Part shown: positions 1-64,000 of the stretch, piece after piece
Layout: each line of letters begins with the position of its first letter
Position numbering within the stretch: the first letter of the stretch is position 1
Assembly (NCBI RefSeq): GCF_000710615.1
Contig: NZ_JDTH01000002.1
Coordinates: forward strand, 302,082-366,081
Length of the DNA stretch: 64,000 nucleotides
Reading direction: 5' to 3'
From: Haladaptatus cibarius D43
Lineage (GTDB): Archaea > Halobacteriota > Halobacteria > Halobacteriales > Haladaptataceae
Translations under genes and position numbers: made by a program
The notes under the pieces: generated by a model
What the model was told of the DNA's origin: nothing
The model's database searches: none
The model's input: only the letters and a program-made list of their open reading frames with translations

Positions 1-285
1 GGCAAGCCTAACGCCGAGATGATTCGGCACGTCCTCGATTCGAACGGCTACGCGCCCGAGGACGTTGTCGTCGTCGGCGACCGACTGGAAACCGACGTGC
101 AGTTGGCCGAAAACGTCGGCTGTGAATCCGTCTGCGTGCTGACCGGGGATGCCACTCGTGCAGATGTCGAAGCAAGCGACATCAATCCGACGCTCGTCGC
201 GCCGAGCGTCGAGGTGCTCGACCAGTTCGTCTCCGTCTCGTCCGAAGCGAGCGCACAGCGAGTCCTCGACGAGGGTGCGTCGTGA
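1..285 (+). CDS. HAD-superfamily phosphatase, C-terminal part (gene starts before the window)
   Basis: The frame is open from base 1 and ends with TGA at 283-285, so only about the last 94 residues are present. The fragment begins with GKPN, the conserved Lys of HAD motif III, and contains VVVVGDRLETDV, a motif IV GDxxxTD signature typical of the HAD-IIA group (NagD or p-nitrophenyl phosphatase-like). These enzymes hydrolyse small phosphorylated metabolites in the cytoplasm; the substrate cannot be told. The stop overlaps the GTG start of the next gene (GTGA), suggesting translational coupling. The cap domain and nucleophile Asp lie outside the window. Confidence 0.85.
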   Translation, partial: GKPNAEMIRHVLDSNGYAPEDVVVVGDRLETDVQLAENVGCESVCVLTGDATRADVEASDINPTLVAPSVEVLDQFVSVSSEASAQRVLDEGAS

Positions 286-1178
286 GCGGTGTTGGTAGTG
301 GTGATGTCGGTGATAGTAGCGGCGGTGATGTCGGTGATAGTAGCGGCGGTGATGTCGGTGGTCGGGGTGTTCGGACGGGGTTCGTAACTCAGACCCACAC
401 CGGCGAGGTGACGTGGCAGAAAGCAATCGAAGAAGGTGCGAACCTTGGATTCGATTTCGCCGAACTGTATCTGGACGGCGCGACGGAGCGGACGAAACTC
501 GACCCAGCGGCAGTCCGGTCGCTGGCGGACGAGCAGGGTATCGACCTGCTCGTCCACCTCCCGTTCGTGGACGTAGAAATCGGGTCGCCCCGGGAAGGTA
601 TCCGCGAAGCTTCGCGCGAAGAGCAGAAAGCCTGTGTCGAAACCGCGGAAGCGATGGGCGCGGAAAAAGCGGTTCTGCACGCGAGTTCCCACGCAACTCC
701 GCCCGAGTGGACGCGGGAGGACGTGGAACCGTACCTCCTGTCCGCGATACGCGAACTGGATACGTTCGGCGAAGAACACGGCGTGGAAATCTGTGTCGAG
801 AACCTGCCCGGAATCCTGTTTACGGTACACGATTTCGACCGGATTTTCGCGGAGACGGACGCCGCGATGACGTTCGACACGGGCCACGCGCGCGTGGACG
901 GGATGGACGCGGAGGATATGGAATCGTTTCTGACGGCGCACGGCGACCGGATTTCCCACATCCACGTCAACGACGCCCGGGGGCCTGCTGACGAACACGT
1001 CCCGACAGGTTCCGGGACGCTGGATTTGGCGACGGCGCTCGCACCGGTTCGTGATGGTTGGTCGGGAACCGTCTCCGTCGAGGTGTACTCCTTCGACTTC
1101 GACTACCTCGAACTGAGCAAGCGAAAGTTGGACGAAGCCATCCGAGAGAATGGAAGCGAGTCGAATCAGTCGTCGTAA
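282..1178 (+). CDS. Sugar phosphate isomerase/epimerase (AP endonuclease 2-like TIM barrel)
   Basis: A 298-residue protein read from a GTG that overlaps the upstream stop. From about residue 30 it is a metal-dependent TIM barrel of the xylose isomerase-like/AP endonuclease 2 family: likely metal ligands lie in LLVHLPF, AVLHASSH, VEICVENLPG, TFDTGHA and HIHVND, plus a late Glu in VSVEVYS. Residues 2-29 are an unusual Gly/Asp/Ser stretch encoded by an imperfect 24-bp tandem repeat (see repeat entry). No ATG precedes the barrel in this frame, so the GTG is the best start. The 3' end overlaps the convergent zinc-ribbon gene by 13 bases. Family is clear; substrate unknown. Confidence 0.8.
   Translation: MSGVGSGDVGDSSGGDVGDSSGGDVGGRGVRTGFVTQTHTGEVTWQKAIEEGANLGFDFAELYLDGATERTKLDPAAVRSLADEQGIDLLVHLPFVDVEIGSPREGIREASREEQKACVETAEAMGAEKAVLHASSHATPPEWTREDVEPYLLSAIRELDTFGEEHGVEICVENLPGILFTVHDFDRIFAETDAAMTFDTGHARVDGMDAEDMESFLTAHGDRISHIHVNDARGPADEHVPTGSGTLDLATALAPVRDGWSGTVSVEVYSFDFDYLELSKRKLDEAIRENGSESNQSS
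300..362 (+). repeat. 24-bp tandem repeat at the 5' end of the isomerase gene
   Basis: Two full copies and one partial copy of a unit reading GGTGATGTCGGTGATAGTAG plus CGGC. In the gene's frame they encode GDVGDSSG twice and then GDVGG. The period is a multiple of three, so copy-number change would keep the frame and only change the length of a flexible N-terminal tail. Confidence 0.85.
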
Positions 1179-1345
1179 AACCGAACCAGTCGGCACTCGG
1201 GACAGCGATAGCTGTTCAGGTACGCGACGCTGAGGCCGAGCGAACTCAAAACGCCGCCCGACGGCTTGATTTGAATCCGCTCCTCGCCGAACGTCTGATG
1301 TTCTACGGCTTCCATCGAAACGTCACAGTCAGGACACGTTGGCAT
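1166..1345 (-). CDS. Small zinc-ribbon protein
   Basis: A 59-residue protein with two CxxC knuckles, CPDC at residues 4-7 and CPEC at 48-51, the layout of a zinc ribbon. Between them is a basic, glycine-containing segment. The start is the ATG at 1345-1343, the only ATG before the first CPDC. The gene is convergent with the upstream isomerase and overlaps its last 13 bases. Such one-domain proteins are frequent in haloarchaea and often bind nucleic acids or proteins, but nothing here shows a specific partner. Confidence 0.75.
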   Translation of the reverse strand: MPTCPDCDVSMEAVEHQTFGEERIQIKPSGGVLSSLGLSVAYLNSYRCPECRLVRFYDD

Positions 1346-1399
1346 ACTATCGACTCCACGTCCCACGGACTTATTTTCCCGCCCTCCGTCGATTCGCCC

Positions 1400-2356
1400 A
1401 TGCGCACAGTCCGATACCACGAACACGGCGGGCCGGAGGTACTTCGAGTGGACGACATCGACCGACCGGAACCCGACGACGACGAACTGCTGGTGGCCGT
1501 TCGCGCCGCCGGAATCAATCCGGTTGACACCTACTTCCGCGAAGGATCGTACCCGCCGGGCGACCTCCCGTGGATTCCGGGGTCTGACTTCGCTGGCGTG
1601 GTCGAAGCAGTTGGGTCGGAAGTCGATGACTTTTCGGCGGGCGACAGGGTGTTCGGCACCGGCCTCGGCAACAACCGACAGGGAACCTGTGCGGAGTTCC
1701 TGACGACCGCGACCGATACCGTGGCGCACCTGCCAGACGGCGTCGGATTCGACGAAGGCGCGGCGGTTGCCCTCGTCGGCGTGACGGCGTGGCGCGCGCT
1801 CATCGACCACGCTGGACTGGAACCCGGCGAAACCTGTCTCATCCACGGCGGAAGTGGCGGCGTCGGCCACGTCGCCGTGCAGTTGGCCAGCGCAACCGGT
1901 GTGCGGGTGACGACCACCGCGAGCGAGGAGTACCACAACCGCCTCGAAGCCCTCGGCGCGGACACCGTCCTCGACTACACTCGGGACGACCTCGCGGATG
2001 CCGTGCGCGAGGCGGGCGAACCGGACGTGATTCTCGACCACCGATTGGACGACTACCTTCAGTTCGATGCCGACGTGGCAAAAGTCGGAACGCGCGTAGT
2101 CGGAATCGGCAACGAAGGGTCGGCGGCAGGGTTCGAGGATATTTCCGGTGCGCGCTCGAAGGAGCTTTCGATTACGTTGATGAGCATGTTCAACACGCCG
2201 GATATTTCCGCCGTTTTGGAACGATTGGGCCGGTTGGTTGCAGACGGTGAAATCGTTCCGGAGATTGCTGGTGTGTATGGGTTGGACGAGGTCGATTCCG
2301 CGCAACGCGATGTGGTTGGCGACAGTTTTCTCGGAAAGTTGGTTGTCGAGTTGTAG
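1400..2356 (+). CDS. Zinc-less medium-chain oxidoreductase (quinone oxidoreductase-like)
   Basis: A 318-residue MDR-superfamily protein. The N-terminal GroES-like domain has the family signature around GINPVDTYFR and IPGSDFAGVVE; the Rossmann domain carries GGSGGVGHVAVQLA at about residues 150-163, which binds NADPH. The Cys/His ligands of the catalytic zinc in true alcohol dehydrogenases are absent, so NADPH:quinone or enone reductase activity is likely. The ATG at 1400 gives the normal family N-terminus, MRTVRYHEHGGPEVL. It is monocistronic and divergent from the zinc-ribbon gene, with 54 bases between the two starts. Confidence 0.85.
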   Translation: MRTVRYHEHGGPEVLRVDDIDRPEPDDDELLVAVRAAGINPVDTYFREGSYPPGDLPWIPGSDFAGVVEAVGSEVDDFSAGDRVFGTGLGNNRQGTCAEFLTTATDTVAHLPDGVGFDEGAAVALVGVTAWRALIDHAGLEPGETCLIHGGSGGVGHVAVQLASATGVRVTTTASEEYHNRLEALGADTVLDYTRDDLADAVREAGEPDVILDHRLDDYLQFDADVAKVGTRVVGIGNEGSAAGFEDISGARSKELSITLMSMFNTPDISAVLERLGRLVADGEIVPEIAGVYGLDEVDSAQRDVVGDSFLGKLVVEL

Positions 2357-2490
2357 CAGGGATTGTGAGTGTTTGCGGTTGCTGACGAGCGGTATGGTGC
2401 TCTTTTTGGTGATTTCGAGTGAGGTGGTGGCAAAAGTCTGATTTTGAGTAAGCTGGTGATGAAGAATCTGATTTTGCAGAAGTCGGTTAC

Positions 2491-2831
2491 AAGTCACGAC
2501 TCCAGTGAATCCGCCTCCGCACCGCACCCATGTGCCTCCCCAGCCGATTCGCTCACTCGCTGTCGCTCGTTCGGTCATCCCTCGCACGATTACAGCAGGA
2601 GCCTCCGGGCGGTGTGCCCTCCGACTCCTGCCAGCGCGCGCCATGTGGGAAGTCAAATTTCGTGAATCTCGACAAACGCTGTGGCGCGTGCGTCGGCAGG
2701 CCTGCGGGCAAATCGCCCGCAGGCCTGTTGATTGTCACGCGAGGGATGACCGAAACGAGCGGTAGCGAGTTGAGGGAGTCGGTTGGGGAGGTACGTGGGC
2801 GGGTGCGGTTCTCATTGGAGTCGTGACTTGC
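2491..2831. repeat. Dispersed hairpin repeat, convergent pair (copy A, forward and inverted)
   Basis: The forward copy (about 2491-2643) begins GTCACGACTCCA, has CCTCCCCAGCCGATTC and CGGTCATCCCTCGCAC boxes, then a hairpin, and ends with CCAGCGCGCGCCA. The inverted copy (about 2682-2831) has the same boxes on the minus strand (CACGACTCCAATGAGA, CCTCCCCAACCGACTC, CGGTCATCCCTCGCG). Its internal hairpin is perfect: 13-bp arms at 2697-2709 and 2715-2727 around AAATC. Related copies occur at 9983-10372, 21925-22093, 43533-43813 and 63825-64000. No protein is encoded consistently across the copies. Confidence 0.8.
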
Positions 2832-2905
2832 AATCGGCTCATTCAAGAATACAATCGACTCATTCGAGAATAATCTTCAGAATACAATCGACTCATGCAA
2901 GAATA
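2831..2905 (+). repeat. Three short direct repeats, AT-rich
   Basis: Copies begin at about 2831 (CAATCGGCTCATTCAAGAAT), 2852 (CAATCGACTCATTCGAGAAT) and 2885 (CAATCGACTCATGCAAGAAT). Spacing is 21 and then 33 bases. They lie directly after the border of the dispersed element and before the SDR gene, so they could be insertion scars or operator-like repeats; nothing decides between these. Confidence 0.7.
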
Positions 2906-3033
2906 GCCTTCTTGTGGAGAGTGAGTTCGCCGTGTTAGCGGGAACTTCGAAGCCAGCAACACCAACTAACCGATTCGAAAACGAACTCCTCATGCAGTCG
3001 AACTTTATGTCGCTTCGGATAGTCACCCACTCC

Positions 3034-3738
3034 ATGAACGTGAAATTCGATTTCGCGGACGACGTAGCGCTCGTCACGGGTGCAAGCGGCGCGCTCGGAA
3101 GTGCAGTTTGCACAGCATTCGCCGACGCGGGTGCGACGGTCTGCGCAACTGACGTGGTCGAACCGGACGAGGACACACTCCCGGAGAATGATAAAATCCA
3201 CTTCCATCAGGCTGATTTCACGGACGAATCGGACGTCGAATCCACAATCTCGAAAATCACAGACGACCACGGCGGAATCGACTACTTGGCCAACATCGCG
3301 GGGACGTGGAAGGGTGGGTCGCCGGTCGAGGAAACCGATGCCGACACGTTCGATTTGATGTTCGACGTGAACCTGAAGACGGCGTTTCTCGCGTCGAAAC
3401 ACGCCCTACCGCATCTTCAAGACCGTGAGGGCGCAATCGTCAGCGTCAGCGCGCGCTCGTCGCTCGAAGGCGGAGAAGGCGACGCGCTCTACCGCGCGTC
3501 AAAGGCGGGCGTTCGCCTGCTCACGGAGTCGATAGCCGAGGAAAACACGGGTATCGTCCGCGCCAACGCCGTCATGCCGAGTGTCATCGACACGCCCGCG
3601 AATCGGGAGATGATGCCCGACGCAAATCACGACGAGTGGGTTGCCCCGGCGGACATCGCCGAAGTCATCTGCGTCCTCTGTAGTGATGCCACGAGCGTGA
3701 CGAGCGGGGCCGCGGTGCCGGTCTACGGAGAAGCATAA
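3034..3738 (+). CDS. Short-chain dehydrogenase/reductase (SDR)
   Basis: A 234-residue classical SDR. The NAD(P)-binding motif TGASGALGSAV is near residues 15-25, NIAG near residue 88, and the catalytic Tyr-Lys pair is in YRASK at about residues 153-157, with Ser in the preceding SVSARSS. The start at 3034 (MNVKFDFADD) gives the normal distance to the glycine motif; an in-frame start further upstream would add 40 unrelated residues. The C-terminus keeps the typical GAAVPVYG. The substrate is not identifiable. Confidence 0.85.
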   Translation: MNVKFDFADDVALVTGASGALGSAVCTAFADAGATVCATDVVEPDEDTLPENDKIHFHQADFTDESDVESTISKITDDHGGIDYLANIAGTWKGGSPVEETDADTFDLMFDVNLKTAFLASKHALPHLQDREGAIVSVSARSSLEGGEGDALYRASKAGVRLLTESIAEENTGIVRANAVMPSVIDTPANREMMPDANHDEWVAPADIAEVICVLCSDATSVTSGAAVPVYGEA

Positions 3739-3913
3739 TCTCGCGGAGAGACGACAAATTTCCAAGGAGAACCGTCGATAGATTCACCGTTTCGGGATTT
3801 GGTATCGGATACCACGAATTACGGTTCCCGGCAGAGATTGCCTGAAACTATTTTTTACAGATTAGTAGCAGTATTCTATATTGAATAATATTTCTGATTA
3901 ATACACACCGGAC

Positions 3914-3921
3914 TGCTTATA
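3914..3921 (+). promoter_or_regulatory. TATA box of the first SNF symporter gene
   Basis: CTTATAAC lies about 30 bases upstream of the ATG at 3951, the spacing expected for archaeal TBP-dependent, leaderless transcription. This favours 3951 over the in-frame ATG at 3936, which would lie at or before the transcription start. Confidence 0.5.
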
Positions 3922-3950
3922 ACTGATAATTAAGAATGCCACGTACAAGC

Positions 3951-5261
3951 ATGTCACAAAGAGAAACGTGGACATCCCGAGTAGGGTTCATACTGGCCGC
4001 TGTCGGTAGCGCAGTTGGACTGGGTAACATTTGGCGATTTCCGTATATGTCAGCCGAAAACGGCGGGGCGGCGTTCCTCGTCGTCTATCTGATTGCCGCG
4101 GCCCTCATCGGACTGCCTGCAATCCTCGCAGAGTTCGTCGTCGGCCGTGAAACGAAGAAAAACGTCGTGGACGCGTTCCGCAATCTCGGCGGCCCTGCGG
4201 CCGCACTTATCGGCGTCGTCGGCCTATTCACCGGATTTTGGCTGTTGTCGTACTACAGCGTCGTCGGCGGCTGGGTCATTCAGTACATGACCGGCAGTCT
4301 GAGTGGCGCGTACTTCGGCGACCCTGGCACGTACTTCGGGCAGATTTCGGAAGGTACCGGAACGATTCTGTACCACGCCATCTTTATGGCCGTCACAATC
4401 GGTATCGTGGCCGCTGGCGTCGAGAAAGGCATCGAAGTCGGCACCAAAATCATGGTGCCGTCCATCGCCATCCTGATGATCGGAATGGCCGCGTGGGCGT
4501 TCACGCTCGACGGTGCCGGTGCCGGATACGAATACTTCCTTTCCCCCGACTTCAGCGTCATCGCGGAGAACTACCAGTCGATAATTCCGGACGCGGTCGG
4601 GCAGGCGTTGTTCTCGCTCTCGCTCGGTATGGGTGCGATGGTAACCTACGCCTCCTATCTCGACGGCGACGACAACCTCCTCAGCGACGGTATCAGCATC
4701 ACCGTGCTGAACACCTTTATCGGCGTGCTGGCCGGATTCGTCGTGTTCCCGCTCCTGTTCGCGCAGAACATCGACCCCGGTAGCGCCGGTGCGGGTGCAG
4801 TGTTCGTCACCCTCGCGCAGGCGTTCGCGGAACTACCAGCAGGTGGCATCATCGGCTTCGTCTTCTTCCTCGTGCTGCTCATCGCCGCACTCTCGTCGGC
4901 TATCAGCCTCCTCGAAGTCGTCGTGTCCTACTTCGTGGACAACTTCGACGTGAGCCGTCCGATTCTCACGGTCGGAATCGGTATCGTCGTGTTCCTCCTC
5001 GGCGTTCCGTCGGCGCTGAGCATCGACACGTTCACCATGTTCGACAGGATTGCGAACAACATCCTGCTTCCGCTCGGCGTCGCGCTGACCGTCATCTTCG
5101 TCGGATGGATATACGGTGGCGGCGCAGTCGCCGAACTCCGCCGTGGCCTCGGCAAGAACAGCAGTTTCGGCCCGGTGTGGCTCTGGCACATTCGAATCGT
5201 CGTTTTCGTCGCCGTCCTCGGCACGCTCGGGCTGAGCATCATGACGTTCATGAGCGCCTGA
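3951..5261 (+). CDS. Sodium-dependent transporter, neurotransmitter:sodium symporter (SNF/NSS) family
   Basis: A 436-residue integral membrane protein with about eleven to twelve hydrophobic segments. The first carries the NSS signature GSAVGLGNIWRFPYM, which in LeuT-fold transporters surrounds the sodium and substrate sites. Members import amino acids or related solutes with Na+; the substrate is not readable from the sequence. An upstream TATA box supports the start at 3951 (MSQRETW), which also matches the N-terminus of the paralogue at 5567. A perfect hairpin follows the stop. It shares the whole-length fold and many motifs with the next gene, so the two look like diverged duplicates with separate promoters. 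Confidence 0.9.
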   Translation: MSQRETWTSRVGFILAAVGSAVGLGNIWRFPYMSAENGGAAFLVVYLIAAALIGLPAILAEFVVGRETKKNVVDAFRNLGGPAAALIGVVGLFTGFWLLSYYSVVGGWVIQYMTGSLSGAYFGDPGTYFGQISEGTGTILYHAIFMAVTIGIVAAGVEKGIEVGTKIMVPSIAILMIGMAAWAFTLDGAGAGYEYFLSPDFSVIAENYQSIIPDAVGQALFSLSLGMGAMVTYASYLDGDDNLLSDGISITVLNTFIGVLAGFVVFPLLFAQNIDPGSAGAGAVFVTLAQAFAELPAGGIIGFVFFLVLLIAALSSAISLLEVVVSYFVDNFDVSRPILTVGIGIVVFLLGVPSALSIDTFTMFDRIANNILLPLGVALTVIFVGWIYGGGAVAELRRGLGKNSSFGPVWLWHIRIVVFVAVLGTLGLSIMTFMSA

Positions 5262-5566
5262 TGGCATTCACGAGCGCAATTTCACGCTCGTGAATGCGCG
5301 ACGACGGCAATATCGAACGTCGAAAATAGACACGAATCATTGTGTTTTTCTCACCTGTCACAGCGTGGCGCTCGCCGTCTTCGAATCATCACCAGGATAC
5401 TTAAGAGATGGCACGGTTCGATAACGATTCGTAACCTATCTCGCCGATTTTGTCCTGAATTCGTTGTAGAAAATCGCCCTTTACGGCTCATTGACTGTGA
5501 TTACAGCATTTTGACGGTTCTTTATCTCGAAACCCTCATAAGTCCGTAGAAAACGAGTGCATAGCA
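5262..5566. other. 305-bp intergenic region between two symporter genes
   Basis: It contains the hairpin at 5264-5297 and then AT-rich DNA. CTTTATC near 5520 is a possible TATA element for the second symporter. No gene is supported. Confidence 0.6.
5264..5297 (+). terminator. Perfect 13-bp hairpin just after the first symporter gene
   Basis: The arms GCATTCACGAGCG (5264-5276) and CGCTCGTGAATGC (5285-5297) are fully complementary around an 8-base loop, three bases after the stop codon. No long T-run follows, so it is not a bacterial-type terminator. In archaea it may act as a 3'-end stabiliser or processing signal. The structure is seen; the role is inferred. Confidence 0.5.
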
Positions 5567-6889
5567 ATGACACGTGAATCGTGGGCAAGTCGAGTGGGCT
5601 TCATCCTCGCGGCAGTCGGAAGCGCCGTCGGACTCGGAAACGTCTGGCGCTTCCCGTGGATGACCGCCGAATACGGCGGGAGCGCCTTTCTCGTCGTCTA
5701 TCTGTGTATCGTTCTGCTGGTCGGCGTTCCCGGCCTCCTCGCGGAGTTCGTTATCGGGCGCCGCTCGAAACGAAATCCGGCGGGCGCGCTCGCCCGCCTC
5801 GCACCCGGCACCAAATCGTGGGGCTACGTCGGCCTGTTCGGAGTTATCACGGCTCTCATCCTCCTCTCGTTCTACAGCGTCGTCGGCGGGTGGATTCTCC
5901 GCTACTTCGCCGCGAGTTTCACCGGGTCGTACTTCGCCGAACCGAGCGTGTACTTCGGCCGAATTAGCTTCGGCGCGGAAGCCGCGGCGTTCCAAGTCGC
6001 GTTCCTCGCACTGACCGCACTCATCGTCCTCGGCGGCGTTCGCGGCGGTATCGAGAAGGCGACAAAAGTGATGATGCCGATTATCGTCGTCCTGCTCGGG
6101 GTGCTGGCGGGGTGGGCAGTTACGCAACCCGGCGCAGGTATGGGCCTATCCTTTTATCTCGATTTCGACCCGACGCTGATTCAGAACGACCCAGTCGGAA
6201 TGCTTCGGGCCGCCGCCGGACAAGCCCTGTTCACCCTCTCGCTCGGCGTGGGAACGATGATAACCTACGCCTCGTACCTCGGCGAGGACAACAGCCTCGC
6301 ATTCGACGGAAGCGTCATTTCCGTCCTCAACACGGGCGTCGGCGTGCTGGCCGGACTGGTCGTCTTCCCGCTCCTGTTCGCGTTTCAGGGCGGTCTGACG
6401 GAAGTCACGGAAGGCGGCGAATCGGGCGCGATTTTCATGGGCGTTGCGGGCGCGTTCCGCGAGATGCCCTACGGCGAAGTCGTCGCAGTCGGCTTCTTCG
6501 GCGCAATTTTGTTCGCCGCGCTGTCGAGTTCCATCAGCATGCTCGAAATCCCCGTCGCGTACCTCGTGGACGAACAGGACGTTTCGCGGCGGAACGCGAC
6601 AACCGGCCTGACCGGACTGGTGCTCGTCACGGGTGCAATCTGTGCGTTCAACCCCGGTATCTTCGATTTCGTCGCAAGCACGCTCGTTGACCTGATGCTG
6701 ACCGCGGGACTCGCTGGATTCCTCGTGTTTACCGGGTGGATTCTCGGAAAAGACGCGCTCACCGAGTTCGATTCGGGCGCGGGCGGTATCGCCCGCGCCC
6801 TCGGCACGCCGTGGCTGTGGAGCGTTCGGACGATTCTCCCGCTGTTTCTGCTCGCAACGCTCGCAGTGAATCTCTACGCGATGTTGTAG
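5567..6889 (+). CDS. Sodium-dependent transporter, SNF/NSS family (second copy)
   Basis: A 440-residue polytopic protein with the NSS motif GSAVGLGNVWRFPWM at about residues 16-30 and a LeuT-like hydrophobic profile. It is co-oriented with and clearly related to the previous gene, but divergent enough (for example ESGAIFMGVAG where the first has GAGAVFVTLAQ) to suggest a different substrate. The ATG at 5567 (MTRESWASRVG) aligns with the paralogue's MSQRETWTSRVG. It probably has its own promoter in the 305-bp gap. Confidence 0.9.
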   Translation: MTRESWASRVGFILAAVGSAVGLGNVWRFPWMTAEYGGSAFLVVYLCIVLLVGVPGLLAEFVIGRRSKRNPAGALARLAPGTKSWGYVGLFGVITALILLSFYSVVGGWILRYFAASFTGSYFAEPSVYFGRISFGAEAAAFQVAFLALTALIVLGGVRGGIEKATKVMMPIIVVLLGVLAGWAVTQPGAGMGLSFYLDFDPTLIQNDPVGMLRAAAGQALFTLSLGVGTMITYASYLGEDNSLAFDGSVISVLNTGVGVLAGLVVFPLLFAFQGGLTEVTEGGESGAIFMGVAGAFREMPYGEVVAVGFFGAILFAALSSSISMLEIPVAYLVDEQDVSRRNATTGLTGLVLVTGAICAFNPGIFDFVASTLVDLMLTAGLAGFLVFTGWILGKDALTEFDSGAGGIARALGTPWLWSVRTILPLFLLATLAVNLYAML

Positions 6890-7016
6890 GTCTTCGCGTC
6901 ATCGTTGGCCGAGCGAAACCGGAGAAAATTGCTCCGGTTTCCCGTCGTAGTACGGAAACCTTTTGCGCCCAGTCGTACTGCAAACGCGCAATGACAATGC
7001 GTCCGGGTGTTCGGCA

Positions 7017-8567
7017 ATGACGATGGACGAGCGAATCGACGAACTGCGCGAAAAGCGTAGTGAGGCCGAAAAAGGCGGCGGAGAGGAACGAATCGAAAAA
7101 CAGCACGAGAAGGGAAAGATGACGGCGCGCGAGCGCATCGACTACTTCTTAGACGACGACACCTTCAACGAGTTCGACCAACTGCGAACTCACCGAAGCC
7201 ACAACTTCGGGATGGAAGAAAAGCAAATCGCGGGCGACGGCGTCGTGACCGGCTACGGCGAAGTCAACGGCAGAAAGGTGTTCGTCTTCGCGCACGACTT
7301 CACCGTCTTCGGCGGGAGTCTGGGCGAAGTGTTCGCCGAGAAGGTGACCAAGGTGATGGACAAGGCGATGGAAGTCGGCGCGCCCGTCATCGGCCTGAAC
7401 GACTCCGCCGGAGCGCGGATTCAGGAAGGTGTCGCCTCGCTCGCAGGCTACGCGGACATCTTCCACCGCAATCAACAGGCAAGCGGCGTCATTCCACAGA
7501 TTTCCGCAATCATGGGGCCGTGTGCTGGTGGTGCAGTGTACTCCCCCGCCATCACGGACTTCATCTTCATGGTGAAGGACACGAGCCACATGTTCATCAC
7601 CGGCCCGGACGTCATCGAGACGGTCACGGGCGAGGAAGTCACCTTCGAAGAACTCGGCGGCGCGAAGGCCCACACCGCGGAAAGTGGAGTCGCACACTTC
7701 GCCGAGAACAGCGAGGAAGAGGCGCTGGACGACATCCGGCGACTGCTTTCGTACCTCCCGCAGAACAACGTCGAAGACCCGCCGCGCGTCGAACCGTGGG
7801 ACGACCCCGAACGGCGCGACGAGTCGCTCGAATCGGTCGTACCCGACCAACCGCGGAAACCGTACGACATCACGAAGGTCGTAGACGGCGTCGTGGATGA
7901 GGATTCGTTCTTCGAGGTGCAGGAAGGCTACGCGAAGAACATCGTCGTCGGGTTCGGCCGCCTTGACGGGCGGTCGGTGGGAATCGTGGCGAATCAGCCG
8001 CGCGTCAACGCGGGCACCCTCGACATCGAATCGTCCGAAAAGGGGTCGCGGTTCGTCCGCTTCTGTGATTCGTTTAACATCCCGATTCTGACGTTCGTGG
8101 ACGTGCCCGGGTTCATGCCCGGCACTGACCAAGAACACGGCGGCATCATCCGCCACGGGGCGAAACTGCTGTACGCCTTCTCGGAGGCGTCGGTTCCGCT
8201 CATGACCGTCATCACGCGGAAAGCCTACGGCGGGGCCTACGACGTGATGTCCTCGAAGCACATCGGCGCGGACGTGAACTACGCGTGGCCGACCGCCGAA
8301 ATCGCGGTGATGGGGCCACAGGGCGCGGTCAACGTCCTCTACAGTTCGGAACTCGCGGAGGCCGACGACCCAGAGGCGCGCCGCGAGGAACTCATCGACG
8401 AGTACCGCGAACAGTTCGCCAACCCGTACACCGCCGCCGACCGCGGTTTCGTGGACGACGTTATCGAACCGAAAGAAACCCGCCCGCGACTCATCTCCGA
8501 CCTCGAAATGCTGATGAGCAAACGAACGGCCCAACCCGAAAAGAAACATGGCAACATCCCGCTCTGA
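7017..8567 (+). CDS. pccB: Acyl-CoA carboxylase carboxyltransferase subunit (propionyl/acetyl-CoA carboxylase beta)
   Basis: A 516-residue carboxyltransferase of the biotin-dependent acyl-CoA carboxylases. The N-terminal half has [12 protein letters not shown] and [11 protein letters not shown] (oxyanion-hole regions) and the C-terminal half [14 protein letters not shown] and [11 protein letters not shown]. It moves carboxylate from carboxybiotin to propionyl- or acetyl-CoA; in haloarchaea this feeds methylmalonyl-CoA formation and polyhydroxyalkanoate precursor supply. The start at 7017 ([14 protein letters not shown]) is the usual N-terminus; earlier in-frame ATGs add unrelated residues. 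It overlaps the small subunit gene by 20 bases. The biotin carboxylase subunit gene is not in this window. Confidence 0.9.
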
Positions 8568-8811
8568 GGACGTAGAACTCTCGATTCCCCCGAACGCCTC
8601 CGAGGAGGAGGCCGCCGCGATAGCCGCGGCAATCAACGCCCACCTCCAAGACCAGCGCGCCGCGGCGGAATCAGACGAGGAACCGGATTGGAACGGCAAG
8701 CGGTGGCAGTTCGCCGGAAAAGTGTCGCAGTTGCAGAATCGGAACGTTCGCGTGCCACGCGATGCGCCGACCGACGCGTGGTCTGCGGCGGGGCGGACGA
8801 CGCGGTTCTGA
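8548..8811 (+). CDS. pccX: Small third subunit of acyl-CoA carboxylase (PccX-like, epsilon-like)
   Basis: An 87-residue protein overlapping the end of pccB by 20 bases. Residues 12-35 form an Ala-rich helix with [12 protein letters not shown]; the C-terminal part, WQFAGKVSQ to WSAAGR, resembles the short epsilon-type subunits that complete some actinobacterial and haloarchaeal carboxylases. In Haloferax mediterranei a small PccX is reported as needed for PccBA activity; assignment here rests on position and residue pattern. The helical part reappears as the N-terminus of the second carboxyltransferase at 54693. Confidence 0.75.
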
Positions 8812-8833
8812 ATCAATTCGTTTTTACTTTCGA

Positions 8834-9666
8834 TTAGGCTCGACACACCGCCAGTATGTGCTCCGAGAAATCCACGACGGTTCTATCTTCGCGGAGCATC
8901 GTCACCACTTCTCGAACGCTCTCGACTGCCTCCTCGTCGGCGTCTTCCAGTTCGGTTTTCATACGGTTTGCAACACCCTCCAGTCCGACCAACTGCTCGA
9001 CTTCGAAGCTGCTTTCTCCAACTCGGATTCGAACTCGTCGGCGCGGAAGAAGTGACATTCTGCAAAGCCCTCTCCGTCACTGTCGCCGTCGCTGAACTTC
9101 TCCACGCGCTCCGCGGTGTACTTGCCGTCCTCAGTGATGGGCGCGAGCAGGGGGTAGGAGGCATCGAGATTGAACTTCAAAATGTCCCGAATCGCGGCGA
9201 ATCGGCCGATGACCGAGACGAAGACGGGGCTGTCGGGACAGGCAACCCGCCGGAGTTCGGCCATCGCGACTGCTCGTTCGTCGTCGTCCACGACGTGCGA
9301 AATCGGGCCACCGAGACAACAGACAGCGTCGAAACTGTCGGCTTCGAATCGCAAGTCGCGCACGTCGCCCTGCTCTGCCGAGATTCGGTCTTCGAAGCCG
9401 CCGGATTTCGCGTTTTCGCGCGCGAGCTCGACCTGCCGCTCGCTGAGGTCAACGAGGGTCACGTCGTGGCCGCGCTCTCCGAGCCAGCAGGCGTATCTGC
9501 CCGCAGCACCCCCAACGTCGAGGATGTGTCCCGTTTCGGGGAGGTGGGTTTCGAGGTAGTCGGTCGTGTTTTCGAACTCCAGTCGAGTAACTGGGTCGCG
9601 GTCTAAGCGCTCCCATTCGCCCTCCGCGAACTCGTCGTAGTAGGATTGGGGGTTCATATCGGCCAT
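8834..9666 (-). pseudogene. Class I SAM-dependent methyltransferase, interrupted by a -1 frameshift
   Basis: From 9666 the frame encodes MADMNPQSYYDEFAEG and a SAM-binding motif, HILDVGGAAGRYACWLG, then DAVCCLGGPISH, up to FESELEKA. At about 9004-9010 the coding frame changes: the continuation FEVEQLVGLEGVANRM and the end SEHILAVCRA are in the -1 frame and stop at 8834. The total length of 833 bases is one short of a multiple of three, so restoring one A in the plus-strand run GAAGC (to GAAAGC) gives a single 277-residue protein. Read as printed, the upstream frame ends at 8959 after an unrelated tail. It may be a sequencing error, a recent mutation or, less likely, programmed slippage. Confidence 0.75.
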
Positions 9667-10386
9667 GGTTAGATTTCCTCTGGTTTCGTTCGAATCGCTG
9701 TGCATCGCGTGGATGTGAATTGATACATGTGTGTCGTGTCGAAATTGCTCGGAGGCGATTCACGGTGTGCCGAGTTTCACCCCGTCCGTCGCCGGAAGAC
9801 CGGCCTAGTTTCGAGGCTCCACCCGACAAAAAGCAGTTGCTGGCCCAGTATTTGTGCCAGCGCGGGGTGGAACGGTATGCGTCACTATCCAACTATTTTC
9901 GTGACAGCATATAACTATTTGGGGGGACGTATAATTTCGGACAGTTGGAACGTCACAGTGACTACACGACTGACCGAATCATCTGGCATACGCTGGCACG
10001 AGGAATGACGCTTGCAAGACGCAAAGCGTCTTGCTGACCTGCGACCGTGGCCCGCGAGGCACTGGAACGAAGTGAAGCGCGCAGTCGGTTGCGGAGAGTG
10101 TGATTGATGCGGGGGCGGTTGCGGTCATGTATTGTCGTGATTTGCTCCAACACAGTCTCCGCAAACGGGAGACGAATCACGACTCCACTGAAAACCGCAA
10201 ACCGCCACCGCACCACCACCTCCCCAACCGACTCCGTCGCTCTTTACAGTCGCTCAGTCGCCCCTCGCGTGATGATTGGCAGACCCTCGGACGGTTGCTC
10301 GCGGTTACACCGCTCGCTGTCGAGAGTTCTGCGAAATCTCGTTGTCCTCGGGCCTGCCGATGCACGCGCCATAGAACTTGTGAATA
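9667..10386. other. 720-bp non-coding region with a divergent repeat pair
   Basis: Bases 9667-9980 show no supported gene. They contain AT-rich stretches near 9895-9945 (TATAACTATTTGGGG) that may hold promoter elements of lost or unseen transcripts. Bases 9983-10372 are the dispersed repeat copies described separately. Confidence 0.6.
9983..10372. repeat. Dispersed hairpin repeat, divergent pair (copy B)
   Basis: The inverted copy (about 9983-10145) has, on the minus strand, ATCACGACAATACATGACCG, CCGCAACCGACTGCG and an end GCCAGCGTATGCCAG. The forward copy (10175-10372) has ATCACGACTCCACTGAAAAC, CCTCCCCAACCGACTC, CCCCTCGCGTGATG and an end GCACGCGCCA. A perfect 8-bp hairpin with an AAA loop lies at 10015-10033 (CAAGACGC/GCGTCTTG). 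The pair is arranged back to back, opposite to copy A. Confidence 0.75.
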
Positions 10387-10677
10387 TCACTCCGAAACGT
10401 CGTTTTCGACCTTCTCTCGCATCCACTGAAATTGCTCGTACAAACGCCGTTCCCCCACGTCAGTCAGCGAATACACGTCGTACAGCCCTTCGACTCGCTT
10501 TTCGACGTGGCCTGCCTCCACGAGACTGGTCAACGTGCTGTAAAACCGCTTCGGATCGAGCTGTTTGTCGTAGTGCGATTCGAGACGGGATTTGAGTCGC
10601 TGGCCGCGGAGTTCTCCGGCCTCGGCGAGCAGGATACACATGTCGCGCCGAGTACCGCTCTGGTGCCATCGCGTCAT
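10387..10677 (-). CDS. PadR-family winged-helix transcriptional regulator
   Basis: A 96-residue protein typical of short PadR-like regulators: helix 1 around RRDMCILLAEAG, recognition region KRFYSTLTSLVEAGHVEK, a wing VEGLYDVYSLTDVG, and a C-terminal helix for dimerisation. It lies directly after the divergent repeat and is divergent from the gene at 10764. PadR proteins bind inverted repeats to repress nearby genes; the target here is not evident. Confidence 0.8.
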   Translation of the reverse strand: MTRWHQSGTRRDMCILLAEAGELRGQRLKSRLESHYDKQLDPKRFYSTLTSLVEAGHVEKRVEGLYDVYSLTDVGERRLYEQFQWMREKVENDVSE

Positions 10678-10763
10678 GGCTCAATCGACACAGTCCCCGG
10701 ACACCTACTTTTTGTTTCGCTGGAACCGATACCTTCGACTTCCTTGCCTTCGAATCCCACTCT

Positions 10764-11033
10764 ATGACCACTATTTCGGAAAACGGAATCTCGGCGTCCT
10801 ATTTCGAAACCGACCACGAGCGCGTCCTCGAATTTTCCCGCGATGGGCGAACCGCGGCAGTTGCACAGAATATCGAAGGGTACGGCATGCTCAAGGTGCG
10901 TGACACACCAGATAGTCCCGAAATCGAGCGATACTACGGCTTCGACATGGCGCTCGACCACGCGGCGGAACTGCTCGGCGTGAAACCGTCCGACCTGCCG
11001 ATTCCCGACCCCGCCGATGATATGGGTATGTAA
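10764..11033 (+). CDS. Conserved haloarchaeal hypothetical protein (89 aa)
   Basis: A short acidic soluble protein. It begins MTTISENGISASYFETD, has an Arg/Glu-rich middle (FSRDGRTAAVAQNIEGYG) and ends in a Pro/Asp tail (IPDPADDMGM). No catalytic motif or membrane segment is visible. It is divergent from the PadR gene by 86 bases, so the two may share control sequence. I recognise the style of a haloarchaeal DUF protein but cannot give a function. Confidence 0.65.
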   Translation: MTTISENGISASYFETDHERVLEFSRDGRTAAVAQNIEGYGMLKVRDTPDSPEIERYYGFDMALDHAAELLGVKPSDLPIPDPADDMGM

Positions 11034-11167
11034 GGTTTTCGAGTGGTGAACTTCGGAGAGTACGAAAACCTCTCGAATCCACGAGGAGGGTCGTATTCAT
11101 AAAAGGAAATAATGGGTGACATATACCCCCGCAAACCTTTTCTCCGGTGATTGAGTGACCTTCTGTA

Positions 11168-11980
11168 ATGACTGACCTGAGCGAACTTCTGGAGAACCTC
11201 GTCAGTGGTGTTGACGCGGTGTTCCTCTTCTCTCCGAGCGGGTCGTACTACGAGCGGTTCGCCGACCTGAACGGTCCCGACGTGGTGGTCGTCGCCCCCG
11301 ACAACAACGTCGGCGCGAACAACTACGTCGAACTGCCGTTAGAGTTCGACAACGTAAAAGACCGCATCCGATTCGGTATCGAGGGAGCCATCGACCACGG
11401 ACTCGCGGAGGACGGCGACGAACTCACCTGTATCGCCAGCATGTTCGGTGACAGCATTGACACCGTCACCCGCACCCGAGCGAACGAGGAATCTCACTCC
11501 GGCATCTACGACCTGTTCGCCAACTCGCGGGCCGACCCCGGCGTCATCCGCGACGTGTTCGAAGTCGCCATCGAACTGGGGAAGAAAGGACAGAAAGGAA
11601 AACCCGTCGGCGCGCTGTTCGTCGTCGGTGACGCGGGCAAAGTGATGAACAAGTCTCGTCCGCTCTCCTACAATCCCTTCGAGAAATCGCACGTCCACGT
11701 CGGCGACCCCATCGTGAACGTCATGCTGAAGGAGTTCTCCCGACTGGACGGCGCGTTCGTCATCTCGGATTCGGGGAAAATCGTCTCCGCCTATCGCTAC
11801 CTCGAACCGTCCGCCGAGGGAGTAGACATCCCGAAAGGACTCGGTGCTCGCCACATGGCAGCGGGGGCGATTACGCGCGACACCAACGCTACGGCAATCG
11901 TCCTCTCCGAGAGCGACGGTCTCGTCCGGTCGTTCAAAGGCGGTGAACTGATTCTCGAACTCGACCCGGAGGGGTATTAG
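11168..11980 (+). CDS. dacZ: Diadenylate cyclase (DisA_N domain)
   Basis: A 270-residue protein with a C-terminal DAC domain. The catalytic DGA motif is in RLDGAFVISDSGKI and the second motif in GLGARHMAAGAIT, matching the DGA and RHR-type signatures that condense two ATP to c-di-AMP. The N-terminal half is the archaeal-specific part of DacZ. In Haloferax volcanii DacZ makes c-di-AMP and affects osmotic fitness. One base separates its stop from the start of a mechanosensitive channel gene, suggesting co-transcription and a link between c-di-AMP and turgor control. Confidence 0.9.
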   Translation: MTDLSELLENLVSGVDAVFLFSPSGSYYERFADLNGPDVVVVAPDNNVGANNYVELPLEFDNVKDRIRFGIEGAIDHGLAEDGDELTCIASMFGDSIDTVTRTRANEESHSGIYDLFANSRADPGVIRDVFEVAIELGKKGQKGKPVGALFVVGDAGKVMNKSRPLSYNPFEKSHVHVGDPIVNVMLKEFSRLDGAFVISDSGKIVSAYRYLEPSAEGVDIPKGLGARHMAAGAITRDTNATAIVLSESDGLVRSFKGGELILELDPEGY

Positions 11981-11981
11981 G

Positions 11982-12758
11982 ATGCAACCTGACTGGCAGG
12001 TACTTCTCTACGAGGAGTACCGAATCGTTCTCGCCATTCTCATTCTCATTGCTGGCGGTGTCGCGGGCTATCTCCTCGGTCGGTTGAATCGGCGCATTCT
12101 CCGGGCCGCGGGCGTCCACGAAGTCGTCGAGGGAACGCCGTTCGAGCGCACCGCTCGGAGTCTCGGGACGACGACGGTGTCGCTCATCGCCCGCCTCACC
12201 TCGTGGTTCATCTACGGCGTTGCGATTTTGCTCGCGCTCAACACCGCCGAACTACCGCTGAGCACGCAGTTGTTCTGGCAAATCATCCTCTTTACCCCGC
12301 AACTGTTCGTCGCGGCGCTAGTGTTCATCATCGGATTCGTCGTGGCCGACAAGGCGGAGTTGATGGTCAGCGAGCGACTGCGGAGCGTCAAACTCCCCGA
12401 GGTAAACGTCCTCCCGCGAATCGTCAAATACAGCATCGTCTACGTCTCCTCGCTCATCGCACTCAGTCAAGTAAACGTCGCCACGCTCACCCTCATCGTC
12501 CTCTTCGCGGCCTACGTCCTCGCCGTCATCGTCTTCGGGGCGGTGGCGTTCTGGGATCTGCTCCGCTCGTCCGCGGCGGGCATCTACCTCCTGCTCAACC
12601 AACCCTACGGCATCGGCGACGAGATTCGCGTCGCTGGCAATCAGGGCATCGTCCAAGAGGTCGATATGTTCGTCACCCACATCGAAAACGACGGCGAGGA
12701 GTTCATATTGCCGAACCACCTCGTCATGCGGAAGGGTGCGGTTCGTCTGCGGAACTGA
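11982..12758 (+). CDS. Mechanosensitive ion channel, MscS-like
   Basis: A 258-residue membrane protein. About five hydrophobic helices (residues 12-34, 72-90, 96-125, 150-165, 166-190) are followed by the MscS pore/beta-domain region with QPYGIGDEIRV, NQGIVQEVDMFVTHI and ILPNHLVMR. The C-terminal alpha/beta domain of E. coli MscS is missing, giving a short channel. It sits one base after dacZ, consistent with an operon coupling c-di-AMP signalling and osmotic release. Confidence 0.8.
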   Translation: MQPDWQVLLYEEYRIVLAILILIAGGVAGYLLGRLNRRILRAAGVHEVVEGTPFERTARSLGTTTVSLIARLTSWFIYGVAILLALNTAELPLSTQLFWQIILFTPQLFVAALVFIIGFVVADKAELMVSERLRSVKLPEVNVLPRIVKYSIVYVSSLIALSQVNVATLTLIVLFAAYVLAVIVFGAVAFWDLLRSSAAGIYLLLNQPYGIGDEIRVAGNQGIVQEVDMFVTHIENDGEEFILPNHLVMRKGAVRLRN

Positions 12759-12845
12759 GGCGGAGCAGCCGTTGATTCGAGCAGATTCGAGGGAGGAACG
12801 GAATAGGGCCGGTGAACTTTTCATGCAAAAAATACGATAGTTACT

Positions 12846-13601
12846 ATGAGCAATAAAAATCAATTTTCGGAGGAGTTAGCGGCTTATTATGAGGCAACCC
12901 ACGGTTACGGTGACATCGGCGACGAGTCGTTCTATCTCGACGCGGCAACCAGCGCGGACGGGCCAGTACTGGAAGGTGCCTGTGGAACTGGGCGACTTTA
13001 CCTCGAACTTCTACGCCAAGGCGTCGATGCTGACGGATTCGATGTTTCTCCCGGAATGCTAGAAATTCTCCGAGAGAAAGCAACTATCGAGGGTATTTCA
13101 CCCACGGTTTGGCAAGCAGATCTCCGGTCTATCGGCGCTTCTCGTACCTACTCGCTGGCGCTGGTTCCCTACAATTCGTTTTGCAACCTCCGGGAAGTCG
13201 ATGACCAACTTGCAACACTAAAGGCCTTTCACGACGTTCTTGCGCCCGGTGGCCGACTGCTGTTCGACGTGTACGTACCTCGGTATGATGTCATCGCCGA
13301 GGCCTTTGGGGAGTGGCAGGAGATTCAAGAGGTCGAATACAAAGGGAACCTGCTTAGAGGACGTTCCAAGGCGACGATTGCGAATCAGGTGGAACAGACC
13401 TACCGTGCGGAACAAGAGCTATTAGAGACAGATGGCGACGTTGTAGCCCGAGATGAGTTCGTCCTTTCGCATCTCCCGCCACAACAAGTCGATTTACTGG
13501 CACGTCTCTCTCCGTTCGATGAGTGGTCGGTGTGGGGTGGATTCAACCGAGAGCCACTCACGGATGGGGACAGCGTACAGGTCTGGGAATTGGTGAAATA
13601 G
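12846..13601 (+). CDS. Class I SAM-dependent methyltransferase
   Basis: A 251-residue protein. Motif I is in VLEGACGTGRLYLELL, the acidic residue after strand 2 in GFDVSPGML, and the motif IV region in SLALVPYNSFCNL. Substrate unknown. The first 15 codons are AT-rich (ATGAGCAATAAAAATCAA) compared with neighbours, and the following downstream DNA is also AT-richer, which hints at a more recent arrival, although the rest of the gene looks native. Confidence 0.8.
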   Translation: MSNKNQFSEELAAYYEATHGYGDIGDESFYLDAATSADGPVLEGACGTGRLYLELLRQGVDADGFDVSPGMLEILREKATIEGISPTVWQADLRSIGASRTYSLALVPYNSFCNLREVDDQLATLKAFHDVLAPGGRLLFDVYVPRYDVIAEAFGEWQEIQEVEYKGNLLRGRSKATIANQVEQTYRAEQELLETDGDVVARDEFVLSHLPPQQVDLLARLSPFDEWSVWGGFNREPLTDGDSVQVWELVK

Positions 13602-13604
13602 ACT

Positions 13605-13730
13605 GGAAAATATTAGAAAAACATACATCGCGGTTAGCAAGCTGGTTGTCCAAGGAGGTCATGCACTACGTATCCGACGACGATTACGATTTGTCTTTGA
13701 ATCGAAAACAGAACGAGGTAGACGTGTGAT
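13605..13730 (+). pseudogene. Possible gene remnant (about 41 codons)
   Basis: Between the methyltransferase and the acyltransferase the plus strand reads IDWKILEKHTSRLASWLSKE and, after a few residues, a DDDYDLSLNRK-type acidic/basic tail ending in TGA at 13728-13730. The composition looks coding and AT-rich, but there is no start codon of its own and the frame continues only into an out-of-frame part of the upstream gene. It may be the tail of a decayed gene. Confidence 0.25.
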
Positions 13731-13753
13731 CCGCGATACAAATGAACCCAAAT

Positions 13754-14275
13754 CTACTCCGAATCCAACCCCTCGTTCGACATCGCTTTCGCCGGAACAC
13801 CTGCAACCGTTTCTCCTGCCGGAACGTCCCGCGTCACCAGCGAGTTCGCGGCCACCTGCGCGCCCGCACCGATTTCGACGCCGGGCAAAATCACTGCACC
13901 CGCACCAATCATCGCACGCTCGCCGATTTTTACTTCGCCGGTTCGGTACTCGTCTTGGAGAAATTCGTGGCAGAGAATCGTCGCGTCGTAGCCGATGATG
14001 GCGTGGTCTTCGACGGTAATGAGGTCGGGCCAAAACACGTCCGGCGTCGATTCGAGGCCCCACGAAACACCCTTGCCGACCGAAACCCCGATTCGGCGGA
14101 GAAGCCAGCTTTTGAGGCGCAGGCTCGGGTTGATTCGCACGAGCCAGATGACGAGATACTGAATCGCAACCCGGAGTGGACTCCGCGCCGTCGTCCAGTA
14201 CTGCAAGGAGTTCAAGCCGCCGGGGGTGGAGTGATGGGTAATTCGCTCATGGCGGCGGGTCGTATCGTCGCTCAC
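13754..14275 (-). CDS. Left-handed beta-helix acyltransferase (serine acetyltransferase/WbbJ-like)
   Basis: A 173-residue protein. After an N-terminal helical part (residues 1-75) it has hexapeptide repeats such as VEDHAIIGYDATILCHEF, VKIGERAMIGAGAVILPGV and IGAGAQVAANSLVTRDVP, ending with the conserved VAGVPAKAM. The His in LCHE is the likely catalytic base. Such enzymes acetylate sugars or serine-like acceptors from acetyl-CoA; which one cannot be said. It is co-oriented with the following DUF7344-type regulator. Confidence 0.8.
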   Translation of the reverse strand: MSDDTTRRHERITHHSTPGGLNSLQYWTTARSPLRVAIQYLVIWLVRINPSLRLKSWLLRRIGVSVGKGVSWGLESTPDVFWPDLITVEDHAIIGYDATILCHEFLQDEYRTGEVKIGERAMIGAGAVILPGVEIGAGAQVAANSLVTRDVPAGETVAGVPAKAMSNEGLDSE

Positions 14276-14306
14276 GGGCCGGGGTTTGTGCCCGGATAGC
14301 TTGAAC

Positions 14307-14603
14307 TTACTCGTCTGTTAGTTCCACGAACGGTTTCAATTCGCTCGCGGCGTCGGTCAGTTGCACGACGTTGGTGTCCGTGTCGTACTCGACCACGCCC
14401 ATCCCTTCGAGTCGGGGAAGATGCGAGTGATGAAGTCCGACTTCGATTCGTTTGGGAGCGGTTTCGATTCGGTTGCTCGTTTTCTCGACCAGTTCCGTCA
14501 TCGTCGCTTTTCCGTCGCAGTCCATCAAAGCAGTGAGTGCGTGCCGTCGATGACTGTGTCCGAGTACGTCGAATATTTCGTCCGTAGTGAGTTTGTCGTC
14601 CAT
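14307..14603 (-). CDS. Haloarchaeal winged-helix protein (DUF7344-type)
   Basis: A 98-residue protein with the pattern of the small halobacterial winged-helix regulators: EIFDVLGHSHRRHALTALM, then VEVGLHHSHLPRLEGMGVVEYD, with LHHSHLP being a hallmark, and a short C-terminal wing. A second member of this type is at 54111. It probably binds DNA as a dimer; no target is evident. Confidence 0.75.
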   Translation of the reverse strand: MDDKLTTDEIFDVLGHSHRRHALTALMDCDGKATMTELVEKTSNRIETAPKRIEVGLHHSHLPRLEGMGVVEYDTDTNVVQLTDAASELKPFVELTDE

Positions 14604-14671
14604 GGTGAAACCATCACGCGGAATACCTTGGTTATAGTTCGATTGTCGATTGCGGTAGGCGGTCGCTACGA

Positions 14672-15961
14672 TTAGTTACGCAGTTCCTCGACGTGGTCGA
14701 TTCGACGCTGAATGAGGGCCTCGGTTCCGATGTCGTGGCGCATGTGCAGTCCTTCCTCACCGGCAACCGACAGTGCATCTTCCGCGAGTTCCTCCGCCTC
14801 CGCGATAGTGTCGCCGAACCCGACGACCGCGAAGGAACGTGACGTCGTCGTGTAGATGCCGTCGTCGCGCTCGTCCACGCTGGCGTAAAAGAAGAGCGCG
14901 TCACCCGCGCTTTCCTCGTCAACCTGTATCTTCGCACCGGATTCTGGGTCGGTCGGATAGCCCGCAGGCACACCGTACTTACAGACCGTCGCTTTCGGCG
15001 CGAAGGTGAGTTTCGGCAGGTCGTCGCCTTCCCGCGCCGCGACCAGCACGTCTAAGAAATCCGTACTGAGAATCGGCAGGGAGTTCATCGCCTCCGGGTC
15101 GCCAAACCGAGCGTTGAACTCGATGACTTTCACGCCGTTTGCGGTGAGCATGAACTGTCCGTAGAGGACGCCGCGATAGTCGTCCAAGGCACCGACGGTG
15201 GCTTTCAGCACGTCAACCGCTTCGTGGTAGTCGTCCTCGGCCATGAACGGCAGTTCGAGACCCGAATCGCTGTAACTGCCCATCCCGCCCGTGTTCGGCC
15301 CTTCGTCGCCCTCGTAGGCGCGTTTGTGGTCTTGAACGGCTGGCGTGACGCGAAGTTGTCCGTTGGCGACGAGCGCCTGTACCGTGAACTCCTCGCCGAC
15401 GAGTCGTTCCTCCAGAACGACTCGATCGTAGTCGCTGTCTTGGAGGTATTCTTTCGCTTCCTCGGGCGTCACTTGGTCGCCGATGACTTTGACCCCCTTT
15501 CCGCCCGTCAGTCCGGCGGGTTTCACTGCGAGGTCGCCGTCGTACTCGTCGATGTATTCGCAGGCTTCCTCCAAGTTCTCGAACGTCTCGAACTCTGGAC
15601 AGCCCGGAATGTCGTGCTCCTGCATGAACCGCCGCTGGAACGCCTTGTCCGTCTCGATTCGGGCCTCTGCCTTCATCGGCCCGAAAGCGTAGATCCCGGC
15701 GTCATCCAGTGCGTCTGCGACTCCTGCGGCAAGCGGCCCTTCCGGCCCGACGACGGCGAGGGTTGCGTCCACATCCTCTGCGTAGGAAACCACTGCCGTC
15801 GTGTTCGTCGTGTCGAGCGTTTCGAAGCCATCCGAAATGCTCACGATTCCGGGGTTTCGGTTGCCCGCGCAGGCGTACAGGGAAGCATCACTGTCGGCCA
15901 GTGACCGGGCGATAGCGTGTTCACGACCGCCGCCACCGACCAGCAGTACGGTTTCGCTCAT
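14672..15961 (-). CDS. purD: Phosphoribosylamine--glycine ligase
   Basis: A 429-residue GARS enzyme, which joins glycine to phosphoribosylamine with ATP in purine synthesis. It has the N-terminal Rossmann-like domain (VLLVGGGGREHAIARSL), the ATP-grasp region with LAVKPAGLTGGKGVKVI, the metal site around VIEFNARFGDPEAMN, and the C-terminal domain with VCKYGVPAGYP. Length matches the family. The gene stands alone, without other pur genes in the window. Confidence 0.95.
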   Translation of the reverse strand: MSETVLLVGGGGREHAIARSLADSDASLYACAGNRNPGIVSISDGFETLDTTNTTAVVSYAEDVDATLAVVGPEGPLAAGVADALDDAGIYAFGPMKAEARIETDKAFQRRFMQEHDIPGCPEFETFENLEEACEYIDEYDGDLAVKPAGLTGGKGVKVIGDQVTPEEAKEYLQDSDYDRVVLEERLVGEEFTVQALVANGQLRVTPAVQDHKRAYEGDEGPNTGGMGSYSDSGLELPFMAEDDYHEAVDVLKATVGALDDYRGVLYGQFMLTANGVKVIEFNARFGDPEAMNSLPILSTDFLDVLVAAREGDDLPKLTFAPKATVCKYGVPAGYPTDPESGAKIQVDEESAGDALFFYASVDERDDGIYTTTSRSFAVVGFGDTIAEAEELAEDALSVAGEEGLHMRHDIGTEALIQRRIDHVEELRN

Positions 15962-16030
15962 GGTGGGAAAATATAGGCACAGTGGTGTAAAGGTTGTCGT
16001 TACCCATTCCGGAAGTATTCACGTCCGTGA

Positions 16031-16465
16031 TTATACCTCACTATTTTCCGACTGCTCGGCGAGCAGTTTCCGGAGCGACACTGCGACCTCTTCGAAGTCA
16101 GCGATGTGGAGGCTGTCGCTTGTCAGCAAAATCCCCTGTTCGCCGACGATGACACGGCTGACGAACCCATCCGAAAACGCCCGAATGGTGAGTTCGTAGT
16201 CGCCGATGTCCGGCTCTGCACCCTCCTCTCTGAGCCTGTTGTACGTTTCGTGCGTTCCAAACCCGAGTCGTTCGTTGTTGACGAATACCGTTTCCAGCTC
16301 CATTGCCCGCTCCTTGTCGCCCCCGTAGAGGTCGTTTCTGAGGTAGAGCAACTCCGAATCGCTCGGTGTGAAGTGAATGATGCTCCCAAGGGTATCCCCA
16401 ATCCCCGTCCGACAGGTCGAGACGATTTCCTCTGCAAACCTCTCGGTGATGTCTGTTTCAGACAT
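16031..16465 (-). CDS. Conserved haloarchaeal hypothetical protein (144 aa)
   Basis: A soluble acidic protein beginning MSETDITERFAEEIVSTCRT, with GSIIHFTPSDSELLYLRNDL and a C-terminal region IRAFSDGFVSRVIVGEQGIL followed by a helix. It resembles the halobacterial DUF7522-like family, whose role is unknown; I state this from memory of the pattern. An alternative start at 16483 would add six residues. No enzymatic motif is seen. Confidence 0.6.
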   Translation of the reverse strand: MSETDITERFAEEIVSTCRTGIGDTLGSIIHFTPSDSELLYLRNDLYGGDKERAMELETVFVNNERLGFGTHETYNRLREEGAEPDIGDYELTIRAFSDGFVSRVIVGEQGILLTSDSLHIADFEEVAVSLRKLLAEQSENSEV

Positions 16466-16545
16466 GATACTGTAGTACGTCACACGGTACCATCAGTCGT
16501 GCGGTAGTCAGGGTCTTTACGTGATTCGACGGTTAATCGACAACC

Positions 16546-18669
16546 ATGAGCGACCCGACGCGGCACAACCGACTGGACGAAGAGGAGAGTCCGTATCTTC
16601 GCCAGCACGCCGACAATCCGGTACACTGGCAACCGTGGGACGAGGACGCCCTCGAAGCGGCGCGCGAACGCGACGTTCCAATTTTCCTCTCCATCGGCTA
16701 CTCTGCCTGCCACTGGTGTCACGTCATGGAAGAGGAGAGCTTCGAGGACGAAGACGTGGCGAAACTGCTGAACGAAAACTTCGTTCCGATAAAAGTTGAC
16801 CGCGAGGAGCGCCCCGACATCGACTCCATCTACATGAGCATCTGCCAGCAGGTCACGGGTGGCGGCGGGTGGCCCCTCTCGGCATGGCTGACGCCCGAGG
16901 GAAAGCCGTTCTACGTCGGCACCTACTTCCCGAAACACTCTAGACAGGGACGACCCGGCTTTACCGACCTACTCGAAAACATCAGCAACTCGTGGCAGAC
17001 CGATCGCAAGGAGATGGAAAATCGGGCCGAACAGTGGACGAGCGCCATCGAGGGAGAACTGGAATCGACGCCGGAAGCGGGTGACGCGCCGAACGCGGAA
17101 CTGCTCCGAAACGCGGCCTCGCAAATCGTCCGTAGTGCAGACCGCGATTTCGGTGGATTCGGGCAGCAAGGACCGAAATTCCCGCAACCCGCACGAATCG
17201 ACGTTCTCTTTCGGGCGTTCGACAGAACCGGCGCGAACCAGTTCGCAGACGTTGCCGTCGAAACGCTCGACGCGATGGCGAACGGCGGCTTGTACGACCA
17301 CCTCGGTGGCGGCTTCCACCGCTACGCAACTGACCGAAAATGGACGGTGCCGCACTTCGAGAAGATGCTGTACGACAACGCGGAACTGCCGCGTGCGTAT
17401 CTCGCTGGCTACCAACTCACCGGCAACGAACGCTACGCGAATCTCGTCCGCGAGACGTTCGCGTTTCTCGACCGGGAGATGCGCCATCCGGAGGGCGGCT
17501 TCTACAGCACCTTGGACGCCCGAAGCGAGAACGAAGAGGGTGAAAGCGAGGAAGGGACGTTCTACGTCTGGACGCCCGAGGAGATTCACGACGTGGTGAA
17601 AAGAGAAACCGCCGCAAACCTGTTCTGTGACCGCTACGGAGTTACGAAATCGGGGAATTTCGAGGGGGAGAACGTCCTCACACTGAACGGAAGCGTTCCG
17701 AATCTCGCGGCGGAGTACGACCTCCACGAAAGCGAAGTCCGGGAACTGTTGGACGACGCTCGAAGGCAGGTGTTCGAAGCGCGTGAGAAGCGCGAGCGCC
17801 CACTGCGAGACGAGAAGATTCTCGCCGGATGGAACGGTCTGCTGATTTCCACGCTCGCAGAAGGTGGTCTGGTGCTGGAGTCGGAATACACCAATCTCGC
17901 GGAATCGGCGCTCGATTTCGTCCGCGAAAACTTCTGGGACGAGGACGAACAGACCCTTTCGCGGCGGTTCAAAGACAGAGATGTCGCAATCGACGGCTAC
18001 CTCGAAGATTACGCCTTCCTCGCGCGCGGCGCGTTCGACCTGTTTCAGGGGACGGGCGACCCTGACCACCTCGGGTTCGCGCTTGACCTCTCGCGGGCAA
18101 TCGAACGTGAGTTCTGGGACGACGAGCACAGAACGCTGTACTTTACCCCCGAAAGCGGCGAGCGACTGGTCGCTCGTCCGCAGGAGTTGGCCGACCAATC
18201 CACGCCGTCAAGTCTCGGGGTTGCCACCGACATGCTACTCGTCCTCTCCGAGTTCGCACCCCACGACCGATTCGGCGACATCGCCGAATCGGTGCTCGAA
18301 ACCCACTCCAAAACCATCGAATCGAATCCGTTCCAGTACGCGACGCTCGCGCTCGCCGCAGACCGCCACGCAACGGGATCGCTGGAACTGACGGTTTCGG
18401 CGGACGAACTTCCCGGAAAATGGCGCGATAGGCTTGCAGAAACCTACCTTCCAACGCGGATTCTGGCACATCGGCCGCCGACTGAGGAGGGTCTGGCGGC
18501 GTGGTGCGAGAAATTGAATTTGGACGAGGTGCCGCCAATTTGGGCCAACCGAGAGGCGGACGCGGAGGGTAAACCCACCCTGTACGTCTGTCGGTCGTTC
18601 ACCTGCTCGCCACCGGTGACGGACATCGACGCCGGGTTGGAGTGGGCCGACGACCTCGCACCGGAATAG
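16546..18669 (+). CDS. DUF255 thioredoxin-domain protein (YyaL/SSP411 family)
   Basis: A 707-residue protein. Residues 5-165 form the DUF255 thioredoxin-like domain with the hallmark QPWDEDALEAARERDVPIFL and GYSACHWCHVMEEESF (a CxWC-type active site). The rest is an alpha/alpha-barrel glycosidase-like region (GGFHRYATDRKWTVPHFEKM; EKILAGWNGLLISTLAEGG). The family is widespread and called spermatogenesis-associated protein 20-like; its reaction is not established. It is convergent with a small thioredoxin gene, which may be functionally related. Confidence 0.9.
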   Translation: MSDPTRHNRLDEEESPYLRQHADNPVHWQPWDEDALEAARERDVPIFLSIGYSACHWCHVMEEESFEDEDVAKLLNENFVPIKVDREERPDIDSIYMSICQQVTGGGGWPLSAWLTPEGKPFYVGTYFPKHSRQGRPGFTDLLENISNSWQTDRKEMENRAEQWTSAIEGELESTPEAGDAPNAELLRNAASQIVRSADRDFGGFGQQGPKFPQPARIDVLFRAFDRTGANQFADVAVETLDAMANGGLYDHLGGGFHRYATDRKWTVPHFEKMLYDNAELPRAYLAGYQLTGNERYANLVRETFAFLDREMRHPEGGFYSTLDARSENEEGESEEGTFYVWTPEEIHDVVKRETAANLFCDRYGVTKSGNFEGENVLTLNGSVPNLAAEYDLHESEVRELLDDARRQVFEAREKRERPLRDEKILAGWNGLLISTLAEGGLVLESEYTNLAESALDFVRENFWDEDEQTLSRRFKDRDVAIDGYLEDYAFLARGAFDLFQGTGDPDHLGFALDLSRAIEREFWDDEHRTLYFTPESGERLVARPQELADQSTPSSLGVATDMLLVLSEFAPHDRFGDIAESVLETHSKTIESNPFQYATLALAADRHATGSLELTVSADELPGKWRDRLAETYLPTRILAHRPPTEEGLAAWCEKLNLDEVPPIWANREADAEGKPTLYVCRSFTCSPPVTDIDAGLEWADDLAPE

Positions 18670-18678
18670 GTCGGAAAA

Positions 18679-19050
18679 TCAGGCCGACACGTCGCTTTCG
18701 AGCAGTTTTTGCGCGACGAACTCCGCGGCAGGGAGCGACTCGCTCTCCTCGAATCGTGCAACTTCTTCGCCGTCGCGCTCCGCGACGATGGTCGGGATGA
18801 GCGTCACGTCGTACTCGTCGGTGAGTTCGCCGTTCTTGTCGCGGTCTACTTCGTATACTTTCATCTCGCCGTCGGGGACGCCCGCGGCGTCCAATGCGGC
18901 GAAGAAGTCCGGAAGCGCGCTCCGGCAGTCGCCACACCAGTCCGCGCCCCACACTCGGTAGGTGACTTCGCCGACGCCCGCTTCGATTGCGCTGACTGTT
19001 TCGCTGTGCGCGCTCGCGTCCCACGTCGGGGTTGGTTCGGTCGATTCCAT
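18679..19050 (-). CDS. Thioredoxin-family protein
   Basis: A 123-residue thioredoxin fold with the active site WGADWCGDCRSALPDF (CGDC instead of CGPC) and the cis-Pro loop DVTLIPTIVAER. CGDC sites occur in TlpA-like and bacillithiol-type thioredoxins and tune redox potential. I use the ATG at 19050 (MESTEPTPTW); an upstream ATG at 19098 would add 16 residues without family similarity. It is convergent with the DUF255 gene by 9 bases and divergent from cysteine synthase. Confidence 0.8.
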   Translation of the reverse strand: MESTEPTPTWDASAHSETVSAIEAGVGEVTYRVWGADWCGDCRSALPDFFAALDAAGVPDGEMKVYEVDRDKNGELTDEYDVTLIPTIVAERDGEEVARFEESESLPAAEFVAQKLLESDVSA

Positions 19051-19150
19051 AGTCGTGACTTGGGCCGGAACGTGATAAACAACCGTTTTTTCCGGCATCT
19101 CCTGCCGGTGTCCAGTAGGGGTTTAGGTGTGGAAACCGTACACGTCGGGT

Positions 19151-20158
19151 ATGAAATCGTCCATCCTCGACACCGTGGGGTCGCCGCTCGTCCACGTCCG
19201 TTCGCCCGAGGGTGCGACCGTCGCCGCGAAAATAGAGTCGTTCAATCCCGGTGGGTCGGCCAAAGACCGCCCGGCGCTGGCGATGGTCGAGGCCGCGGAA
19301 CGCGCGGGCGAACTGCGACCGGGCGACCGAATCGTCGAACCGACCAGCGGAAACACGGGTATCGGGTTGGCTGTCGTCTGTGCCGCCAGAGGCTACGATT
19401 TGACCATCGTCATGCCCGCGTCGAAGTCGCCGGAGCGCAGGCGACTTCTCAAAGCATATGGCGCGAATCTCGAACTCGTGGAGGGTAACATGGAATCCGC
19501 CCGCGCCCGCGCCGACGAACTGACCGAATCCGAACAGACGATTCAACTCGGTCAGTTCGAAAACCGGGCCAACGCGGAAGCACATTACCGAACGACCGCA
19601 GCGGAAATCATCGAACAGGTGGAAGGCCGGGAAATCGACGCCCTCGTCGCGAGCGTCGGCACGGGCGGGACGATTACCGGAACTGCAACGCGACTGCTGG
19701 AGGAGTACCCGGACATGGACGTTATCGCCGTCGAACCCGAGCGAAACGCGGTGCTTTCGACCGGCGAACCCGGCGAAGACGAGTATCAAGGAATGGGGCC
19801 GGGATTTATCAGCGACCTGCTCGACACTGACCTCCTCGATTCGGTCGAAACCGTCTCGCTAGAAGATGCAGAAGAAGAGTGCCGAAGGCTTGCTCAGGAC
19901 GAAGGAGTCCTCGTCGGGCAGTCGAGCGGTGCGGCGAGTATCGCGGCCTACCGCGTTGCGGAGCGACTGGCGCAACCAGAACTCAACTGCCCGGAGATGC
20001 CCGAGGAGTGGAGCGAGATGATGGCAGATGCAGAGGGGAACCAGTCGGCGGTGACATCCGACGGCGGGGTCGAACAGGGCTACGACGACTGCCCGCTCGT
20101 TGTCACCGTTTTCCCCGATAGCGGGGAACGGTACCTCTCGACTGGGATGTTCGACTAA
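19151..20158 (+). CDS. cysK: Cysteine synthase / PLP-dependent beta-replacing enzyme
   Basis: A 335-residue fold-type II PLP enzyme. The PLP Lys is in FNPGGSAKDRPAL; the substrate loop is SGNTGIGLAVV, and GTGGTITG binds the phosphate of PLP. These are hallmarks of O-acetylserine sulfhydrylase and close relatives (cystathionine beta-synthase catalytic domain). The neighbouring thioredoxin gene fits sulfur metabolism. The ATG at 19151 gives the normal start (MKSSILDTVGSPLVHV). Confidence 0.85.
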   Translation: MKSSILDTVGSPLVHVRSPEGATVAAKIESFNPGGSAKDRPALAMVEAAERAGELRPGDRIVEPTSGNTGIGLAVVCAARGYDLTIVMPASKSPERRRLLKAYGANLELVEGNMESARARADELTESEQTIQLGQFENRANAEAHYRTTAAEIIEQVEGREIDALVASVGTGGTITGTATRLLEEYPDMDVIAVEPERNAVLSTGEPGEDEYQGMGPGFISDLLDTDLLDSVETVSLEDAEEECRRLAQDEGVLVGQSSGAASIAAYRVAERLAQPELNCPEMPEEWSEMMADAEGNQSAVTSDGGVEQGYDDCPLVVTVFPDSGERYLSTGMFD

Positions 20159-20177
20159 AAAACGACTGCACAATTTT

Positions 20178-20512
20178 TCAGGAGGGCATGTTCCTGCGGA
20201 TTTCGTCGAGTTTCCGCAACGCTTCGTCGGTTTGTGCTGTTTCGTATTTCTCTTGTAGTTCGTGCTCTGCTTTTTTGTACCCGGTCGCACGCTCGGTGAA
20301 TATCTCCTTGTCGTTCGGTTCGCCGAGGATTCGTTCCGTCAGACCCTTGAACGCCTGTAGCGCGGTATCGACGAACAGACCGACGAGGAAGCGATTCCGG
20401 CCACTGTACCGATTTCTTCGGTGGCGTCAGCGTTGTAGAAGGCGAACGAAACCAGATACCCCCCGCCGGAGAGAAATTTTCGACGAAAGAAAAAGAATGG
20501 TCCCAATTTCAC
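20178..20512 (-). pseudogene. Small membrane-associated protein gene broken by a -1 frameshift
   Basis: Reading from GTG at 20512, the frame gives VKLGPFFFFRRKFLSGGGYL, then VSFAFYNADATEEIGTVAGI. At about 20389 the sensible frame shifts by -1 and continues FLVGLFVDTALQAFKGLTER, a charged region, and KLDEIRRNMPS to the stop at 20178. The 335 bases are one short of 112 codons; adding one A to plus-strand GAGGAAGCG (20385-20393) restores one protein of about 111 residues with a hydrophobic helix and a charged tail. The same type of break occurs at 9004. Function unknown. Confidence 0.55.
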
Positions 20513-20767
20513 GTCGAAATACGTTCCATGTCGTTCGTTTCAGGGGCGACAGGGGAGATCGGTGTTGGCCTTCGCACCCGTCGCCATCATTGCAGGTCTA
20601 TTCGCCGTTTTCCTCCGGGCAGTAGACGCGGAACCAGCAAATTTTCTTTTTCTTCTTCCGCTCGCAGTCCGCGTTACTCGAGATAGTGGCGCAGAACTGG
20701 CCGTCAACCGATTCCGCCAGAACCGGCTCCTGTTCCTTGCAATAATGCTAACAAACAACGTGCTTTA
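20513..20767. other. Intergenic stretch with a Cys-rich open frame lacking a start
   Basis: On the minus strand an open stretch from 20747 to a TAG at 20600-20598 reads about 49 residues with five cysteines, including QFCATISSNADCERKKKKKI followed by CWFRVYCPEENGE. It has no ATG, GTG or TTG at a sensible place. It may be a decayed small metal-binding protein or chance. Nothing else is supported here. Confidence 0.25.
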
Positions 20768-21232
20768 CTACGACCGAAACTCCTCGTCTGTCACTCGCAC
20801 CACCAGCGTCTCGTCCACATCGCGTAGGTCGTATTCCGGAACTCCGTCTACTGTTCGGGCGACGTACATTGGTTCTACGAGTTCCTTGCCGAACTCGTCT
20901 TTTTCAACTCCGTACATCTTCAGCAGTGGGTCGGTTTCGGCCGGATTACGGTCGCCGTCCCGAACTTGTGCCGCGAGATTTCGGGAGAGCCATTCGTCGT
21001 CGCTGATACTCGGTTCGAGAACCAACGCCTCGTCCACGAAGCGAACAAGATACCAGTTCAGGTCGTTCAACAGCGAGGTGGCGGAGCCGACGCTGATGGT
21101 TTCCAGTTCGAGGCAGTTTTGATACGGTTCGCGGAGTTGGTAAGTGGCGAGGGCATCGCGCGCCGTCTCCCGGGAGAACAGTTCGGCGCGCAGATCGACT
21201 TCCTCCGAACCGACGAGCAGGACGCGGGTCAC
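20768..21232 (-). CDS. Conserved haloarchaeal protein (DUF5804-like, 154 aa)
   Basis: A soluble acidic protein starting MTRVLLVGSEEVDLRAELFS. The middle has LETISVGSATSLLNDLNWYL and the end DVDETLVVRVTDEEFRS. It looks like the halobacterial DUF5804 family, of unknown function; this naming is from memory. No active-site pattern is visible. It is divergent from the dual-specificity phosphatase gene. Confidence 0.6.
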   Translation of the reverse strand: MTRVLLVGSEEVDLRAELFSRETARDALATYQLREPYQNCLELETISVGSATSLLNDLNWYLVRFVDEALVLEPSISDDEWLSRNLAAQVRDGDRNPAETDPLLKMYGVEKDEFGKELVEPMYVARTVDGVPEYDLRDVDETLVVRVTDEEFRS

Positions 21233-21355
21233 TGTTTTTGGGTTAGCATGGCGGGCTAAAGCGATTTCGTCTTCGAGATGCGTGGGCGGTGGATCAGCTG
21301 TGATGCCACGCTATAATTCAGTGGTTTTATCACTTGTTGGCGGTAGTCTATCACG

Positions 21356-21862
21356 ATGAATGCAGATGGGCTAGCAGAGAGCAGTAAGGTGAATGATTCG
21401 GGGATTTTCGTTCGACCGTTCGGTTACGTCGAACCGGAACCAGTCATTCGGCGTATCGGTGAGCGAAATCTATATCTCGGAAACAAGTTTGCAGCACATT
21501 CCAAGTATCACAATCAGCGGTTTGAGTACGTCGTGTCGGCTACTAGTGGGAAATACCCACTAACCACACATCACCATCCACTCATTGATGGTTCCGGCAA
21601 CGAGTGGTCAGCCTTCGAATCGGCTGTCGATACGGTTCGAACGCTTTATCGGAAAAATGGTTCCCTGCTCGTTCACTGCAAGGCGGGAATTTCGCGGAGT
21701 AGCACACTCATCGCGACCGCGCTCGCTATCGAAGAGAATCGAGCACTCCATGATGCGCTTGCCACCGTTCAACATGCACGACCGCACGCAATTCCGAACC
21801 CGCCACTTCACAAATTAGCGGTGGTATACCTCGCCGCTAGATCTGATTATGTCGTTGGTTAG
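21356..21862 (+). CDS. Dual-specificity (tyrosine/serine) protein phosphatase
   Basis: A 168-residue DSP-family enzyme. The P-loop LLVHCKAGISRSSTLIATA is a full HCx5R(S/T) signature, with the catalytic Cys in HCKAGISRS. The expected general acid region is near HHHPLIDGSGNEW. It would remove phosphate from phosphotyrosine, phosphoserine or phosphothreonine. Its codons are somewhat AT-richer than neighbours. CTATAATTC near 21312 may be its TATA box. Confidence 0.85.
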   Translation: MNADGLAESSKVNDSGIFVRPFGYVEPEPVIRRIGERNLYLGNKFAAHSKYHNQRFEYVVSATSGKYPLTTHHHPLIDGSGNEWSAFESAVDTVRTLYRKNGSLLVHCKAGISRSSTLIATALAIEENRALHDALATVQHARPHAIPNPPLHKLAVVYLAARSDYVVG

Positions 21863-22193
21863 TATTGACAGAACCCCTCGAAGTCATTGATGAGTTAACT
21901 AAGCACAGATAGAAATGTCGGTAGCAACTTCCGACTCCAATCAAACCGCCTCCACACCGCACAGACCACATCCTCCCCAACCGACTGCGTTTCTCGCTCG
22001 CTCCTTCGTCGCTCTCTGCGATACTCATCCCTCGCGCGACTTCAGCACAAACCTCCGGGCGACGTGCCCTCCGGTTCGTGCCAGCGCGCGCCATATGGAC
22101 TAGTCGAGTATCGCGTGAATTTTCGCAAATCCTCTGTCGCGTTCATCCCGGAATAATCTGACTCACTGCCGAACCCGCGAGGATTTTGAGTTG
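21863..22193. other. 331-bp non-coding region with one dispersed repeat
   Basis: Mostly occupied by the repeat copy at 21925-22093. The remaining DNA up to the CBS gene stop shows no supported gene. Confidence 0.6.
21925..22093 (+). repeat. Dispersed hairpin repeat, single forward copy (copy C)
   Basis: It contains GACTCCAATCAAACCGCC, the box CCTCCCCAACCGACTGCG, CATCCCTCGCGCGACTTC, a hairpin region (AACCTCCGGGCGACGTGCCC then TCCGGTT) and the end CCAGCGCGCGCCATATGG. It is the most consensus-like single copy in the window. Confidence 0.75.
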
Positions 22194-22568
22194 TTAGGAG
22201 AGGAGGGCGGTAACGTCAGTCGAAGAAACCATCCCGACGTAATCGCCGTCAACGACGGGAAGATGTTTGATACCGAAGGTAGTCATCATCGCTGCGACTT
22301 CCTCCATGTAGAGGTCGGGAGTAACGGTCTCGACGTCCGTCGTCATCACGTCCGAAACCTGTAACTCGGTGGGGTCTAAACCGTTGGCAGCGGCTTCGAG
22401 TACATCGGAACTGCTGATTATTGCCCGCGGAGAGGTTGTCACGACCAACGCACTAATCTCGTTTTCACGCATCACTTCGGCGGCCTCCGTGACCGTTGCC
22501 TCCGGCGAAATCGTCTTCAACGGTGTCGACATCATCTCTTTGACTCGGGTTCGGTCGTCGGTACTCAT
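22194..22568 (-). CDS. CBS-domain pair protein
   Basis: A 124-residue protein made of two CBS motifs and nothing else. The first is VKEMMSTPLKTISPEATVTE to ALVVTT, the second VSDVMTTDVETVTPDLYMEE to HLPVVDGDYVGMVSSTDV. Stand-alone CBS pairs bind adenosine nucleotides and regulate partners. It is co-oriented with thiI but 85 bases downstream of that gene's end, and has no visible partner domain. Confidence 0.85.
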   Translation of the reverse strand: MSTDDRTRVKEMMSTPLKTISPEATVTEAAEVMRENEISALVVTTSPRAIISSSDVLEAAANGLDPTELQVSDVMTTDVETVTPDLYMEEVAAMMTTFGIKHLPVVDGDYVGMVSSTDVTALLS

Positions 22569-22652
22569 ACGACTACGAACGATACCAAGGACTATTGTTG
22601 TTTTCCTATAGTGGCGAGTCCTCGTTATTCGGATTCATCGAACAGTAGACTC

Positions 22653-23822
22653 TCAAAACTCGACGATTTCGACGTTCCTGGCCGCCTCTTTGGCCAACTC
22701 AAAAATATCGTCAGGGTCGGCGTTTTGAGCGATTTCGAGGGTCGCATTGGTTTCGGGATAATCCGGCGCGATGCGGTTACAACCCGCCGGAATCGTGGAA
22801 TCGGTGTACGTGTCGATTTTCCGGGCACGGGCGACGATGTCGCTTTTGTCCATCGTGAGCAGGGGCCGGTGAATCGGCATGGTCGTCGCGGCGCTCACCA
22901 CGCCGAGATTGCGCGCAGTCTGGCTTGACTTCTGCCCGATGGCTTCCCCCGTGACGATGCCGTGGGCGGATTCCTCGTGGGCAATGTGTTCCGCGACACG
23001 GTACATGAACCGCCGGAACGACAGCATTCGGGCCGGGCCGACTTCGTCCGCGAGGCGATTCATCGCCTCGCCCGCGGGGACTTTTCGAACTCGCATGTCG
23101 TGATTCGGGGCGTACCGTTTGAGCTTTCGAACCGTCTCGATTGCGCGGGCTTCGTGGTCTGCGCCACCGTAATCGCCGAGTTCGAGATAGACAGGAATCA
23201 CGGGACTGCCGCGTTTCATCACTTCCCACGTCGAGACGGGCGAGTCGATGCCGCCGCTGACCAGCGAGACGAGTTTCGTCTGGGTTCCGAGCGGCAGTCC
23301 GCCCGGCCCGTCGCGTTTCTCGATGAAGACGAACGCCTCCGTCTCGCGGACTTCGACGGAGAACGTGATGTCCGGATTGTCCAAATCGACTTCCGGATTT
23401 TCGACCGCCTCCCAGACGGCAGTGCCGCCCTCACGTTCGAGTTCCGAACTGGTGAACGGATGGTCTTTCGAGGCGCGCCGGGCACGCACGGCGAACGTTC
23501 CTTCGTCGTAATGCTCTCGTGCGGCGTCGGCCAGCGTCTCTTCAATGAGTTCTTTTTCGGGCGAGACGACGACTGTCGGACTGGCGGACTGAACGCCGAA
23601 GGTGTCCGCGGCGGCAGTCGTCGCGTCCTCGACCGATTGCTCGTCCGTGTGAACGAGGAGGCGCGACCAGCGGCGTTCGACTTCCGCATCGATGTTCCTG
23701 TCTTCGAGAATCGCGGCCATGTTGTCGCGGAGCCGTCGCTCCATCTCGGTCTGCACTTTCCTGCTTTTCACGCCCACGTCCCCGTGCCGAACGAGGACGG
23801 TGTCGGCTCCCGACGGGTGCAT
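22653..23822 (-). CDS. thiI: tRNA 4-thiouridine synthetase
   Basis: A 389-residue protein with an N-terminal ferredoxin-like plus THUMP domain (residues 1-165) and a PP-loop ATPase domain with KLVSLVSGGIDSPVSTW at about residues 180-196. It adenylates U8 of tRNA for sulfur insertion and may also supply thiazole sulfur. There is no rhodanese domain, as usual for archaeal ThiI, so sulfur must come from another donor. GEAIGQKSSQTARNL is a conserved C-terminal block. Confidence 0.9.
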   Translation of the reverse strand: MHPSGADTVLVRHGDVGVKSRKVQTEMERRLRDNMAAILEDRNIDAEVERRWSRLLVHTDEQSVEDATTAAADTFGVQSASPTVVVSPEKELIEETLADAAREHYDEGTFAVRARRASKDHPFTSSELEREGGTAVWEAVENPEVDLDNPDITFSVEVRETEAFVFIEKRDGPGGLPLGTQTKLVSLVSGGIDSPVSTWEVMKRGSPVIPVYLELGDYGGADHEARAIETVRKLKRYAPNHDMRVRKVPAGEAMNRLADEVGPARMLSFRRFMYRVAEHIAHEESAHGIVTGEAIGQKSSQTARNLGVVSAATTMPIHRPLLTMDKSDIVARARKIDTYTDSTIPAGCNRIAPDYPETNATLEIAQNADPDDIFELAKEAARNVEIVEF

Positions 23823-23872
23823 AGACGGGCATAGCAGAGGCCATAATAAACGAGTGTCGAAGACGGGTAACG

Positions 23873-23910
23873 GTTCGAAGGAAGGTACCGGTTCGAAGGA
23901 GAGTTACGAT
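23873..23910 (+). repeat. Short direct repeat between thiI and the SAM synthetase gene
   Basis: GGTTCGAAGGAAGGTACC is followed directly by GGTTCGAAGGAGAGTTAC, a 18-base unit present twice with three differences. It lies upstream of thiI on the leftward strand, within its likely promoter region. Confidence 0.5.
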
Positions 23911-23921
23911 TTCGATGCCGG

Positions 23922-25121
23922 TTAGAACGTTCGAACGTCGCCGTTGACGGCGCGTTCCGTGATGGTCGTCACGTTCGCCAATTCCTCGTCCACGATTGCG
24001 ACGATGTCGTCTTCGATGTCGGCGAGGGTGACGCCGTCTTCCGTGACGACCTGCGCGTCCGCGACGTGCGGTTCGTCGATTGGGCGGCCGATTTGGGACA
24101 GCAGGCGAACCCGCATGTCGCGGATACCATCGACTTCGGAAACGACGGTTTCGGCGATGCTGGTGCTTAGCAGGTTGTAAATCTTTCCGATGTGGTTGAC
24201 CGGGTTCTTCCCGCTCGTCGCTTCCATGCTCATGGAACGATTTGGCGTGATGAGGCCGTTTGCGCGGTTGCCGCGGCCGACAGACCCGTCGTCACCCATC
24301 TCGGCGCTCGTGCCAGTCGTGGTGAGGTAGATGCTGTCCTCCGCGTCGGCGGTGTTGACGTGGATGTTCACCTCGCGGTCGGTGTACTCCTCGGCGACGC
24401 CGTGAACGTAGTCCCGAACGTTTTCGACCATCTCGTCGTACCCGTCGCGGTTGTCGATGTAGGAATCCACCATCGCGGCGGCGACGGTCACGTCAATCGT
24501 GTCGCGCTCGCGCTTACCCATGATTTTCACGTCCGGGCCGAGCGCGGGGTACTCCGCGACGAACTCGTTGTTGAGTCGGTCTTCCGCGTTCAGGACGATT
24601 TGCTCGGTTTCGCTAAGCGGGGCGTGGCCGACGCCGAAACTCGTATCGTTGGCCATCGGAACCGTCGCGCCGTCCTCCGAGAAGACGCTCTGGAGGTCGC
24701 CACTGCCTTCGCCGAGTTTCACGTCGAGGATGACGTCCGTGCCGACGTCGAGTTCCGGAATGTTCTCGTTCAGATAGTTGCGGGCCGCTTCCAGTGCGAT
24801 TGTGTCGGTTGGGATTTTGGTTCCCTCGTACTCTTTGGTCGCACGACCGGTGAGGAGGATGTAGATGGGTTCGACCATTTCGCCGCCGCCGAACTGCGGG
24901 TTCGAACTGCCCGCGACGAGTTGCGTTTCGTCCGTGTTGTAGTGGAGTACCTTCCCGACGCGGTCGAGATACGCCTGCGAGAGTGCGCTAGAAACTGCCT
25001 CCGCGATACCGTCACAGATAGAGTCGGGGTGGCCGATTCCCTTTCGCTCGACGATTTCGATGTCCTGGTCTTCGACTGCCCGACGGTCAATCGGCTCCAC
25101 CTGAATGTTCCGCTCTGTCAT
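23922..25121 (-). CDS. mat: S-adenosylmethionine synthetase, archaeal type
   Basis: A 399-residue archaeal methionine adenosyltransferase, which makes SAM from methionine and ATP. Typical blocks are [59 protein letters not shown] and the end region [16 protein letters not shown]. Length and order fit the archaeal family, which is unrelated in detail to bacterial MetK. It stands alone upstream of thiI. Confidence 0.95.
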
Positions 25122-25180
25122 TATCTCAGGTTCTCAGTCACGGATTCTATAACTTGCGGAAACGGTTTGCCGTGCCAGTA

Positions 25181-25726
25181 TTACTCTCCCGTATCAGCAA
25201 GCAACAAACCGAGGTACGACGTTCGGACTTGGTCGTTCGGGTCGAGATTCAAATCAGTGAGGACATCGTACGCCCCCTCCCGCACAGATTCGACATCCGT
25301 TTCCGCCGCCTTGGCTTCGACTTCCACGAACTCGCCCAGACCCGTCACTGAATCGAGCGTGACGACGTAGCCGTCCAGTTCGAATCGCTCGCGCTCTTTG
25401 TGGACGGTTTCGGTTGCGTCGAACCCCAGCGCGGAAAGCAGTGCATCCACAGTGTCGCCGTCGCCGACGACGGTTTCGTGTTCCTTGCGCGTTTTCGACT
25501 CCTCTTCGACCAGTGGGCCTTTGTAGGTCACGACCTCCACGGGTTCTTCGTCTCCCGATTCCCGACGAACCCTGAGGGCTTCGTCGGTTTCCGCGAAATC
25601 CCGGTGAGGCGCATTGTAGTAGAAATCCTCCTGCGTGACTTTGCCGAGCAGATTCGCACCGAGTTCGTTCAGTCGATTGCGAACCGCCTCGTGGTCGGCG
25701 CGAACCTTCACTTCGACCTCGTACAT
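25181..25726 (-). CDS. CYTH-domain protein (class IV adenylate cyclase-like / thiamine triphosphatase-like)
   Basis: A 181-residue CYTH protein starting at the ATG at 25726 with the signature MYEVEVKVRADHEAV (ExExK motif). Further paired charges are in ALRVRRESGDEEPVEVVTYK and FVEVEAK. CYTH enzymes act on triphosphates (adenylate cyclase, tripolyphosphatase, thiamine triphosphatase). In haloarchaea the product annotation varies and activity is not decidable here. Confidence 0.8.
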   Translation of the reverse strand: MYEVEVKVRADHEAVRNRLNELGANLLGKVTQEDFYYNAPHRDFAETDEALRVRRESGDEEPVEVVTYKGPLVEEESKTRKEHETVVGDGDTVDALLSALGFDATETVHKERERFELDGYVVTLDSVTGLGEFVEVEAKAAETDVESVREGAYDVLTDLNLDPNDQVRTSYLGLLLADTGE

Positions 25727-25766
25727 GTGCGAGGGGATGGCCGGGAAAGGCAAAAGGTGTGTGGAA

Positions 25767-26351
25767 TCACGGAAAACAGTTCGAAGGAGGTGATGAGAGA
25801 TTCGTCAGATTAGCCCCACGTCGTTCAATCGTCTCCCATCCTCGGGTGAACGCCCACGCGAGAACGTAGCCGCTTACGCTCCCGATGAGCACCGCGACCA
25901 GCACGTAGGCGACTGCGGTTGCGGCGAGGAGGAGGCCGATGACGAAACCCATCAGCGTGTAGAATACGAGAAATAAAGCCATCCCTCCTGCCTCCGATGG
26001 GTTCTGAAATAGCCCTAACCACGGAAGTAGAATGTCGATGACGAACAGTCCGAGTACGGTTACGACCGGAGCGGAGTGGTGTGCGGTGAACAGAATCGCG
26101 TCGGTCGTTTTTGATCCTTCCCCGATTTTGCGTACCAGCAGGCTTCCGCTAAACATCCCGATGAACGAGGGAACCACCAACACCACAACGTGCTACGAGT
26201 AGGGCTTCGAAGTGAGCGTCCGGAAGGGAAGATACCCCAACTCATGCCAATAATAGCTACCGGACAGAGCAGGGATGATGAAGTATCGAAAAAGGCCAGC
26301 AATCGACGGGAGTGCTCCACTGAGAAGACCGATTTGCATCCTTCGATTCAT
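25767..26351 (-). pseudogene. Polytopic membrane protein gene with an in-frame TAG at codon 53
   Basis: From ATG 26351 the frame reads MNRRMQIGLLSGALPSIAGL and SYYWHELGYLPFRTLTSKPY, then Ser and TAG (26195-26193). It continues without shift as HVVVLVVPSFIGMFSGSLLV and through three further hydrophobic helices to the stop at 25767. The whole is 194 codons with one amber. Translation may instead begin at GTG 26186, giving a 139-residue protein. Either the N-terminus is lost through a nonsense mutation or the base call is wrong; amber read-through would be exceptional. Function unknown. Confidence 0.55.
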
Positions 26352-26445
26352 TCAGTGGCCGATACACCGTTTCAGTATCTTATTATTCAGCTGTTAAGTT
26401 CGGGTTCGGAGGTAAAACCGACCGAAACGAGAATCGAGACGGCAG

Positions 26446-27375
26446 TTACGCCGTTCCCGGCGTCGTTCCGCCTGCCGCACTCGCGCCGGAGCGGTCTTCG
26501 ACGCCGAGATACTCCGCGAGGGTTCGCAGGTCGTTCGGGTCGCGGTCGAACGACGAAACGTCGTTCTGCGCGACCGTATTGTCGAACTTCAGGGAGCGAT
26601 ACTGGTCAGGCCCCATCGGAATGAACGAGAGTGGGCCAGCGAGGCGCAACCCGATTCCGGCGAGTGGCATGGGAATCGGCAGGATGGTAACCGATTTCCC
26701 CTCTGCTCGATAGGCGAGTTTCGTCACGTCGGCGAGGGTAAGAACTTCGGGGCCACCGAGTTCGACCGTCTGCCCGACGTGTGAATCATCCTCCACGCAG
26801 TCGGCCAATATGGGCGCGAGGTCGCCGACCCAGATGGGTTGGAAGCGCGTTTTTCCGCCGCCGGGAAGTCCGGTCACGTAGGGCGTGGTCAGGACTTTCG
26901 TGAACGAAACGAACTCGCCGCCGTCGCCGAACACGACGGAGGGCCGGACGAAAACCCAGTCGAGCGACGAATCCCGAACGACTTCCTCGGCTTGCCCCTT
27001 CGTCCGGATGTAGGCGGTTTGCCCGTCCGGGTCTGCGCCGAGGGCGCTCATCTGGACGAGTTTCGGAACGCCGTGTTCCTCGCAGGCGCGGACGACGTGT
27101 TTCGTCCCACCGAGGTGGATTTCCTCGTGGCCCGGCCCGGAGGGCTGAAACAGCGGGGAGAGTGCGACGAGATTGACCACGGCGTCCTGTTCGGCGAACA
27201 CGCCGTCGATTGAGTCGTAGTCGGTTACGTCGCCCGAAACCGTCTCGACGCCAGCGGGGAGGTCGGCTTCCTCGGGCGACCGCGCGAGTACGGTCACGTC
27301 GTGGCCGCGCGCGTCGAGTTCCTTTGTGAGAGCCGTTCCGACGAAACCACTGCCGCCGACGATGAGTACTCGCAT
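26446..27375 (-). CDS. NAD(P)-binding atypical SDR (NDUFA9-like)
   Basis: A 309-residue extended/atypical SDR. The start MRVLIVGGSGFVGTAL carries the GxxGxxG dinucleotide motif. SGDVTDYDSIDGVF and NLVALSPLF follow the fold of NmrA/NDUFA9 relatives, which lack a strict YxxxK site (here YIRTKGQAEEVV). In haloarchaea such proteins are often called complex I NDUFA9 subunit family; a role in respiration is not shown. The upstream DNA is a divergent spacer shared with nnrDE. Confidence 0.8.
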   Translation of the reverse strand: MRVLIVGGSGFVGTALTKELDARGHDVTVLARSPEEADLPAGVETVSGDVTDYDSIDGVFAEQDAVVNLVALSPLFQPSGPGHEEIHLGGTKHVVRACEEHGVPKLVQMSALGADPDGQTAYIRTKGQAEEVVRDSSLDWVFVRPSVVFGDGGEFVSFTKVLTTPYVTGLPGGGKTRFQPIWVGDLAPILADCVEDDSHVGQTVELGGPEVLTLADVTKLAYRAEGKSVTILPIPMPLAGIGLRLAGPLSFIPMGPDQYRSLKFDNTVAQNDVSSFDRDPNDLRTLAEYLGVEDRSGASAAGGTTPGTA

Positions 27376-27513
27376 ACGTCTCACTTCGACGCGTGGGGGC
27401 TTTACGTCACCCCCTGACGTGTTGGCCATGGCCTGTCATCGGTGTCGAAAACGGACTGTTCAATCCGCCACACACCCACAACGTTAACCCCGAATCCGGG
27501 CGAACAACCGCGT

Positions 27514-28938
27514 ATGATTACCGCAGACAGGATGACCGCGGTTGACCGAAACGCCGAGGCGCTCGGTGTGCCGCGCAAGCAGTTGATGGAGTCGAGCGGC
27601 AACGCCATCGCCCGCGAAGTGCGGGAAATCGCCGACCGCGGCGAGAAAATCGTCGTCGTCGCAGGTCGGGGCAACAACGGCGGAGACGCCTTCGTCGCGG
27701 TTCGATTTTTGCAGGAGTACGATGTGACAGTCCGCCTGCTCGGGCGCGCCGAAACCATCGGCACGGACATCGCCCGCGAAAACTGGGAAGCCCTCCAACG
27801 GTCGGAGTACGACACGACGGAGGTGACCGACTCCAAAAACCTCGACTTGCCCGACTGTGATCTCGTCCTGGATGCCATGCTCGGAACCGGCGTTACCGGG
27901 GCGCTCCGCGAATCGGAAGCGACCGCCGCCGAGCAAATCAACGACTCCGACGCGGCCGTTCTCGCGGTTGACGTGCCGTCCGGAATCAACGCGGATACCG
28001 GAGATGCGGAGGGAACCGCGGTCAAAGCAGACCGCGTCGTCACCTTCCACGAAACGAAACCCGGACTCTCGGGTTTGGACTGCGACGTGACAGTTGCCGA
28101 CATCGGAATCCCATCCGCCGCGGAGACGTTCGTCGGCCCGGGTGACCTTCACGGCGTTCGGGGCAACGTGGGTGGCCGCGTGTTCGTCATCGGCGGGGGC
28201 CCGTACACGGGCGCACCAGCACTCGCGGGGCAGTCTGCATTGCGGGCGGGAGCAGACCTCTCGTTCGTCGCCGCACCCGACACCGTGGCGGGCGAAATTC
28301 AGGGGTACGCAGAAGACCTCATCGTCCAACCCTACGAGGGCGACCGACTCACGCCCGAGCAGGTCGATGGACTGGTTGAAACGGCGGAATCCTACGACGA
28401 CACGGTCGTCCTCGGGCCGGGACTGGGGAACGCGGGGGAAACCATCGAAGCCACGGTTCAGTTCCTCGAATCGTTTTCGGGTCGAGCGGTCGTCGATGCC
28501 GACGCGCTTCCCGCGATTCCCGATCTCGATACGGAAGCCACGCTGGTCTGCACGCCGAACAGCAAGGAACTCGCGGAGTTGGGCGGCCCGGAGGCCGAAA
28601 ATCTGCGCGATGTTACCGACGAAATCGAAACGCTCGCGGACGACCTCGGCCACGTCGTGCTGGCGAAAGGTGCGACCGACGTGATTTCGGACGGCGGGCG
28701 GACGCGAGTCGTCCGAACTGGAAATACGGGAATGAAAGTCGGCGGAACGGGCGACGTACTCGCCGGAGTCGTCGCGGGACTGTTCGGAACCACCGACGCC
28801 TTCGATTCCGCCTGCGTCGGTTCCTATGTCAACGGACGGGCGGGCGATTTGCTGTACGACGAATACGGCGAGGGCTTGCTCGCATCCGATATGTTGGAGA
28901 CGGTTCCCCGCGCAATCTGGGGTGACGACGATGAATGA
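27514..28938 (+). CDS. nnrDE: Bifunctional NAD(P)H-hydrate epimerase / dehydratase
   Basis: A 474-residue fusion. The N-terminal YjeF_N domain (residues 1-210) holds GRGNNGGDAFVAVRFL and epimerises damaged NAD(P)HX; the C-terminal ribokinase-like domain has MKVGGTGDVLAGVVAGLFG with the catalytic Asp and uses ADP or ATP to dehydrate S-NAD(P)HX. This is a house-cleaning repair enzyme. The ATG at 27514 gives the family N-terminus MITADRMTAVDRNAEALG. It overlaps moaC by 8 bases, so they are probably translated from one mRNA. Confidence 0.9.
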   Translation: MITADRMTAVDRNAEALGVPRKQLMESSGNAIAREVREIADRGEKIVVVAGRGNNGGDAFVAVRFLQEYDVTVRLLGRAETIGTDIARENWEALQRSEYDTTEVTDSKNLDLPDCDLVLDAMLGTGVTGALRESEATAAEQINDSDAAVLAVDVPSGINADTGDAEGTAVKADRVVTFHETKPGLSGLDCDVTVADIGIPSAAETFVGPGDLHGVRGNVGGRVFVIGGGPYTGAPALAGQSALRAGADLSFVAAPDTVAGEIQGYAEDLIVQPYEGDRLTPEQVDGLVETAESYDDTVVLGPGLGNAGETIEATVQFLESFSGRAVVDADALPAIPDLDTEATLVCTPNSKELAELGGPEAENLRDVTDEIETLADDLGHVVLAKGATDVISDGGRTRVVRTGNTGMKVGGTGDVLAGVVAGLFGTTDAFDSACVGSYVNGRAGDLLYDEYGEGLLASDMLETVPRAIWGDDDE

Positions 28939-29443
28939 GGATTCACCAGACGACGAAACGACCGACGAAACCCTGACGCACACCGACGATTCTGGCGAGG
29001 TGCAGATGGTGAACGTGGGCGAGAAACCGGACACTTCGCGCCGAGCGGTCGCGGAGGGAGAGATTCACCTTCAGCCATCGACCATCGAAGCCATTCGGGA
29101 CAACGACGTGAAAAAGGGCGACGTGCTGGCGACCGCGCGAATCGGCGCTGTGCAGGCGGTCAAACACACGTGGGAGACGATTCCGATGTGTCACCAGATA
29201 CCGATTACGAACGTGGACACCGATTTCGCCGTCCATGACGACCACGTCGTGCTGACCGTTGCTGTCGAGACGACCGGAAAAACCGGCTGTGAGATGGAAG
29301 CGTTGGAGGGCGTCACGACCGGACTGAACGTCGTCTGGGATATGGTAAAAGCCGCGGAAAAGAACGCGGATGGAAACTATCCCGACACCGCGATTCGGAA
29401 CGTTCGAGTGGTAGAGAAGGTAAAGAAGGCCGTCTCAGGATAG
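28931..29443 (+). CDS. moaC: Cyclic pyranopterin monophosphate synthase
   Basis: A 170-residue MoaC, which forms cyclic pyranopterin monophosphate in molybdenum cofactor synthesis with MoaA. Family blocks: VNVGEKPDTSRRAVAEG, TWETIPMCHQIPITNVD, GCEMEALEGVTTGLNVVWDM and VKAAEKNADGNYPDTAI. A haloarchaeal acidic N-terminal tail (residues 1-22) precedes the fold. Coupled to nnrDE by an 8-base overlap. No other mo genes are nearby. Confidence 0.95.
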   Translation: MNEDSPDDETTDETLTHTDDSGEVQMVNVGEKPDTSRRAVAEGEIHLQPSTIEAIRDNDVKKGDVLATARIGAVQAVKHTWETIPMCHQIPITNVDTDFAVHDDHVVLTVAVETTGKTGCEMEALEGVTTGLNVVWDMVKAAEKNADGNYPDTAIRNVRVVEKVKKAVSG

Positions 29444-29468
29444 GGGGAGAGAGCGCGGGAAGCGGCAG

Positions 29469-29843
29469 TTACGCGACGGAGGAATTTTTGTCCTCCGTGG
29501 GTGCGAGGTACTCTGCTCCCCAGTCGCGCATAGCGAAGATGACGGGTTGCAGAGATTTTCCAATCTGTGTCAGCGAGTATTCGACGCGAACCGGTTTCTC
29601 GCTCACGATGTCGCGGTTGACCAGCCGTTTTTGTTCTAAATCGCCCAAACTGTCGGAAAGAACTTTGCTCGAAATGCCGTCCACCTCTTCTTTGAGTGCG
29701 TTGAATCCGAGTGGGCCGTTTTCGAGCAGTCGGTGGACGATAACGGGATGCCACTTCTTTCCGACGAGATTCGCCGTCGTGGTGATCGGACACCAGTCTT
29801 CGCCCGCACACCACATCTCCAACTGCCCGGAATCGTCGTTCAT
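29469..29843 (-). CDS. HxlR-family winged-helix regulator
   Basis: A 124-residue HxlR protein. It opens MNDDSGQLEMWCAGEDWCPI and has the signature VGKKWHPVIVHRLLENGPLG, the recognition helix region ISSKVLSDSLGDLEQKRLV and a wing VEYSLTQIGKSL. Two cysteines near the start (WCAGEDWC) are typical redox or ligand-sensing residues in this family. Convergent with moaC; upstream AT-rich DNA (29844-30091) carries GACTTACCACTAGTAATC, a possible operator. Confidence 0.8.
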   Translation of the reverse strand: MNDDSGQLEMWCAGEDWCPITTTANLVGKKWHPVIVHRLLENGPLGFNALKEEVDGISSKVLSDSLGDLEQKRLVNRDIVSEKPVRVEYSLTQIGKSLQPVIFAMRDWGAEYLAPTEDKNSSVA

Positions 29844-30091
29844 GAACTGATCGAGGAATCCGAGCAACAAAAAGTTACGTTTCGAAATTGACTTACCACT
29901 AGTAATCTACTTCGTCAGGGTATCGGAAATGGGACAGCAGGGAGATGTGGAAGGTGATTCCCACCGAAACCTTCTAATCCGACCGCCCCCTATCGAATAC
30001 CGCCGTAGTTTGACAATAGGTAACACTTATCACTATCTGGTTGCTACCTACTACCGTAGGGTAAGTCGATAACGACACGCTACTCACTGGT

Positions 30092-30256
30092 ATGACCCCG
30101 AGCAAGCACGAAGCAGACGATTCCCGAGACGGCCGGGACGACGACCGATACGCCGAACTGGAAGTCCAAGACGACGCGGTCTTGATCTACGACCGAAAGA
30201 AAAACACCGCGTGGATTCGCTCGAACGGGGCTGTAGCGCTTTCTTCGATGATTTAA
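30092..30256 (+). CDS. Small acidic haloarchaeal protein (54 aa, DUF7331-like)
   Basis: It starts with ATG at 30092 and reads MTPSKHEADDSRDGRDDDRY, then a short beta-rich core, VLIYDRKKNTAWIRS, ending SSMI. Length and pattern match a family of tiny halobacterial proteins (DUF7331 from memory). Its stop overlaps the convergent hflX stop by 4 bases. No function can be inferred. Confidence 0.6.
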   Translation: MTPSKHEADDSRDGRDDDRYAELEVQDDAVLIYDRKKNTAWIRSNGAVALSSMI

Positions 30257-31548
30257 GCCGACGGAACTGCCGTCAAATCGCTCGCTTTTGCCCGCGATTG
30301 TTGGACAATTGATGGTCGAGCCTCGAACTCGACGACCACCTCGTCGTCGGTGTACGTGACATCTTCGACGCGCCCGTGGTCGTGAACCCACGAAACGACG
30401 CTCATCGTTTCGTCGGTCATCGGCATGACCAACCGTTCGAACTGCCAATCGGGAAGTTCGATGTCGATGCGGCGTTTCAGTTCGTCGATGTTCGTTCCCG
30501 CCTGTCCGCTGATGGCCACCGGACTCGGCGCGAGTGCGGACAGCGCCTTGCGCTTTTCTTCGAGTTCCTCGTCGCTCACGGCGTCGATTTTGTTCAGCAC
30601 CGTGACGATGGGTGCCTGATTTCGCTCGTATAATGTGTCGTGACAGGTGACGAGTTTCTCGCGGATTTCGTCTATCGGTTCGCTCACGTCCACGACGAGC
30701 AGGACGAGGTCGGCGTAGTACACCGCATCCAGCGTGGATTTGAACGATTCGACCAGCCAGTGGGGTAAGTCGCTGATGAACCCGACCGTGTCCGTGACGA
30801 GCACGTCCCGAGGGTCGATTGCCGCCTTTCGCGTGGTCGTCCCGAGGGTGGTGAACAGGCGATCTTCGGACTCCGCGGTCGGGTCTAAATCTGGGTGCAG
30901 GTCGTCGTTCGCGCCGATTTCCAACTCCTCCGAGAGCTGTCGAAGAAGGGTGGATTTTCCAGCGTTGGTGTAGCCCGCGAGTGCCACGAGGTCGAACCCG
31001 GACTCCCGCCGTTTCTGCCTGCGGTCTGCTTCCTTGTTCGCGATGGCGTCGAGTTCGTTTTTGATTCGGCTAATCTGGTCTTTGATGTCCTGTTCGTGAC
31101 TCTCGTCGTACTCACCGAGGCCCATGAAACCCGGTCGCTCGTCGCGCTTTGCGAGACTCGTTTTCGCCTCGACGCGCGGGAGTTCGTACCGCAGTTCGGC
31201 CAACTCGACCTGCAACTGGGCTTTGCGCGTCTGCGCGCGCTGGCCGAAGATTTCGAGGATGAGTCGGAACCGGTCGATTACTTTGGTTCCATCCGGTAAC
31301 CGTTGCCCGAGGTTGTAGGTCTGATACGGGCCGAGTTGGTTGTCGAAGACGACCAACTCGGCGTCCGTTGCAGTCACGGTCTGGACGAGTTCCGCGACTT
31401 TTCCCTCGCCGAACTGGAACGCGGCGTCCTCCTCACGCGACTGTGTGAGTTCACCAGCGACTTCGTAGCCAGCGGCGTGGGTCAAGTCCCGTAGTTCGTC
31501 CGTGTGGGCAGTTCCTGAGTCTACTCGTTTTGTCAGTATCGCTTTCAT
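30253..31548 (-). CDS. hflX: GTPase HflX
   Basis: A 431-residue HflX-type GTPase. The N-terminal domain has DNQLGPYQTYNLGQRLP and the helical region QTRKAQLQVELAELRYELPR. The G domain has LVALAGYTNAGKSTLLRQL (G1), TTRKAAIDPRDVLVTDTVGFI (G2/G3 region) and VTVLNKIDAV (G4). HflX binds the large ribosomal subunit and splits or rescues stalled ribosomes. Its start overlaps the upstream gene's stop by ATGA, so the pair is an operon. Confidence 0.9.
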   Translation of the reverse strand: MKAILTKRVDSGTAHTDELRDLTHAAGYEVAGELTQSREEDAAFQFGEGKVAELVQTVTATDAELVVFDNQLGPYQTYNLGQRLPDGTKVIDRFRLILEIFGQRAQTRKAQLQVELAELRYELPRVEAKTSLAKRDERPGFMGLGEYDESHEQDIKDQISRIKNELDAIANKEADRRQKRRESGFDLVALAGYTNAGKSTLLRQLSEELEIGANDDLHPDLDPTAESEDRLFTTLGTTTRKAAIDPRDVLVTDTVGFISDLPHWLVESFKSTLDAVYYADLVLLVVDVSEPIDEIREKLVTCHDTLYERNQAPIVTVLNKIDAVSDEELEEKRKALSALAPSPVAISGQAGTNIDELKRRIDIELPDWQFERLVMPMTDETMSVVSWVHDHGRVEDVTYTDDEVVVEFEARPSIVQQSRAKASDLTAVPSA

Positions 31549-31910
31549 AGGAGTAGTTTGCGGGCGGCGTACGCGGCGTGGTGTGCGGCCTGCACGGTTT
31601 CACGTTCAGCTATGCTCTCTACGTACTTAAATTCAGGTTCGAAATGCTGTTCGACCATCCAGTCGGGTTCTTCGTAAAACTCGCCGCGCTCGGCGACGAC
31701 CGGGCCGTCTGCCGGTTCCGGGAGGTCACTGACTGCATCTGCAACGAGTTCCGTAATGGCCGAAAGCGTCGGTCGCTCGTGACTGACCGAAAACCCCACC
31801 CCCCGAATGCTCTGAACGCGCGTCGTTCCGACGGTTGCGTGGACGGCGGCGGCTACCATCAGGTACTCGCCGTCTTCCTCGTGACGGCCGCTGATGTCGA
31901 TGCCGACCAC
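31545..31910 (-). CDS. DUF2209 protein
   Basis: A 121-residue protein beginning MVGIDISGRHEEDGEYLMVA, a pattern of an RNase H-like first strand with an Asp (DISG). The middle is HATVGTTRVQSIRGVGFSVS; the end is helical. It fits DUF2209, an archaeal family of unknown function. It is coupled to hflX by a 4-base ATGA overlap, which suggests a shared ribosome- or RNA-related role; that is inference. Confidence 0.7.
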   Translation of the reverse strand: MVGIDISGRHEEDGEYLMVAAAVHATVGTTRVQSIRGVGFSVSHERPTLSAITELVADAVSDLPEPADGPVVAERGEFYEEPDWMVEQHFEPEFKYVESIAERETVQAAHHAAYAARKLLL

Positions 31911-32134
31911 GTCAGCCGTGCCGGGCCTTCACCACGATTCGTGCCACGTTTCCGTACACAGTCGCCCGTAAGCCACGCTGGTTCTTCAATCTCCCGCCGA
32001 CTCGGAACGAGGGTCGAATAGAACTGTTGCTGTTCTACCCGTTGATAAATACATATTTCATATCATTGTGTTTTTGTTGCTCCGACTCATCGTACCACTT
32101 TGAAACTGCTGTACCAGACTACCGACTTGTCTGG

Positions 32135-32143
32135 ATATATAAA
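32135..32143 (+). promoter_or_regulatory. TATA box before the FUN14 gene
   Basis: ATATATAAA lies about 42 bases before the ATG at 32182. Transcription should begin near 32165, after the in-frame ATG at 32158, so 32182 is the better start. Confidence 0.5.
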
Positions 32144-32181
32144 CCACAAAATTCTTAATGTGTCGCTATCCTGAATCGGAC

Positions 32182-32502
32182 ATGCAACTCGGGATAGAGC
32201 CACAACAACTCGGACTGGAGTTCGGGGGCGGTGCCTTCATCGGCGGCATCATCGGTTTCGCCGCGAAGAAGGTCGCCAAACTCATCGCCGTCATCGTCGG
32301 CCTCGAGCTCGCCCTGTTCAAGTTTCTCGAATCGCGCGGAATCATGTCTGTCGATTGGGACAAGCTCTCGGCTGGAATGCTCAAATCGACCGAGGCCGCA
32401 CAGAGCGGCGCGCCGCCGTCGTGGGTTACGACCCTCCTCTCGACGCTCTCCGTGAGCGCCGGATTCGTCGGCGGTTTCATGCTCGGTTTTAGAAAAGGGT
32501 AG
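32182..32502 (+). CDS. FUN14-family membrane protein
   Basis: A 106-residue protein with a Gly-rich first helix (LEFGGGAFIGGIIGFAAKKV), a second hydrophobic helix (LIAVIVGLELALFKFLESRG) and a third at the end (SAGFVGGFMLGFRKG). This is the FUN14 pattern; in eukaryotes the family is mitochondrial, while archaeal members are uncharacterised. Its stop is two bases from the convergent gvpO1 stop, so it marks the left edge of the gas vesicle region rather than being part of it. Confidence 0.8.
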   Translation: MQLGIEPQQLGLEFGGGAFIGGIIGFAAKKVAKLIAVIVGLELALFKFLESRGIMSVDWDKLSAGMLKSTEAAQSGAPPSWVTTLLSTLSVSAGFVGGFMLGFRKG

Positions 32503-32504
32503 TT

Positions 32505-33032
32505 TTACTGTTCTCGGTCGTCTCCTCGCCGATATCGTTCTCGCAGTCGATAGCCGGTTACGTTTCCAGATTCGTCCAGCGACACCGCATACTGACCGAG
32601 GATGTCCTGCGTGTCCGGAATCGAACTTCGTTCGACCATCTCGACCACAACTTGCCAACCGTCGTCGTCCTCGCTTATTTCGATGATTCCGTCAAGTGGA
32701 TGGCCGACGAGGTCGCTGGCAACGTCCTCTATCGTTCCCCTGACGGCCATCACGTCGAACTCGCCATTCTGCTCCGCGTTTTCCGTCGTGCTGTCGGACT
32801 CCGTCTCTTCGTCGCTCTGTTCAGTTTCTTGGCTCACGTCGTTTTCCTCGTGTGCATCACCATCGTCTTGGGTATCGTCGTTTTGGCCATCGTCGCTCTC
32901 CGCGCTTTCATCAGCAGAGTCTATCGTCTCGTCGCTTGAATCGTGCTGGTGACAAAAACCGTCGTCTTGTGCCGGACGAGAGCACCGCTCGCCGTCCTCG
33001 GTGAGTGCCCGGCACTGCTCTACTTCCGACAT
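32505..33032 (-). CDS. gvpO: Gas vesicle protein GvpO with N-terminal Cys/His module
   Basis: A 175-residue protein. The C-terminal ~80 residues are GvpO: DGIIEISEDDDGWQVVVEMV, ERSSIPDTQDILGQYAVSLD and VTGYRLRERYRRG. The N-terminus has a compact Cys3His pattern, CRALTEDGERC then CxxH (C7, C17, C27, H30), suggesting zinc binding, followed by a very acidic linker (residues 32-90). Haloarchaeal GvpO is needed for gas vesicle formation and affects gvpACNO expression. It starts 13 bases after gvpA1 on the same strand. An earlier in-frame ATG at 33083 lies inside gvpA1 and is less likely. Confidence 0.85.
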   Translation of the reverse strand: MSEVEQCRALTEDGERCSRPAQDDGFCHQHDSSDETIDSADESAESDDGQNDDTQDDGDAHEENDVSQETEQSDEETESDSTTENAEQNGEFDVMAVRGTIEDVASDLVGHPLDGIIEISEDDDGWQVVVEMVERSSIPDTQDILGQYAVSLDESGNVTGYRLRERYRRGDDREQ

Positions 33033-33045
33033 GGCTACGACGTGA

Positions 33046-33294
33046 TTATGACGGTGCGACCTCGACTTCTTCGAGGCTGACATCGTCGGATGCCGTTGCT
33101 TGCTCTATCCTCGACATTTCCTTCGCATAGTGGAGGAACGTGTCCACAGATGCGACGACGACACGCGCTTCGACCGTCAGCACTTCGATGCCGACGACGG
33201 AGATGCGTGCCCACACGTCGATGACGACGCCTTTGTCGAGGATTCGGTCTAGAACGTCCGCGAGACTGGAGGTGTCAGGTCCTGCTTGTACCAT
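33046..33294 (-). CDS. gvpA: Gas vesicle structural protein GvpA (copy 1)
   Basis: An 82-residue shell protein: [52 protein letters not shown]. This is almost the canonical haloarchaeal GvpA with its helix-beta-beta-helix core; polymerised ribs of GvpA form the gas vesicle wall. The tail is acidic. Transcribed leftward with gvpO1 from a promoter with a TATA box at 33343-33348 and a 5' hairpin (separate entry). Confidence 0.95.
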
Positions 33295-33303
33295 TGGTAA
33301 TCG

Positions 33304-33319
33304 ACGGGAGTCTACTCCC
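33304..33319 (-). promoter_or_regulatory. Perfect palindrome at the predicted 5' end of gvpA1 mRNA
   Basis: CGGGAGT-CT-ACTCCCG is a 7-bp perfect inverted repeat with a two-base spacer. With the TATA box at 33343-33348, transcription should begin near 33320, so the palindrome would be the first bases of the mRNA and the ATG follows about 10 bases later. It could be a stabilising 5' hairpin or an operator. Confidence 0.45.
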
Positions 33320-33342
33320 GATGATACGTAGTCGTGCAGAAC

Positions 33343-33348
33343 CATATA
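33343..33348 (-). promoter_or_regulatory. TATA box of the gvpA1-gvpO1 operon
   Basis: On the minus strand CCCCAACCGTGATATATGG places ATATAT about 50 bases before the gvpA1 ATG, with a GC/purine-type upstream element in the BRE position. It implies a leader of about 26 bases. Confidence 0.5.
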
Positions 33349-33436
33349 TCACGGTTGGGGCCGCCGTTGCAAGGGCTTTTTAAAGAAAGCGAGACGGTAA
33401 AAATTGGAAAGTGGATGGAGAACGCTGAAAACATCC

Positions 33437-33467
33437 AATATCGAGCGTTCACGAATGAAATATCGAG
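33437..33467 (+). promoter_or_regulatory. Direct repeat AATATCGAG, 22-bp period, upstream of gvpO2
   Basis: AATATCGAG occurs at 33437-33445 and 33459-33467, exactly two DNA helix turns apart, in the divergent gvpA1/gvpO2 intergenic region and 64 bases before the gvpO2 start. This spacing suits a regulator binding on one DNA face. Role inferred. Confidence 0.35.
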
Positions 33468-33530
33468 TGAACTCCTCGGGAGGCACACGAGTTATCATTC
33501 TTCGTCTCGACTCGTTTGCGGGGGCAAACG

Positions 33531-33962
33531 ATGAGCGAACAAGCAAACGAAGGAAACGACGAGTTCGACGACGTGCTTTCTCGCCTCGAAAACGCTGTCG
33601 AGGAGTCCCGGGGGGACGAGTCCTCGAAACGCGCGAAAAGAGATGAGAAGTCGGAACGGCTCACACCGAGCGGCGAATTAGACATTCGTGGTGCGAGGGA
33701 CGTAGGGCGAACCGTCGCGGGGTCGTTGACTGATTCGCCGCTTGACGGCGTCGTGGAAGTCGAACACCTCGGTGAAGAAGGCTGGCGCGTCGTCGCCGAA
33801 GTCGTCGAGCGAAATTCGATTCCGGACACGCAGGACATTCTCGGGAGATACGTCATCAGTCTCGACGCGACGGGGAACGTCGAAGGATACGGGCGCGCCG
33901 GACGCTACCGGCGGTCGAGCTTCGACCACCAGCGCGACGCGATTGCCGCCGATGAACGCTGA
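33531..33962 (+). CDS. gvpO: Gas vesicle protein GvpO (copy 2)
   Basis: A 143-residue second GvpO. An acidic/basic N-terminal region of about 55 residues precedes the GvpO core: DGVVEVEHLGEEGWRVVAEV, ERNSIPDTQDILGRYVISLD and [12 protein letters not shown]. It lacks the Cys/His N-terminal module of the first GvpO. It is divergent from gvpA1 and is followed without gap by an unknown gene (its TGA ends at 33962; ATG at 33963). Confidence 0.85.
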   Translation: MSEQANEGNDEFDDVLSRLENAVEESRGDESSKRAKRDEKSERLTPSGELDIRGARDVGRTVAGSLTDSPLDGVVEVEHLGEEGWRVVAEVVERNSIPDTQDILGRYVISLDATGNVEGYGRAGRYRRSSFDHQRDAIAADER

Positions 33963-34472
33963 ATGGGGGCGACCATGAGTGAAAACGAAGGTGAAAACAC
34001 ACAGTCGATACCGGAACTGCTCGAAGCGGCCATGCAGGTCGAGTCGGACGACCAGTCGTCGGACGACCGAACGAAGAGGGGTTCGCTCGGGCGACATCTC
34101 GGAGGGATTGTCGGATGTGGAGTCGGACTGGTCGTCGGACGAAAGCTCGGGGAGTCGCTTGAAATGCGGGTCGAAGGCCACCCCGAGAGGATAAAATTGG
34201 AGGCGTCGCAGGAGGAACGACTTCGAAAGCGCGTCCAAAATGCGTTGGACGTGAGTAAGCGGGAGGCAAAGCAAATCATCGCCGCTGCGGACATCCGCGG
34301 CGACGAAGCGGTCGAAGACGCCGAACCAGAAACCGAGAACGAGAACTCCGAAACTGAGCCGGAAGACGAGTCCGGCGGACGACCCGATTTGAACGACCTC
34401 TCCGACGACGACCTCCGGTCGTTGGCGAATGACTTGTTCGACGAACTCGAACGAAGAAAAGCGGCGCAGTGA
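33963..34472 (+). CDS. Uncharacterised gas-vesicle-locus protein with glycine-zipper segment
   Basis: A 169-residue protein (or 165 from the ATG at 33975). It has an acidic N-terminus, one short hydrophobic Gly-rich segment (LGGIVGCGVGLVVGRKLG, residues ~46-63), a basic/helical middle (RLRKRVQNALDVSKREAKQI), a highly acidic linker, and a last helix (DDDLRSLANDLFDELERRKA). It does not match GvpC, GvpN, GvpD or GvpE by any motif I can see. Placed between gvpO2 and gvpA2 and abutting gvpO2, it is probably a dedicated accessory protein that could dock the vesicle shell to a membrane or protein surface. That role is inference. Confidence 0.6.
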   Translation: MGATMSENEGENTQSIPELLEAAMQVESDDQSSDDRTKRGSLGRHLGGIVGCGVGLVVGRKLGESLEMRVEGHPERIKLEASQEERLRKRVQNALDVSKREAKQIIAAADIRGDEAVEDAEPETENENSETEPEDESGGRPDLNDLSDDDLRSLANDLFDELERRKAAQ

Positions 34473-34484
34473 TGCGGTCGGACG

Positions 34485-34742
34485 CTAGGCGGGAACTGCC
34501 TCTCGCCGTGGGACATCGCTCGGCACATCTTCGGCGGCGATTTCGCCGCTCTCGATTGTACCGATTTCCGCACAGTAGTGCAGAAACGTATCTATCGACG
34601 CGACAACGATGCGCGCTTCGACGGTAATCAGTTCGAGTCCGACGATGGCGATGCGCGCCCACAGGTCAATGACGATTCCCTTGTCGAGGATTCTGTCCAG
34701 TACCTCTGCGAAGTTCGAAGTGTTCGGTTCCTCTCGTGTCAT
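34485..34742 (-). CDS. gvpA: Gas vesicle structural protein GvpA (copy 2)
   Basis: An 85-residue GvpA paralogue: [51 protein letters not shown]. Compared with copy 1 there are conservative replacements across the core (V/I, E/L) and a Cys in the HYCAEI helix where copy 1 has Ala. The C-terminal tail is longer. It is transcribed alone, leftward, convergent with the unknown gene. It could be a second wall protein used under different conditions or a minor component. Confidence 0.9.
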   Translation of the reverse strand: MTREEPNTSNFAEVLDRILDKGIVIDLWARIAIVGLELITVEARIVVASIDTFLHYCAEIGTIESGEIAAEDVPSDVPRREAVPA

Positions 34743-34804
34743 TGTTCACCACCCTGCACACGCCCTACGAGACGAGTTGACGTGTACTTTGAGGCCTATC
34801 TGCG

Positions 34805-34818
34805 GGCGATGTATCGCC
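34805..34818 (-). promoter_or_regulatory. Perfect palindrome upstream of gvpA2
   Basis: GGCGAT-GT-ATCGCC is a 6-bp perfect inverted repeat with a two-base spacer, 63 bases before the gvpA2 start in the divergent gvpA2/gvpF region. The layout recalls the palindrome before gvpA1, though the sequences differ. Possible operator. Confidence 0.35.
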
Positions 34819-34876
34819 TTCCGGAGTCCAATGATTTACGTCGAATGAGGCGCGTGCTTGCAGTTTCCGCCACACG

Positions 34877-34886
34877 ACTTATTAAC
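34877..34886 (+). promoter_or_regulatory. TATA box of the gvpF-M operon
   Basis: ACTTATTAAC is about 55 bases before the gvpF ATG at 34938, implying a leader near 30 bases. It faces away from gvpA2. Confidence 0.45.
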
Positions 34887-34937
34887 GCACGCGGCGTCAC
34901 GTCACAGCAAGGGAAAGCGGACGCCCTACTACTAACG

Positions 34938-35564
34938 ATGAGTTCGAACCGATACGTCTACGGAGTTGTCGAAAAGGCCGACTTCGAGTTTGATGCCGAT
35001 GCGGTTGCTGGCGCAGACCGAGTGTATACCGTGGACTACCGGTCGCTTTCCGCGGTCGTCTCCGACATCGACACCACCGACCCCGAACGAACCGACGAGG
35101 ACAGCAAAGCCCACGACGAGGTGCTTCGGCAAGTGCTCGAACACGACGACGTCGGCGCTGTCGTCCCGATGCAGTTCGGCATGGCGTTCAAGGACAACCG
35201 CACGCTGAAAAGTGTCCTCCGAAGCGCGATGCGAGCGTTCAGAAAAGCCCTCCGCGAAGTGGACGGCCACGTCGAACTCGGCGTCAAACTCGTCGCCGAC
35301 GAAGACGCGGATTACTCGCGGGACAGCATCCGTGAGGACGTAGGAGAACGCCTCTCGGCGCTCGCAGAGAGCGAAACGGAAGACGACCTCTTCAGCGATC
35401 GCCTCGTCCTGAATCGCTCGTATCTCGTCGCGATGGACGACCGAGAAGCGTTCGATGACGTAGTCGCCGACGTGCGCGAGGAGTACGACGACCTCACCGT
35501 CCAGTACACTGGCCCGTGGGCACCGTACAACTTCGTGGACATCCACATCGGGGCACAGCGATGA
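34938..35564 (+). CDS. gvpF: Gas vesicle protein GvpF
   Basis: A 208-residue GvpL/GvpF-family protein and first gene of the gvpF-M operon. It begins MSSNRYVYGVVEKADFEFD and ends with the family mark YTGPWAPYNFVDIHI; the middle has VLEHDDVGAVVPMQFGMAF. GvpF is a minor component that can contact GvpA and is needed for nucleation. The next gene starts inside its stop region (4-base overlap). Confidence 0.9.
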   Translation: MSSNRYVYGVVEKADFEFDADAVAGADRVYTVDYRSLSAVVSDIDTTDPERTDEDSKAHDEVLRQVLEHDDVGAVVPMQFGMAFKDNRTLKSVLRSAMRAFRKALREVDGHVELGVKLVADEDADYSRDSIREDVGERLSALAESETEDDLFSDRLVLNRSYLVAMDDREAFDDVVADVREEYDDLTVQYTGPWAPYNFVDIHIGAQR

Positions 35565-35815
35565 TTCTCGTGGACGATTTGCTGTTCAGGCCGCTCGTGT
35601 CCATCGCGGACGTGCTCCACTCGCTGGCAGTGGACGAAATGTACGACGTCGAAGGAGTACAGGACGAACTCAAGGAGACGCACCTGTTGTACGAAATCGG
35701 CGAGTTGTCGCACGAGGAGTACGAACGGAAGAAGGCGACGCTCGAAGAGCGGCTCGAAATCGCGGAAGACGCTCACGAACGATTGCGGAGCGGGAAAGTC
35801 GAGGTAAAACGATAA
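35561..35815 (+). CDS. gvpG: Gas vesicle protein GvpG
   Basis: An 84-residue helical protein: MILVDDLLFRPLVSIADVLH, then VQDELKETHLLYEIGELSHE and EYERKKATLEERLEIAEDAH. This coiled-coil-like pattern is typical of GvpG, an accessory protein that interacts with GvpF and GvpL. Overlaps both neighbours (ATGA with gvpF; TAATG with gvpH). Confidence 0.9.
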   Translation: MILVDDLLFRPLVSIADVLHSLAVDEMYDVEGVQDELKETHLLYEIGELSHEEYERKKATLEERLEIAEDAHERLRSGKVEVKR

Positions 35816-36222
35816 TGGGACTCATCAACCGACTGGCTCGATTGGCGAACGCGCTGGCAGAAGACAGCACGACCAGAACACACACCGGCGAAATCGGTGG
35901 TACCGGCGGGCGAATCAGCTATGCTGTGTCGCTCGGCCCCGCCGAGTCGGAGCGCCCCCGCCAGCGAACGTACCGCCCGAAATATCTGACCGACGTTCGG
36001 AAAGAAAAAGACGACCTCGTCGTTGCAATCGACCTTCCGGGAGTGTCGGAGGACGACCTTTCGGTCACGTTCGACGACGAGACGAACATAGTAGAAATCC
36101 GGGAGGAAGAACGGCCGATAAAACGGCTCGGACTTCGGTGGGAGGACGTCGTCATCGAGAAAGCGACGTACAACAACCAGATACTCGAACTACGAATCGG
36201 GGGGGACACGCAGGATGGATAG
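35815..36222 (+). CDS. gvpH: Gas vesicle protein GvpH (Hsp20-like)
   Basis: A 135-residue protein with a C-terminal alpha-crystallin-like domain: DVRKEKDDLVVAIDLPGVSE, VTFDDETNIVEIREEE and a final beta-strand LELRIGG. In Halobacterium GvpH behaves as a small chaperone-like accessory protein. It overlaps gvpI by 8 bases. Confidence 0.85.
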   Translation: MGLINRLARLANALAEDSTTRTHTGEIGGTGGRISYAVSLGPAESERPRQRTYRPKYLTDVRKEKDDLVVAIDLPGVSEDDLSVTFDDETNIVEIREEERPIKRLGLRWEDVVIEKATYNNQILELRIGGDTQDG

Positions 36223-37003
36223 CGACCGACTCGAATCATTTACGAAGAACGTCCAGTCCGGAATCAGCCGTCTCGAAGCGGCCTTCGATTCGTCGGATTC
36301 GTTCGAAGACGTGTCGGCCGAAGCGACGAAACTATGGGAACTACTGGACGAAGGCGAGGACGTACTGGACGAACTCGACCTGACCGACCTACCGGACATC
36401 GTCGATGCGGGGGACGTGCCGGAGGCTATCGACGTAGAAGACCTACCAGATGCGATTTCGGAGGGTGACCCGAAAGAGGCCATCGACACGATAGGACTCG
36501 TGAGAGCAATCGAACTCCGCGAACTGTGGAATTCGACGGATATGCGGGAACTCTGGCGGGAGGCCCGCGAGTTCGAGGACGCCGTCACCGATTTCACAGG
36601 CGATTCGGAGGGAGACAGCGACGGCAGTGACGGAATGCTGTCGGGGATGGGCACCGACATGGATGTCGGGATGGACGGCCCCGGCATCGACACCGAGATG
36701 GATTCGGAACTGTACCAGTCGAAGATACAGTCGGAACTGCACGACAGCGTCGAATCCTTCCGCGGAAAACTGCTCGAAACCCGCAACAAACTCGCGCAAA
36801 TCAAGAAGGAAAACGAGTCGAAGGGGAACATCGGCCAGCCAAACTCGCGCAACCCGACTGCGTACTCCACGATGGCAGGGTCGCGCCCGGACATGGGGAA
36901 ATCGACGCACTTCTCGACCGTTCCGACGGAGACGCGATACTCCTCGGCCCCGAACTCGAAACGAATCTACGGCAGGCGATTCGAGGAGGAAGACGATGCG
37001 TGA
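36215..37003 (+). CDS. gvpI: GvpI-position protein with long acidic N-terminal region
   Basis: A 262-residue protein where a short basic GvpI (about 110-145 residues in Halobacterium) is expected. Residues 1-195 are acidic and helical, rich in Asp/Glu with DLPD-type repeats (LTDLPDIVDAGDVPEAIDVE, then EDLPDAIS). The last 70 residues are polar and basic (NKLAQIKKENESKGNIGQPN, STVPTETRYSSAPNSKRIYG), a style consistent with GvpI. Identification rests on position between gvpH and gvpJ plus this tail, so the fusion or extension is an interpretation. Confidence 0.65.
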   Translation: MDSDRLESFTKNVQSGISRLEAAFDSSDSFEDVSAEATKLWELLDEGEDVLDELDLTDLPDIVDAGDVPEAIDVEDLPDAISEGDPKEAIDTIGLVRAIELRELWNSTDMRELWREAREFEDAVTDFTGDSEGDSDGSDGMLSGMGTDMDVGMDGPGIDTEMDSELYQSKIQSELHDSVESFRGKLLETRNKLAQIKKENESKGNIGQPNSRNPTAYSTMAGSRPDMGKSTHFSTVPTETRYSSAPNSKRIYGRRFEEEDDA

Positions 37004-37376
37004 AACCGGGCCGACGCGTAGTCAGTCCGACCTCGCGGAAATGCTCGAACTACTGCTGGACAAGGGGGTCGTCATCAACGCCGACATCGTCGTGACGGTC
37101 GGGGAAACCGAACTGCTCGGCGTGAAACTCCGGGCCGCCATCGCGTCGTTCGAGACGGCCGCGCAGTACGGACTCGAATTCCCGGAGGGAACCGACATGG
37201 AACGCGTCAACGAGGCCGCAGGCGTGGAAGAACTCGCCGAGACGGAAACCGTCCCCGTCGAAGCGAGCAGTGACGACTCCGAGGAAGAATCGACAGACAG
37301 CGAGGAAGACGCTGACGAGACAGAAGCCGAGGAAGAAGCCACGCAGACCGCGGAGGCGGAGAATGACGGCGATTGA
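36996..37376 (+). CDS. gvpJ: Gas vesicle protein GvpJ
   Basis: A 126-residue GvpA-family minor protein: SDLAEMLELLLDKGVVINAD, IVVTVGETELLGVKLRAAIA. After the GvpA-like core comes a long very acidic tail (residues ~75-126, runs of Ser/Asp/Glu). GvpJ and GvpM are hydrophobic minor proteins that may seed the vesicle. It overlaps gvpI by 8 and gvpK by 14 bases. Confidence 0.9.
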   Translation: MRETGPTRSQSDLAEMLELLLDKGVVINADIVVTVGETELLGVKLRAAIASFETAAQYGLEFPEGTDMERVNEAAGVEELAETETVPVEASSDDSEEESTDSEEDADETEAEEEATQTAEAENDGD

Positions 37377-37680
37377 GATCGACGAGGACGACGCGGGAAA
37401 AGGACTCATCTCGCTCGTCATCACGGTAGTCGAACTGCTGGTCGATGCGTTGGAGCGTGAGGCGGTTCGGCGAATGGAGTACGACGACCTTTCTCCGGAA
37501 GAAATCGAACGTCTCGGGTCGCAGTTGATGGCGTTGGAGGACGAACTCGAACGCCTCAAAGAGTCCGAAGGAATCGAGCGCGACGTCGAAAACCTTCGGG
37601 GCGATTTGGACGACCTGCTGACGGACGCGCTGGTCGATGTCGCCAACCGCGAACCCGGACTGGAGGGATTCGGTGACTGA
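37363..37680 (+). CDS. gvpK: Gas vesicle protein GvpK
   Basis: A 105-residue GvpK: LISLVITVVELLVDALEREA, VRRMEYDDLSPEEIERLGSQ, then LEDELERLKESEGIERDVEN. The helix pattern matches the family. Accessory protein for gas vesicle assembly, sandwiched with overlaps between gvpJ and gvpL. Confidence 0.9.
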   Translation: MTAIEIDEDDAGKGLISLVITVVELLVDALEREAVRRMEYDDLSPEEIERLGSQLMALEDELERLKESEGIERDVENLRGDLDDLLTDALVDVANREPGLEGFGD

Positions 37681-38473
37681 GCAAGTTGAAGAGTTCGAAG
37701 TCGGGCGCTACCTCTACTGCGTGGTCGCGGTAGGCGAAAACGGCTCGGACGATTCGTTTTCCATGTCGGGAATTGACGGCGAACCCGTAACCGTCCTCAC
37801 CGAAAACGGCGTCGGGGCAGTCGTGCAGGAGTGCGAGTCGCCCTACGACACGGACGACTTGGAGACGGTACGCGACTGGTTGCTGACCCATCAGGAGGTC
37901 GTGGACACCGCGGGACAGACTTTCGGAACGCCGCTTCCGTTCCGTTTCGACACGATTCTCAAAGGCGACGACGAGCGCGTTCGGACGTGGATAGCCGACC
38001 AGCAGGACACGCTCGAAAGTCATCTTGCCGAGTTCGAAGGCCACTGGGAGTATCGCGTCGGCGTGGCGTGGGACGAAGAACGGGTTCGGGACGAACTCGA
38101 ATCCGAGGACGAGGAACTGGCCGACCTGCGCGAACGAATCGACGATTCGGAGGAAGGAACCGCCTTCCTGCTCGAAAAGCAGTACGACACCCGAATCCGT
38201 GACCTTCGACAGGCGCGCAAGGAGTCGCTAACGAACCGCCTTCGTGAGAGCCTCGAACCGCTGGTTCGGGAGTTCGACGTGTTGGATTCGAACAGTGGCG
38301 TTCTCGGCGATGGCGCGTCCGACGAAGTGGTACAGGTCGCGTTCCTCGCGCACGAGGAACGCGAAACCGACATCGGGGAGATGCTGGACGACATCGCGGC
38401 AGACCCGGGTGTCGAAGTGCGGTTTACCGGGCCGTGGCCGCCCTACTCGTTCGCGCCGGAGTTAGAGGCATGA
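37673..38473 (+). CDS. gvpL: Gas vesicle protein GvpL
   Basis: A 266-residue GvpL/F-family protein from the GTG at 37673 that overlaps the gvpK stop. Core: EEFEVGRYLYCVVAVGENGS, QTFGTPLPFRFDTIL, and the final RFTGPWPPYSFAPELEA, parallel to GvpF's GPWAPYNF. A central coiled-coil (ESEDEELADLRERIDDSEEG) is longer than in GvpF. GvpL contacts several accessory Gvp proteins in Halobacterium. Confidence 0.9.
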   Translation: MTEQVEEFEVGRYLYCVVAVGENGSDDSFSMSGIDGEPVTVLTENGVGAVVQECESPYDTDDLETVRDWLLTHQEVVDTAGQTFGTPLPFRFDTILKGDDERVRTWIADQQDTLESHLAEFEGHWEYRVGVAWDEERVRDELESEDEELADLRERIDDSEEGTAFLLEKQYDTRIRDLRQARKESLTNRLRESLEPLVREFDVLDSNSGVLGDGASDEVVQVAFLAHEERETDIGEMLDDIAADPGVEVRFTGPWPPYSFAPELEA

Positions 38474-38718
38474 ACCCGACGAAAGACGACCACGCCGTCG
38501 TGGATTTGCTTGATGTGCTCCTTCGGGATGGGGCCATCATCCAAGCGGACGTGGTCATCACGGTTGCGGATATTCCGTTAGTCGGCCTGAGCCTCCGCGC
38601 CGCAATCGCTGGGATGTCCACGATGACCGACTACGGCTACTTCGAGGAGTGGGATGCGGTACAGCGCAAACTCGCCGAGGCACCCGACGACCATCCACTA
38701 CTTCCCGGGAAGGACTAA
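38470..38718 (+). CDS. gvpM: Gas vesicle protein GvpM
   Basis: An 82-residue GvpA-family protein that ends the operon: HAVVDLLDVLLRDGAIIQAD, VVITVADIPLVGLSLRAAIA. It is related to GvpJ; both are aggregation-prone minor proteins. Overlaps gvpL by 4 bases. The gvpFGHIJKLM order is the normal haloarchaeal one; gvpD and gvpE, usually before gvpF, are missing. Confidence 0.9.
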   Translation: MNPTKDDHAVVDLLDVLLRDGAIIQADVVITVADIPLVGLSLRAAIAGMSTMTDYGYFEEWDAVQRKLAEAPDDHPLLPGKD

Positions 38719-38770
38719 CACGGATTCCGGTTGCGATTTTTCGCCGTATAAGCAACCTGCACTGGCAACC

Positions 38771-39049
38771 ATGGCGACTACTGATAGCGATAGCGCAATC
38801 ACGACTGCGATGGCAACAACCCAAATCACGGACGACGACGAGGGGAAGAAGGTAGTAGACCAAACTGGCGACGACGTTGGCATCGTCGAGGAAGTCCGGC
38901 ACGGAACGGCACACATCAATCCAAGTCCGGGCATCACTGACAAAGTGAAATCGAAACTCGGGTGGGGAGACACGGGCGAAGACACCTACCCACTGCAAGA
39001 AGAGATGGTGGACTCCATTACGGACGACGAAGTTCGCTTGAGCCAGTAG
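38771..39049 (+). CDS. PRC-barrel-like small protein
   Basis: A 92-residue acidic protein: MTQ-type start MATTDSDSAITTAMATTQIT, then DDDEGKKVVDQTGDDVGIVE, which follows the PRC-barrel beta-turn pattern, and KVKSKLGWGDTGEDTYPLQE. Small PRC-like proteins are common in haloarchaea and of unknown role. It starts 52 bases after gvpM and may share control with the gas vesicle operon, but nothing proves a link. Confidence 0.65.
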   Translation: MATTDSDSAITTAMATTQITDDDEGKKVVDQTGDDVGIVEEVRHGTAHINPSPGITDKVKSKLGWGDTGEDTYPLQEEMVDSITDDEVRLSQ

Positions 39050-39126
39050 GCTCTCACCCGAGGCTCCAATTCACGTAACTCGGTTGTCACACCGTCTGGC
39101 GCGATTACGCGGAAGACGCAACTGCA

Positions 39127-40224
39127 CTACTGTTTTTTCGACGGATCGGAACCTATCGCAAGTGACGACTGTGCCGTCACTTGCTCCCCGCGAACCAAAT
39201 CTCCGAACGCGAGTCCGGCGAACTGCGTGACGAGAACGAGCACCAACGGCCCGAGGAAGATACCGTACCAGCCGAAGAGGATACCGCCGAGAACGTAGGC
39301 GAACATCACCAGTCCGGTGTGCGTCGTCCGACCCGAGATGTAGGGTCGGACGACCATCTGGGGGAGCAAATCGAGGACGACGAGCGAGACGAGGAAGAAG
39401 GCCAGCGGAAACCAGAACAGTCGCGGGGTGGTCTGGAACACCTGCCAGCCCAGATACGCCGTCACGGGAACGTAGACCAGTTTGCCGACGACGATGGGGA
39501 CGAAGGTTGCGAGCCCCGTCAACAGCGCCAGAAGGGTCGGAATGGGGAACGATATTCCCGAGGGGGCTACCGACGCGAATCCGTTGTACACGACCGTCGC
39601 TACAACGCCCACGAGTAGAACGGTGAGAACGTTACCGAAATACACCGTGGCGAGGTCGCTATCGACCGCAGAGAGGTACGCGACGAGTGCGCTATCTTCG
39701 CCTACTTCGTCGCGGAACCAGTCCGCAAGGCGGTCGTCGTCTCGAAGTGCGAAGAACGCGAGCGTGATGGCCAAGAAGAAATGGAGGAGGCCGCGAGCGA
39801 CCGCTCCGAGCGACTGAATCGCGGTCGTGAGTTCGCCGCGGAACTGGCCGAGGTTCGACCCGAGCAGTTGGCGAGGATTGGAGAGCACGTCGGGGACGTT
39901 GTTGGAACCCGGAACGAGTTGTGCGTAGTAGGTTTCGATGCCCGTACCGGTGAACGCGCTGAGTTCCCGTATTCCGACTGCGACGGTGTACGCGACTAAC
40001 AGCAGCGCAGGCAGTGACACCAACAGAAGCGTCGCTCCCGCTGAAATGCTTCGAGATGGCGCGTACTCCGACACGCGTCGATACACGGGGCGTGACCCGT
40101 AGTAGATGAACAGGCCGAGGACGAGCGTGCCAACAATCGAGTAGGCGACGAAAAGGAGACTCGCTAGAAGAACGAGTGCGAGAACCCACCAACCGACTCG
40201 TGACCGAGTTTCGGGAAGTTGCAT
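39127..40224 (-). CDS. AI-2E-family transporter (TqsA/YdiK-like)
   Basis: A 365-residue polytopic protein starting at ATG 40224 (MQLPETRSRVGWWVLALVLL). About eight hydrophobic helices; the C-terminal region has LPQMVVRPYISGRTTHTGLV and GGILFGWYGIFLGPLVLVLV, both hallmarks of the AI-2E/UPF0118 family. Members export AI-2-like molecules or act as Na+/H+ exchangers; substrate here unknown. Confidence 0.85.
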   Translation of the reverse strand: MQLPETRSRVGWWVLALVLLASLLFVAYSIVGTLVLGLFIYYGSRPVYRRVSEYAPSRSISAGATLLLVSLPALLLVAYTVAVGIRELSAFTGTGIETYYAQLVPGSNNVPDVLSNPRQLLGSNLGQFRGELTTAIQSLGAVARGLLHFFLAITLAFFALRDDDRLADWFRDEVGEDSALVAYLSAVDSDLATVYFGNVLTVLLVGVVATVVYNGFASVAPSGISFPIPTLLALLTGLATFVPIVVGKLVYVPVTAYLGWQVFQTTPRLFWFPLAFFLVSLVVLDLLPQMVVRPYISGRTTHTGLVMFAYVLGGILFGWYGIFLGPLVLVLVTQFAGLAFGDLVRGEQVTAQSSLAIGSDPSKKQ

Positions 40225-40334
40225 TGTAGGTGTGCCAACGACCTTCCAACAAAAATTTCTGCTTGCGTGGTCTGATGATAGTACCATTTCCCCGGCCATT
40301 CGCTTTTTTACCGGGTGAACAGTAGTAGGGAAAG

Positions 40335-41297
40335 ATGTTAGACGAATCCGTCGCTAATCCGGACGACGATGGGGGAGTCGGGGAGTGGGTGTTGCTCTCG
40401 GGAAATCGGTTCGTTCTCACTGCCGCAATTTGTATCGCGGTCGTCGCAATTCTCTCAGTGTTGACCGCAGTCGGGGCCATCTCGGTGGGGTTCAAAAGTT
40501 CCGTTCGAAGTCTCCTGTCGAGCGGCATCGCCTCCGGCTTGCTCACGCTCATCACAGTTGCGCTATCTATCAACCAACTCATCCTCTCGCGGGTGTTCGG
40601 GTCGCCCAACGAACTCACGGACAGACTCGATGGGACGCTCGAATTTCGTCGAACCGTCGAGAAAATCGCCGGGCGGTCGTCCAGTCCGACCGACCCGACG
40701 GATTTTCTCGCCCTCGTCTTCGAGACGATTCACGACCGAACGGCGAACCTCGACCTCTCCTCGATAGACGACGAAGCGGGCGAGTATCAGTCTACATTCG
40801 CCTCCTACGCAGAGACCATCGGCGAGCGAGTGCAGAACCAAGACAACATGGTGGGCGTCCTCTCGGAAATCGTCGGCACGGAGTACGCCGAGTTCATGGC
40901 CGCGACTCGGTACGTTCGAAACGAGTTCGACGACGAACTTTCGGAATCTGAACAGTCGGGACTGGAAGACATCTTCGAACTGCTCAAATCCATCGCCATC
41001 GCCCGGCAGTATTTCAAAACGCTGGCCATTCAACAAGACCTCGCCCGACTCTCGCGGTTCGTGGCATACTCCGGTCTTGCGGCGTTCGTCACCACCATCT
41101 GTCTCACCCTCCTGTACAAATCGAGTTCGGGCGCGTACATCGGTCAACCCGACCTCTCAATCGTCGTTATCCTCGGGTTCGGAATTATCGTTAGCCCGCT
41201 CGCGGTGCTCATCTCCTACATCCTCCGCGTTGCGACGATTGCGCGCTACACGGTTTCGGTCGGGCCGTTCGTCCCGCCGAAAGAAGAAGCCGAATAA
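40335..41297 (+). CDS. Hypothetical membrane protein, four helices
   Basis: A 320-residue protein with two N-terminal helices (residues ~37-60 and ~63-90), a soluble helical middle (GRSSSPTDPTDFLALVFETI, about residues 95-235) and two C-terminal helices (FVAYSGLAAFVTTICLTLLY; VVILGFGIIVSPLAVLISYI). No known family motif is visible. It is divergent from the AI-2E gene and convergent with the SBDS gene. Confidence 0.75.
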   Translation: MLDESVANPDDDGGVGEWVLLSGNRFVLTAAICIAVVAILSVLTAVGAISVGFKSSVRSLLSSGIASGLLTLITVALSINQLILSRVFGSPNELTDRLDGTLEFRRTVEKIAGRSSSPTDPTDFLALVFETIHDRTANLDLSSIDDEAGEYQSTFASYAETIGERVQNQDNMVGVLSEIVGTEYAEFMAATRYVRNEFDDELSESEQSGLEDIFELLKSIAIARQYFKTLAIQQDLARLSRFVAYSGLAAFVTTICLTLLYKSSSGAYIGQPDLSIVVILGFGIIVSPLAVLISYILRVATIARYTVSVGPFVPPKEEAE

Positions 41298-41326
41298 GTC
41301 GGGCGAATCGGTTCGTTCGATTTCGA

Positions 41327-42052
41327 CTACCGGGTTTTCAGGTCGTCTTCGTCCTTGATGATTTGCGTCTCGGCCTCGCCGCTCGTGTGCTCGTTCACGA
41401 GGTCGTAGAACTCGTTTTGCATTCCTGCCGGGAACGTCATGACGCCGACCCACGAGCCGTCGTTTTGCCACTCTTCGCGTTCCAAATCGCCAAACTGCCG
41501 AATCCGTGCCTGCGCGCTTCCGGCGTAGTCCGCGGGCACTTGTACCGCGATGGTCACCTCGTCGAATCGAATCGGAATCACCGGACGAAGCGCCTCTAGC
41601 GCGTCGTCAACCTGCTGGCCAACCGGTTCCATCGGGTCGATGGTAAATCCTGCTTCGTCCAGCGCGTTCTCGATGCGTTCCGGCGGATGCGGCGCGTTGT
41701 CCATCTGCGGGTTGACCGCGTTGCGCGTGATGCGGTTGACCAACTGCTTGTGCTTCTGTTCTTGCATCTCTTTGCGCTGTTCCGCCGTAATCTGAATTTC
41801 CCCGCGTTCGATTACCTCGGGAATGATTTCCAGCGGGTCGGTCGTCTCGAAGACTTCCTCTAAATCCTCCTCGGCGGGTCGGTCGCCCCGACTCGCGTTC
41901 TCGAACACGTCTTCTGCGGCGATGACGTCCTCGATGTCGCCGTCGAACTCGCCGCGTTTGATGGCGAGTGCCGCGTCGGGGTCTACCAACACTTCGAACC
42001 GCGCGCCGTGTGATTCCAGACGCGCCGTCACTGCCTCTTCGAGTGATATCAT
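41327..42052 (-). CDS. sdo1: Ribosome assembly factor SBDS
   Basis: A 241-residue archaeal SBDS/Sdo1: N-terminal domain MISLEEAVTARLESHGARFE, VLVDPDAALAIKRGEFDGDI, central RKEMQEQKHKQLVNRITRNA, and C-terminal ferredoxin-like domain with RPVIPIRFDEVTIAVQVPAD. It helps release the anti-association factor aIF6 from the large ribosomal subunit. It follows psmA in the cluster rnp2-psmA-SBDS that is widespread in euryarchaea. Confidence 0.95.
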   Translation of the reverse strand: MISLEEAVTARLESHGARFEVLVDPDAALAIKRGEFDGDIEDVIAAEDVFENASRGDRPAEEDLEEVFETTDPLEIIPEVIERGEIQITAEQRKEMQEQKHKQLVNRITRNAVNPQMDNAPHPPERIENALDEAGFTIDPMEPVGQQVDDALEALRPVIPIRFDEVTIAVQVPADYAGSAQARIRQFGDLEREEWQNDGSWVGVMTFPAGMQNEFYDLVNEHTSGEAETQIIKDEDDLKTR

Positions 42053-42106
42053 ACCCGGAGGTAAACGCGCGTACCTAAAAGATGTTTCCCGAAGAAAACG
42101 TCGAAT

Positions 42107-42865
42107 TTACTCTTCCGACTCGTCTTCGTCCTCGTCTTCGAGGATGTCGAGTTCGTCGAGGTAGCCCTCGACTTCGTCGTCGTCCAGCATTCGGAACTGT
42201 TCGCTCTCCACGTCAACCGTGGCGAGGCCGACGCTCGTCGGCGAGAGTTGGTCGTCGTTGACTGTACCGAGGGCCGAAAGTGCGAGGTCGATGCCGCCAT
42301 CCAAGTCCATGCCCTCACTGTAGTTCGTTTCGAGGTAGTCCTGAATCTCGCCGCGGTCTGCGCCGACTGCGAGCGCTTTCCACTCGTATGGCGTGCCCGA
42401 GGGGTCAGTCTCGTACAGGCGTGGTTCGCCGTTCTCGATGCCGCCGATAATGAGCGCGACACCGAACGGGCGCGCGCCGCCGACCTGCGTGTACTGCTGG
42501 ATGTGGTCGGTGACTTCCTTGGTCAACGTCTCGACGCCGATTGGTTCGCCGTAGCGGAGGCGGTTGATTTGCGTCTGTCGTCGCGCGAAGTCGATGAGTT
42601 GGCGAGCGTCCGCGACGTGGCCCGCGCTGGCGATGCCGATGTGGTCGTCGGACTTGTGAAGTTTTTCGACGCTCGTGCGCTCCATGAGCGGCGACCGCGT
42701 GCGTTTATCGACGGCGAGGACGACGCCGCCCTCGGTTCGAACGCCGATGCTTGCGCTTCCTCGTTTGACGGCCTCGCGTGCGTATTCGACTTGGTAGAGG
42801 CGGCCGTCCGGGGAGAAAATGGTAATCCCGCGGTCGTACGCCTGCTGTTGGGCTTGTCCTTGCAT
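42107..42865 (-). CDS. psmA: Proteasome subunit alpha
   Basis: A 252-residue alpha subunit of the 20S proteasome: AYDRGITIFSPDGRLYQVEY is the N-terminal signature that gates the pore; KLHKSDDHIGIASAGHVADA and GGARPFGVALIIGGIE follow. The C-terminus is very acidic (about 20 residues of Asp/Glu), as is common in halophiles. Starts four bases before the rnp2 stop on the minus strand, so transcribed with it. Confidence 0.95.
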   Translation of the reverse strand: MQGQAQQQAYDRGITIFSPDGRLYQVEYAREAVKRGSASIGVRTEGGVVLAVDKRTRSPLMERTSVEKLHKSDDHIGIASAGHVADARQLIDFARRQTQINRLRYGEPIGVETLTKEVTDHIQQYTQVGGARPFGVALIIGGIENGEPRLYETDPSGTPYEWKALAVGADRGEIQDYLETNYSEGMDLDGGIDLALSALGTVNDDQLSPTSVGLATVDVESEQFRMLDDDEVEGYLDELDILEDEDEDESEE

Positions 42866-42869
42866 AGTA

Positions 42870-43349
42870 TCACTCGAAATCGAGTTCCGTCGCGCCGACG
42901 AACGCGCTATCGACCTGTACGTCCAACATTCCGCCCCGAACGACGGCCGGCCGTTTCGCGTCCGCAAACACGACGCTTCTCTCCCCCGAAACTTCCCTGC
43001 GGCAACCTAAATACTTTTCTTCACAACCCCGCACCGTCCCGCTTATACCGCGGACGAAAACGCCGACGGGGTTGCCATGCACCTCGTCGATGCAGGCCAG
43101 CGCCGCCCGTGCTTGGTCAGTGTGCCCGCGGCGAACTCGGACGAGCGCCTCGCCTTCGCCGTCTTCGAACTCGAAGTTGTACACCGTGAGGTCTGCGTCC
43201 GCGCTTCCGGCGTCACCGAGCAGGTTCTGCGCGGCGAACCAGAGGTTTCGCTGGAACGCTCTGCGGTCGATGTCCGCGTCGGGCCAGCCTTCGAGGCCGA
43301 CCGCGAGGTAGCGCCAGTGCGGGCGAAGGTGTTTGGGCAAGTGTTTCAT
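42870..43349 (-). CDS. rnp2: Ribonuclease P protein component 2
   Basis: A 159-residue Pop5-type protein: MKHLPKHLRPHWRYLAVGLE (typical start), FQRNLWFAAQNLLGDAGSAD, and VRVRRGHTDQARAALACIDE. It is a protein part of archaeal RNase P, which matures tRNA 5' ends. The ATG at 43349 fits family length. Upstream on its strand lies the dispersed repeat region 43533-43813, which separates it from methyltransferase-rnp3. Confidence 0.9.
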   Translation of the reverse strand: MKHLPKHLRPHWRYLAVGLEGWPDADIDRRAFQRNLWFAAQNLLGDAGSADADLTVYNFEFEDGEGEALVRVRRGHTDQARAALACIDEVHGNPVGVFVRGISGTVRGCEEKYLGCRREVSGERSVVFADAKRPAVVRGGMLDVQVDSAFVGATELDFE

Positions 43350-44016
43350 TTCGGGGTTCTGGTTTGTGGGTTGGTCGTCGGTGGGTTTCAATCGTGTGTT
43401 CTCGCGGCGATGATGTGGTGAGTTTGGCGAGTTTTAGGCAATTGGAATTGGAGAAGTATGCAAAGTGGAACCGAAGTAAGCAACAAAAGAAAACGGGACG
43501 GATGGGTCGCTAGGTATTGCAGGCAACAATGAAACTGCCACCGCACCGCCAGTGTCTCCACTCCTCCCCGCCAGCGCAGAGGTGCATTCGTGCCTCACTG
43601 TCGTTCGTCACTCATGCGAACGCGCTGGCGCAACCATGTGGCTGAGTAAGCAAGCGATGTGGCGCGCGCTGGCGAGGCTTCGAGGAGTTACCTCCGAGAA
43701 GTCTTGCTGCCAGCGTGCGAGGGATGACCGAGTGAAACGAGGGAATTGGTTGGGGGGGCGTGTGGCCTTTGCGGCGTGGAGGCGGTCGTTTGGAGTCGGG
43801 ACTTGTTGCCGATAAAACTCCACCACTCTCGGTGTCATCTCGCAGATTTCGTTGTCGTGGCGATCATGTGTTGTCGTGACTTGCTTCCCAAAGACGGAAC
43901 CGAGTTCACATCGCGCGCCACTGGTTCTCATGAGAGTTTTAGTGGAGTCACAAATCGCCAACTATACAGAACAACCCTAAAGCGGGAACAATCGACACCA
44001 TACCCCCTAACTGCGA
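43350..44016. other. 667-bp non-coding region with repeat pair and border fragment
   Basis: Contains the repeat pair at 43533-43813 and, around 43857-43886, an isolated border motif TCATGTGTTGTCGTGACTTG similar to the edge of copy B (TCATGTATTGTCGTGATTTG). This extra piece suggests a further decayed copy. No gene is supported. Confidence 0.55.
43533..43813. repeat. Dispersed hairpin repeat, mixed pair (copy D)
   Basis: The left part (43533-43671) belongs to a second subfamily: TGCCACCGCACCGCCAGTGT, CCACTCCTCCCCGCCAGCGC, then GCGCTGGCGCAACCATG and GCAAGCGATGTGGCGC. The right part, inverted, is the main family: on the minus strand GACTCCAAACGACCGCCTCC, CGGTCATCCCTCGCACGCTG, a hairpin CTTCTCGGAGGTAACTCCTC then GAAG, and the end GCCAGCGCGCGCCACATC. 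The left subfamily also occurs at 63825. Confidence 0.75.
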
Positions 44017-44631
44017 TTATTCCCCGTATCGCTCTGCAACCAGCACGCCGACTTGCTCGTGAACGCGCTCGACGGCAGTCAGCGAAAATCCGTTGTCCGT
44101 CAGCACGTCTGCGAGATGGCCGACCGTCGAAGGGTCATCGACTTCGGGGCTGTAAAACGGCTCTTCGGGGTCTGGCGTGCCGAAGAACATCACGTCGCCC
44201 AACACGAATTTCTCCGGTGCGAGTCCAGCAATCACTTCGATTGCTTCGCGCTTTTCCTCCTCCGAGAGGTGGTGCATGGCGAAGTTGGAGACGACGACGT
44301 CGATGTCCTCCCCTTCGACATTCGGCTCCCGAAATCGACCCGCTCCGAACTCGACGTTTTCGAGTGCGTTTACCTCGGCCTTCTTCCGGCCTTCGTCCAT
44401 CATCCCCTCGCTGATGTCGCGGGCGACGACTCGCTTCGCGTCGGGTGCCAGCGCGAGTGCGATGGCACCGGTTCCGGTTCCCAAATCGAGGACGGTGTCT
44501 TCTCCGCTCGGGTTGGCGTGTTCGACCACGAGGCTAACGCAGGCGCGGTACTCGTCGCTGTCCTGTGAGTCGTCGTAGTCGCCAGCGATTTTTGAAAAGC
44601 GGTTTGCGTGTTCTTCAATCGTCTTCTTCAT
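44017..44631 (-). CDS. Class I SAM-dependent methyltransferase
   Basis: A 204-residue protein starting MKKTIEEHANRFSKIAGDYD, with motif I TVLDLGTGTGAIALALAPDA, acidic residue after strand 2 in VVARDISEGMM, and VVVSNFAMHHLSEEEKREAI. It overlaps the end of rnp3 by 17 bases and is probably co-transcribed. A role in RNA modification is possible from context but not shown. Confidence 0.85.
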   Translation of the reverse strand: MKKTIEEHANRFSKIAGDYDDSQDSDEYRACVSLVVEHANPSGEDTVLDLGTGTGAIALALAPDAKRVVARDISEGMMDEGRKKAEVNALENVEFGAGRFREPNVEGEDIDVVVSNFAMHHLSEEEKREAIEVIAGLAPEKFVLGDVMFFGTPDPEEPFYSPEVDDPSTVGHLADVLTDNGFSLTAVERVHEQVGVLVAERYGE

Positions 44632-45319
44632 ACCGCCCACGTTTCACGCCGGGGGCTATGAAATCGTCGGAGCGAATCGTTCGGTTTCGCTCGGCCAGTT
44701 TCTTCCACTCCCGAAGCCCCGTCTCGACCTGCTCGGCGGAAAATCCAATCGTCTCGCCGACGGCCACCAGTTCGCGGGGGGCGCGCAGTTGCAGATGGGA
44801 GTGTGCGTCCGCGCTGACGACGAACGGCGTGTCGTATTTCGTGACGATTTCGCGTAGTTTCCGTAGGTCTTTGATGGCCTGCACCCGCCTTCCGCCGTCG
44901 GCGCGGAGGACGCGCGAGAAGTTGAACTCGACCCTGACGCCGTGTTCTTTCGCGGCTTTTGCCAGCACGTGATTGAAATCGCCGCGATTCTCCATGGGAT
45001 GGGCGAGCACGTCGATTCGCTCTTCCTCAACGGCGAAGCGGTTGAGTTTCGACGTGCCGCCGTGAAACAGGAGAATCGTCGATTTCGGTCGGAAGTTTCC
45101 GACGTGCCCGCTGGCCTGTGAGGGGTTGTCCGCGCGGATTTCGAGGCCGTCAACTACGTCCACGTCGTATTCGTCGCTTACCTTCTCGGCGTCGAACTCC
45201 CCCCGCGAATCGCCGTGGTTCCGGACGACGATACCGTCGAATCCGTACTCTGCGGCCGTGGCCGCAAAGCGCGCGACGGTGCTGTCCCCGTCCGGAACGG
45301 CGTGGACGCTTTCGTACAT
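44615..45319 (-). CDS. rnp3: Ribonuclease P protein component 3
   Basis: A 234-residue Rpp30-type TIM-barrel protein: MYESVHAVPDGDSTVARFAA, GFDGIVVRNHGD, ERIDVLAHPMENRGDFNHVL and FVVSADAHSHLQLRAPREL. Part of archaeal RNase P together with Rnp2. In related genomes rnp3, a methyltransferase, rnp2, psmA and SBDS are adjacent; here a repeat-bearing gap of 667 bp splits that order. Confidence 0.9.
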   Translation of the reverse strand: MYESVHAVPDGDSTVARFAATAAEYGFDGIVVRNHGDSRGEFDAEKVSDEYDVDVVDGLEIRADNPSQASGHVGNFRPKSTILLFHGGTSKLNRFAVEEERIDVLAHPMENRGDFNHVLAKAAKEHGVRVEFNFSRVLRADGGRRVQAIKDLRKLREIVTKYDTPFVVSADAHSHLQLRAPRELVAVGETIGFSAEQVETGLREWKKLAERNRTIRSDDFIAPGVKRGRYEEDD

Positions 45320-45490
45320 CGTTCGACTGTCGGACAGCGTGAGACTTGGTGCTTGCGACTCTCCGCGATTATTTTTTCTCTGCCTGCTCGCTCGATTCGG
45401 AAGGGATTTGCCTTTCGGACCGAACAGGACACGTAAGCCCAAGGGGTTTTGCCGCTTCGAAACTAAGGGCCGAAAAGGTTCAGTAACAGA

Positions 45491-46555
45491 ATGGACAGCC
45501 ACCCACCGACTCCCGCGAGTTCCGACCAGTCAACCCGCGCCGACCTCGATTGGTGTCACGAGGCGGTGCAAGGGGTTTCCCGCACGTTCGCCATCACAAT
45601 CGACTTACTCGAAGAGCCGATGGCGGATGCCATCTGCGTCGGTTATCTACTCTGTCGCGTCGCGGATACGATTGAGGACGCAGGACACATCCCACCGGAC
45701 GAACAGACGCGTCTCCTCCAGCAGTACAACGACGTACTCGACCCCGACGAACCGACAACGGTAGACGAGTTTCACGCCAGCGCGGAGCAGTGGATTCCGG
45801 ACGACGGGGGCGACGACTGGGCTGTCGTCGAACACGCCCCCCGAGTGGTGGATACGTTCGCAACCTGCCCGGAATCAGTCCGGCAAGCAGTCAGACCGCC
45901 GGTTCGGGAACTCGTCGGCGGGATGGCGATGTTCGTGGAGCGCTACGACGACACCGGTGGCCTCCGCATCCGCACGCTTCCGGAACTCGAAGAGTACTGT
46001 TACTACGTCGCGGGAACGGTCGGCGAACTCATCACGAACCTCGTCTGTCGCGGCGCGGACGACGACCAAGCCGACCGACTGCGGGAAAATTCGGAGTCGT
46101 TCGCCCTCCTCCTCCAACTGGTGAACGTCTCGAAGGACGTGTACGTGGATTACCACGACGAGAACAACGTCTACCTCCCGGCGACGTGGCTGGACGACGA
46201 GGGCGTCCCGCAGGACGCCCTCTGCGACCCGGAACATCACGACGACGTCGCGGGTGTCGTCGCCCGCACCGCGGAGCACGCAGATGGCTTCGCCGACGAC
46301 GCCCAAACCTACTTGGAGAGCATGCCACAGACGCAGGGCAATCGCCTCGTCGCGTGGACGATTCCGTACCTCCTCGCGGTCGGTACCCTCCGCGAGGTGA
46401 AAAAACGTCCCGAAGACGCCCTTCGGCGCGCCGGAATCAAGGTGTCGCGGGAGGAAGTGCACGCGCTCATCGGTTCGCTCTCGGGCGGCGTTGACCGCGA
46501 CATGCTCGGCGAACTGCGCCGGACGATTGCGGAGCGGCCCTTCCATCGGGCCTAA
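45491..46555 (+). CDS. Squalene/phytoene synthase-family prenyltransferase, probably squalene synthase
   Basis: A 354-residue trans-isoprenyl diphosphate head-to-head synthase. The first Asp motif is LLCRVADTIEDAG and the second region is LLQLVNVSKDVYVDYHDENN; EEYCYYVAGTVGELITNLVC is also typical. It couples two farnesyl (squalene) or geranylgeranyl (phytoene) diphosphates. The length and VYLPATWL block lean towards farnesyl-diphosphate farnesyltransferase, but carotenoid synthesis is not excluded. Confidence 0.8.
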   Translation: MDSHPPTPASSDQSTRADLDWCHEAVQGVSRTFAITIDLLEEPMADAICVGYLLCRVADTIEDAGHIPPDEQTRLLQQYNDVLDPDEPTTVDEFHASAEQWIPDDGGDDWAVVEHAPRVVDTFATCPESVRQAVRPPVRELVGGMAMFVERYDDTGGLRIRTLPELEEYCYYVAGTVGELITNLVCRGADDDQADRLRENSESFALLLQLVNVSKDVYVDYHDENNVYLPATWLDDEGVPQDALCDPEHHDDVAGVVARTAEHADGFADDAQTYLESMPQTQGNRLVAWTIPYLLAVGTLREVKKRPEDALRRAGIKVSREEVHALIGSLSGGVDRDMLGELRRTIAERPFHRA

Positions 46556-46566
46556 CTGAACTGGTT

Positions 46567-47151
46567 TTACGTCGAAGGACTGGACACCGTCGCGTTCGCC
46601 CACGTTCGTTCCGGCTGAGCATTCGGTGTAAAACGGTCACACTCCGACCTGAGTGGACTCGTAACCGAAGCGGAACAGCCGGAGTAGTTCCCGTTTTCCA
46701 GCCAGAGAACACGATATCCGTGTGCATCAGGCAGGATTCCCTCCGGTGACCCTCCCGAAAGTTCGAGCGTTAGCCGGTACCGGACGGCCGTCTGGCAGGC
46801 GTCGTCCGACGACCCGTCGGACTCCGAATCGAGGTGAACCCGGAACGTGCTCATGTCGGCCCCGGGGGGAGACGTTCGCTCCGTCCAAATCGAGATGTTG
46901 GCGTCGGCGCTGTTCGTCCGTATTGTCGTCGTTTTAGACATTTTGCCGCCACCCGTCGAGGAACTCGCATACTTGCGCATCTCGTCAACACAACCGGAGT
47001 CCAATCGCTCGAACTCCGTGACCGTCATCTCCGTCGGGCCGGTGTGGTCTGAAAACAGCGGGAGCGCGTTGACCCCGTTCGGACTGCCCCCGACGATGAC
47101 GATGCCGACGATGGCGACGAGGAGGAGGACTCGTTTCGGGTCGGAAACCAT
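46567..47151 (-). CDS. Exported hypothetical protein
   Basis: A 194-residue protein with an N-terminal hydrophobic signal or anchor (RVLLLVAIVGIVIVGGS, residues 7-23), then a beta-rich soluble part with four cysteines (SGCVDEMR, DDACQTAVRYRLTL, YSGCSASV, SECDRF) that could form disulfides outside the cell. No known domain. Convergent with the squalene synthase gene. Confidence 0.65.
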   Translation of the reverse strand: MVSDPKRVLLLVAIVGIVIVGGSPNGVNALPLFSDHTGPTEMTVTEFERLDSGCVDEMRKYASSSTGGGKMSKTTTIRTNSADANISIWTERTSPPGADMSTFRVHLDSESDGSSDDACQTAVRYRLTLELSGGSPEGILPDAHGYRVLWLENGNYSGCSASVTSPLRSECDRFTPNAQPERTWANATVSSPST

Positions 47152-47199
47152 ACGTCGGGATTAGATGGAGAGCTGATAAGAACCCCGATTTGTCAGTAG

Positions 47200-47808
47200 T
47201 TATTGGGTCGGCGGTGTTGAACTCCCGGGTGCAGAATCAACAAAGTTCGCAAACCACCCCGACAGGAAGAACAGCCACGTCGTAGAGAGAGCGACACCGA
47301 TTCCGACGACGACTGCTTGGACGAGGAACGTCGGTTCGCCGACGAATGCGTTGCTGAGGATGACCATTCCACCATAGACAACGAGGAGCGGCCACCCGAT
47401 GACGACGCCGAGGAGTCGAACGAGCGTTTCGACTTCTTGCGGAAATACGAGTGTTGACGCAGTCACGAGGTACGTTCCGAGCGCAATCGAGATGAGCGCG
47501 AACGCGACAAGCGCCGTGTTCGACGGCCGAAACAGGAGGCGCTTCCATCCCGACAAGGAATCGTCCCTAGAATCCGGATTTAAAACACGAACCACGAGGA
47601 ACGCGACGAGATAGCTTACCGCGATTGCTCCGGCAGTTAGCGCGAGGATTCGCGGAAGCATCGTCAGCAGTTCGGCAGTTGTCGGATGGCTCACGGCGCT
47701 GAAACCGGTATCCCGAAACACGAACCAGAGCTGTGGATAGAGGGTCGCGGCGAACGGGAACGCGAGACTTCGACTGGGACGAAGTGCGCGGAGTTTGGGG
47801 AGGGCCAT
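47200..47808 (-). CDS. Hypothetical multi-pass membrane protein
   Basis: A 202-residue protein with about four to five helices: LRPSRSLAFPFAATLYPQLW, MLPRILALTAGAIAVSYLVA, ALVAFALISIALGTYLVTAS, GWPLLVVYGGMVILSNAF and VVVGIGVALSTTWLFFLSGW. No conserved motif is recognised. It is on the same strand as the exported gene but 48 bases apart. Confidence 0.7.
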   Translation of the reverse strand: MALPKLRALRPSRSLAFPFAATLYPQLWFVFRDTGFSAVSHPTTAELLTMLPRILALTAGAIAVSYLVAFLVVRVLNPDSRDDSLSGWKRLLFRPSNTALVAFALISIALGTYLVTASTLVFPQEVETLVRLLGVVIGWPLLVVYGGMVILSNAFVGEPTFLVQAVVVGIGVALSTTWLFFLSGWFANFVDSAPGSSTPPTQ

Positions 47809-47915
47809 TGGTTAATATTCGTTCTCGTATGGTTTCAATATTTATACAATTTTGTGTCGGAGCTATCGGCATCGACGAAATGGTCGCAAAACGGTAAACG
47901 GACAGAAGTCGGGTT

Positions 47916-48773
47916 TCAGTACTCGTAGAAGCCTTTGCCGGTCTTCTTGCCCAAATCGCCCGCGTCAACCTTGCGCTTCAGCAGGTAGGCCGGTTTGTAT
48001 CGGTCGCCCAATTCGGTGAACAGGGTTTCGCTGGCGTCGAGACAGATGTCCAGTCCGATGTGGTCGGCGAGCGTGAGCGGCCCCATCGGGACGTTCGTTC
48101 CGAGGGTCATGCCTTTGTCAATGTCTTCCTTGCTGGCGACACCTTCGTCGTAGGCCCGAATACCCTCGTTAATCCACGGCATGAGGATGCGATTGGTGAC
48201 GAAACCGGGTTTGTCGTCGGACTCCCACGTCTCCTTGTCGAGGTCTTCCGCAAGGTTGTGAGCGAGCGTCACGACTTCGTCGTCGGTTTTCTCGCCGACG
48301 ACGAGTTCGACGCCCTTCATGATTGGAACCGGGTTCATGAAGTGCAGACCGACCACGAGTTCCTCGCGGTCGGTCACGCTGGCGATGGTCGTAATCGAGA
48401 GCGTGCTGGTGTTCGTGGCGAGCACGACATCTTCGGGGAGAACTTCGTCCAGTTCCGCGAAGATATCCTGCTTGATGTCCATGTTTTCGACGGCGGCCTC
48501 GACGACCAAATCGCAGTCCGCGAGGTCTTCTAAGTCGGTCGTACCCGTGATTCGGCTGACTGCTTCGTCGGCCTCGCCGTCGCTTATTTTGTCCTTGCTG
48601 ACGAAGCGGTCGAGGCTGTTTTCGATGGTGTCGAAGCCGTTCTCTACGAATTCCTCTTTGATGTCGCGCATGACCACGTCGTAGCCGCTCGTGGCGGCCA
48701 CTTGCGCGATGCCGCTACCCATGGTGCCTGCGCCGATGACGCCGATACTGTCGATGTCGGAAAGCGAACGCAT
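47916..48773 (-). CDS. hbd: 3-hydroxyacyl-CoA dehydrogenase
   Basis: A 285-residue short HAD enzyme: [20 protein letters not shown] (NAD site), [40 protein letters not shown] with the catalytic His, and [20 protein letters not shown]. It oxidises 3-hydroxyacyl-CoA in beta-oxidation or related CoA pathways. Start at ATG 48773 fits; an upstream in-frame ATG would add 71 unrelated residues. Confidence 0.9.
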
Positions 48774-48911
48774 GACCGAGAATGCTTTGGGAACGGTTGT
48801 AAGGATAGCGAAATGCGCATCCGCAGTATTTGTAGATATTGATAAATTACCGATTTTCGAGGATAGTAATTGAATAAATAGGTCTTGTGGCGAAACATTC
48901 AAGTTGGGTGA

Positions 48912-49517
48912 GTGGGAGGGCAAAACGAATCGGTGAGGGTTGTGACCGAAAACGACATTACTGGGAGAGAGGCCGAAACCGTTCATCCGACGGACATAGC
49001 GTTCGTCGGGCCAGCGACGGCGACGGTCATCGAGGATGCCGACTTCGAAGTTGGAGCGATTCAGAACCGAACCGTCTCGTACGAGATGTTACGCGAGGCA
49101 GGCGTCAATCCGGGAGTTGCTGGCCGTCTGCGCAAGGAACATTCCCTCTCGTGGTCGTTCGAATCCGGCAACGACCTCACGGACAGGTCGAACAAGATTC
49201 GCGGCCTGAAGGACGACGAACGCGCGTGGATTGCCGCCAGTTCCGGCGATTGGGAACAGCAATCGACCGAAACCGCCACGACCGACGGGAGTGGCAATGC
49301 CGAAGCGGAGGAAGCGGCGTGGCGCGACCGGAGCAGTCCCGACCCGGTGACCGACGTGCCGGAAATAGACAATCGCCTCGCAAACGAACTCGCGGAAGCA
49401 GGCATTACGTCGGTTCGAAGTATGGCCATCGCCGACCCGGAACGGGTTGCCGACTCGCTTTCGTTCGATTTCGAACGAGTGAATCGGTGGCGCGACGCTG
49501 CTCGCACCTTGCTGTGA
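48912..49517 (+). CDS. Haloarchaeal protein with helix-hairpin-helix motifs
   Basis: A 201-residue protein. Two HhH-like units are seen, one near the start ([20 protein letters not shown]) and one at the end ([20 protein letters not shown]), separated by an acidic linker. HhH pairs bind DNA backbone without sequence preference. The start is a GTG at 48912; GTG at 48933 or 48942 are equally possible. Function unknown. Confidence 0.65.
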
Positions 49518-49657
49518 CCTCCACGACATTCGCTATAAATTTACTACAATCGTAGTTCTCAGAACGGACTATAGACATATCGAGCGCTATGAAAACGCGG
49601 GTTTCGGCGCGCGCGCGACCAGTAGACTCATATGGTTCGTCGGTGCAGTTCGGAACG

Positions 49658-50449
49658 ATGATTCCGCTGACTGACTCGCAAGTCACGCGAGACGGCAAAG
49701 CACTTATTCTGGCGATGGATCACGGTCTGGAACACGGCCCTTCGGCCGACTTTAGCTCCGTTCCGGACACGCTCCACCCCGAGAAAATCTTCGAAACTGC
49801 GACCCACGACGCTGTTACCTGCCTCGCAGTGCAGAAAGGTGTTGCAGAGACGTACTACCCCTCCTACGACGACGACGTGAATCTGCTCGCCAAACTCAAC
49901 GGCACGAGCAACCTCTGGATGGGCGAACCGTACTCGCCGAAAAACTGGACGGTCGATTACGCTGCCGAACTCGGCGCGGACGCGGTCGGCTACACCGTCT
50001 ACTCCGGTTCGAACCACGAGACGAAGATGTACGAGGACTTCCGCGACGTGCAGGAGCGAGCACACCGCGAATACGACATGCCCGTCGTCATGTGGTCGTA
50101 CCCGCGCGGACAGGGACTCAAAAACGACACCAAGGAAAGTACTATCGCCTACGCGACTCGAATCGCGCTCGAAATCGGTGCAGACATGGCGAAGGTCAAG
50201 TACCCCGGTTCCCGCGAGGCCATGGAATGGGCCGTTAAATCCGCCGCCGACATGCCCGTCGTCATGAGCGGTGGCTCGAAAACCAGCGACTACGATTTCC
50301 TCTCCAGCGTCGAAGCCGTAATGGACGCGGGCGGTTCGGGACTCGCAGTCGGTCGCAACGTCTGGCAGCGCGACGACCCAGAGGGCATTCTCGACGCGCT
50401 CGAAAAGGTCATCTTCGAGGACGCGACTGCTGACGAAGCACTCGACTAA
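49658..50449 (+). CDS. fba: Fructose-bisphosphate aldolase, archaeal class I
   Basis: A 263-residue DhnA/archaeal aldolase: LILAMDHGLEHGPSADFSSV, VMWSYPRGQGLKNDTKESTI, and the Schiff-base Lys in DMAKVKYPGSREAM. It reversibly joins DHAP and glyceraldehyde 3-phosphate. Its stop and the next start share TAATG, coupling it to FBPase and giving a gluconeogenic operon. The start at 49658 (MIPLTDSQVTRDG) is the family start. Confidence 0.9.
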   Translation: MIPLTDSQVTRDGKALILAMDHGLEHGPSADFSSVPDTLHPEKIFETATHDAVTCLAVQKGVAETYYPSYDDDVNLLAKLNGTSNLWMGEPYSPKNWTVDYAAELGADAVGYTVYSGSNHETKMYEDFRDVQERAHREYDMPVVMWSYPRGQGLKNDTKESTIAYATRIALEIGADMAKVKYPGSREAMEWAVKSAADMPVVMSGGSKTSDYDFLSSVEAVMDAGGSGLAVGRNVWQRDDPEGILDALEKVIFEDATADEALD

Positions 50450-51285
50450 TGGAGACACTCGACACAATCATCGAGGCCGTTTCGACCTCTGCGCCCGTCA
50501 TCCGTGGTGGACTCGCTGGACGTCGCCGGAAAGCCGACGAGGAAAACCCCAGCGGCGAAACTCAGATGGCGGCGGACGTGTGGGCCGACGAGTACCTCGA
50601 AGCCGAACTGACGGCTATCGACGGCGTCGGCGAATTCGCCAGCGAGGAGCGCGAGGGCGTCATCGACTGCGGTGACGGCCTCTCGGTCGCAATCGACCCG
50701 CTCGATGGTTCGTCGAACATCAAATCGAACAACTCGATGGGAACCATCGTTGGCGTTTACGACGCCCCCCTACCAGCGTCGGGCCGAAACCTCGTCATGG
50801 CGGCCTACGTCCTGTTCGGGCCGATTACGACGATGATGGTCGCCCGCGAGGGAACCGTGACGGAGTACGTCATCGAGGACGGCGACCGCAGATCGGTCAA
50901 AGAAGACCTGACGCTTCCCGCAGAACCGGTCGTCTACGGTTTCGGCGGGCGCGTCCCGGACTGGTTCGATGAGTTCGCCGACTACGCGCGCGAAATCGAG
51001 AGCGAACTCAAACTTCGCTACGGCGGGTCGATGATAGGCGATATGAATCAGGTGATGACCTACGGCGGCGTGTTCGCTTATCCCGGCCTGCAATCGCGCC
51101 CCGAAGGGAAACTCCGACTGCAGTTCGAAGGGAATCCAATCGGATACATCATCGAATCCGCAGGCGGGCGGTCGTCCGACGGCGACCGGTCGCTGTTGGA
51201 CATCGAACCGGACGAACTTCACCAACGAGTGCCGGTGCACCTCGGTAACGAGGAACTCATCGAGCGACTCGAATCGACGCTGTAA
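50449..51285 (+). CDS. fbp: Class I fructose-1,6-bisphosphatase
   Basis: A 278-residue FBPase. The metal/substrate motif is LSVAIDPLDGSSNIKSNNSM; KLRYGGSMIGDMNQVMTYGG and LQFEGNPIGYIIESAGGRSS are further blocks. It hydrolyses fructose-1,6-bisphosphate in gluconeogenesis, matching the aldolase gene to which it is coupled by TAATG. Confidence 0.95.
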   Translation: METLDTIIEAVSTSAPVIRGGLAGRRRKADEENPSGETQMAADVWADEYLEAELTAIDGVGEFASEEREGVIDCGDGLSVAIDPLDGSSNIKSNNSMGTIVGVYDAPLPASGRNLVMAAYVLFGPITTMMVAREGTVTEYVIEDGDRRSVKEDLTLPAEPVVYGFGGRVPDWFDEFADYAREIESELKLRYGGSMIGDMNQVMTYGGVFAYPGLQSRPEGKLRLQFEGNPIGYIIESAGGRSSDGDRSLLDIEPDELHQRVPVHLGNEELIERLESTL

Positions 51286-51326
51286 CCAGCTTCGGCTTCG
51301 ACCGAACGATTCTTTTTCCGACTCGA

Positions 51327-53795
51327 CTATGCCGCCGTGGTCGTCGTCGGTTGCTGTACTGTCGTACCTGGTTGTCGTACAATCGTCTGATTGGCTGTTT
51401 GCTGCGCCGTTATGGTCTGTGCCGTCTGTTCTGTTCCCGGTTGCGTCGTCCCCGCAGTCGTCGCACCGGGCGTTCTCGGAACGGTCGTTTGCACACCACG
51501 CTCCTGTTCGATACACGCTTGCACGTCGTCCTGTTCGACCGACGCGACAACCTGTCCGTTCGCGTCGAACAGTGTCGCGTTGAGGAAGACGAAACCCTCC
51601 GCGCCGAAATCTGTGGTCGTGTTCGTCCAGGTGTAGTTCCCGTCCGGCGTTTGTTCGAAGTCGTTCGCCGAGACGTTTTGTGTGACCTGTGCACCCACTT
51701 CTGGATTCGAACTATCGATTAACAGCGCGACCAGTTGCAAGTCCCGCGGTTGCGTCGTGTTTACCGTGACTTCGGTGCAGTTCAAATTCGCTTCGAGCGG
51801 TTCGGCGGGCGGGGTTGGTGTCGTAGTCGTCGTGACTGCGGGTGTCGTCGTGATATCCGTGGTAGTTGTAACGTTCGGTGTGGTGGTCACGGTGTCAGTC
51901 GCTGTGGCGTTAGGTGTCCGTGTCGCGGGAGTGGTAGTCGGCGGAGTCACCGGAGTCGTCCCCGGCGTCGTCGCGTTCGGTGTCGTCTGCGGCGATTGCG
52001 TGGTCGTGGTGTTCTGCGTGGTCGTCGCAATTGGCGGCAGTGTTGTCGTTTCCGATTCCGGTGTCGTCGTAACTGCCGAAATCCGACTCGCTTTGTTCTG
52101 TGCGAGCGAGCGAACCGTCTGCGGTTGCACGTTCTCTCCTGTGGCGATTCGCTCGCTCGCCCGTTCGGTTCCCTCGATTGCGGCCTGTCGAATCTGGCTC
52201 GTGTCGTTCACGTTCTGCTGGGCGGCGGCCCGTGCCGCCCCGGATGCGGCACCCGCGGAAGCGGCCTGCACCTGTTCGACGGTTGCGTCCTGAATTTGCG
52301 TGATTCCGCCGCTTGCCGAACCCAGCGCGGCGGATCGAATTTGCACGAGATTCGCCCGCTGGCTTTGAGAAATCGCGCCGTTCGCACCGCCCCGCGTTGC
52401 AGCTTGTACCTGCCGAACGTCGGCTTGCTGGCGCTGGCTCGCCGAAACGCCGCCCGTCGCGGAGCCTCGTGCGGCAGCTTGGACTTGCGTAATGCTCGCC
52501 TGTTGGCTCTGGGTTACCGCTCCCGCCGCCGCACCGACGCACGCGAACTGAATCTGACGGATTCGCACTGTTTGAACTTGCGTGATACCACCGCTCGCGG
52601 CACCCCTCGCGGCGGCCTGAATCTGTCGTCCCTCGACAATCTGCTTCTGGACGGCACCCTGAACGGCCCCCTGTGCCGACCCCTGCGCGACGACCTGAAT
52701 TTGGACGATGTTTACGGTTTGAATCTGGACGATACTCAGCGCGCCCGCCGCCGCGCCTCGACAGGCCGACTGCACCTGTCTCACGGTTGCCTGCTGAATC
52801 TGCGTGATTCCGCCTTTCGCCGCGCCATGTGCTGCGGTCTGAATCTGGAGAATGCTAGCTTGCTGGAATTGGGAAATCGCCCCCGCCGCGGCACCGCGCG
52901 TCGCGGCCTGTATCTGTCGAATATCGACGCGCTGAATCTGCGTCACCCCGCCTTTGGCCGCACCCAGCGCGGCGACTTGCACTTGTTTCACGTTCGCGCG
53001 TTGGGTCTGTAATGCGCCCGTCGCGGCACCTTGCGCGGCGAACTGCATCTGTCTGATTTCGATTCGCTGGCGCTGGTCGAGCGCGCCGAAGGCCGCGCCC
53101 TGTGCGGCCTCCTGAATCTGTGAAATGCTCACCTGCTGATTTTGTACTGCACCCCTCACGGCACCTGTTCCGGCCCCTCGCGCTGCGATTTGTAGCTGTT
53201 CGACGGTCGCTCGCTGACTCTGCGCCACCGCACCGTGTCCGGCACCGAACGCGGCGGCTTGTATTTGCGTCGCGTCCGCTTGCTGTGCCTGTGTTATCGT
53301 CCCAGCGGTTGCTCCGGTGGTCGCAACCTGAATTTGCCTAATAGAGGTGGTTTGGCTCTGAAGCAGGGTTCCGTGCGCCGCACCGCGGGCGGCGGCCTGC
53401 ACCTGCGAAACGCTTGCTTGCTGGCGCTGGGAAACAGCTTGCACGGCACCCTGTGCGACTGCCTGTCGCTGTTGCTGATTAACCGAAACCCCTTGTCTCT
53501 GTGCTACCGAGGCACCCTGCAACGCGCCGCGAGCGGCGGCCTGCTCGCGGTCTGAGAGCTGTCGTTGCTGGACGTCTGCTCGCTGAACGGCGTTCTCGGG
53601 AACGGAACTGTCCGCTCGGCTAGTTGTCCGTGTTTCCAGCGGTAACACGGTCGGCCCGTTCACCGTCGGCCGCTCGTTGACCGATTCAGTCGCTCCAGTT
53701 GGCGACTGTGCCGAGGGAACCACGGAAACGAAACCAGTAGTCGAGAGCGTCAGGACGAAAACGAACACGAGTGTCGTTTGCGTAAATCGCCTCAT
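51327..53795 (-). CDS. Very large secreted protein with ~19 tandem 23-residue Gln/Ala/Gly repeats
   Basis: An 822-residue protein. Residues 1-30 are a Sec-type signal (MRRFTQTTLVFVFVLTLSTT then GFVSVV). About residues 70-530 hold some 19 repeats of a 23-residue unit such as TQIQRVDIRQIQAATRGAAA plus GAI, with conserved Q-x-Q, Q(I/V)QxAA and GAAxG(A/G)(I/V). Then follow a Thr/Pro-rich stalk (~575-680; many TTTP, NTTTT sequons for glycosylation), a beta-sandwich-like region (LEANLNCTEVTVNTTQPRDL to CIEQERG, two Cys) and a Thr/Gln-rich tail without membrane anchor. No family is recognised. It is likely extracellular and could polymerise or adhere; that is inference. Confidence 0.8.
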   Translation of the reverse strand: MRRFTQTTLVFVFVLTLSTTGFVSVVPSAQSPTGATESVNERPTVNGPTVLPLETRTTSRADSSVPENAVQRADVQQRQLSDREQAAARGALQGASVAQRQGVSVNQQQRQAVAQGAVQAVSQRQQASVSQVQAAARGAAHGTLLQSQTTSIRQIQVATTGATAGTITQAQQADATQIQAAAFGAGHGAVAQSQRATVEQLQIAARGAGTGAVRGAVQNQQVSISQIQEAAQGAAFGALDQRQRIEIRQMQFAAQGAATGALQTQRANVKQVQVAALGAAKGGVTQIQRVDIRQIQAATRGAAAGAISQFQQASILQIQTAAHGAAKGGITQIQQATVRQVQSACRGAAAGALSIVQIQTVNIVQIQVVAQGSAQGAVQGAVQKQIVEGRQIQAAARGAASGGITQVQTVRIRQIQFACVGAAAGAVTQSQQASITQVQAAARGSATGGVSASQRQQADVRQVQAATRGGANGAISQSQRANLVQIRSAALGSASGGITQIQDATVEQVQAASAGAASGAARAAAQQNVNDTSQIRQAAIEGTERASERIATGENVQPQTVRSLAQNKASRISAVTTTPESETTTLPPIATTTQNTTTTQSPQTTPNATTPGTTPVTPPTTTPATRTPNATATDTVTTTPNVTTTTDITTTPAVTTTTTPTPPAEPLEANLNCTEVTVNTTQPRDLQLVALLIDSSNPEVGAQVTQNVSANDFEQTPDGNYTWTNTTTDFGAEGFVFLNATLFDANGQVVASVEQDDVQACIEQERGVQTTVPRTPGATTAGTTQPGTEQTAQTITAQQTANQTIVRQPGTTVQQPTTTTAA

Positions 53796-54110
53796 AATCA
53801 CGTGACTGACGGTAGATTCCAATTTTAATCTTCGACACCGTTAATTCCGTTCTCGGAACCCATCGGCCCGTTGCCGACAGTACACGTGGCGGTTTTCTTC
53901 GGACATCATTGGCAACCGAACCGAACCGTGAGGTAATCGTCGTTTCGATGGTTACGTTCGGACGAGATTTCCTCCACCCAAATATATTCGGTGATACAGT
54001 TATTAGAAACAAAAGTAGACGCGACGATGATTTCAGTTCGACTGCCAGCTTTCTAGGTGTCTAGATTCACCATTCTTTATGCAGGGTCATCAACTGGAGA
54101 TGAGCGTCGC
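53796..54110. other. 315-bp divergent intergenic region
   Basis: Holds the promoters of the large secreted protein (leftward) and the winged-helix gene (rightward; TTCTTTATGC near 54072 is a possible TATA box for it). CAAATATATTCGG near 53968 is another AT-rich box. No repeat or gene seen. Confidence 0.5.
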
Positions 54111-54533
54111 ATGAGCAATGAGTCACCATACCGGGACGACTCGGGGAAACGACCGTCTACAGACCCACCCCACGTACTTCGTGCTGAACCGGCAGTGAGC
54201 AGGCCGTCGTTCGACGACATCTTCAAACTGTTGTCGGAGAAGCGACGGCGATACGCCATTCACCACCTTTCGACGACACCGGAGGGCGTGGCAACGCTTT
54301 CCGACCTCGTCGAACAGGTCGCCGCGTGGGAAACCGAAACGTCGGTCGGCGACGTTCCGGACGATTACCGAAAACGCGTCGAAGCATCGCTTCATCACAC
54401 ACATCTGCCGAAACTCGATGACGCAAACATCATCGACTACGATGCGCGGAGCGAATCCGTCCGCTACTGGGGACAACCCGTCCTCGAAGAGTACGCGGAA
54501 CACGTCGCCGCAATGGAACTACCAGAGCGGTAA
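54111..54533 (+). CDS. Haloarchaeal winged-helix protein (DUF7344-type, second copy)
   Basis: A 140-residue relative of the protein at 14307: DDIFKLLSEKRRRYAIHHLS, TLSDLVEQVAAWETET, then VEASLHHTHLPKLDDANIID (compare LHHSHLPRLEGMGVVEYD). It has an extra 30-residue Arg/Pro-rich N-terminus. It is divergent from the large secreted protein, so it is a candidate regulator of it; that link is inference from position. Confidence 0.75.
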   Translation: MSNESPYRDDSGKRPSTDPPHVLRAEPAVSRPSFDDIFKLLSEKRRRYAIHHLSTTPEGVATLSDLVEQVAAWETETSVGDVPDDYRKRVEASLHHTHLPKLDDANIIDYDARSESVRYWGQPVLEEYAEHVAAMELPER

Positions 54534-54692
54534 TCGTTTATCGCGTTCCGTCCCGCATCGACCCCAAAGACGCTTCTCAAGACCTCCCTTTCCGCCTTTC
54601 CCTCGCTCTTTGCGACCGTTTTTCCGCCCGTCGAAATTTTTGCCGCGTGCGAAAGGGAAAATGGTTTGAAATCACCCCACGGACACGCAACC

Positions 54693-56396
54693 ATGAAAGT
54701 CCGCATCGGCGCGGGGGCAACCGAGGAGGAAGCCTCAGCTATCGCCAGCGCACTCGCCCAGCACGTCGGGAGCGAGGTGAACGTGTACGTCGGGGACGCA
54801 GACGAACCGACCGTTACGTGGAGCGACACCGAGGAACCAATTGAAGACGATTTGGGCCCGACGGAGCGCGAGAAGGAACTGTGGAAGGAAATCGAGGAAA
54901 TCGAGGCAGGTGGCCCCGAGAAGTACAAAGAACGCCTCGCCGAAAAAGGGAAACTGTTCGTCCGCGACCGACTCGACCTCTGGTTCGGCGACGACGGCCT
55001 GAAGTTCGAGGACGGCCGATTTGCCGAGTTCGACGCGGAAGACAAACTTCCAGCGGACGGACTCCTCACAGGCGCGGCGGAGTTCGAAGGCCGAGACGTT
55101 CACTTCATGGCGAACGACTTCACGGTCAAAGCCGGGAGCATGGCCGCGAAAGGCGTCGAGAAGTTCCTCCGGATGCAACAGCGCGCACTCCAGAGCGGCA
55201 ATCCCGTCCTCTACCTGATGGACTCTTCGGGCGGCCGAATCGACCAACAAACCGGATTTTTCGCCAACCGCGAAGGCATCGGAAAATACTACTACAACCA
55301 CTCGATGCTTTCGGGGCGCGTCCCACAGATTTGTGTCCTGTACGGGCCATGTATCGCAGGCGCGGCGTACACGCCGATGTTCGCCGATTTCACCATCATG
55401 GTCGAAGAGATGTCCGCGATGGCCATCGCCTCGCCGCGAATGGTGAAGATGGTAACCGGCGAGGACATCAGCATGCAAGACCTCGGTGGGGCGCAGATGC
55501 ACGCCGAACACTCGGGCAGTGCCGACCTCGTCGCCCGCGACGAGGAACACGCCCGCGAACTCGTCTCCGACCTCATCACGTACCTTCCGAACAAGGCACA
55601 CGAGAAACCGCCACGGAGCGAACCGAAGGCCCCGAAACTGTCGCCGAACGGTATCGACGAGGTCATTCCGCAGAGTCCGAACCGGGCTTACGACATGACC
55701 GACCTGATAGAGCGCGTCGTGGACGCGGATTCGTACTTCGAACTCCGGCCCGACTTCGGCAAGGAAATCATCACTGCCTTCGCCAAAATCGACGGTCGGC
55801 CGGTCGGCATCGTGGCCAATCAACCAGCACAGCGCTCGGGCGCGATTTTCCCGGACGCCGCCGAAAAGGCCGCGGAGTTCATCTGGAAATGTGACGCCTT
55901 CGAGGTGCCACTGCTTTACCTCTGTGACACGCCGGGGTTCATGGCCGGGTCGCAGGTCGAGAAGGACGCGATTTTGGAGAAAGGGAAGAAGATGATTTAC
56001 GCCACGTCTTCCGCGACGGTTCCGAAGCAGTCGGTCGTCGTCCGGAAGGCCTACGGTGCGGGCATCTACGCCATGTCCGGCCCGGCCTACGATCCACAGA
56101 GCGTCATCGCGCTCCCGTCGGGTGAAATCGGCATCATGGGGCCGGAAGCCGCAATCAACGCGGTCTACGCGAACAAGCTGAACGCCATCGAGGACGAAGA
56201 AGAGCGCGCCCAGCGCGAACAGGAACTCCGCGAGGAGTACCGAGAGGACATCGACGCACACCGGATGGCGAGCGAGATGGTCATCGACGACATCGTCCCG
56301 CCGAGCACTCTGCGCAAGGAACTGGTCAATCGCTTCGAGTTCTACGCGGACATGGAAAAGAGTCTGCCGGACAAAAAGCACGGAACGATTCTGTAA
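54693..56396 (+). CDS. Acyl-CoA carboxylase carboxyltransferase with N-terminal PccX-like segment
   Basis: A 567-residue protein. Residues 1-45 (KVRIGAGATEEEASAIASAL and HVGSEVNVYVGDADEP) mirror the helical start of the separate PccX at 8548 ([14 protein letters not shown]). After an acidic linker (~45-75) comes a complete carboxyltransferase: MDSSGGRIDQQTGFFANREG, GPCIAGAAYTPMFADFTIMV, LLYLCDTPGFMAGSQVEKDA and RKAYGAGIYAMSGPAYDP. The active-site blocks differ from pccB (SSGGRID, CDTPGFM), pointing to another acyl-CoA such as a methylcrotonyl-type substrate. No biotin carboxylase is adjacent. Confidence 0.85.
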   Translation: MKVRIGAGATEEEASAIASALAQHVGSEVNVYVGDADEPTVTWSDTEEPIEDDLGPTEREKELWKEIEEIEAGGPEKYKERLAEKGKLFVRDRLDLWFGDDGLKFEDGRFAEFDAEDKLPADGLLTGAAEFEGRDVHFMANDFTVKAGSMAAKGVEKFLRMQQRALQSGNPVLYLMDSSGGRIDQQTGFFANREGIGKYYYNHSMLSGRVPQICVLYGPCIAGAAYTPMFADFTIMVEEMSAMAIASPRMVKMVTGEDISMQDLGGAQMHAEHSGSADLVARDEEHARELVSDLITYLPNKAHEKPPRSEPKAPKLSPNGIDEVIPQSPNRAYDMTDLIERVVDADSYFELRPDFGKEIITAFAKIDGRPVGIVANQPAQRSGAIFPDAAEKAAEFIWKCDAFEVPLLYLCDTPGFMAGSQVEKDAILEKGKKMIYATSSATVPKQSVVVRKAYGAGIYAMSGPAYDPQSVIALPSGEIGIMGPEAAINAVYANKLNAIEDEEERAQREQELREEYREDIDAHRMASEMVIDDIVPPSTLRKELVNRFEFYADMEKSLPDKKHGTIL

Positions 56397-56577
56397 GGAA
56401 ACGGAGCAATTCTGCAAACTGGAATCGGCCCTGTCTTTCGACTATCTTCGACCCAATTTTTCAACGAAGAATCACGTTTAAGGGGTTCATTATCGTCAAT
56501 TCGCCAGTTAAGGCGCTGTATAATAAAGCCGTTTTCCGTCGTTGGTCAGTACAACGCGGGAACTCCGCGACACCATC

Positions 56578-56916
56578 ATGAACCACCAGCGGTTATCCGC
56601 CCGAATCGGCGTGGCACGGCCCAACTTCGGAACCACGGAGCGCCTCCTCTGGTTCGTCGTCCTCCTCGCCCTCGTCGGCGACTTGCTGACGACCTACGTC
56701 GGGTTACGAGCGGGAATGACCGAATCGAACCCGATTGCACGAAGCGCGCTCTCCCAGTTCGGATTCGCGGCGCTTCTCGGACTGAAGGCGTTCTCGCTCG
56801 CGGTCGGGTTCGCCTGTCGCCCCCTCGTCCCGCAGGAGTACGTCGCGCTCATCCCTGCGGGACTCGCGCTCCCGTGGACGATTGCGGTGTTCATCAACCT
56901 CTCGTTGTTGATGTGA
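56578..56916 (+). CDS. Small membrane protein (DUF5658-like)
   Basis: A 112-residue protein from ATG 56578 (MNHQRLSARIGVARP). Three to four helices; the central motif LVGDLLTTYVGLRAGMTESN, then PIARSALSQFG, is the DUF5658 pattern of a conserved Asp and Glu-Ser-Asn-Pro. Function unknown. Convergent with the MaoC gene by 7 bases. Confidence 0.75.
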   Translation: MNHQRLSARIGVARPNFGTTERLLWFVVLLALVGDLLTTYVGLRAGMTESNPIARSALSQFGFAALLGLKAFSLAVGFACRPLVPQEYVALIPAGLALPWTIAVFINLSLLM

Positions 56917-56923
56917 TTTTCTC

Positions 56924-57388
56924 CTACTCGACGTTTTCTTTCTTCAGCGACAGCGCGGTTCTGTCGAATTCACAGACGAGCGTCTCGTCCTCGCCGTTCA
57001 CTGTAAACACTTCGACGTGCATGGTGACGACGCCGCGCTCGCCGTCGCTTGTCTCGCGTTTGTCGGTTACAGTGGATTGGGCGCGAATCGTATCGCCGTG
57101 AAACACCGGGTTCGGGTGCGAAACGTTGTCGTAGGAGAGGTTGGCGACGATGGTTCCCTCCGTGGTGTCCGGAATCGAGACGCCGACTGCGAGGCTCATC
57201 GTGTACAGACCGTTGACCAGCCGCTCGCCGAACTGCGTGTCGCTCGCAAACTCCTCGTCCAAGTGGAGCGGTTGCTGGTTCATCGTCATATCACAGAACT
57301 GCTGGTTGTCACTCTCGCTGACGGTGCGCCGTTTCTCGTGCGTGATAGTTTCTCCGACCTCGAACTCTTCGTAGTAAAGCCCAGTCAT
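56924..57388 (-). CDS. MaoC-like hot-dog dehydratase
   Basis: A 154-residue hot-dog fold protein: FEVGETITHEKRRTVSESDN, QQFCDMTMNQQPLHLDEEFA (the dehydratase region with Asp and His), ERLVNGLYTMSLAVGVSIPD and HPNPVFHGDTIRAQSTVTDK. MaoC enzymes hydrate enoyl-CoA or act as mesaconyl-CoA hydratases; in haloarchaea such a gene may belong to the methylaspartate route, but the exact substrate is not shown. Confidence 0.8.
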   Translation of the reverse strand: MTGLYYEEFEVGETITHEKRRTVSESDNQQFCDMTMNQQPLHLDEEFASDTQFGERLVNGLYTMSLAVGVSIPDTTEGTIVANLSYDNVSHPNPVFHGDTIRAQSTVTDKRETSDGERGVVTMHVEVFTVNGEDETLVCEFDRTALSLKKENVE

Positions 57389-57554
57389 GGGTGAATCTGC
57401 ATCGCGTGCCGGAAAAATGCTATCGGTCTGGCGGTGATTGTTCGAACCGTTTCAACTGTTGCAACGGCGCGGAGGGAGTGTATGCAGTCCATAACAAAGT
57501 AGATAGTATCCGAATGGTGAGACAGTCAGACCAAATTCAGGTCGGGAGAAATAT

Positions 57555-59036
57555 ATGAAAGACGAAAACACGCGACATCCGATGAATCGACGCAAGTTCG
57601 ATGCGACACTCCCCAACAACGGGGGCGAATCGGACGGTATCGACGTGAGTGCGACCGGCGAGTTCCAGTTCGACCAAGTGGTCACGCGGGGGGACACCAC
57701 GGTTTCGCGGAGCGTCGAATGGTCGTTCGAATGTTCCGAAACGAGCGGCGACGTCTCCGAATCGGACGCAGAATCCGAATCGACGGACGACGAGCGCGCC
57801 GCCGCTCGTGAGGACGTAAAGCGATTCGTCTCCGACGGTGGCTTCGATTCGGGGCCGGATTCCAAACCAAATTCGAAAGCGGGGCGGATGGCACCCGACG
57901 GCGGTGTGGAAGACCGCGATAGTTCGTTCGAAACTGGACGTGCGCCGGCGACGCCGAAGAGCGGAGAAGAGCCGAAAACGAGAGCGGAACTCGCAGACGA
58001 CTCGTCCGCGAACGAGTCGCCGACGAGAGATTCGTCGAGCTTCTCGGGACGAACTGCATTGGACGCCGACGCGGACACCGTCCGCGCCCGCTGGTACGCG
58101 CAGGTCGGCGGTCCGGTCGAAACCGCGCCCATCGTCCGAGATGGGTCGGTGTACGTCGGCACCGAAAACGGATTCGTCTGCAATATCGACCACCGCGACG
58201 GCGTGAGCAACTGGCTGTTTCAAGCGTCCAACGCGGTCGGAACCCCCGGCGTCGAAAACGGCCTCACCTACGTCGGCGACCGCAGTGGGAACCTATTCGC
58301 GCTCGATTCCGCTAGCGGGGCGCGCGAATGGCGATTTGAAACCGACGCCGGGCTCGAAGTCTCCCCGCAACTCCTCGGCGACGACCTCTACGTCGCGGCC
58401 CGAGACGGACAGGTGTTCAAACTCGACGCCGGAACCGGCGAAGAACGACTTTCGTTCCGCAGCCCCGCGCGGGCGCTCACGTCGCTCCGAATCGCGCGCG
58501 ATACCCTGTACGCGACCGGCCTCGACGGCGGCCTCTTCGCCCACGACGTGACCGACGGAAGCGAGCAGTTCCGCTTTGCTCCCTCGCTCGCAGTCGCTGG
58601 CGCGCCGGAAGTCGTGGACGACACGGCCTACGTCGGAACCGTCGATGGTGACCGCGTGTACGCTCTCGACGCCGAAACCGGCGAAACGAAGTGGCGCTTC
58701 CGAACGAACGCAGGAATCTGGTCGTCACCAGTCGCCGTGAGCGGCATCGTCTACGTCGGCTGTGCCGACGGAAACGTCTACGCGCTGGACGCCCGCGAGG
58801 GAACCGTCAGGTGGCGTGTGCAGACTGGTGCGCGCGTCTGGGGGTCGCCCGTTCTCACCAACGAACTGGTGTACGTCGCAAACGACGACGGGATGGTGTT
58901 CGCGCTCGACCGCGCCGACGGCCACGTTCGCTGGCAGTTTAGCGCACAGGACGCCCTCGTCGCCCCGCCAGCAATCGGACGCGATGGCGTCTACGTCGGC
59001 GACGTGGCGGGAACGGTGTACGCCCTGCCGCAGTAA
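57555..59036 (+). CDS. PQQ-like beta-propeller protein with acidic N-terminal half
   Basis: A 493-residue protein. Residues 1-175 are low-complexity and acidic (Ser/Asp/Glu runs). The rest has eight blades marked by repeats such as VYVGTENGFVCNIDHRDG, YVGDRSGNLFALDSASG, YVGCADGNVYALDAREG and YVANDDGMVFALDRADG. There is no evident signal peptide. The PQQ-like fold is used for quinoprotein enzymes and for protein scaffolds such as BamB; no PQQ ligands are obvious, so a structural role is possible. Confidence 0.75.
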   Translation: MKDENTRHPMNRRKFDATLPNNGGESDGIDVSATGEFQFDQVVTRGDTTVSRSVEWSFECSETSGDVSESDAESESTDDERAAAREDVKRFVSDGGFDSGPDSKPNSKAGRMAPDGGVEDRDSSFETGRAPATPKSGEEPKTRAELADDSSANESPTRDSSSFSGRTALDADADTVRARWYAQVGGPVETAPIVRDGSVYVGTENGFVCNIDHRDGVSNWLFQASNAVGTPGVENGLTYVGDRSGNLFALDSASGAREWRFETDAGLEVSPQLLGDDLYVAARDGQVFKLDAGTGEERLSFRSPARALTSLRIARDTLYATGLDGGLFAHDVTDGSEQFRFAPSLAVAGAPEVVDDTAYVGTVDGDRVYALDAETGETKWRFRTNAGIWSSPVAVSGIVYVGCADGNVYALDAREGTVRWRVQTGARVWGSPVLTNELVYVANDDGMVFALDRADGHVRWQFSAQDALVAPPAIGRDGVYVGDVAGTVYALPQ

Positions 59037-59258
59037 GCCCGGACTGATTCTCTCATCGGTACTCCCGACCACATTTCACCCTCGTTTTCTTCTGATTCAC
59101 CGGAATAAGCGTCGTCAATATTCCAAAAGAACGTTCGTCCGATTCTGTTTTTCTGCGGTCTATGTCGTGGTATCGCATATCGTTCCCGGCTCGGATGGCA
59201 AGGTCTTTGCCCGGTCGGGTAAGAATTGCCGGTCAGAACCCGCAGAGGTCCCAACATC

Positions 59259-60533
59259 ATGTCATCAACTGGGAAACAGAAAGAAGAGGAACCGGAGACG
59301 GCGGCAGAGACAGCACGGCGACAGCTTGAACGTGCCGCGGCACACCTCGATGTGGACCGTGGAATCATCGAGCGATTGAAACACCCCGACCAAGTTCATC
59401 GTGTGTCGGTCCCGCTCGAGCGAGACGACGGCGAAACGGACGTTTTCACCGGCTACCGCGCCCAGCACGATAGCGTGCGCGGCCCGTTCAAAGGCGGCAT
59501 GCGCTACCATCCCGGCGTGACCGAGGAGGAGTGTACCGGTCTGTCGATGTGGATGACGTGGAAATGCGCCGTCATGAATCTCCCGTTCGGCGGCGCGAAA
59601 GGCGGTATCGTCGTGAATCCGAAAGAACTGAGCAGCGAAGAAAAAGAACGCCTCACGCGACGGTTCGCCGAGGAACTTCGCGACTTCATCGGCCCGATGC
59701 ACGACATTCCTGCCCCGGACATGGGAACCGACGCGCAGACGATGGCGTGGTTCATGGACGCCTACTCGATGCAGGAGGGGGAAACCCAACCCGGCGTCGT
59801 CACAGGCAAGCCACCGGTCGTCGGCGGTTCCTACGGCCGTGAAGAGTCGCCCGGACGCTCCGTGGCCATCATCACCCGCGAGGCGTGTGACTACTACGAC
59901 TACCCGCTCGAAGATACGTCGGTCGCCATCCAAGGATTCGGGAGCGTCGGTGCAAACGCCGCCCTCGCCCTCCACGAATGGGGCGCAAACGTCGTCGCCG
60001 TCTCCGACGTGAACGGCGCAATTTACGACCCCGACGGATTGAACATTGACGAAATTCCGACCCACGAGGAAGAACCGGAAGCAGTCACGACGTTCGACGC
60101 GCCACAACACGTTTCGAACGACGAACTCCTCGAACTGGACGTTGACGTGCTCATTCCGGCCGCAATCGGCAACGTTCTCACCGAGTCGAACGCCCACGAG
60201 GTCAAAGCCGACATCGTCGTCGAAGGGGCGAACGGCCCGACGACGACGACGGCAGACGAAATCATGAAGAAGCGCGGCATCAACGTCATTCCGGACATCC
60301 TCGCCAACGCGGGCGGCGTGACGGTGTCGTACTTCGAATGGTTGCAAGACATCAACCGACGCCAGTGGTCGCTCGAAAGAGTGAACGAGGAACTCGAATC
60401 CGAGATGCTAGACGCGTGGAACGACGTTCGTGCCGAAGTCGAAGAGCGCGACGTGACGTGGCGTGACGCTGCCTACATCGTCGGCTTGTCGCGTATCGCG
60501 GAAGCGCATCAGGTCCGCGGACTCTGGCCATAG
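59259..60533 (+). CDS. gdhB: Glutamate dehydrogenase (first copy)
   Basis: A 424-residue GDH. It begins [20 protein letters not shown] and has [30 protein letters not shown] with the catalytic Lys, [19 protein letters not shown] and [20 protein letters not shown] (nucleotide site). It interconverts glutamate and 2-oxoglutarate; which cofactor is not decided. A second copy lies at 62443; the two differ strongly in their central helices, so they are not recent duplicates. Confidence 0.9.
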
Positions 60534-60593
60534 AGCGGCGTTCGCAGTATCACTTTTGGTGAGTCGGCGAATAAAAAATTGATTTTCTCGGCG

Positions 60594-60833
60594 TTAGCAG
60601 TAACAACACTGACAGGTACAGCGGTTACAGCCGTCCGGTTCGAAACAGCAGTCTTCGGGATTCACGTCCGCTTCTTCGACGGACATCGTGACTCGTTCGC
60701 CCTGTTCGTTCAGTACCGAGACGTTCGACACGTCGTCGAGTGATGGTCGTTCAGTCGCGCTGGCGGTTGCTGTCATTCCGAATGCCAGTGCGCTCGCCGA
60801 TGCCGCGTTCTTGAGTAGGTTGCGTCGGTTCAT
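60594..60833 (-). CDS. Tiny exported Cys-rich peptide (precursor-like)
   Basis: A 79-residue peptide. Residues 1-26 form an RR-containing signal (MNRRNLLKNAASASALAFGM then TATASA), then an acidic segment (SLDDVSNVSVLNEQGE) and a Cys-packed end DCCFEPDGCNRCTCQCCYC with eight cysteines in the last 18 residues. A small propeptide plus Cys core suggests a disulfide-rich secreted toxin, bacteriocin or metal-binding peptide. No modification enzyme or immunity gene is obvious nearby. AT-rich DNA at 60845-60890 contains TATA-like boxes. Confidence 0.6.
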   Translation of the reverse strand: MNRRNLLKNAASASALAFGMTATASATERPSLDDVSNVSVLNEQGERVTMSVEEADVNPEDCCFEPDGCNRCTCQCCYC

Positions 60834-60960
60834 ATGCACCGACGTATTTATACACCGATGGCATAAAAATTTTCTAGAAGTGTCTAGAATAAAAACACGT
60901 GGCTAACGTGTGTAGCTGAAGAGTAACGACGGTATTGTGGTTTACTTCTTGCAATCAGAT

Positions 60961-61161
60961 TCAATCGCGTTTCGAAAAGTTGCTTTCGAATGCGACGCCG
61001 AACACGACTCCGAGTGCCACTCCGACCGCGAGATTATCCATCGCCACGCCGATTGCGACGCCCAGACCGATACCGAGGCCCATACCGGCACCCGATTGTG
61101 TCCCGTCCTCGCCCTCTTCGCCATCGGTTCCGGGGTTGTTCGTATTTGCAGTTCGAACCAT
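60961..61161 (-). CDS. Small glycine-zipper membrane peptide (copy 1)
   Basis: A 66-residue peptide. An acidic Asn/Gly-rich N-terminus (MVRTANTNNPGTDGEEGEDG) precedes two Gly-zipper helices, GMGLGIGLGVAIGVAMDNLA and VGVALGVVFGVAFES, with GxxxG spacing. There is no Sec signal. It is a tandem duplicate of the gene at 61225, including similar upstream DNA (GAAACAGCTATCGTT against GAACAGTTATGTTCG, both leading to AAGTATGGTTCGAAC-type starts). Confidence 0.6.
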   Translation of the reverse strand: MVRTANTNNPGTDGEEGEDGTQSGAGMGLGIGLGVAIGVAMDNLAVGVALGVVFGVAFESNFSKRD

Positions 61162-61224
61162 ACTTCATTACTTGCGATGGGCAACGATAGCTGTTTCCGA
61201 TGAATTAGAATAGTCCATCGTTTG

Positions 61225-61422
61225 TCATCGGTTCGACAACCCGGCACCGATTGCGACACCGACTCCCATTCCAATTGCTATTCCAAGGGCAAGGTTGTCC
61301 ATCGCAACGCCGAGTGCGGTGCCGATGCCAGCACCGAGCGCGATACCGACACCCATCATTTGTCCGTCTTCGCTATCCGAGTCGTCGTTGCCGTTCCCGT
61401 TAGTATCAGCAGTTCGAACCAT
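61225..61422 (-). CDS. Small glycine-zipper membrane peptide (copy 2)
   Basis: A 65-residue peptide related to copy 1: MVRTADTNGNGNDDSDSEDG, then GVGIALGAGIGTALGVAMDN and LALGIAIGMGVGVAIGAGLS. The shared core is GVAMDNLA(L/V)G(I/V)A. GxxxG helices can insert in membranes and dimerise, as in two-peptide bacteriocins, but many benign Gly-zipper proteins exist. It is divergent from the CitE gene. Confidence 0.6.
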   Translation of the reverse strand: MVRTADTNGNGNDDSDSEDGQMMGVGIALGAGIGTALGVAMDNLALGIAIGMGVGVAIGAGLSNR

Positions 61423-61494
61423 ACTCACTCATTGACGGAACCGAACATAACTGTTCCCGGTGGGTTGAAATCGCGCCTCCACGTCACCTCGCAT

Positions 61495-62349
61495 ATGCTA
61501 CGACGAAGCGTCATGTTCACGCCGGGTGACCGTCCCGAGATGATGCGCAAAGCGCCCGACGCGGGGGCAGACGTAATCGTATTCGATTTGGAAGATGCGG
61601 TCGCACCAGAGCGAAAGGACGAGGCCCGAGAGGCGATTTGTGACGTACTTACCGACCCTGATTTCGATCCCGATTGTGAGGTCTGTGTCCGCGTTAATCC
61701 GGCAGGTGTCACCGCGGACGACGACCTGCGAGGAATCGCGGTAGGGGCCGACGCGCTCGATTCGGTCATGCTCCCGAAAACGGGATCTGCGGACGACGTG
61801 GAAACGCTCTCCCGTCTGCTCTCCGAACACGATTGTGACGTTCCGGTTCTCGCGCTGGTCGAAACCGCCCGCGGTGTGCTCAACGCGGGCGAAATTGGCG
61901 CTGAACCGGCAACCGACGCGCTCGTGTTCGGTGCCGAAGACCTTTCTGCTGACATCGGCGCGACCCGAACCGACGAGGGAACCGAGGTGCTCTACGCCCG
62001 CGAACACGTCGTGTTGGCCGCGAGCGCAACCGGTGTGGACGCCATCGACACAGTTTACACCGATTTCGGGGACAGCGAAGGCCTATCCGAGGAAACCGAG
62101 TTCGCCATCCAACTCGGCTACGACGGGAAGATGGCGATTCATCCGGCGCAGGTGTCGCCTATCAACGATGCGTTCACGCCCGATTCGAAACAGGTCGAGT
62201 GGGCGGAAACAGTGCTGTCGGCGAAGGCCGAGGCTGACGCCGAAGGACGCGGCGTCTTTCAGGTCGATGGGGAGATGATTGATGCGCCGCTCATCGCGCA
62301 GGCCGAGCGCATTCTGGAATACGCGCACGCTGACGGATCTGCCGAGTAG
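61495..62349 (+). CDS. citE: HpcH/HpaI aldolase (CitE-like lyase)
   Basis: A 284-residue enzyme of the citrate lyase beta-like family: VMFTPGDRPEMMRKAPDAGA, DVIVFDLEDAVAPERKDEAR, VRVNPAGVTADDDLRGIAVG, and LVFGAEDLSADIG plus KMAIHPAQV late. Family members cleave or form malyl- or citramalyl-CoA types of bonds. In haloarchaea CitE-like enzymes serve as beta-methylmalyl-CoA lyases or malyl-CoA hydrolases of the methylaspartate cycle; that role would fit the two GDH genes here, but is inference. Confidence 0.8.
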   Translation: MLRRSVMFTPGDRPEMMRKAPDAGADVIVFDLEDAVAPERKDEAREAICDVLTDPDFDPDCEVCVRVNPAGVTADDDLRGIAVGADALDSVMLPKTGSADDVETLSRLLSEHDCDVPVLALVETARGVLNAGEIGAEPATDALVFGAEDLSADIGATRTDEGTEVLYAREHVVLAASATGVDAIDTVYTDFGDSEGLSEETEFAIQLGYDGKMAIHPAQVSPINDAFTPDSKQVEWAETVLSAKAEADAEGRGVFQVDGEMIDAPLIAQAERILEYAHADGSAE

Positions 62350-62442
62350 CATCTGCCTCGGTAACACCTTAAATAATATTAAGAATAATAGTTTATCCCA
62401 ATTTCGCCACGCTTAACAGGGGGTGGGTGGGAGTCACAAACC

Positions 62443-63699
62443 ATGTCCGAACAAGCGAATCCATTCGAGAGTCTGCAGGAGCAAATCGATGATGCGGCCG
62501 AATACATCGACGCGTCTCCCGACGTTCTCGAACGGCTCAAGCACCCCGAGCGCGTGCTCGAAACGAACCTCTCCGTCGAGATGGACGACGGTTCTATCGA
62601 GGTGTTCAAAGCGTTCCGCTCGCAGTTTAACGGCGACCGCGGCCCGTACAAAGGTGGTATCCGCTACCACCCCAACGTCAGCCGCGACGAAGTGAAAGCG
62701 CTCTCCGGGTGGATGGTGTACAAAACCGCCGTCGTAGACATCCCCTACGGTGGCGGCAAGGGTGGCATTGTCATCGACCCCGCCGAGTACAGCGAGGCGG
62801 AACTGGAGCGAGTCACGCGGTCATTTGCGAAGGAACTCCGACCGATTATCGGCGAAGACCGGGACATCCCCGCACCGGACGTGAACACCGGCCAGCGCGA
62901 GATGAACTGGATAAAGGACACGTACGAGACGCTCGAAAACACGACGGCACCGGGCGTCATCACCGGCAAGGCGCTCGACTCCGGCGGCAGTGAGGGTCGT
63001 GTCGAAGCGACCGGTCGCTCGACCATGCTCACCGCCCGCGAGGCCTTCGACTACCTCGGCAAGGAGATGGAAGGCACAACTGTGGCAGTGCAGGGCTACG
63101 GCAACGCTGGCTGGATTGCTGCGAAACTCCTCGAAAATCTCGGTGCGAAAATCGTCGCCGTTTCGGATTCGAGCGGCGCGGTCTACAACGACGACGGTCT
63201 CCACGCCATCGACGTGAAAGACCACAAGAACGAGACAGGCAGTGTTTCGGACTACGCTGGCGCGAGCGAAGAGATGAGCAACGAAGATCTGCTCACGTTG
63301 GACGTTGACCTGCTCGTTCCCGCCGCGCTGGAGAACGCAATCGACGGCGACCTCGCACAGGACGTGCAGGCAGATATCGTCGTAGAGGCCGCGAACGGCC
63401 CACTGACGCCGGACGCCGACGACGTGCTCACCGAGCGCGATGTCCACGTCTTCCCCGACATCCTCGCCAACGCGGGCGGCGTGACGGTGTCGTACTTCGA
63501 ATGGGTGCAGAACCGCCAGCGATTCTACTGGGACGAAGAACGCGTCAACGACGAACTGGAAAGCATCATCGTCTCCTCGTTCGACGACCTGACGGACGCC
63601 TACGAGGAACACGACCTGCCGAACTTCCGCACCGCGGCCTACGTCGTCTCCCTCCAGCGCGTCATCGACGCGTTCGAAGAAGGCGGAAACTGGCCCTAG
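62443..63699 (+). CDS. gdhA: Glutamate dehydrogenase (second copy)
   Basis: A 418-residue GDH. Start [56 protein letters not shown] with the catalytic Lys, [20 protein letters not shown] and [20 protein letters not shown] follow. A TATA-like AGTTTATCCC at about 62389 lies roughly 54 bases upstream. Different central and C-terminal sequences from the first copy suggest distinct regulation or cofactor use. Confidence 0.9.
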
Positions 63700-64000
63700 A
63701 TACGAACTGGCGTAAAGTGGATTTTCTTTGCTTTTGGCTCGTGTAGTTTCGAGAAACCAGACGAGAGGCTATTTCGGGGATTCGAACTGCATCCAGCGTG
63801 CCGCTAGATAGACCCGACAACACATACCGCCACCGCCAGTGTCCCCACTCCTCCCCGCCAGCGCGGAAATGCGCTCGCGCCTCACTTCGTTCGTGCTCAC
63901 GGCTTCGCCGTTCGCAATCGAGGCGACTGTGTCGCCTCGTACCCCTCGCGCGAATCGCGCTGGCGCACCCTTGCAGTTAGTCAATCAAGCGATGTGGCGC
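63700..64000. other. 301-bp end region, non-coding, mostly dispersed repeat
   Basis: After the gdh stop there is AT-rich DNA to about 63820 without a supported gene, followed by the repeat copy that runs off the window end. Confidence 0.55.
63825..64000 (+). repeat. Dispersed hairpin repeat, second subfamily (copy E, cut by window end)
   Basis: It has ACCGCCACCGCCAGTGTCCC, CACTCCTCCCCGCCAGCGCG and, at the end, CAATCAAGCGATGTGGCGC, matching the left part of copy D. Two perfect hairpins lie inside: ACGGC/GCCGT around TTC at 63899-63911, and CGAGGCGAC/GTCGCCTCG around TGT at 63919-63939. The element probably continues beyond base 64000 with an inverted main-family copy as in D. Confidence 0.7.

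Follow-up and report, generated by a model that had tools for sequence, protein, structure and literature searches.

What does a haloarchaeal gene encode when its product carries a long array of tandem 23-residue repeats, and does the regular period make this protein a relative of the curlin amyloids? The gene lies in the window that we analyzed, a 64,000-nucleotide stretch of the genome of Haladaptatus cibarius D43 (contig NZ_JDTH01000002.1, positions 302,082 to 366,081 of the forward strand); unprefixed coordinates below are counted from its first letter. A preliminary description, made from the letters of the window alone, had suggested that the product could be a new type of surface fibre, adhesin or matrix protein, with a layout that recalls that of curlin repeats.

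Gene layout and the 23-residue repeat

The repeat-protein gene, here called P0001, runs on the minus strand from an ATG at 53795 to a stop codon that ends at 51327. The preliminary description had delimited this ORF correctly and gave no strand. Among named organisms, H. litoreus gives the best match, 90% identical over its best segment, followed by H. pallidirubidus (75%). Nearly all orthologs have an uninterrupted ORF; in one Haladaptatus genome it is split over two frames (L014 and L015; G007:C28:412688-414915), through either a frameshift or an error of assembly. The features of the locus are the following:

53840..53851, minus strand: operator-like element AACGGAATTAAC, 56 nt upstream of the ATG, kept in all orthologs examined
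53823..53830, minus strand: TATA-like GATTAAAA, about 28-35 nt upstream of the ATG, putative promoter
51327..53795, minus strand: repeat-protein gene P0001, 822 aa (ORF and translation), with orthologs in 9 of the 9 Haladaptatus genomes searched
53709..53795, minus strand: Sec-type signal peptide, residues 1-29 (MRRFTQTTLVFVFVLTLSTTGFVSVVPSA), read from the sequence; hydrophobic N-terminus kept in orthologs
53436..53552, minus strand: predicted pair of N-terminal helices that caps the array, residues 82-120 (AlphaFold2 helices at 4-22 and 29-42 in fragment numbering), conserved in 60 homologs
52227..53426, minus strand: 17 strict 23-aa repeats, residues 124-523 (anchors and periodicity), predicted as one alpha-helix each (AlphaFold2 pLDDT 94.5, first 6 repeats)
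52089..52226, minus strand: residues 524-569, degenerate repeats at the C-terminal end of the array, helical in the full-length model (pLDDT roughly 60-85)
51825..52076, minus strand: Thr-rich stalk with N-glycosylation sequons, residues about 574-657 (sequence; low pLDDT)
51495..51809, minus strand: predicted C-terminal beta domain with two Cys, residues about 663-767 (AlphaFold2 pLDDT about 91-96, seven strands)
51330..51494, minus strand: Thr/Gln-rich C-terminal tail without membrane anchor, residues 768-822 (sequence; low pLDDT)

The signal peptide, the Thr-rich stalk and a further domain had all been recognized in the preliminary description; the Thr/Gln tail had gone unmentioned. Signal peptides were judged by eye in the sequences, and both P0001 and its orthologs have an N-terminal export signal. 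P0001 has no C-terminal hydrophobic segment that could serve as a surface anchor and, lacking one, may simply be released from the cell. For the C-terminal beta domain no significant match was found in the PDB. TEAD-like Foldseek matches of this domain were not significant, and a match to 4HBT_3C was weak and under the cut-off.

The repeat itself is well supported statistically. Residues 23 positions apart are identical at a rate of 0.345 over residues 101-540, against 0.133 +/- 0.015 (maximum 0.185) in 2000 shuffled sequences. Seventeen strict units can be placed on a G-x-x-x-G anchor, with spacings of 22-26 residues, mostly 23. Degenerate helical units flank the strict array at both ends, so that the count of about 19 repeats given previously is a fair one. 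Across the family, 844 distinct units yield the consensus x-Q-x-V-[STND]-V-x-Q-[IV]-Q-x-A-A-x-G-A-A-x-G-A-[LVI]-x-Q, in which the anchor Gly pair is invariant by construction; an alignment of 60 proteins likewise shows no variation in the columns of the GxxxG pairs. Unit spacings in the family cluster at 23, 26 and 31, the commonest insertions being +3 and +8 residues. A 46-residue alternation of two helices (GGxTQxQ / GAxSQxQ), plausible by eye, was rejected on a parity test (p = 0.65). Elsewhere in the window, a 24-bp tandem repeat of 2.5 copies (300-360), which codes for a Gly/Asp/Ser-rich segment, lies near the start of the ORF at 282-1178.

Predicted fold and likeness to known repeat proteins

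We modelled residues 79-262 with AlphaFold2, together with 60 homologs taken from the class. The model has high scores (pLDDT 94.5, pTM 0.92) and contains eight helices and no strands, with one helix for each of the first 6 repeats. The tandem helix-loop units are regularly packed in the model of this fragment, as in an alpha-solenoid. Structure prediction, which the preliminary description had suggested as a check, therefore returned a regular fold and not disorder. A 3-residue insertion makes one helix longer (residues 120-140 of the fragment). The full-length model has helices at both ends of the array and is poor in the middle (pLDDT <30); because of this, the regularity of a rod over all 17 repeats is an extrapolation.

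Independent signs in the sequence also back the helical prediction, namely an N-cap pattern, the insertion lengths and an arc on the helical wheel. Within the unit, S/T/N/D at -10 together with hydrophobic residues at -11 and -6 makes up a helix N-cap signature. The five least conserved positions (-8, -4, -1, +3 and +7) fall on a single 80-degree arc of the helical wheel, for which the chance probability is about 0.002 when contiguous arcs are counted. A Fourier analysis of the conservation profile did not separate 100 from 160 degrees (p = 0.085). From the model and the sequence pattern, each 23-residue unit is predicted to comprise a single alpha-helix, about 17 residues long, and a short loop. 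A near-invariant Gly/Ala face (A-A-x-G-A-A-x-G) and the fixed Gln would allow tight packing of successive helices, and the five variable positions of each helix would form an exposed stripe.

No match for the array was found in Pfam, NCBIfam or the PDB sequences, and Foldseek likewise did not point clearly to any known repeat family. Of the solved structures, the nearest are the designed helical-repeat proteins DHR18 (5cwi) and DHR8 (5cwf), which like the array are built of tandem helix-loop repeats. These top Foldseek matches are weak (E 0.009-0.04), TM-scores are only 0.3-0.4, and no homology is implied. Designed DHR repeats have two helices per repeat, as opposed to one in the P0001 unit. 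Natural alpha-solenoids (HEAT, ARM, TPR and PPR) share with the array short helices that are joined by loops into an extended structure, but the P0001 array is predicted to have one helix per sequence repeat and a Gly/Ala-packed frame, and has no Pfam match. Adhesin stalks of the antigen I/II A-region type are Ala-rich helical rods, attached to the wall or surface, with long heptad-type helices. The array can be likened to them in being Ala-rich, whereas its helices would be short and broken every 23 residues.

Like the curlins CsgA and CsgB (PF07012), P0001 has a signal for secretion, a period of about 23, regularly placed Gln and several tandem repeats. Unlike them, its array is predicted to be helical, is far longer and is accompanied by a stalk and an extra domain. 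PF07012 (Curlin_rpt) did not match P0001, its orthologs or its paralog, and nothing in the genome exceeded the cut-off. Comparison with E. coli CsgA and CsgB by hhalign gave E 0.86 and 0.69, with a probability below 0.1%. The curlin kernel is Q-X10-Q (PMC10192328). This kernel is absent from the family consensus, which has conserved Gln at -13, -7, -5 and +8; the residues 11 positions past the first three (-2, +4 and +6) are Ala, Gly and Leu/Val. A beta-solenoid is not supported by the all-alpha model of the fragment, and the likeness to an amyloid curlin layout that had been noted for the repeats is not borne out.

Distribution and genomic setting of the family, and a putative promoter element

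A profile search with the N-terminal portion of the array found the family in 109 of 391 genomes of the class (about 28%) and in 35 of 86 haloarchaeal genera. It is present in 103 of 125 genomes of one taxonomic family (93 of 111 among good genomes), probably the Natrialbaceae. In a phylum-wide sample of 393 genomes, all matches fell within one same order. No published description of the repeat family was found in the literature. The repeat family is thus uncatalogued, real and conserved, and it is widespread in haloarchaea and not unique to the H. cibarius genome. Accordingly, the "new type" of the preliminary description stands for the sequence family and not in the sense of uniqueness. A viral origin was considered and dropped: the family profile found no member in viral contigs, there was no PHROG match, and Foldseek searches of viral structures gave weak matches only, many of them to tape-measure proteins.

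The N-terminal helix pair and the array are retained across members, while the rest of the protein varies. Among 31 members, the C-terminal region contains DUF7282 in 23, CARDB in 14, a beta-helix in 4 and TSP3 in 3, and a membrane-like (TM-like) C-terminal segment occurs in 6.

The neighbours of the gene in Haladaptatus are housekeeping genes. The window also holds two diverged acyl-CoA carboxylase carboxyltransferase genes (6963-8567 and 54666-56396), as well as two GvpL/GvpF gas-vesicle genes (34578-38473). These two are separated by an ORF of 262 aa (36215-37003) for which Pfam gave no match. In family f4 the repeat gene has a constant position, with bioY-ecfA on one side and two small conserved genes on the other (most of the loci L061, L065-L067, L075-L079 and L081-L114), and at two further loci (L072 and L073) it adjoins bioF/bioD. 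BioYMN of Nab. magadii is Nmag_0886-0888 (PMC3403918). Because the f4 locus is fixed at bioY-ecfA, the repeat gene of Nab. magadii, if present, may lie beside these genes.

A Haladaptatus paralog, P0002 (L004:6653-8908), is built of like repeats that are rich in Asn. The profiles of the two proteins match with 98% probability (E 1e-14), and their coding repeats are about 40% identical. In some species the Asn-rich paralogs (L016, L018 and L019) start with a twin-arginine Tat-type signal, where P0001 has a Sec-type one.

The two genes also have a putative promoter element in common. The 12-mer AACGKAATTAAC has exactly two copies in the 3.93-Mb genome, one upstream of each paralog (the copy of the Asn-rich paralog is at G000:C6:174505-174516, plus strand); about 0.3 matches would be expected by chance in the genome (a hand estimate from base composition). 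Both copies are followed by a TATA-like GRTTRAAA, and the 9-nt spacing is fixed in most orthologs and in the paralog. Every Haladaptatus ortholog examined retains the element, as does a further genus of the family. As the coding repeats are down to about 40% identity, its retention suggests constraint. At the level of sequence, the sharing suggests a regulator common to both paralogs, although it could also stem from common ancestry. Because the element is common to both, P0001 and the Asn-rich paralog are probably expressed together. A Bat-type regulator (PAS/GAF/BAT/HTH_10; L004:4321-6180, plus strand) is encoded immediately upstream of the Asn-rich paralog, in the same orientation, and is a candidate regulator of both repeat genes.

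Selection on the array and its possible function

Among Haladaptatus orthologs, pN/pS is 0.12 at the conserved frame positions, which are under strong purifying selection, and 0.43 at the face positions, for which no positive selection is shown. Orthologous repeats match mostly one to one (first 8 repeats compared), and the array has therefore not been recently expanded in Haladaptatus.

We consider it probable, with moderate confidence, that P0001 is an exported, rigid helical-repeat rod that serves as a surface or matrix scaffold or as an adhesin. Export is predicted because of the hydrophobic signal sequences, the Thr-rich stalk and the Tat-type signals of some paralogs, and a surface setting because DUF7282 and CARDB domains and TM-like ends occur in family members. 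The rod would be borne on the Thr-rich, probably glycosylated stalk, beside the small beta domain; in relatives, DUF7282, CARDB or beta-helix domains, and sometimes a membrane anchor, take the place of that end. Outside the cell the rod may act as a rigid scaffold or adhesin, with its exposed stripes making contacts. It would be a single-gene system, apparently without an assembly apparatus. The earlier view of a secreted protein with a stalk, of surface or matrix type and belonging to no known family, is thereby supported.

A rod that is a sorbent or receptor and not structural, its stripe binding a polymer such as extracellular DNA, an acidic polysaccharide or an S-layer glycan, is the foremost alternative, though we regard it as unlikely. 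The arrays of Haladaptatus carry a strong positive net charge (+10 to +26), which is unusual in a haloarchaeal protein, and face positions vary between repeats while each is more alike among orthologs than across repeats (for instance, 0.55 versus 0.10 at +3). However, the lack of positive selection at the face positions argues against it, as does the charge of the array, which is not conserved: the paralog is at -12, and in other families the majority of members are acidic or close to neutral. For the same reason, DNA binding by a basic array was dropped as a general explanation.

It is still less probable that the array is a disordered, low-complexity protective protein of the LEA or hydrophilin kind whose helicity is conditional. 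The array is indeed Ala/Gly/Gln-rich and of low complexity, and AlphaFold2 can over-predict helices in such sequences, but a pTM of 0.92 requires defined packing and not isolated helices, and frame positions are strictly conserved family-wide. The confidently predicted fold does not point to disorder in isolation, and a signal peptide and stalk are ill-suited to a cytoplasmic desiccation protein.

A role in biotin capture seems very improbable. Homologs of bioY and ecfA adjoin the gene in nearly all f4 loci, and bioF/bioD in two others, but the f4 arrangement is one inherited locus, counts once and does not occur in Haladaptatus, where the adjacent genes encode FBPase and a subunit of an acyl-CoA carboxyltransferase. 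Most improbable of all is a curlin-like functional amyloid of 23-residue strand-turn-strand repeats, a beta-solenoid with Gln ladders: the period, the fixed Gln and a paralog motif (NQNxNVNVxQNAA) that resembles CsgA by eye are outweighed by the confident all-helical prediction, the profile and Gln-spacing results given above and the lack of curli-type assembly genes among the neighbours examined.

The rigid extracellular rod remains our preferred reading, and it can tentatively be extended. Possibly, the family is an uncatalogued archaeal solenoid of single-helix, 23-residue, Gly/Ala-packed units that forms rigid extracellular rods with exchangeable C-terminal domains, represented in Haladaptatus by two paralogs (one Arg/Gln-rich, one Asn-rich) under one dedicated operator. 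A helical-repeat surface-type protein is in itself ordinary; the repeat, the details of the fold and the spread are new. With its single helix, invariant frame and variable stripe, the predicted natural unit also resembles the binding scaffolds that protein designers make. Archaeal surface and matrix proteins beyond pili and S-layers are poorly known, and the family, with its confidently predicted fold and shared upstream element, provides a defined and testable candidate.

Follow-up and report, generated by a model that had tools for sequence, protein, structure and literature searches.

Defensin- and conotoxin-like peptides have a conserved signal and pro-region followed by a variable cysteine tail, an even number of cysteines, and genes that occur in clusters. 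Among the haloarchaea, microhalocin C8 (HalC8) is a peptide of 76 amino acids with 10 cysteines that is exported by the Tat pathway, and its precursor carries a long immunity part. HalC8 is released from the C-terminus of this longer precursor, and over 17 halocins have been reported (PMC12893001). In Haloferax mediterranei, the halolysin HlyR4 cleaves the secreted precursors HalH4 and HFX_0892 to yield antagonistic peptides; cleavage of HalH4 frees its C-terminal part, and HFX_0892 is also processed by a Haladaptatus halolysin (PMC12893001). Halolysins are made in late log phase, and the cis- and trans-acting factors for secreted haloarchaeal enzymes have been called unclear (PMC6085418).

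The locus compared with these systems lies in a 64,000-nucleotide stretch of the Haladaptatus cibarius D43 genome, the whole of which is called the window here. It encodes a short precursor (Table 1) that reads MNRRNLLKNAASASALAFGMTATASA, TERPSLDDVSNVSVLNEQGERVTMSVEEADVNPED and CCFEPDGCNRCTCQCCYC in order, with inferred boundaries between the parts. The last part, CCFEPDGCNRCTCQCCYC, is an 18-residue tail that holds eight cysteines, one of them the final residue of the protein, with one threonine and no serine; the mature part is acidic, with a pI of about 4. Among the 916 stop-to-stop frames of at least 40 residues in the window, no other contained eight cysteines per 18 residues, the runner-up having five. 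The translation agrees with the original prediction, which had described 79 residues, an RR signal, an acidic spacer and eight cysteines within the last 18 residues, ending on a cysteine. That prediction had also proposed a Tat signal. An RR motif, a hydrophobic stretch and an AxA-type cleavage site are present by eye (NRRNLLK...ATASA), and R3 and R4 were invariant in all 10 aligned sequences, but the curated Tat models stayed below their cut-offs, TIGR01409 scoring the protein at 13.6 bits against 16.7; the motif stands, the models do not back it, and the signal is called Tat-like.

Table 1. Features of the peptide gene, its promoter and its conserved neighbours (window coordinates)
Feature	Position	Strand	Details
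Peptide precursor gene	60594..60833	minus	79 aa; stop codon 60594-60596; based on translation and orthologues
Twin-arginine signal, residues 1-26 (MNRRNLLK...TATASA)	60756..60833	minus	Based on sequence; R3, R4, A24 and A26 invariant in orthologues
Acidic middle region, residues 27-61 (35 residues)	60651..60755	minus	V38, S39, V40, G45, E46, R47 and V48 invariant in orthologues
Cysteine-rich tail, residues 62-79, CCxxxxxCxxCxCxCCxC	60597..60650	minus	Based on sequence, orthologue alignment and parity count
Promoter core CTAGAAAATTTTTAT (BRE-like + TATA-like)	60863..60877	minus	29 nt upstream of ATG; sole match in the window, 0.01 expected
Semi-palindrome TTCTAGAAGTGTCTAGAA, double CTAG element	60872..60889	.	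Sole match to the double pattern in the window's genome
HpcH/HpaI (CitE-like) lyase gene	61495..62349	plus	Conserved divergent neighbour of the peptide gene
PQQ-type beta-propeller gene	57555..59036	plus	Conserved locus neighbour
Glutamate dehydrogenase gene	59259..60533	plus	Conserved locus neighbour

The window's genome has a single copy of the peptide gene. A search of 28 genomes of the host's taxonomic family found full-length orthologues (47-49% identity) in four genomes of another genus, Halorussus, one of them Halorussus aquaticus XZYJ18. In these orthologues all eight cysteines are kept, with a spacing that differs by one residue, and the genes sit by the same neighbours as in the window. 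When named genomes were searched, the single protein gave no match and the orthologue alignment gave one, Halorussus aquaticus. A lack of homologues would, by the terms of the original prediction, have spoken against it; homologues with conserved cysteine spacing were found. Judged by its sequence relatives, the ORF is a genuine gene, because the homologues keep both frame and cysteines and dN/dS was well below 1 among the four orthologues (dS 0.22-0.54, dN 0.02-0.12, the window gene lying outside this computation). Close pairs of family genes are, by such substitution counts, under purifying selection. In one pair (L060/L061), the tail had three amino-acid and no silent changes and the remainder two amino-acid and ten silent changes, tiny numbers that hint at faster-changing tails.

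Weaker matches led to 20 regions, which were scanned for an RR signal together with at least 5 cysteines in the last 35 residues. Besides one chance ORF (MPPGPYR..., L049/L186), removed by hand from all counts, this layout was found in 30 genes, or 31 including that of the window. Adding a gene at L121 gave 32 members, all joined in one component by blastp, and two more from a genome in a different family of the same order (G035) brought the total to 34. One member (L051 8149) was kept despite having KR instead of a strict RR; L012, which has eight tail cysteines, a cysteine in the signal and no ATG start, and the truncated L015 were excluded from the 34. Members were found in 11 of 18 Halorussus genomes, one of nine from the window's genus and none of one from a third genus, in addition to G035. 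A subfamily profile matched 10 of 392 genomes sampled from the order and none of 392 in a phylum sample, the latter showing little, as the same profile misses the window gene in its own genome. Matches to a second profile (A1) in 252 of 392 genomes of the order were discounted as relatives, since among the matches listed outside taxonomic family f1 nearly all cover the Tat-like N-terminus alone.

The window protein, an orthologue and a further relative all stayed under the cut-off of every Pfam and NCBIfam model, as did 12 mature parts of a subfamily, which gave one match to DUF5812 (E 0.023). The best match among PDB sequences had an E-value of 0.49. Plasmid sequences contained no match to the window protein or to a 16-cysteine relative, and viral contigs contained no match. 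The Pfam, NCBIfam and PDB sequence searches bear out the original remark that a known family signature is absent, and the literature covered, mainly titles and abstract openings of open-access papers, gave no account of this cysteine-rich peptide family. By its sequence, the window peptide belongs to an unnamed, unannotated family of Tat-type precursors with even cysteine numbers, nearly all from Halorussus.

Across this family, the signal and middle region were recognisably conserved and the tails were variable, with lengths of 17-49 residues counted from the first cysteine and 23 cysteine-spacing patterns among the 34 members. The number of cysteines was even in every member (6, 8, 10, 12, 14 or 16), evenness being no criterion of the scan, versus 38 of 60 other acidic proteins with 6-16 cysteines; in 27 of the 34, a cysteine was the final residue. 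Cysteines thus appear to have been gained and lost in pairs, which favours disulfides, and it is highly probable that the family peptides are exported and that their cysteines pair. The main rival is that the window peptide is a secreted metallothionein-like molecule, whose CC, CxC and CxCC motifs would be loaded with Zn, Cu or an iron-sulfur centre in the cytoplasm before folded export and would serve to capture or detoxify metals outside the cell. The dense CxC and CC spacing of the tail fits metal binding, the Tat pathway commonly transports folded cofactor proteins, and one double CTAG site outside the family precedes a ZnuA-type (zinc uptake) gene (L181). However, metallothionein models in Pfam and NCBIfam were unmatched at E-values up to 1, there were no metal genes among the neighbours scanned, and the even cysteine number of all members, whatever their spacing pattern, is expected for disulfides and unneeded for metal sites. 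Metal binding is considered rather unlikely. The original prediction had offered both a disulfide-rich secreted peptide and a metal cluster, and the constant parity across so many spacings supports the former and fits the latter less well.

The motif in the middle region, VSV....GERV in the orthologues and roughly VVRDGxxV in a subfamily, was predicted to form a beta-hairpin in two separate models, one of the window protein (VSVL..GERV, strands 37-41 and 47-51) and one of the subfamily. In the AlphaFold2 model of the window protein, the block mean pLDDT was 71-86 from residue 31 on. Because the middle and the tail were modelled at similar confidence, the two may form a single mini-protein, in which case the middle would not be a pro-domain. 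Such a self-contained, non-killing secreted mini-protein might protect the producing cell by inhibiting its halolysins, or might act as a signal between cells, and a promoter element common to halolysin genes, described below, would suit it. Yet so much variation in the tails would not be needed to inhibit conserved halolysins, and the gene is absent from eight sister species, each of which has at least four halolysin-type genes (the window's genome has four), which makes this explanation improbable. Halolysin-type genes also occur in long tandem arrays, with up to 13 matches per genome (e.g. G018:C1:1658928-1672135). Foldseek found no match to the window model at an E-value of 0.001 or better, and VIA-align 2 found none at Z of 2 or more; with the subfamily model, VIA-align 2 matched an intein (best Z 4.5, rmsd 3.9, 51 residues), which was taken as noise. 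These negative results are not proof of a new fold.

Pfam assignments placed the peptide gene between a glutamate dehydrogenase and a CitE-type lyase, with the PQQ propeller, a MaoC/mesaconyl-CoA hydratase-like gene and a carboxyl transferase also nearby. Several Halorussus genomes have the same block with at least one peptide gene and with the glutamate dehydrogenase moved, and the remaining family members are found at unrelated genomic sites. A role linked to the adjacent metabolic genes was rejected because of these other locations, and carriage as mobile-element cargo was rejected because the locus is syntenic. All eight sister genomes of the window's genus lack the peptide gene but retain the dehydrogenase and the lyase, with one or two small ORFs rich in glycine. 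In the closest sister, whose lyase is 96% identical, the roughly 350 nt that contain the gene and its promoter are replaced by some 100 nt of unrelated sequence. In other words, the gene has a fixed site at which it is either present or missing, and either loss in the sisters or gain through recombination could have produced the pattern. The small glycine-rich ORFs themselves (window positions 60961-61161 and 61225-61428, minus strand) are paralogous, membrane-like and without a Pfam match, and one or both are present in the eight sisters.

A patchily distributed gene could also be a decaying, non-functional leftover. The gene is the sole copy in its genome and is missing from the eight sisters, one copy in G035 has an in-frame stop, and in G025 a truncated, decaying copy with its 8-cysteine tail intact lies next to the lyase gene (L015:1500-1587, minus strand). 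The window copy, however, is intact, with its promoter and all eight cysteines, and its orthologues are under purifying selection, so that decay is a very improbable account of it. Equally improbable is a RiPP precursor, in which enzymes from other loci, of the lanthionine, sactionine or azoline kind, would act on a variable cysteine core behind a conserved leader. The leader-core arrangement is of this form, and lanthipeptide production is known from one Halorussus species (archalan; cited in PMC12893001). Against this, an N-terminal RR signal would be unusual as a RiPP leader, the cysteine-rich tail has only its one threonine for lanthionines, and a modification enzyme was absent both from five neighbours scanned with Pfam and from the recurrent flanking genes. 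The original statement that biosynthetic partners are absent holds for the flanks read, where no modification enzyme recurred; no immunity gene was identified.

In three Halorussus genomes, a gene for a pyridine nucleotide-disulfide (thioredoxin-reductase-like) oxidoreductase (L059:4773-5789, L060:5774-6796 and L061:5660-6682) follows the peptide gene immediately, in the same orientation; both of the copies that were read (L059 and L060) contain a CLHC motif. This enzyme could be a cytoplasmic disulfide maker that oxidises the peptide cysteines ahead of export; the three genes are counted once because they form a single orthologous group.

Upstream of the window peptide gene, TTCTAGACACTTCTAGAA leads into AAAATTTTTATG, and the promoter core is common to family members. 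CTAG is rare in the window (27 observed vs 74 expected). Ahead of the TATA-like box and within 100 nt of the start, CTAG was present in 23 of 31 members, mostly 42-57 nt upstream, versus 11 of 154 other acidic ORFs in the same regions (Fisher 1e-14) and one of 16 other Tat-like genes (8e-6; 27 loci supplied, 16 genes passing filters). The AT content of the family promoters exceeds that of the background (58% vs 41%); in 1000 shuffles of the same upstream sequences, CTAG was found in at most 17 of 31. The double element occurred at eight places in the 28 whole genomes, five of them before peptide genes, including the window's, and the other three before a Tat halolysin, some distance before a Tat M23 protein, and at a site with no evident gene. 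Nine double elements were found in 364 genomes of other families, and Tat-like genes stood behind two of the five that had an ORF. In two genomes of another family (L179 and L180; L180:1560-2168), the double element precedes a 203-residue cysteine-containing protein (EACNCDVACQC).

The single CTAGA element occurred at 108 places in the 28 genomes, of which 73 distinct contexts were read, double-element loci included; most of the unread sites are second or later ones in genomes of the window's genus. An acidic ORF began 10-60 nt downstream of 29 sites, and 18 of these 29 ORFs were Tat-like: seven family peptides, seven halolysins, a GH18 chitinase-type enzyme, an amidase_2 enzyme and two of no assigned type. 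CTAGA occurs in other AT-rich promoters as well: the remaining 11 sites lead into genes not called Tat-like. With the scrambled control GTACA, for which 29 of 75 sites were read, two of 13 ORFs were Tat-like (p = 0.007), one of them a halolysin. The halolysin share among CTAGA genes is inflated by the abundance of halolysin genes in these genomes. Of 52 RR-type upstream regions taken at halolysin loci, a few with doubtful starts, 25 contained CTAG. Both halolysin promoters read in the window's genome (L217) lack CTAG, which leaves co-regulation with halolysins unproven there. Shared regulation of the peptide family with secreted enzymes nevertheless appears likely from these promoter comparisons. 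The literature covered, again mainly titles and abstract openings of open-access papers, described no CTAG operator for secreted haloarchaeal enzymes. Several Halorussus halolysin promoters (L220, L221, L222 and L232) have a CTAG-free variant, about TAAGAAAAATTCATTA, at the same place. The Tat-type M23 peptidase, amidase_2 and GH18 genes behind CTAGA (L101:1640-2371, L139:479-1078 and L084:292-1473) encode wall-cutting enzymes in archaea that lack peptidoglycan; archaeal peptidoglycan hydrolases, including some with M23 domains, kill bacteria (PMC12352652).

The reading preferred here, tentatively and at just under an even chance, is that the 79-residue product is a precursor, co-expressed with hydrolases, of a halocin-like secreted peptide rich in disulfides, and that a halolysin frees its tail. 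The gene would be turned on alongside secreted hydrolases, probably late in growth, through the CTAG-type operator beside the TATA box. The RR signal would direct the precursor to the Tat pathway, the cysteine core possibly having folded beforehand, and signal peptidase would cut off the signal. The conserved acidic middle region would then serve as a pro-domain, and activity would reside in the four-disulfide tail of 18 residues, which an extracellular subtilase (halolysin) might hypothetically liberate to act as a halocin-like antagonist of other microbes. We infer the antimicrobial role indirectly, from tail variability, patchy distribution and a promoter held in common with secreted hydrolases. 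The acidic mature part is unlike cationic antimicrobial peptides, which counts against an antagonist, and the chances that the tail acts against other microbes seem evenly balanced. Its release by a halolysin, suggested by the Haloferax precursors, is possible but less probable. More doubtful still is a rapidly diversifying arsenal, in Halorussus and its relatives, of Tat-exported, disulfide-knotted, toxin-like peptides in which interchangeable cysteine tails sit on an unchanging signal and pro-region; a CTAG operator would co-express them with secreted subtilases, chitinase and enzymes that cut cell walls, and the subtilases would release the tails outside the cell.

Comparison with described systems shows both likenesses and differences. 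The sptA halolysin promoter of Natrinema sp. J7-2 also has semi-palindromes right before the TATA box, one of which (TTCTTN10AAGAA) spans the BRE, and is under growth-phase control, but its core sequence differs and CTAG is absent from the paper's main text (PMC6085418). A shared CTAG element would offer a handle on how secreted haloarchaeal enzymes are switched on. HalH4 and HFX_0892 (HmHapP), the substrates of HlyR4, are likewise secreted haloarchaeal precursors from a genome with halolysins; a cysteine-rich tail is described for neither in that account, and they are set beside the window peptide by description only (PMC12893001). HalC8 is similar in being a small C-terminal peptide from a longer exported haloarchaeal precursor, but identity with it was rejected because the whole window precursor has 79 residues and eight cysteines and no immunity part. 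Metallothioneins share the very high cysteine content and the CxC and CC pairs; unlike them, the window peptide is predicted to be exported, matches no family, and has relatives whose cysteine parity favours disulfides. Secreted disulfide-rich peptides are a known kind; what is new is this unannotated family with variable tails, whose function is putative. Known archaeal antimicrobial peptides are few; a coherent family with so many kinds of tail and a common promoter would supply ready material for tests of archaeal warfare and would exemplify Tat export of disulfide-rich peptides. Defensins and conotoxins have the same layout by analogy, a sequence relation being neither found nor expected, and they are exported by Sec, whereas the window family is Tat-type and archaeal; the arsenal described above, if real, would give archaea their own equivalent of defensins or conotoxins, folded ahead of export.
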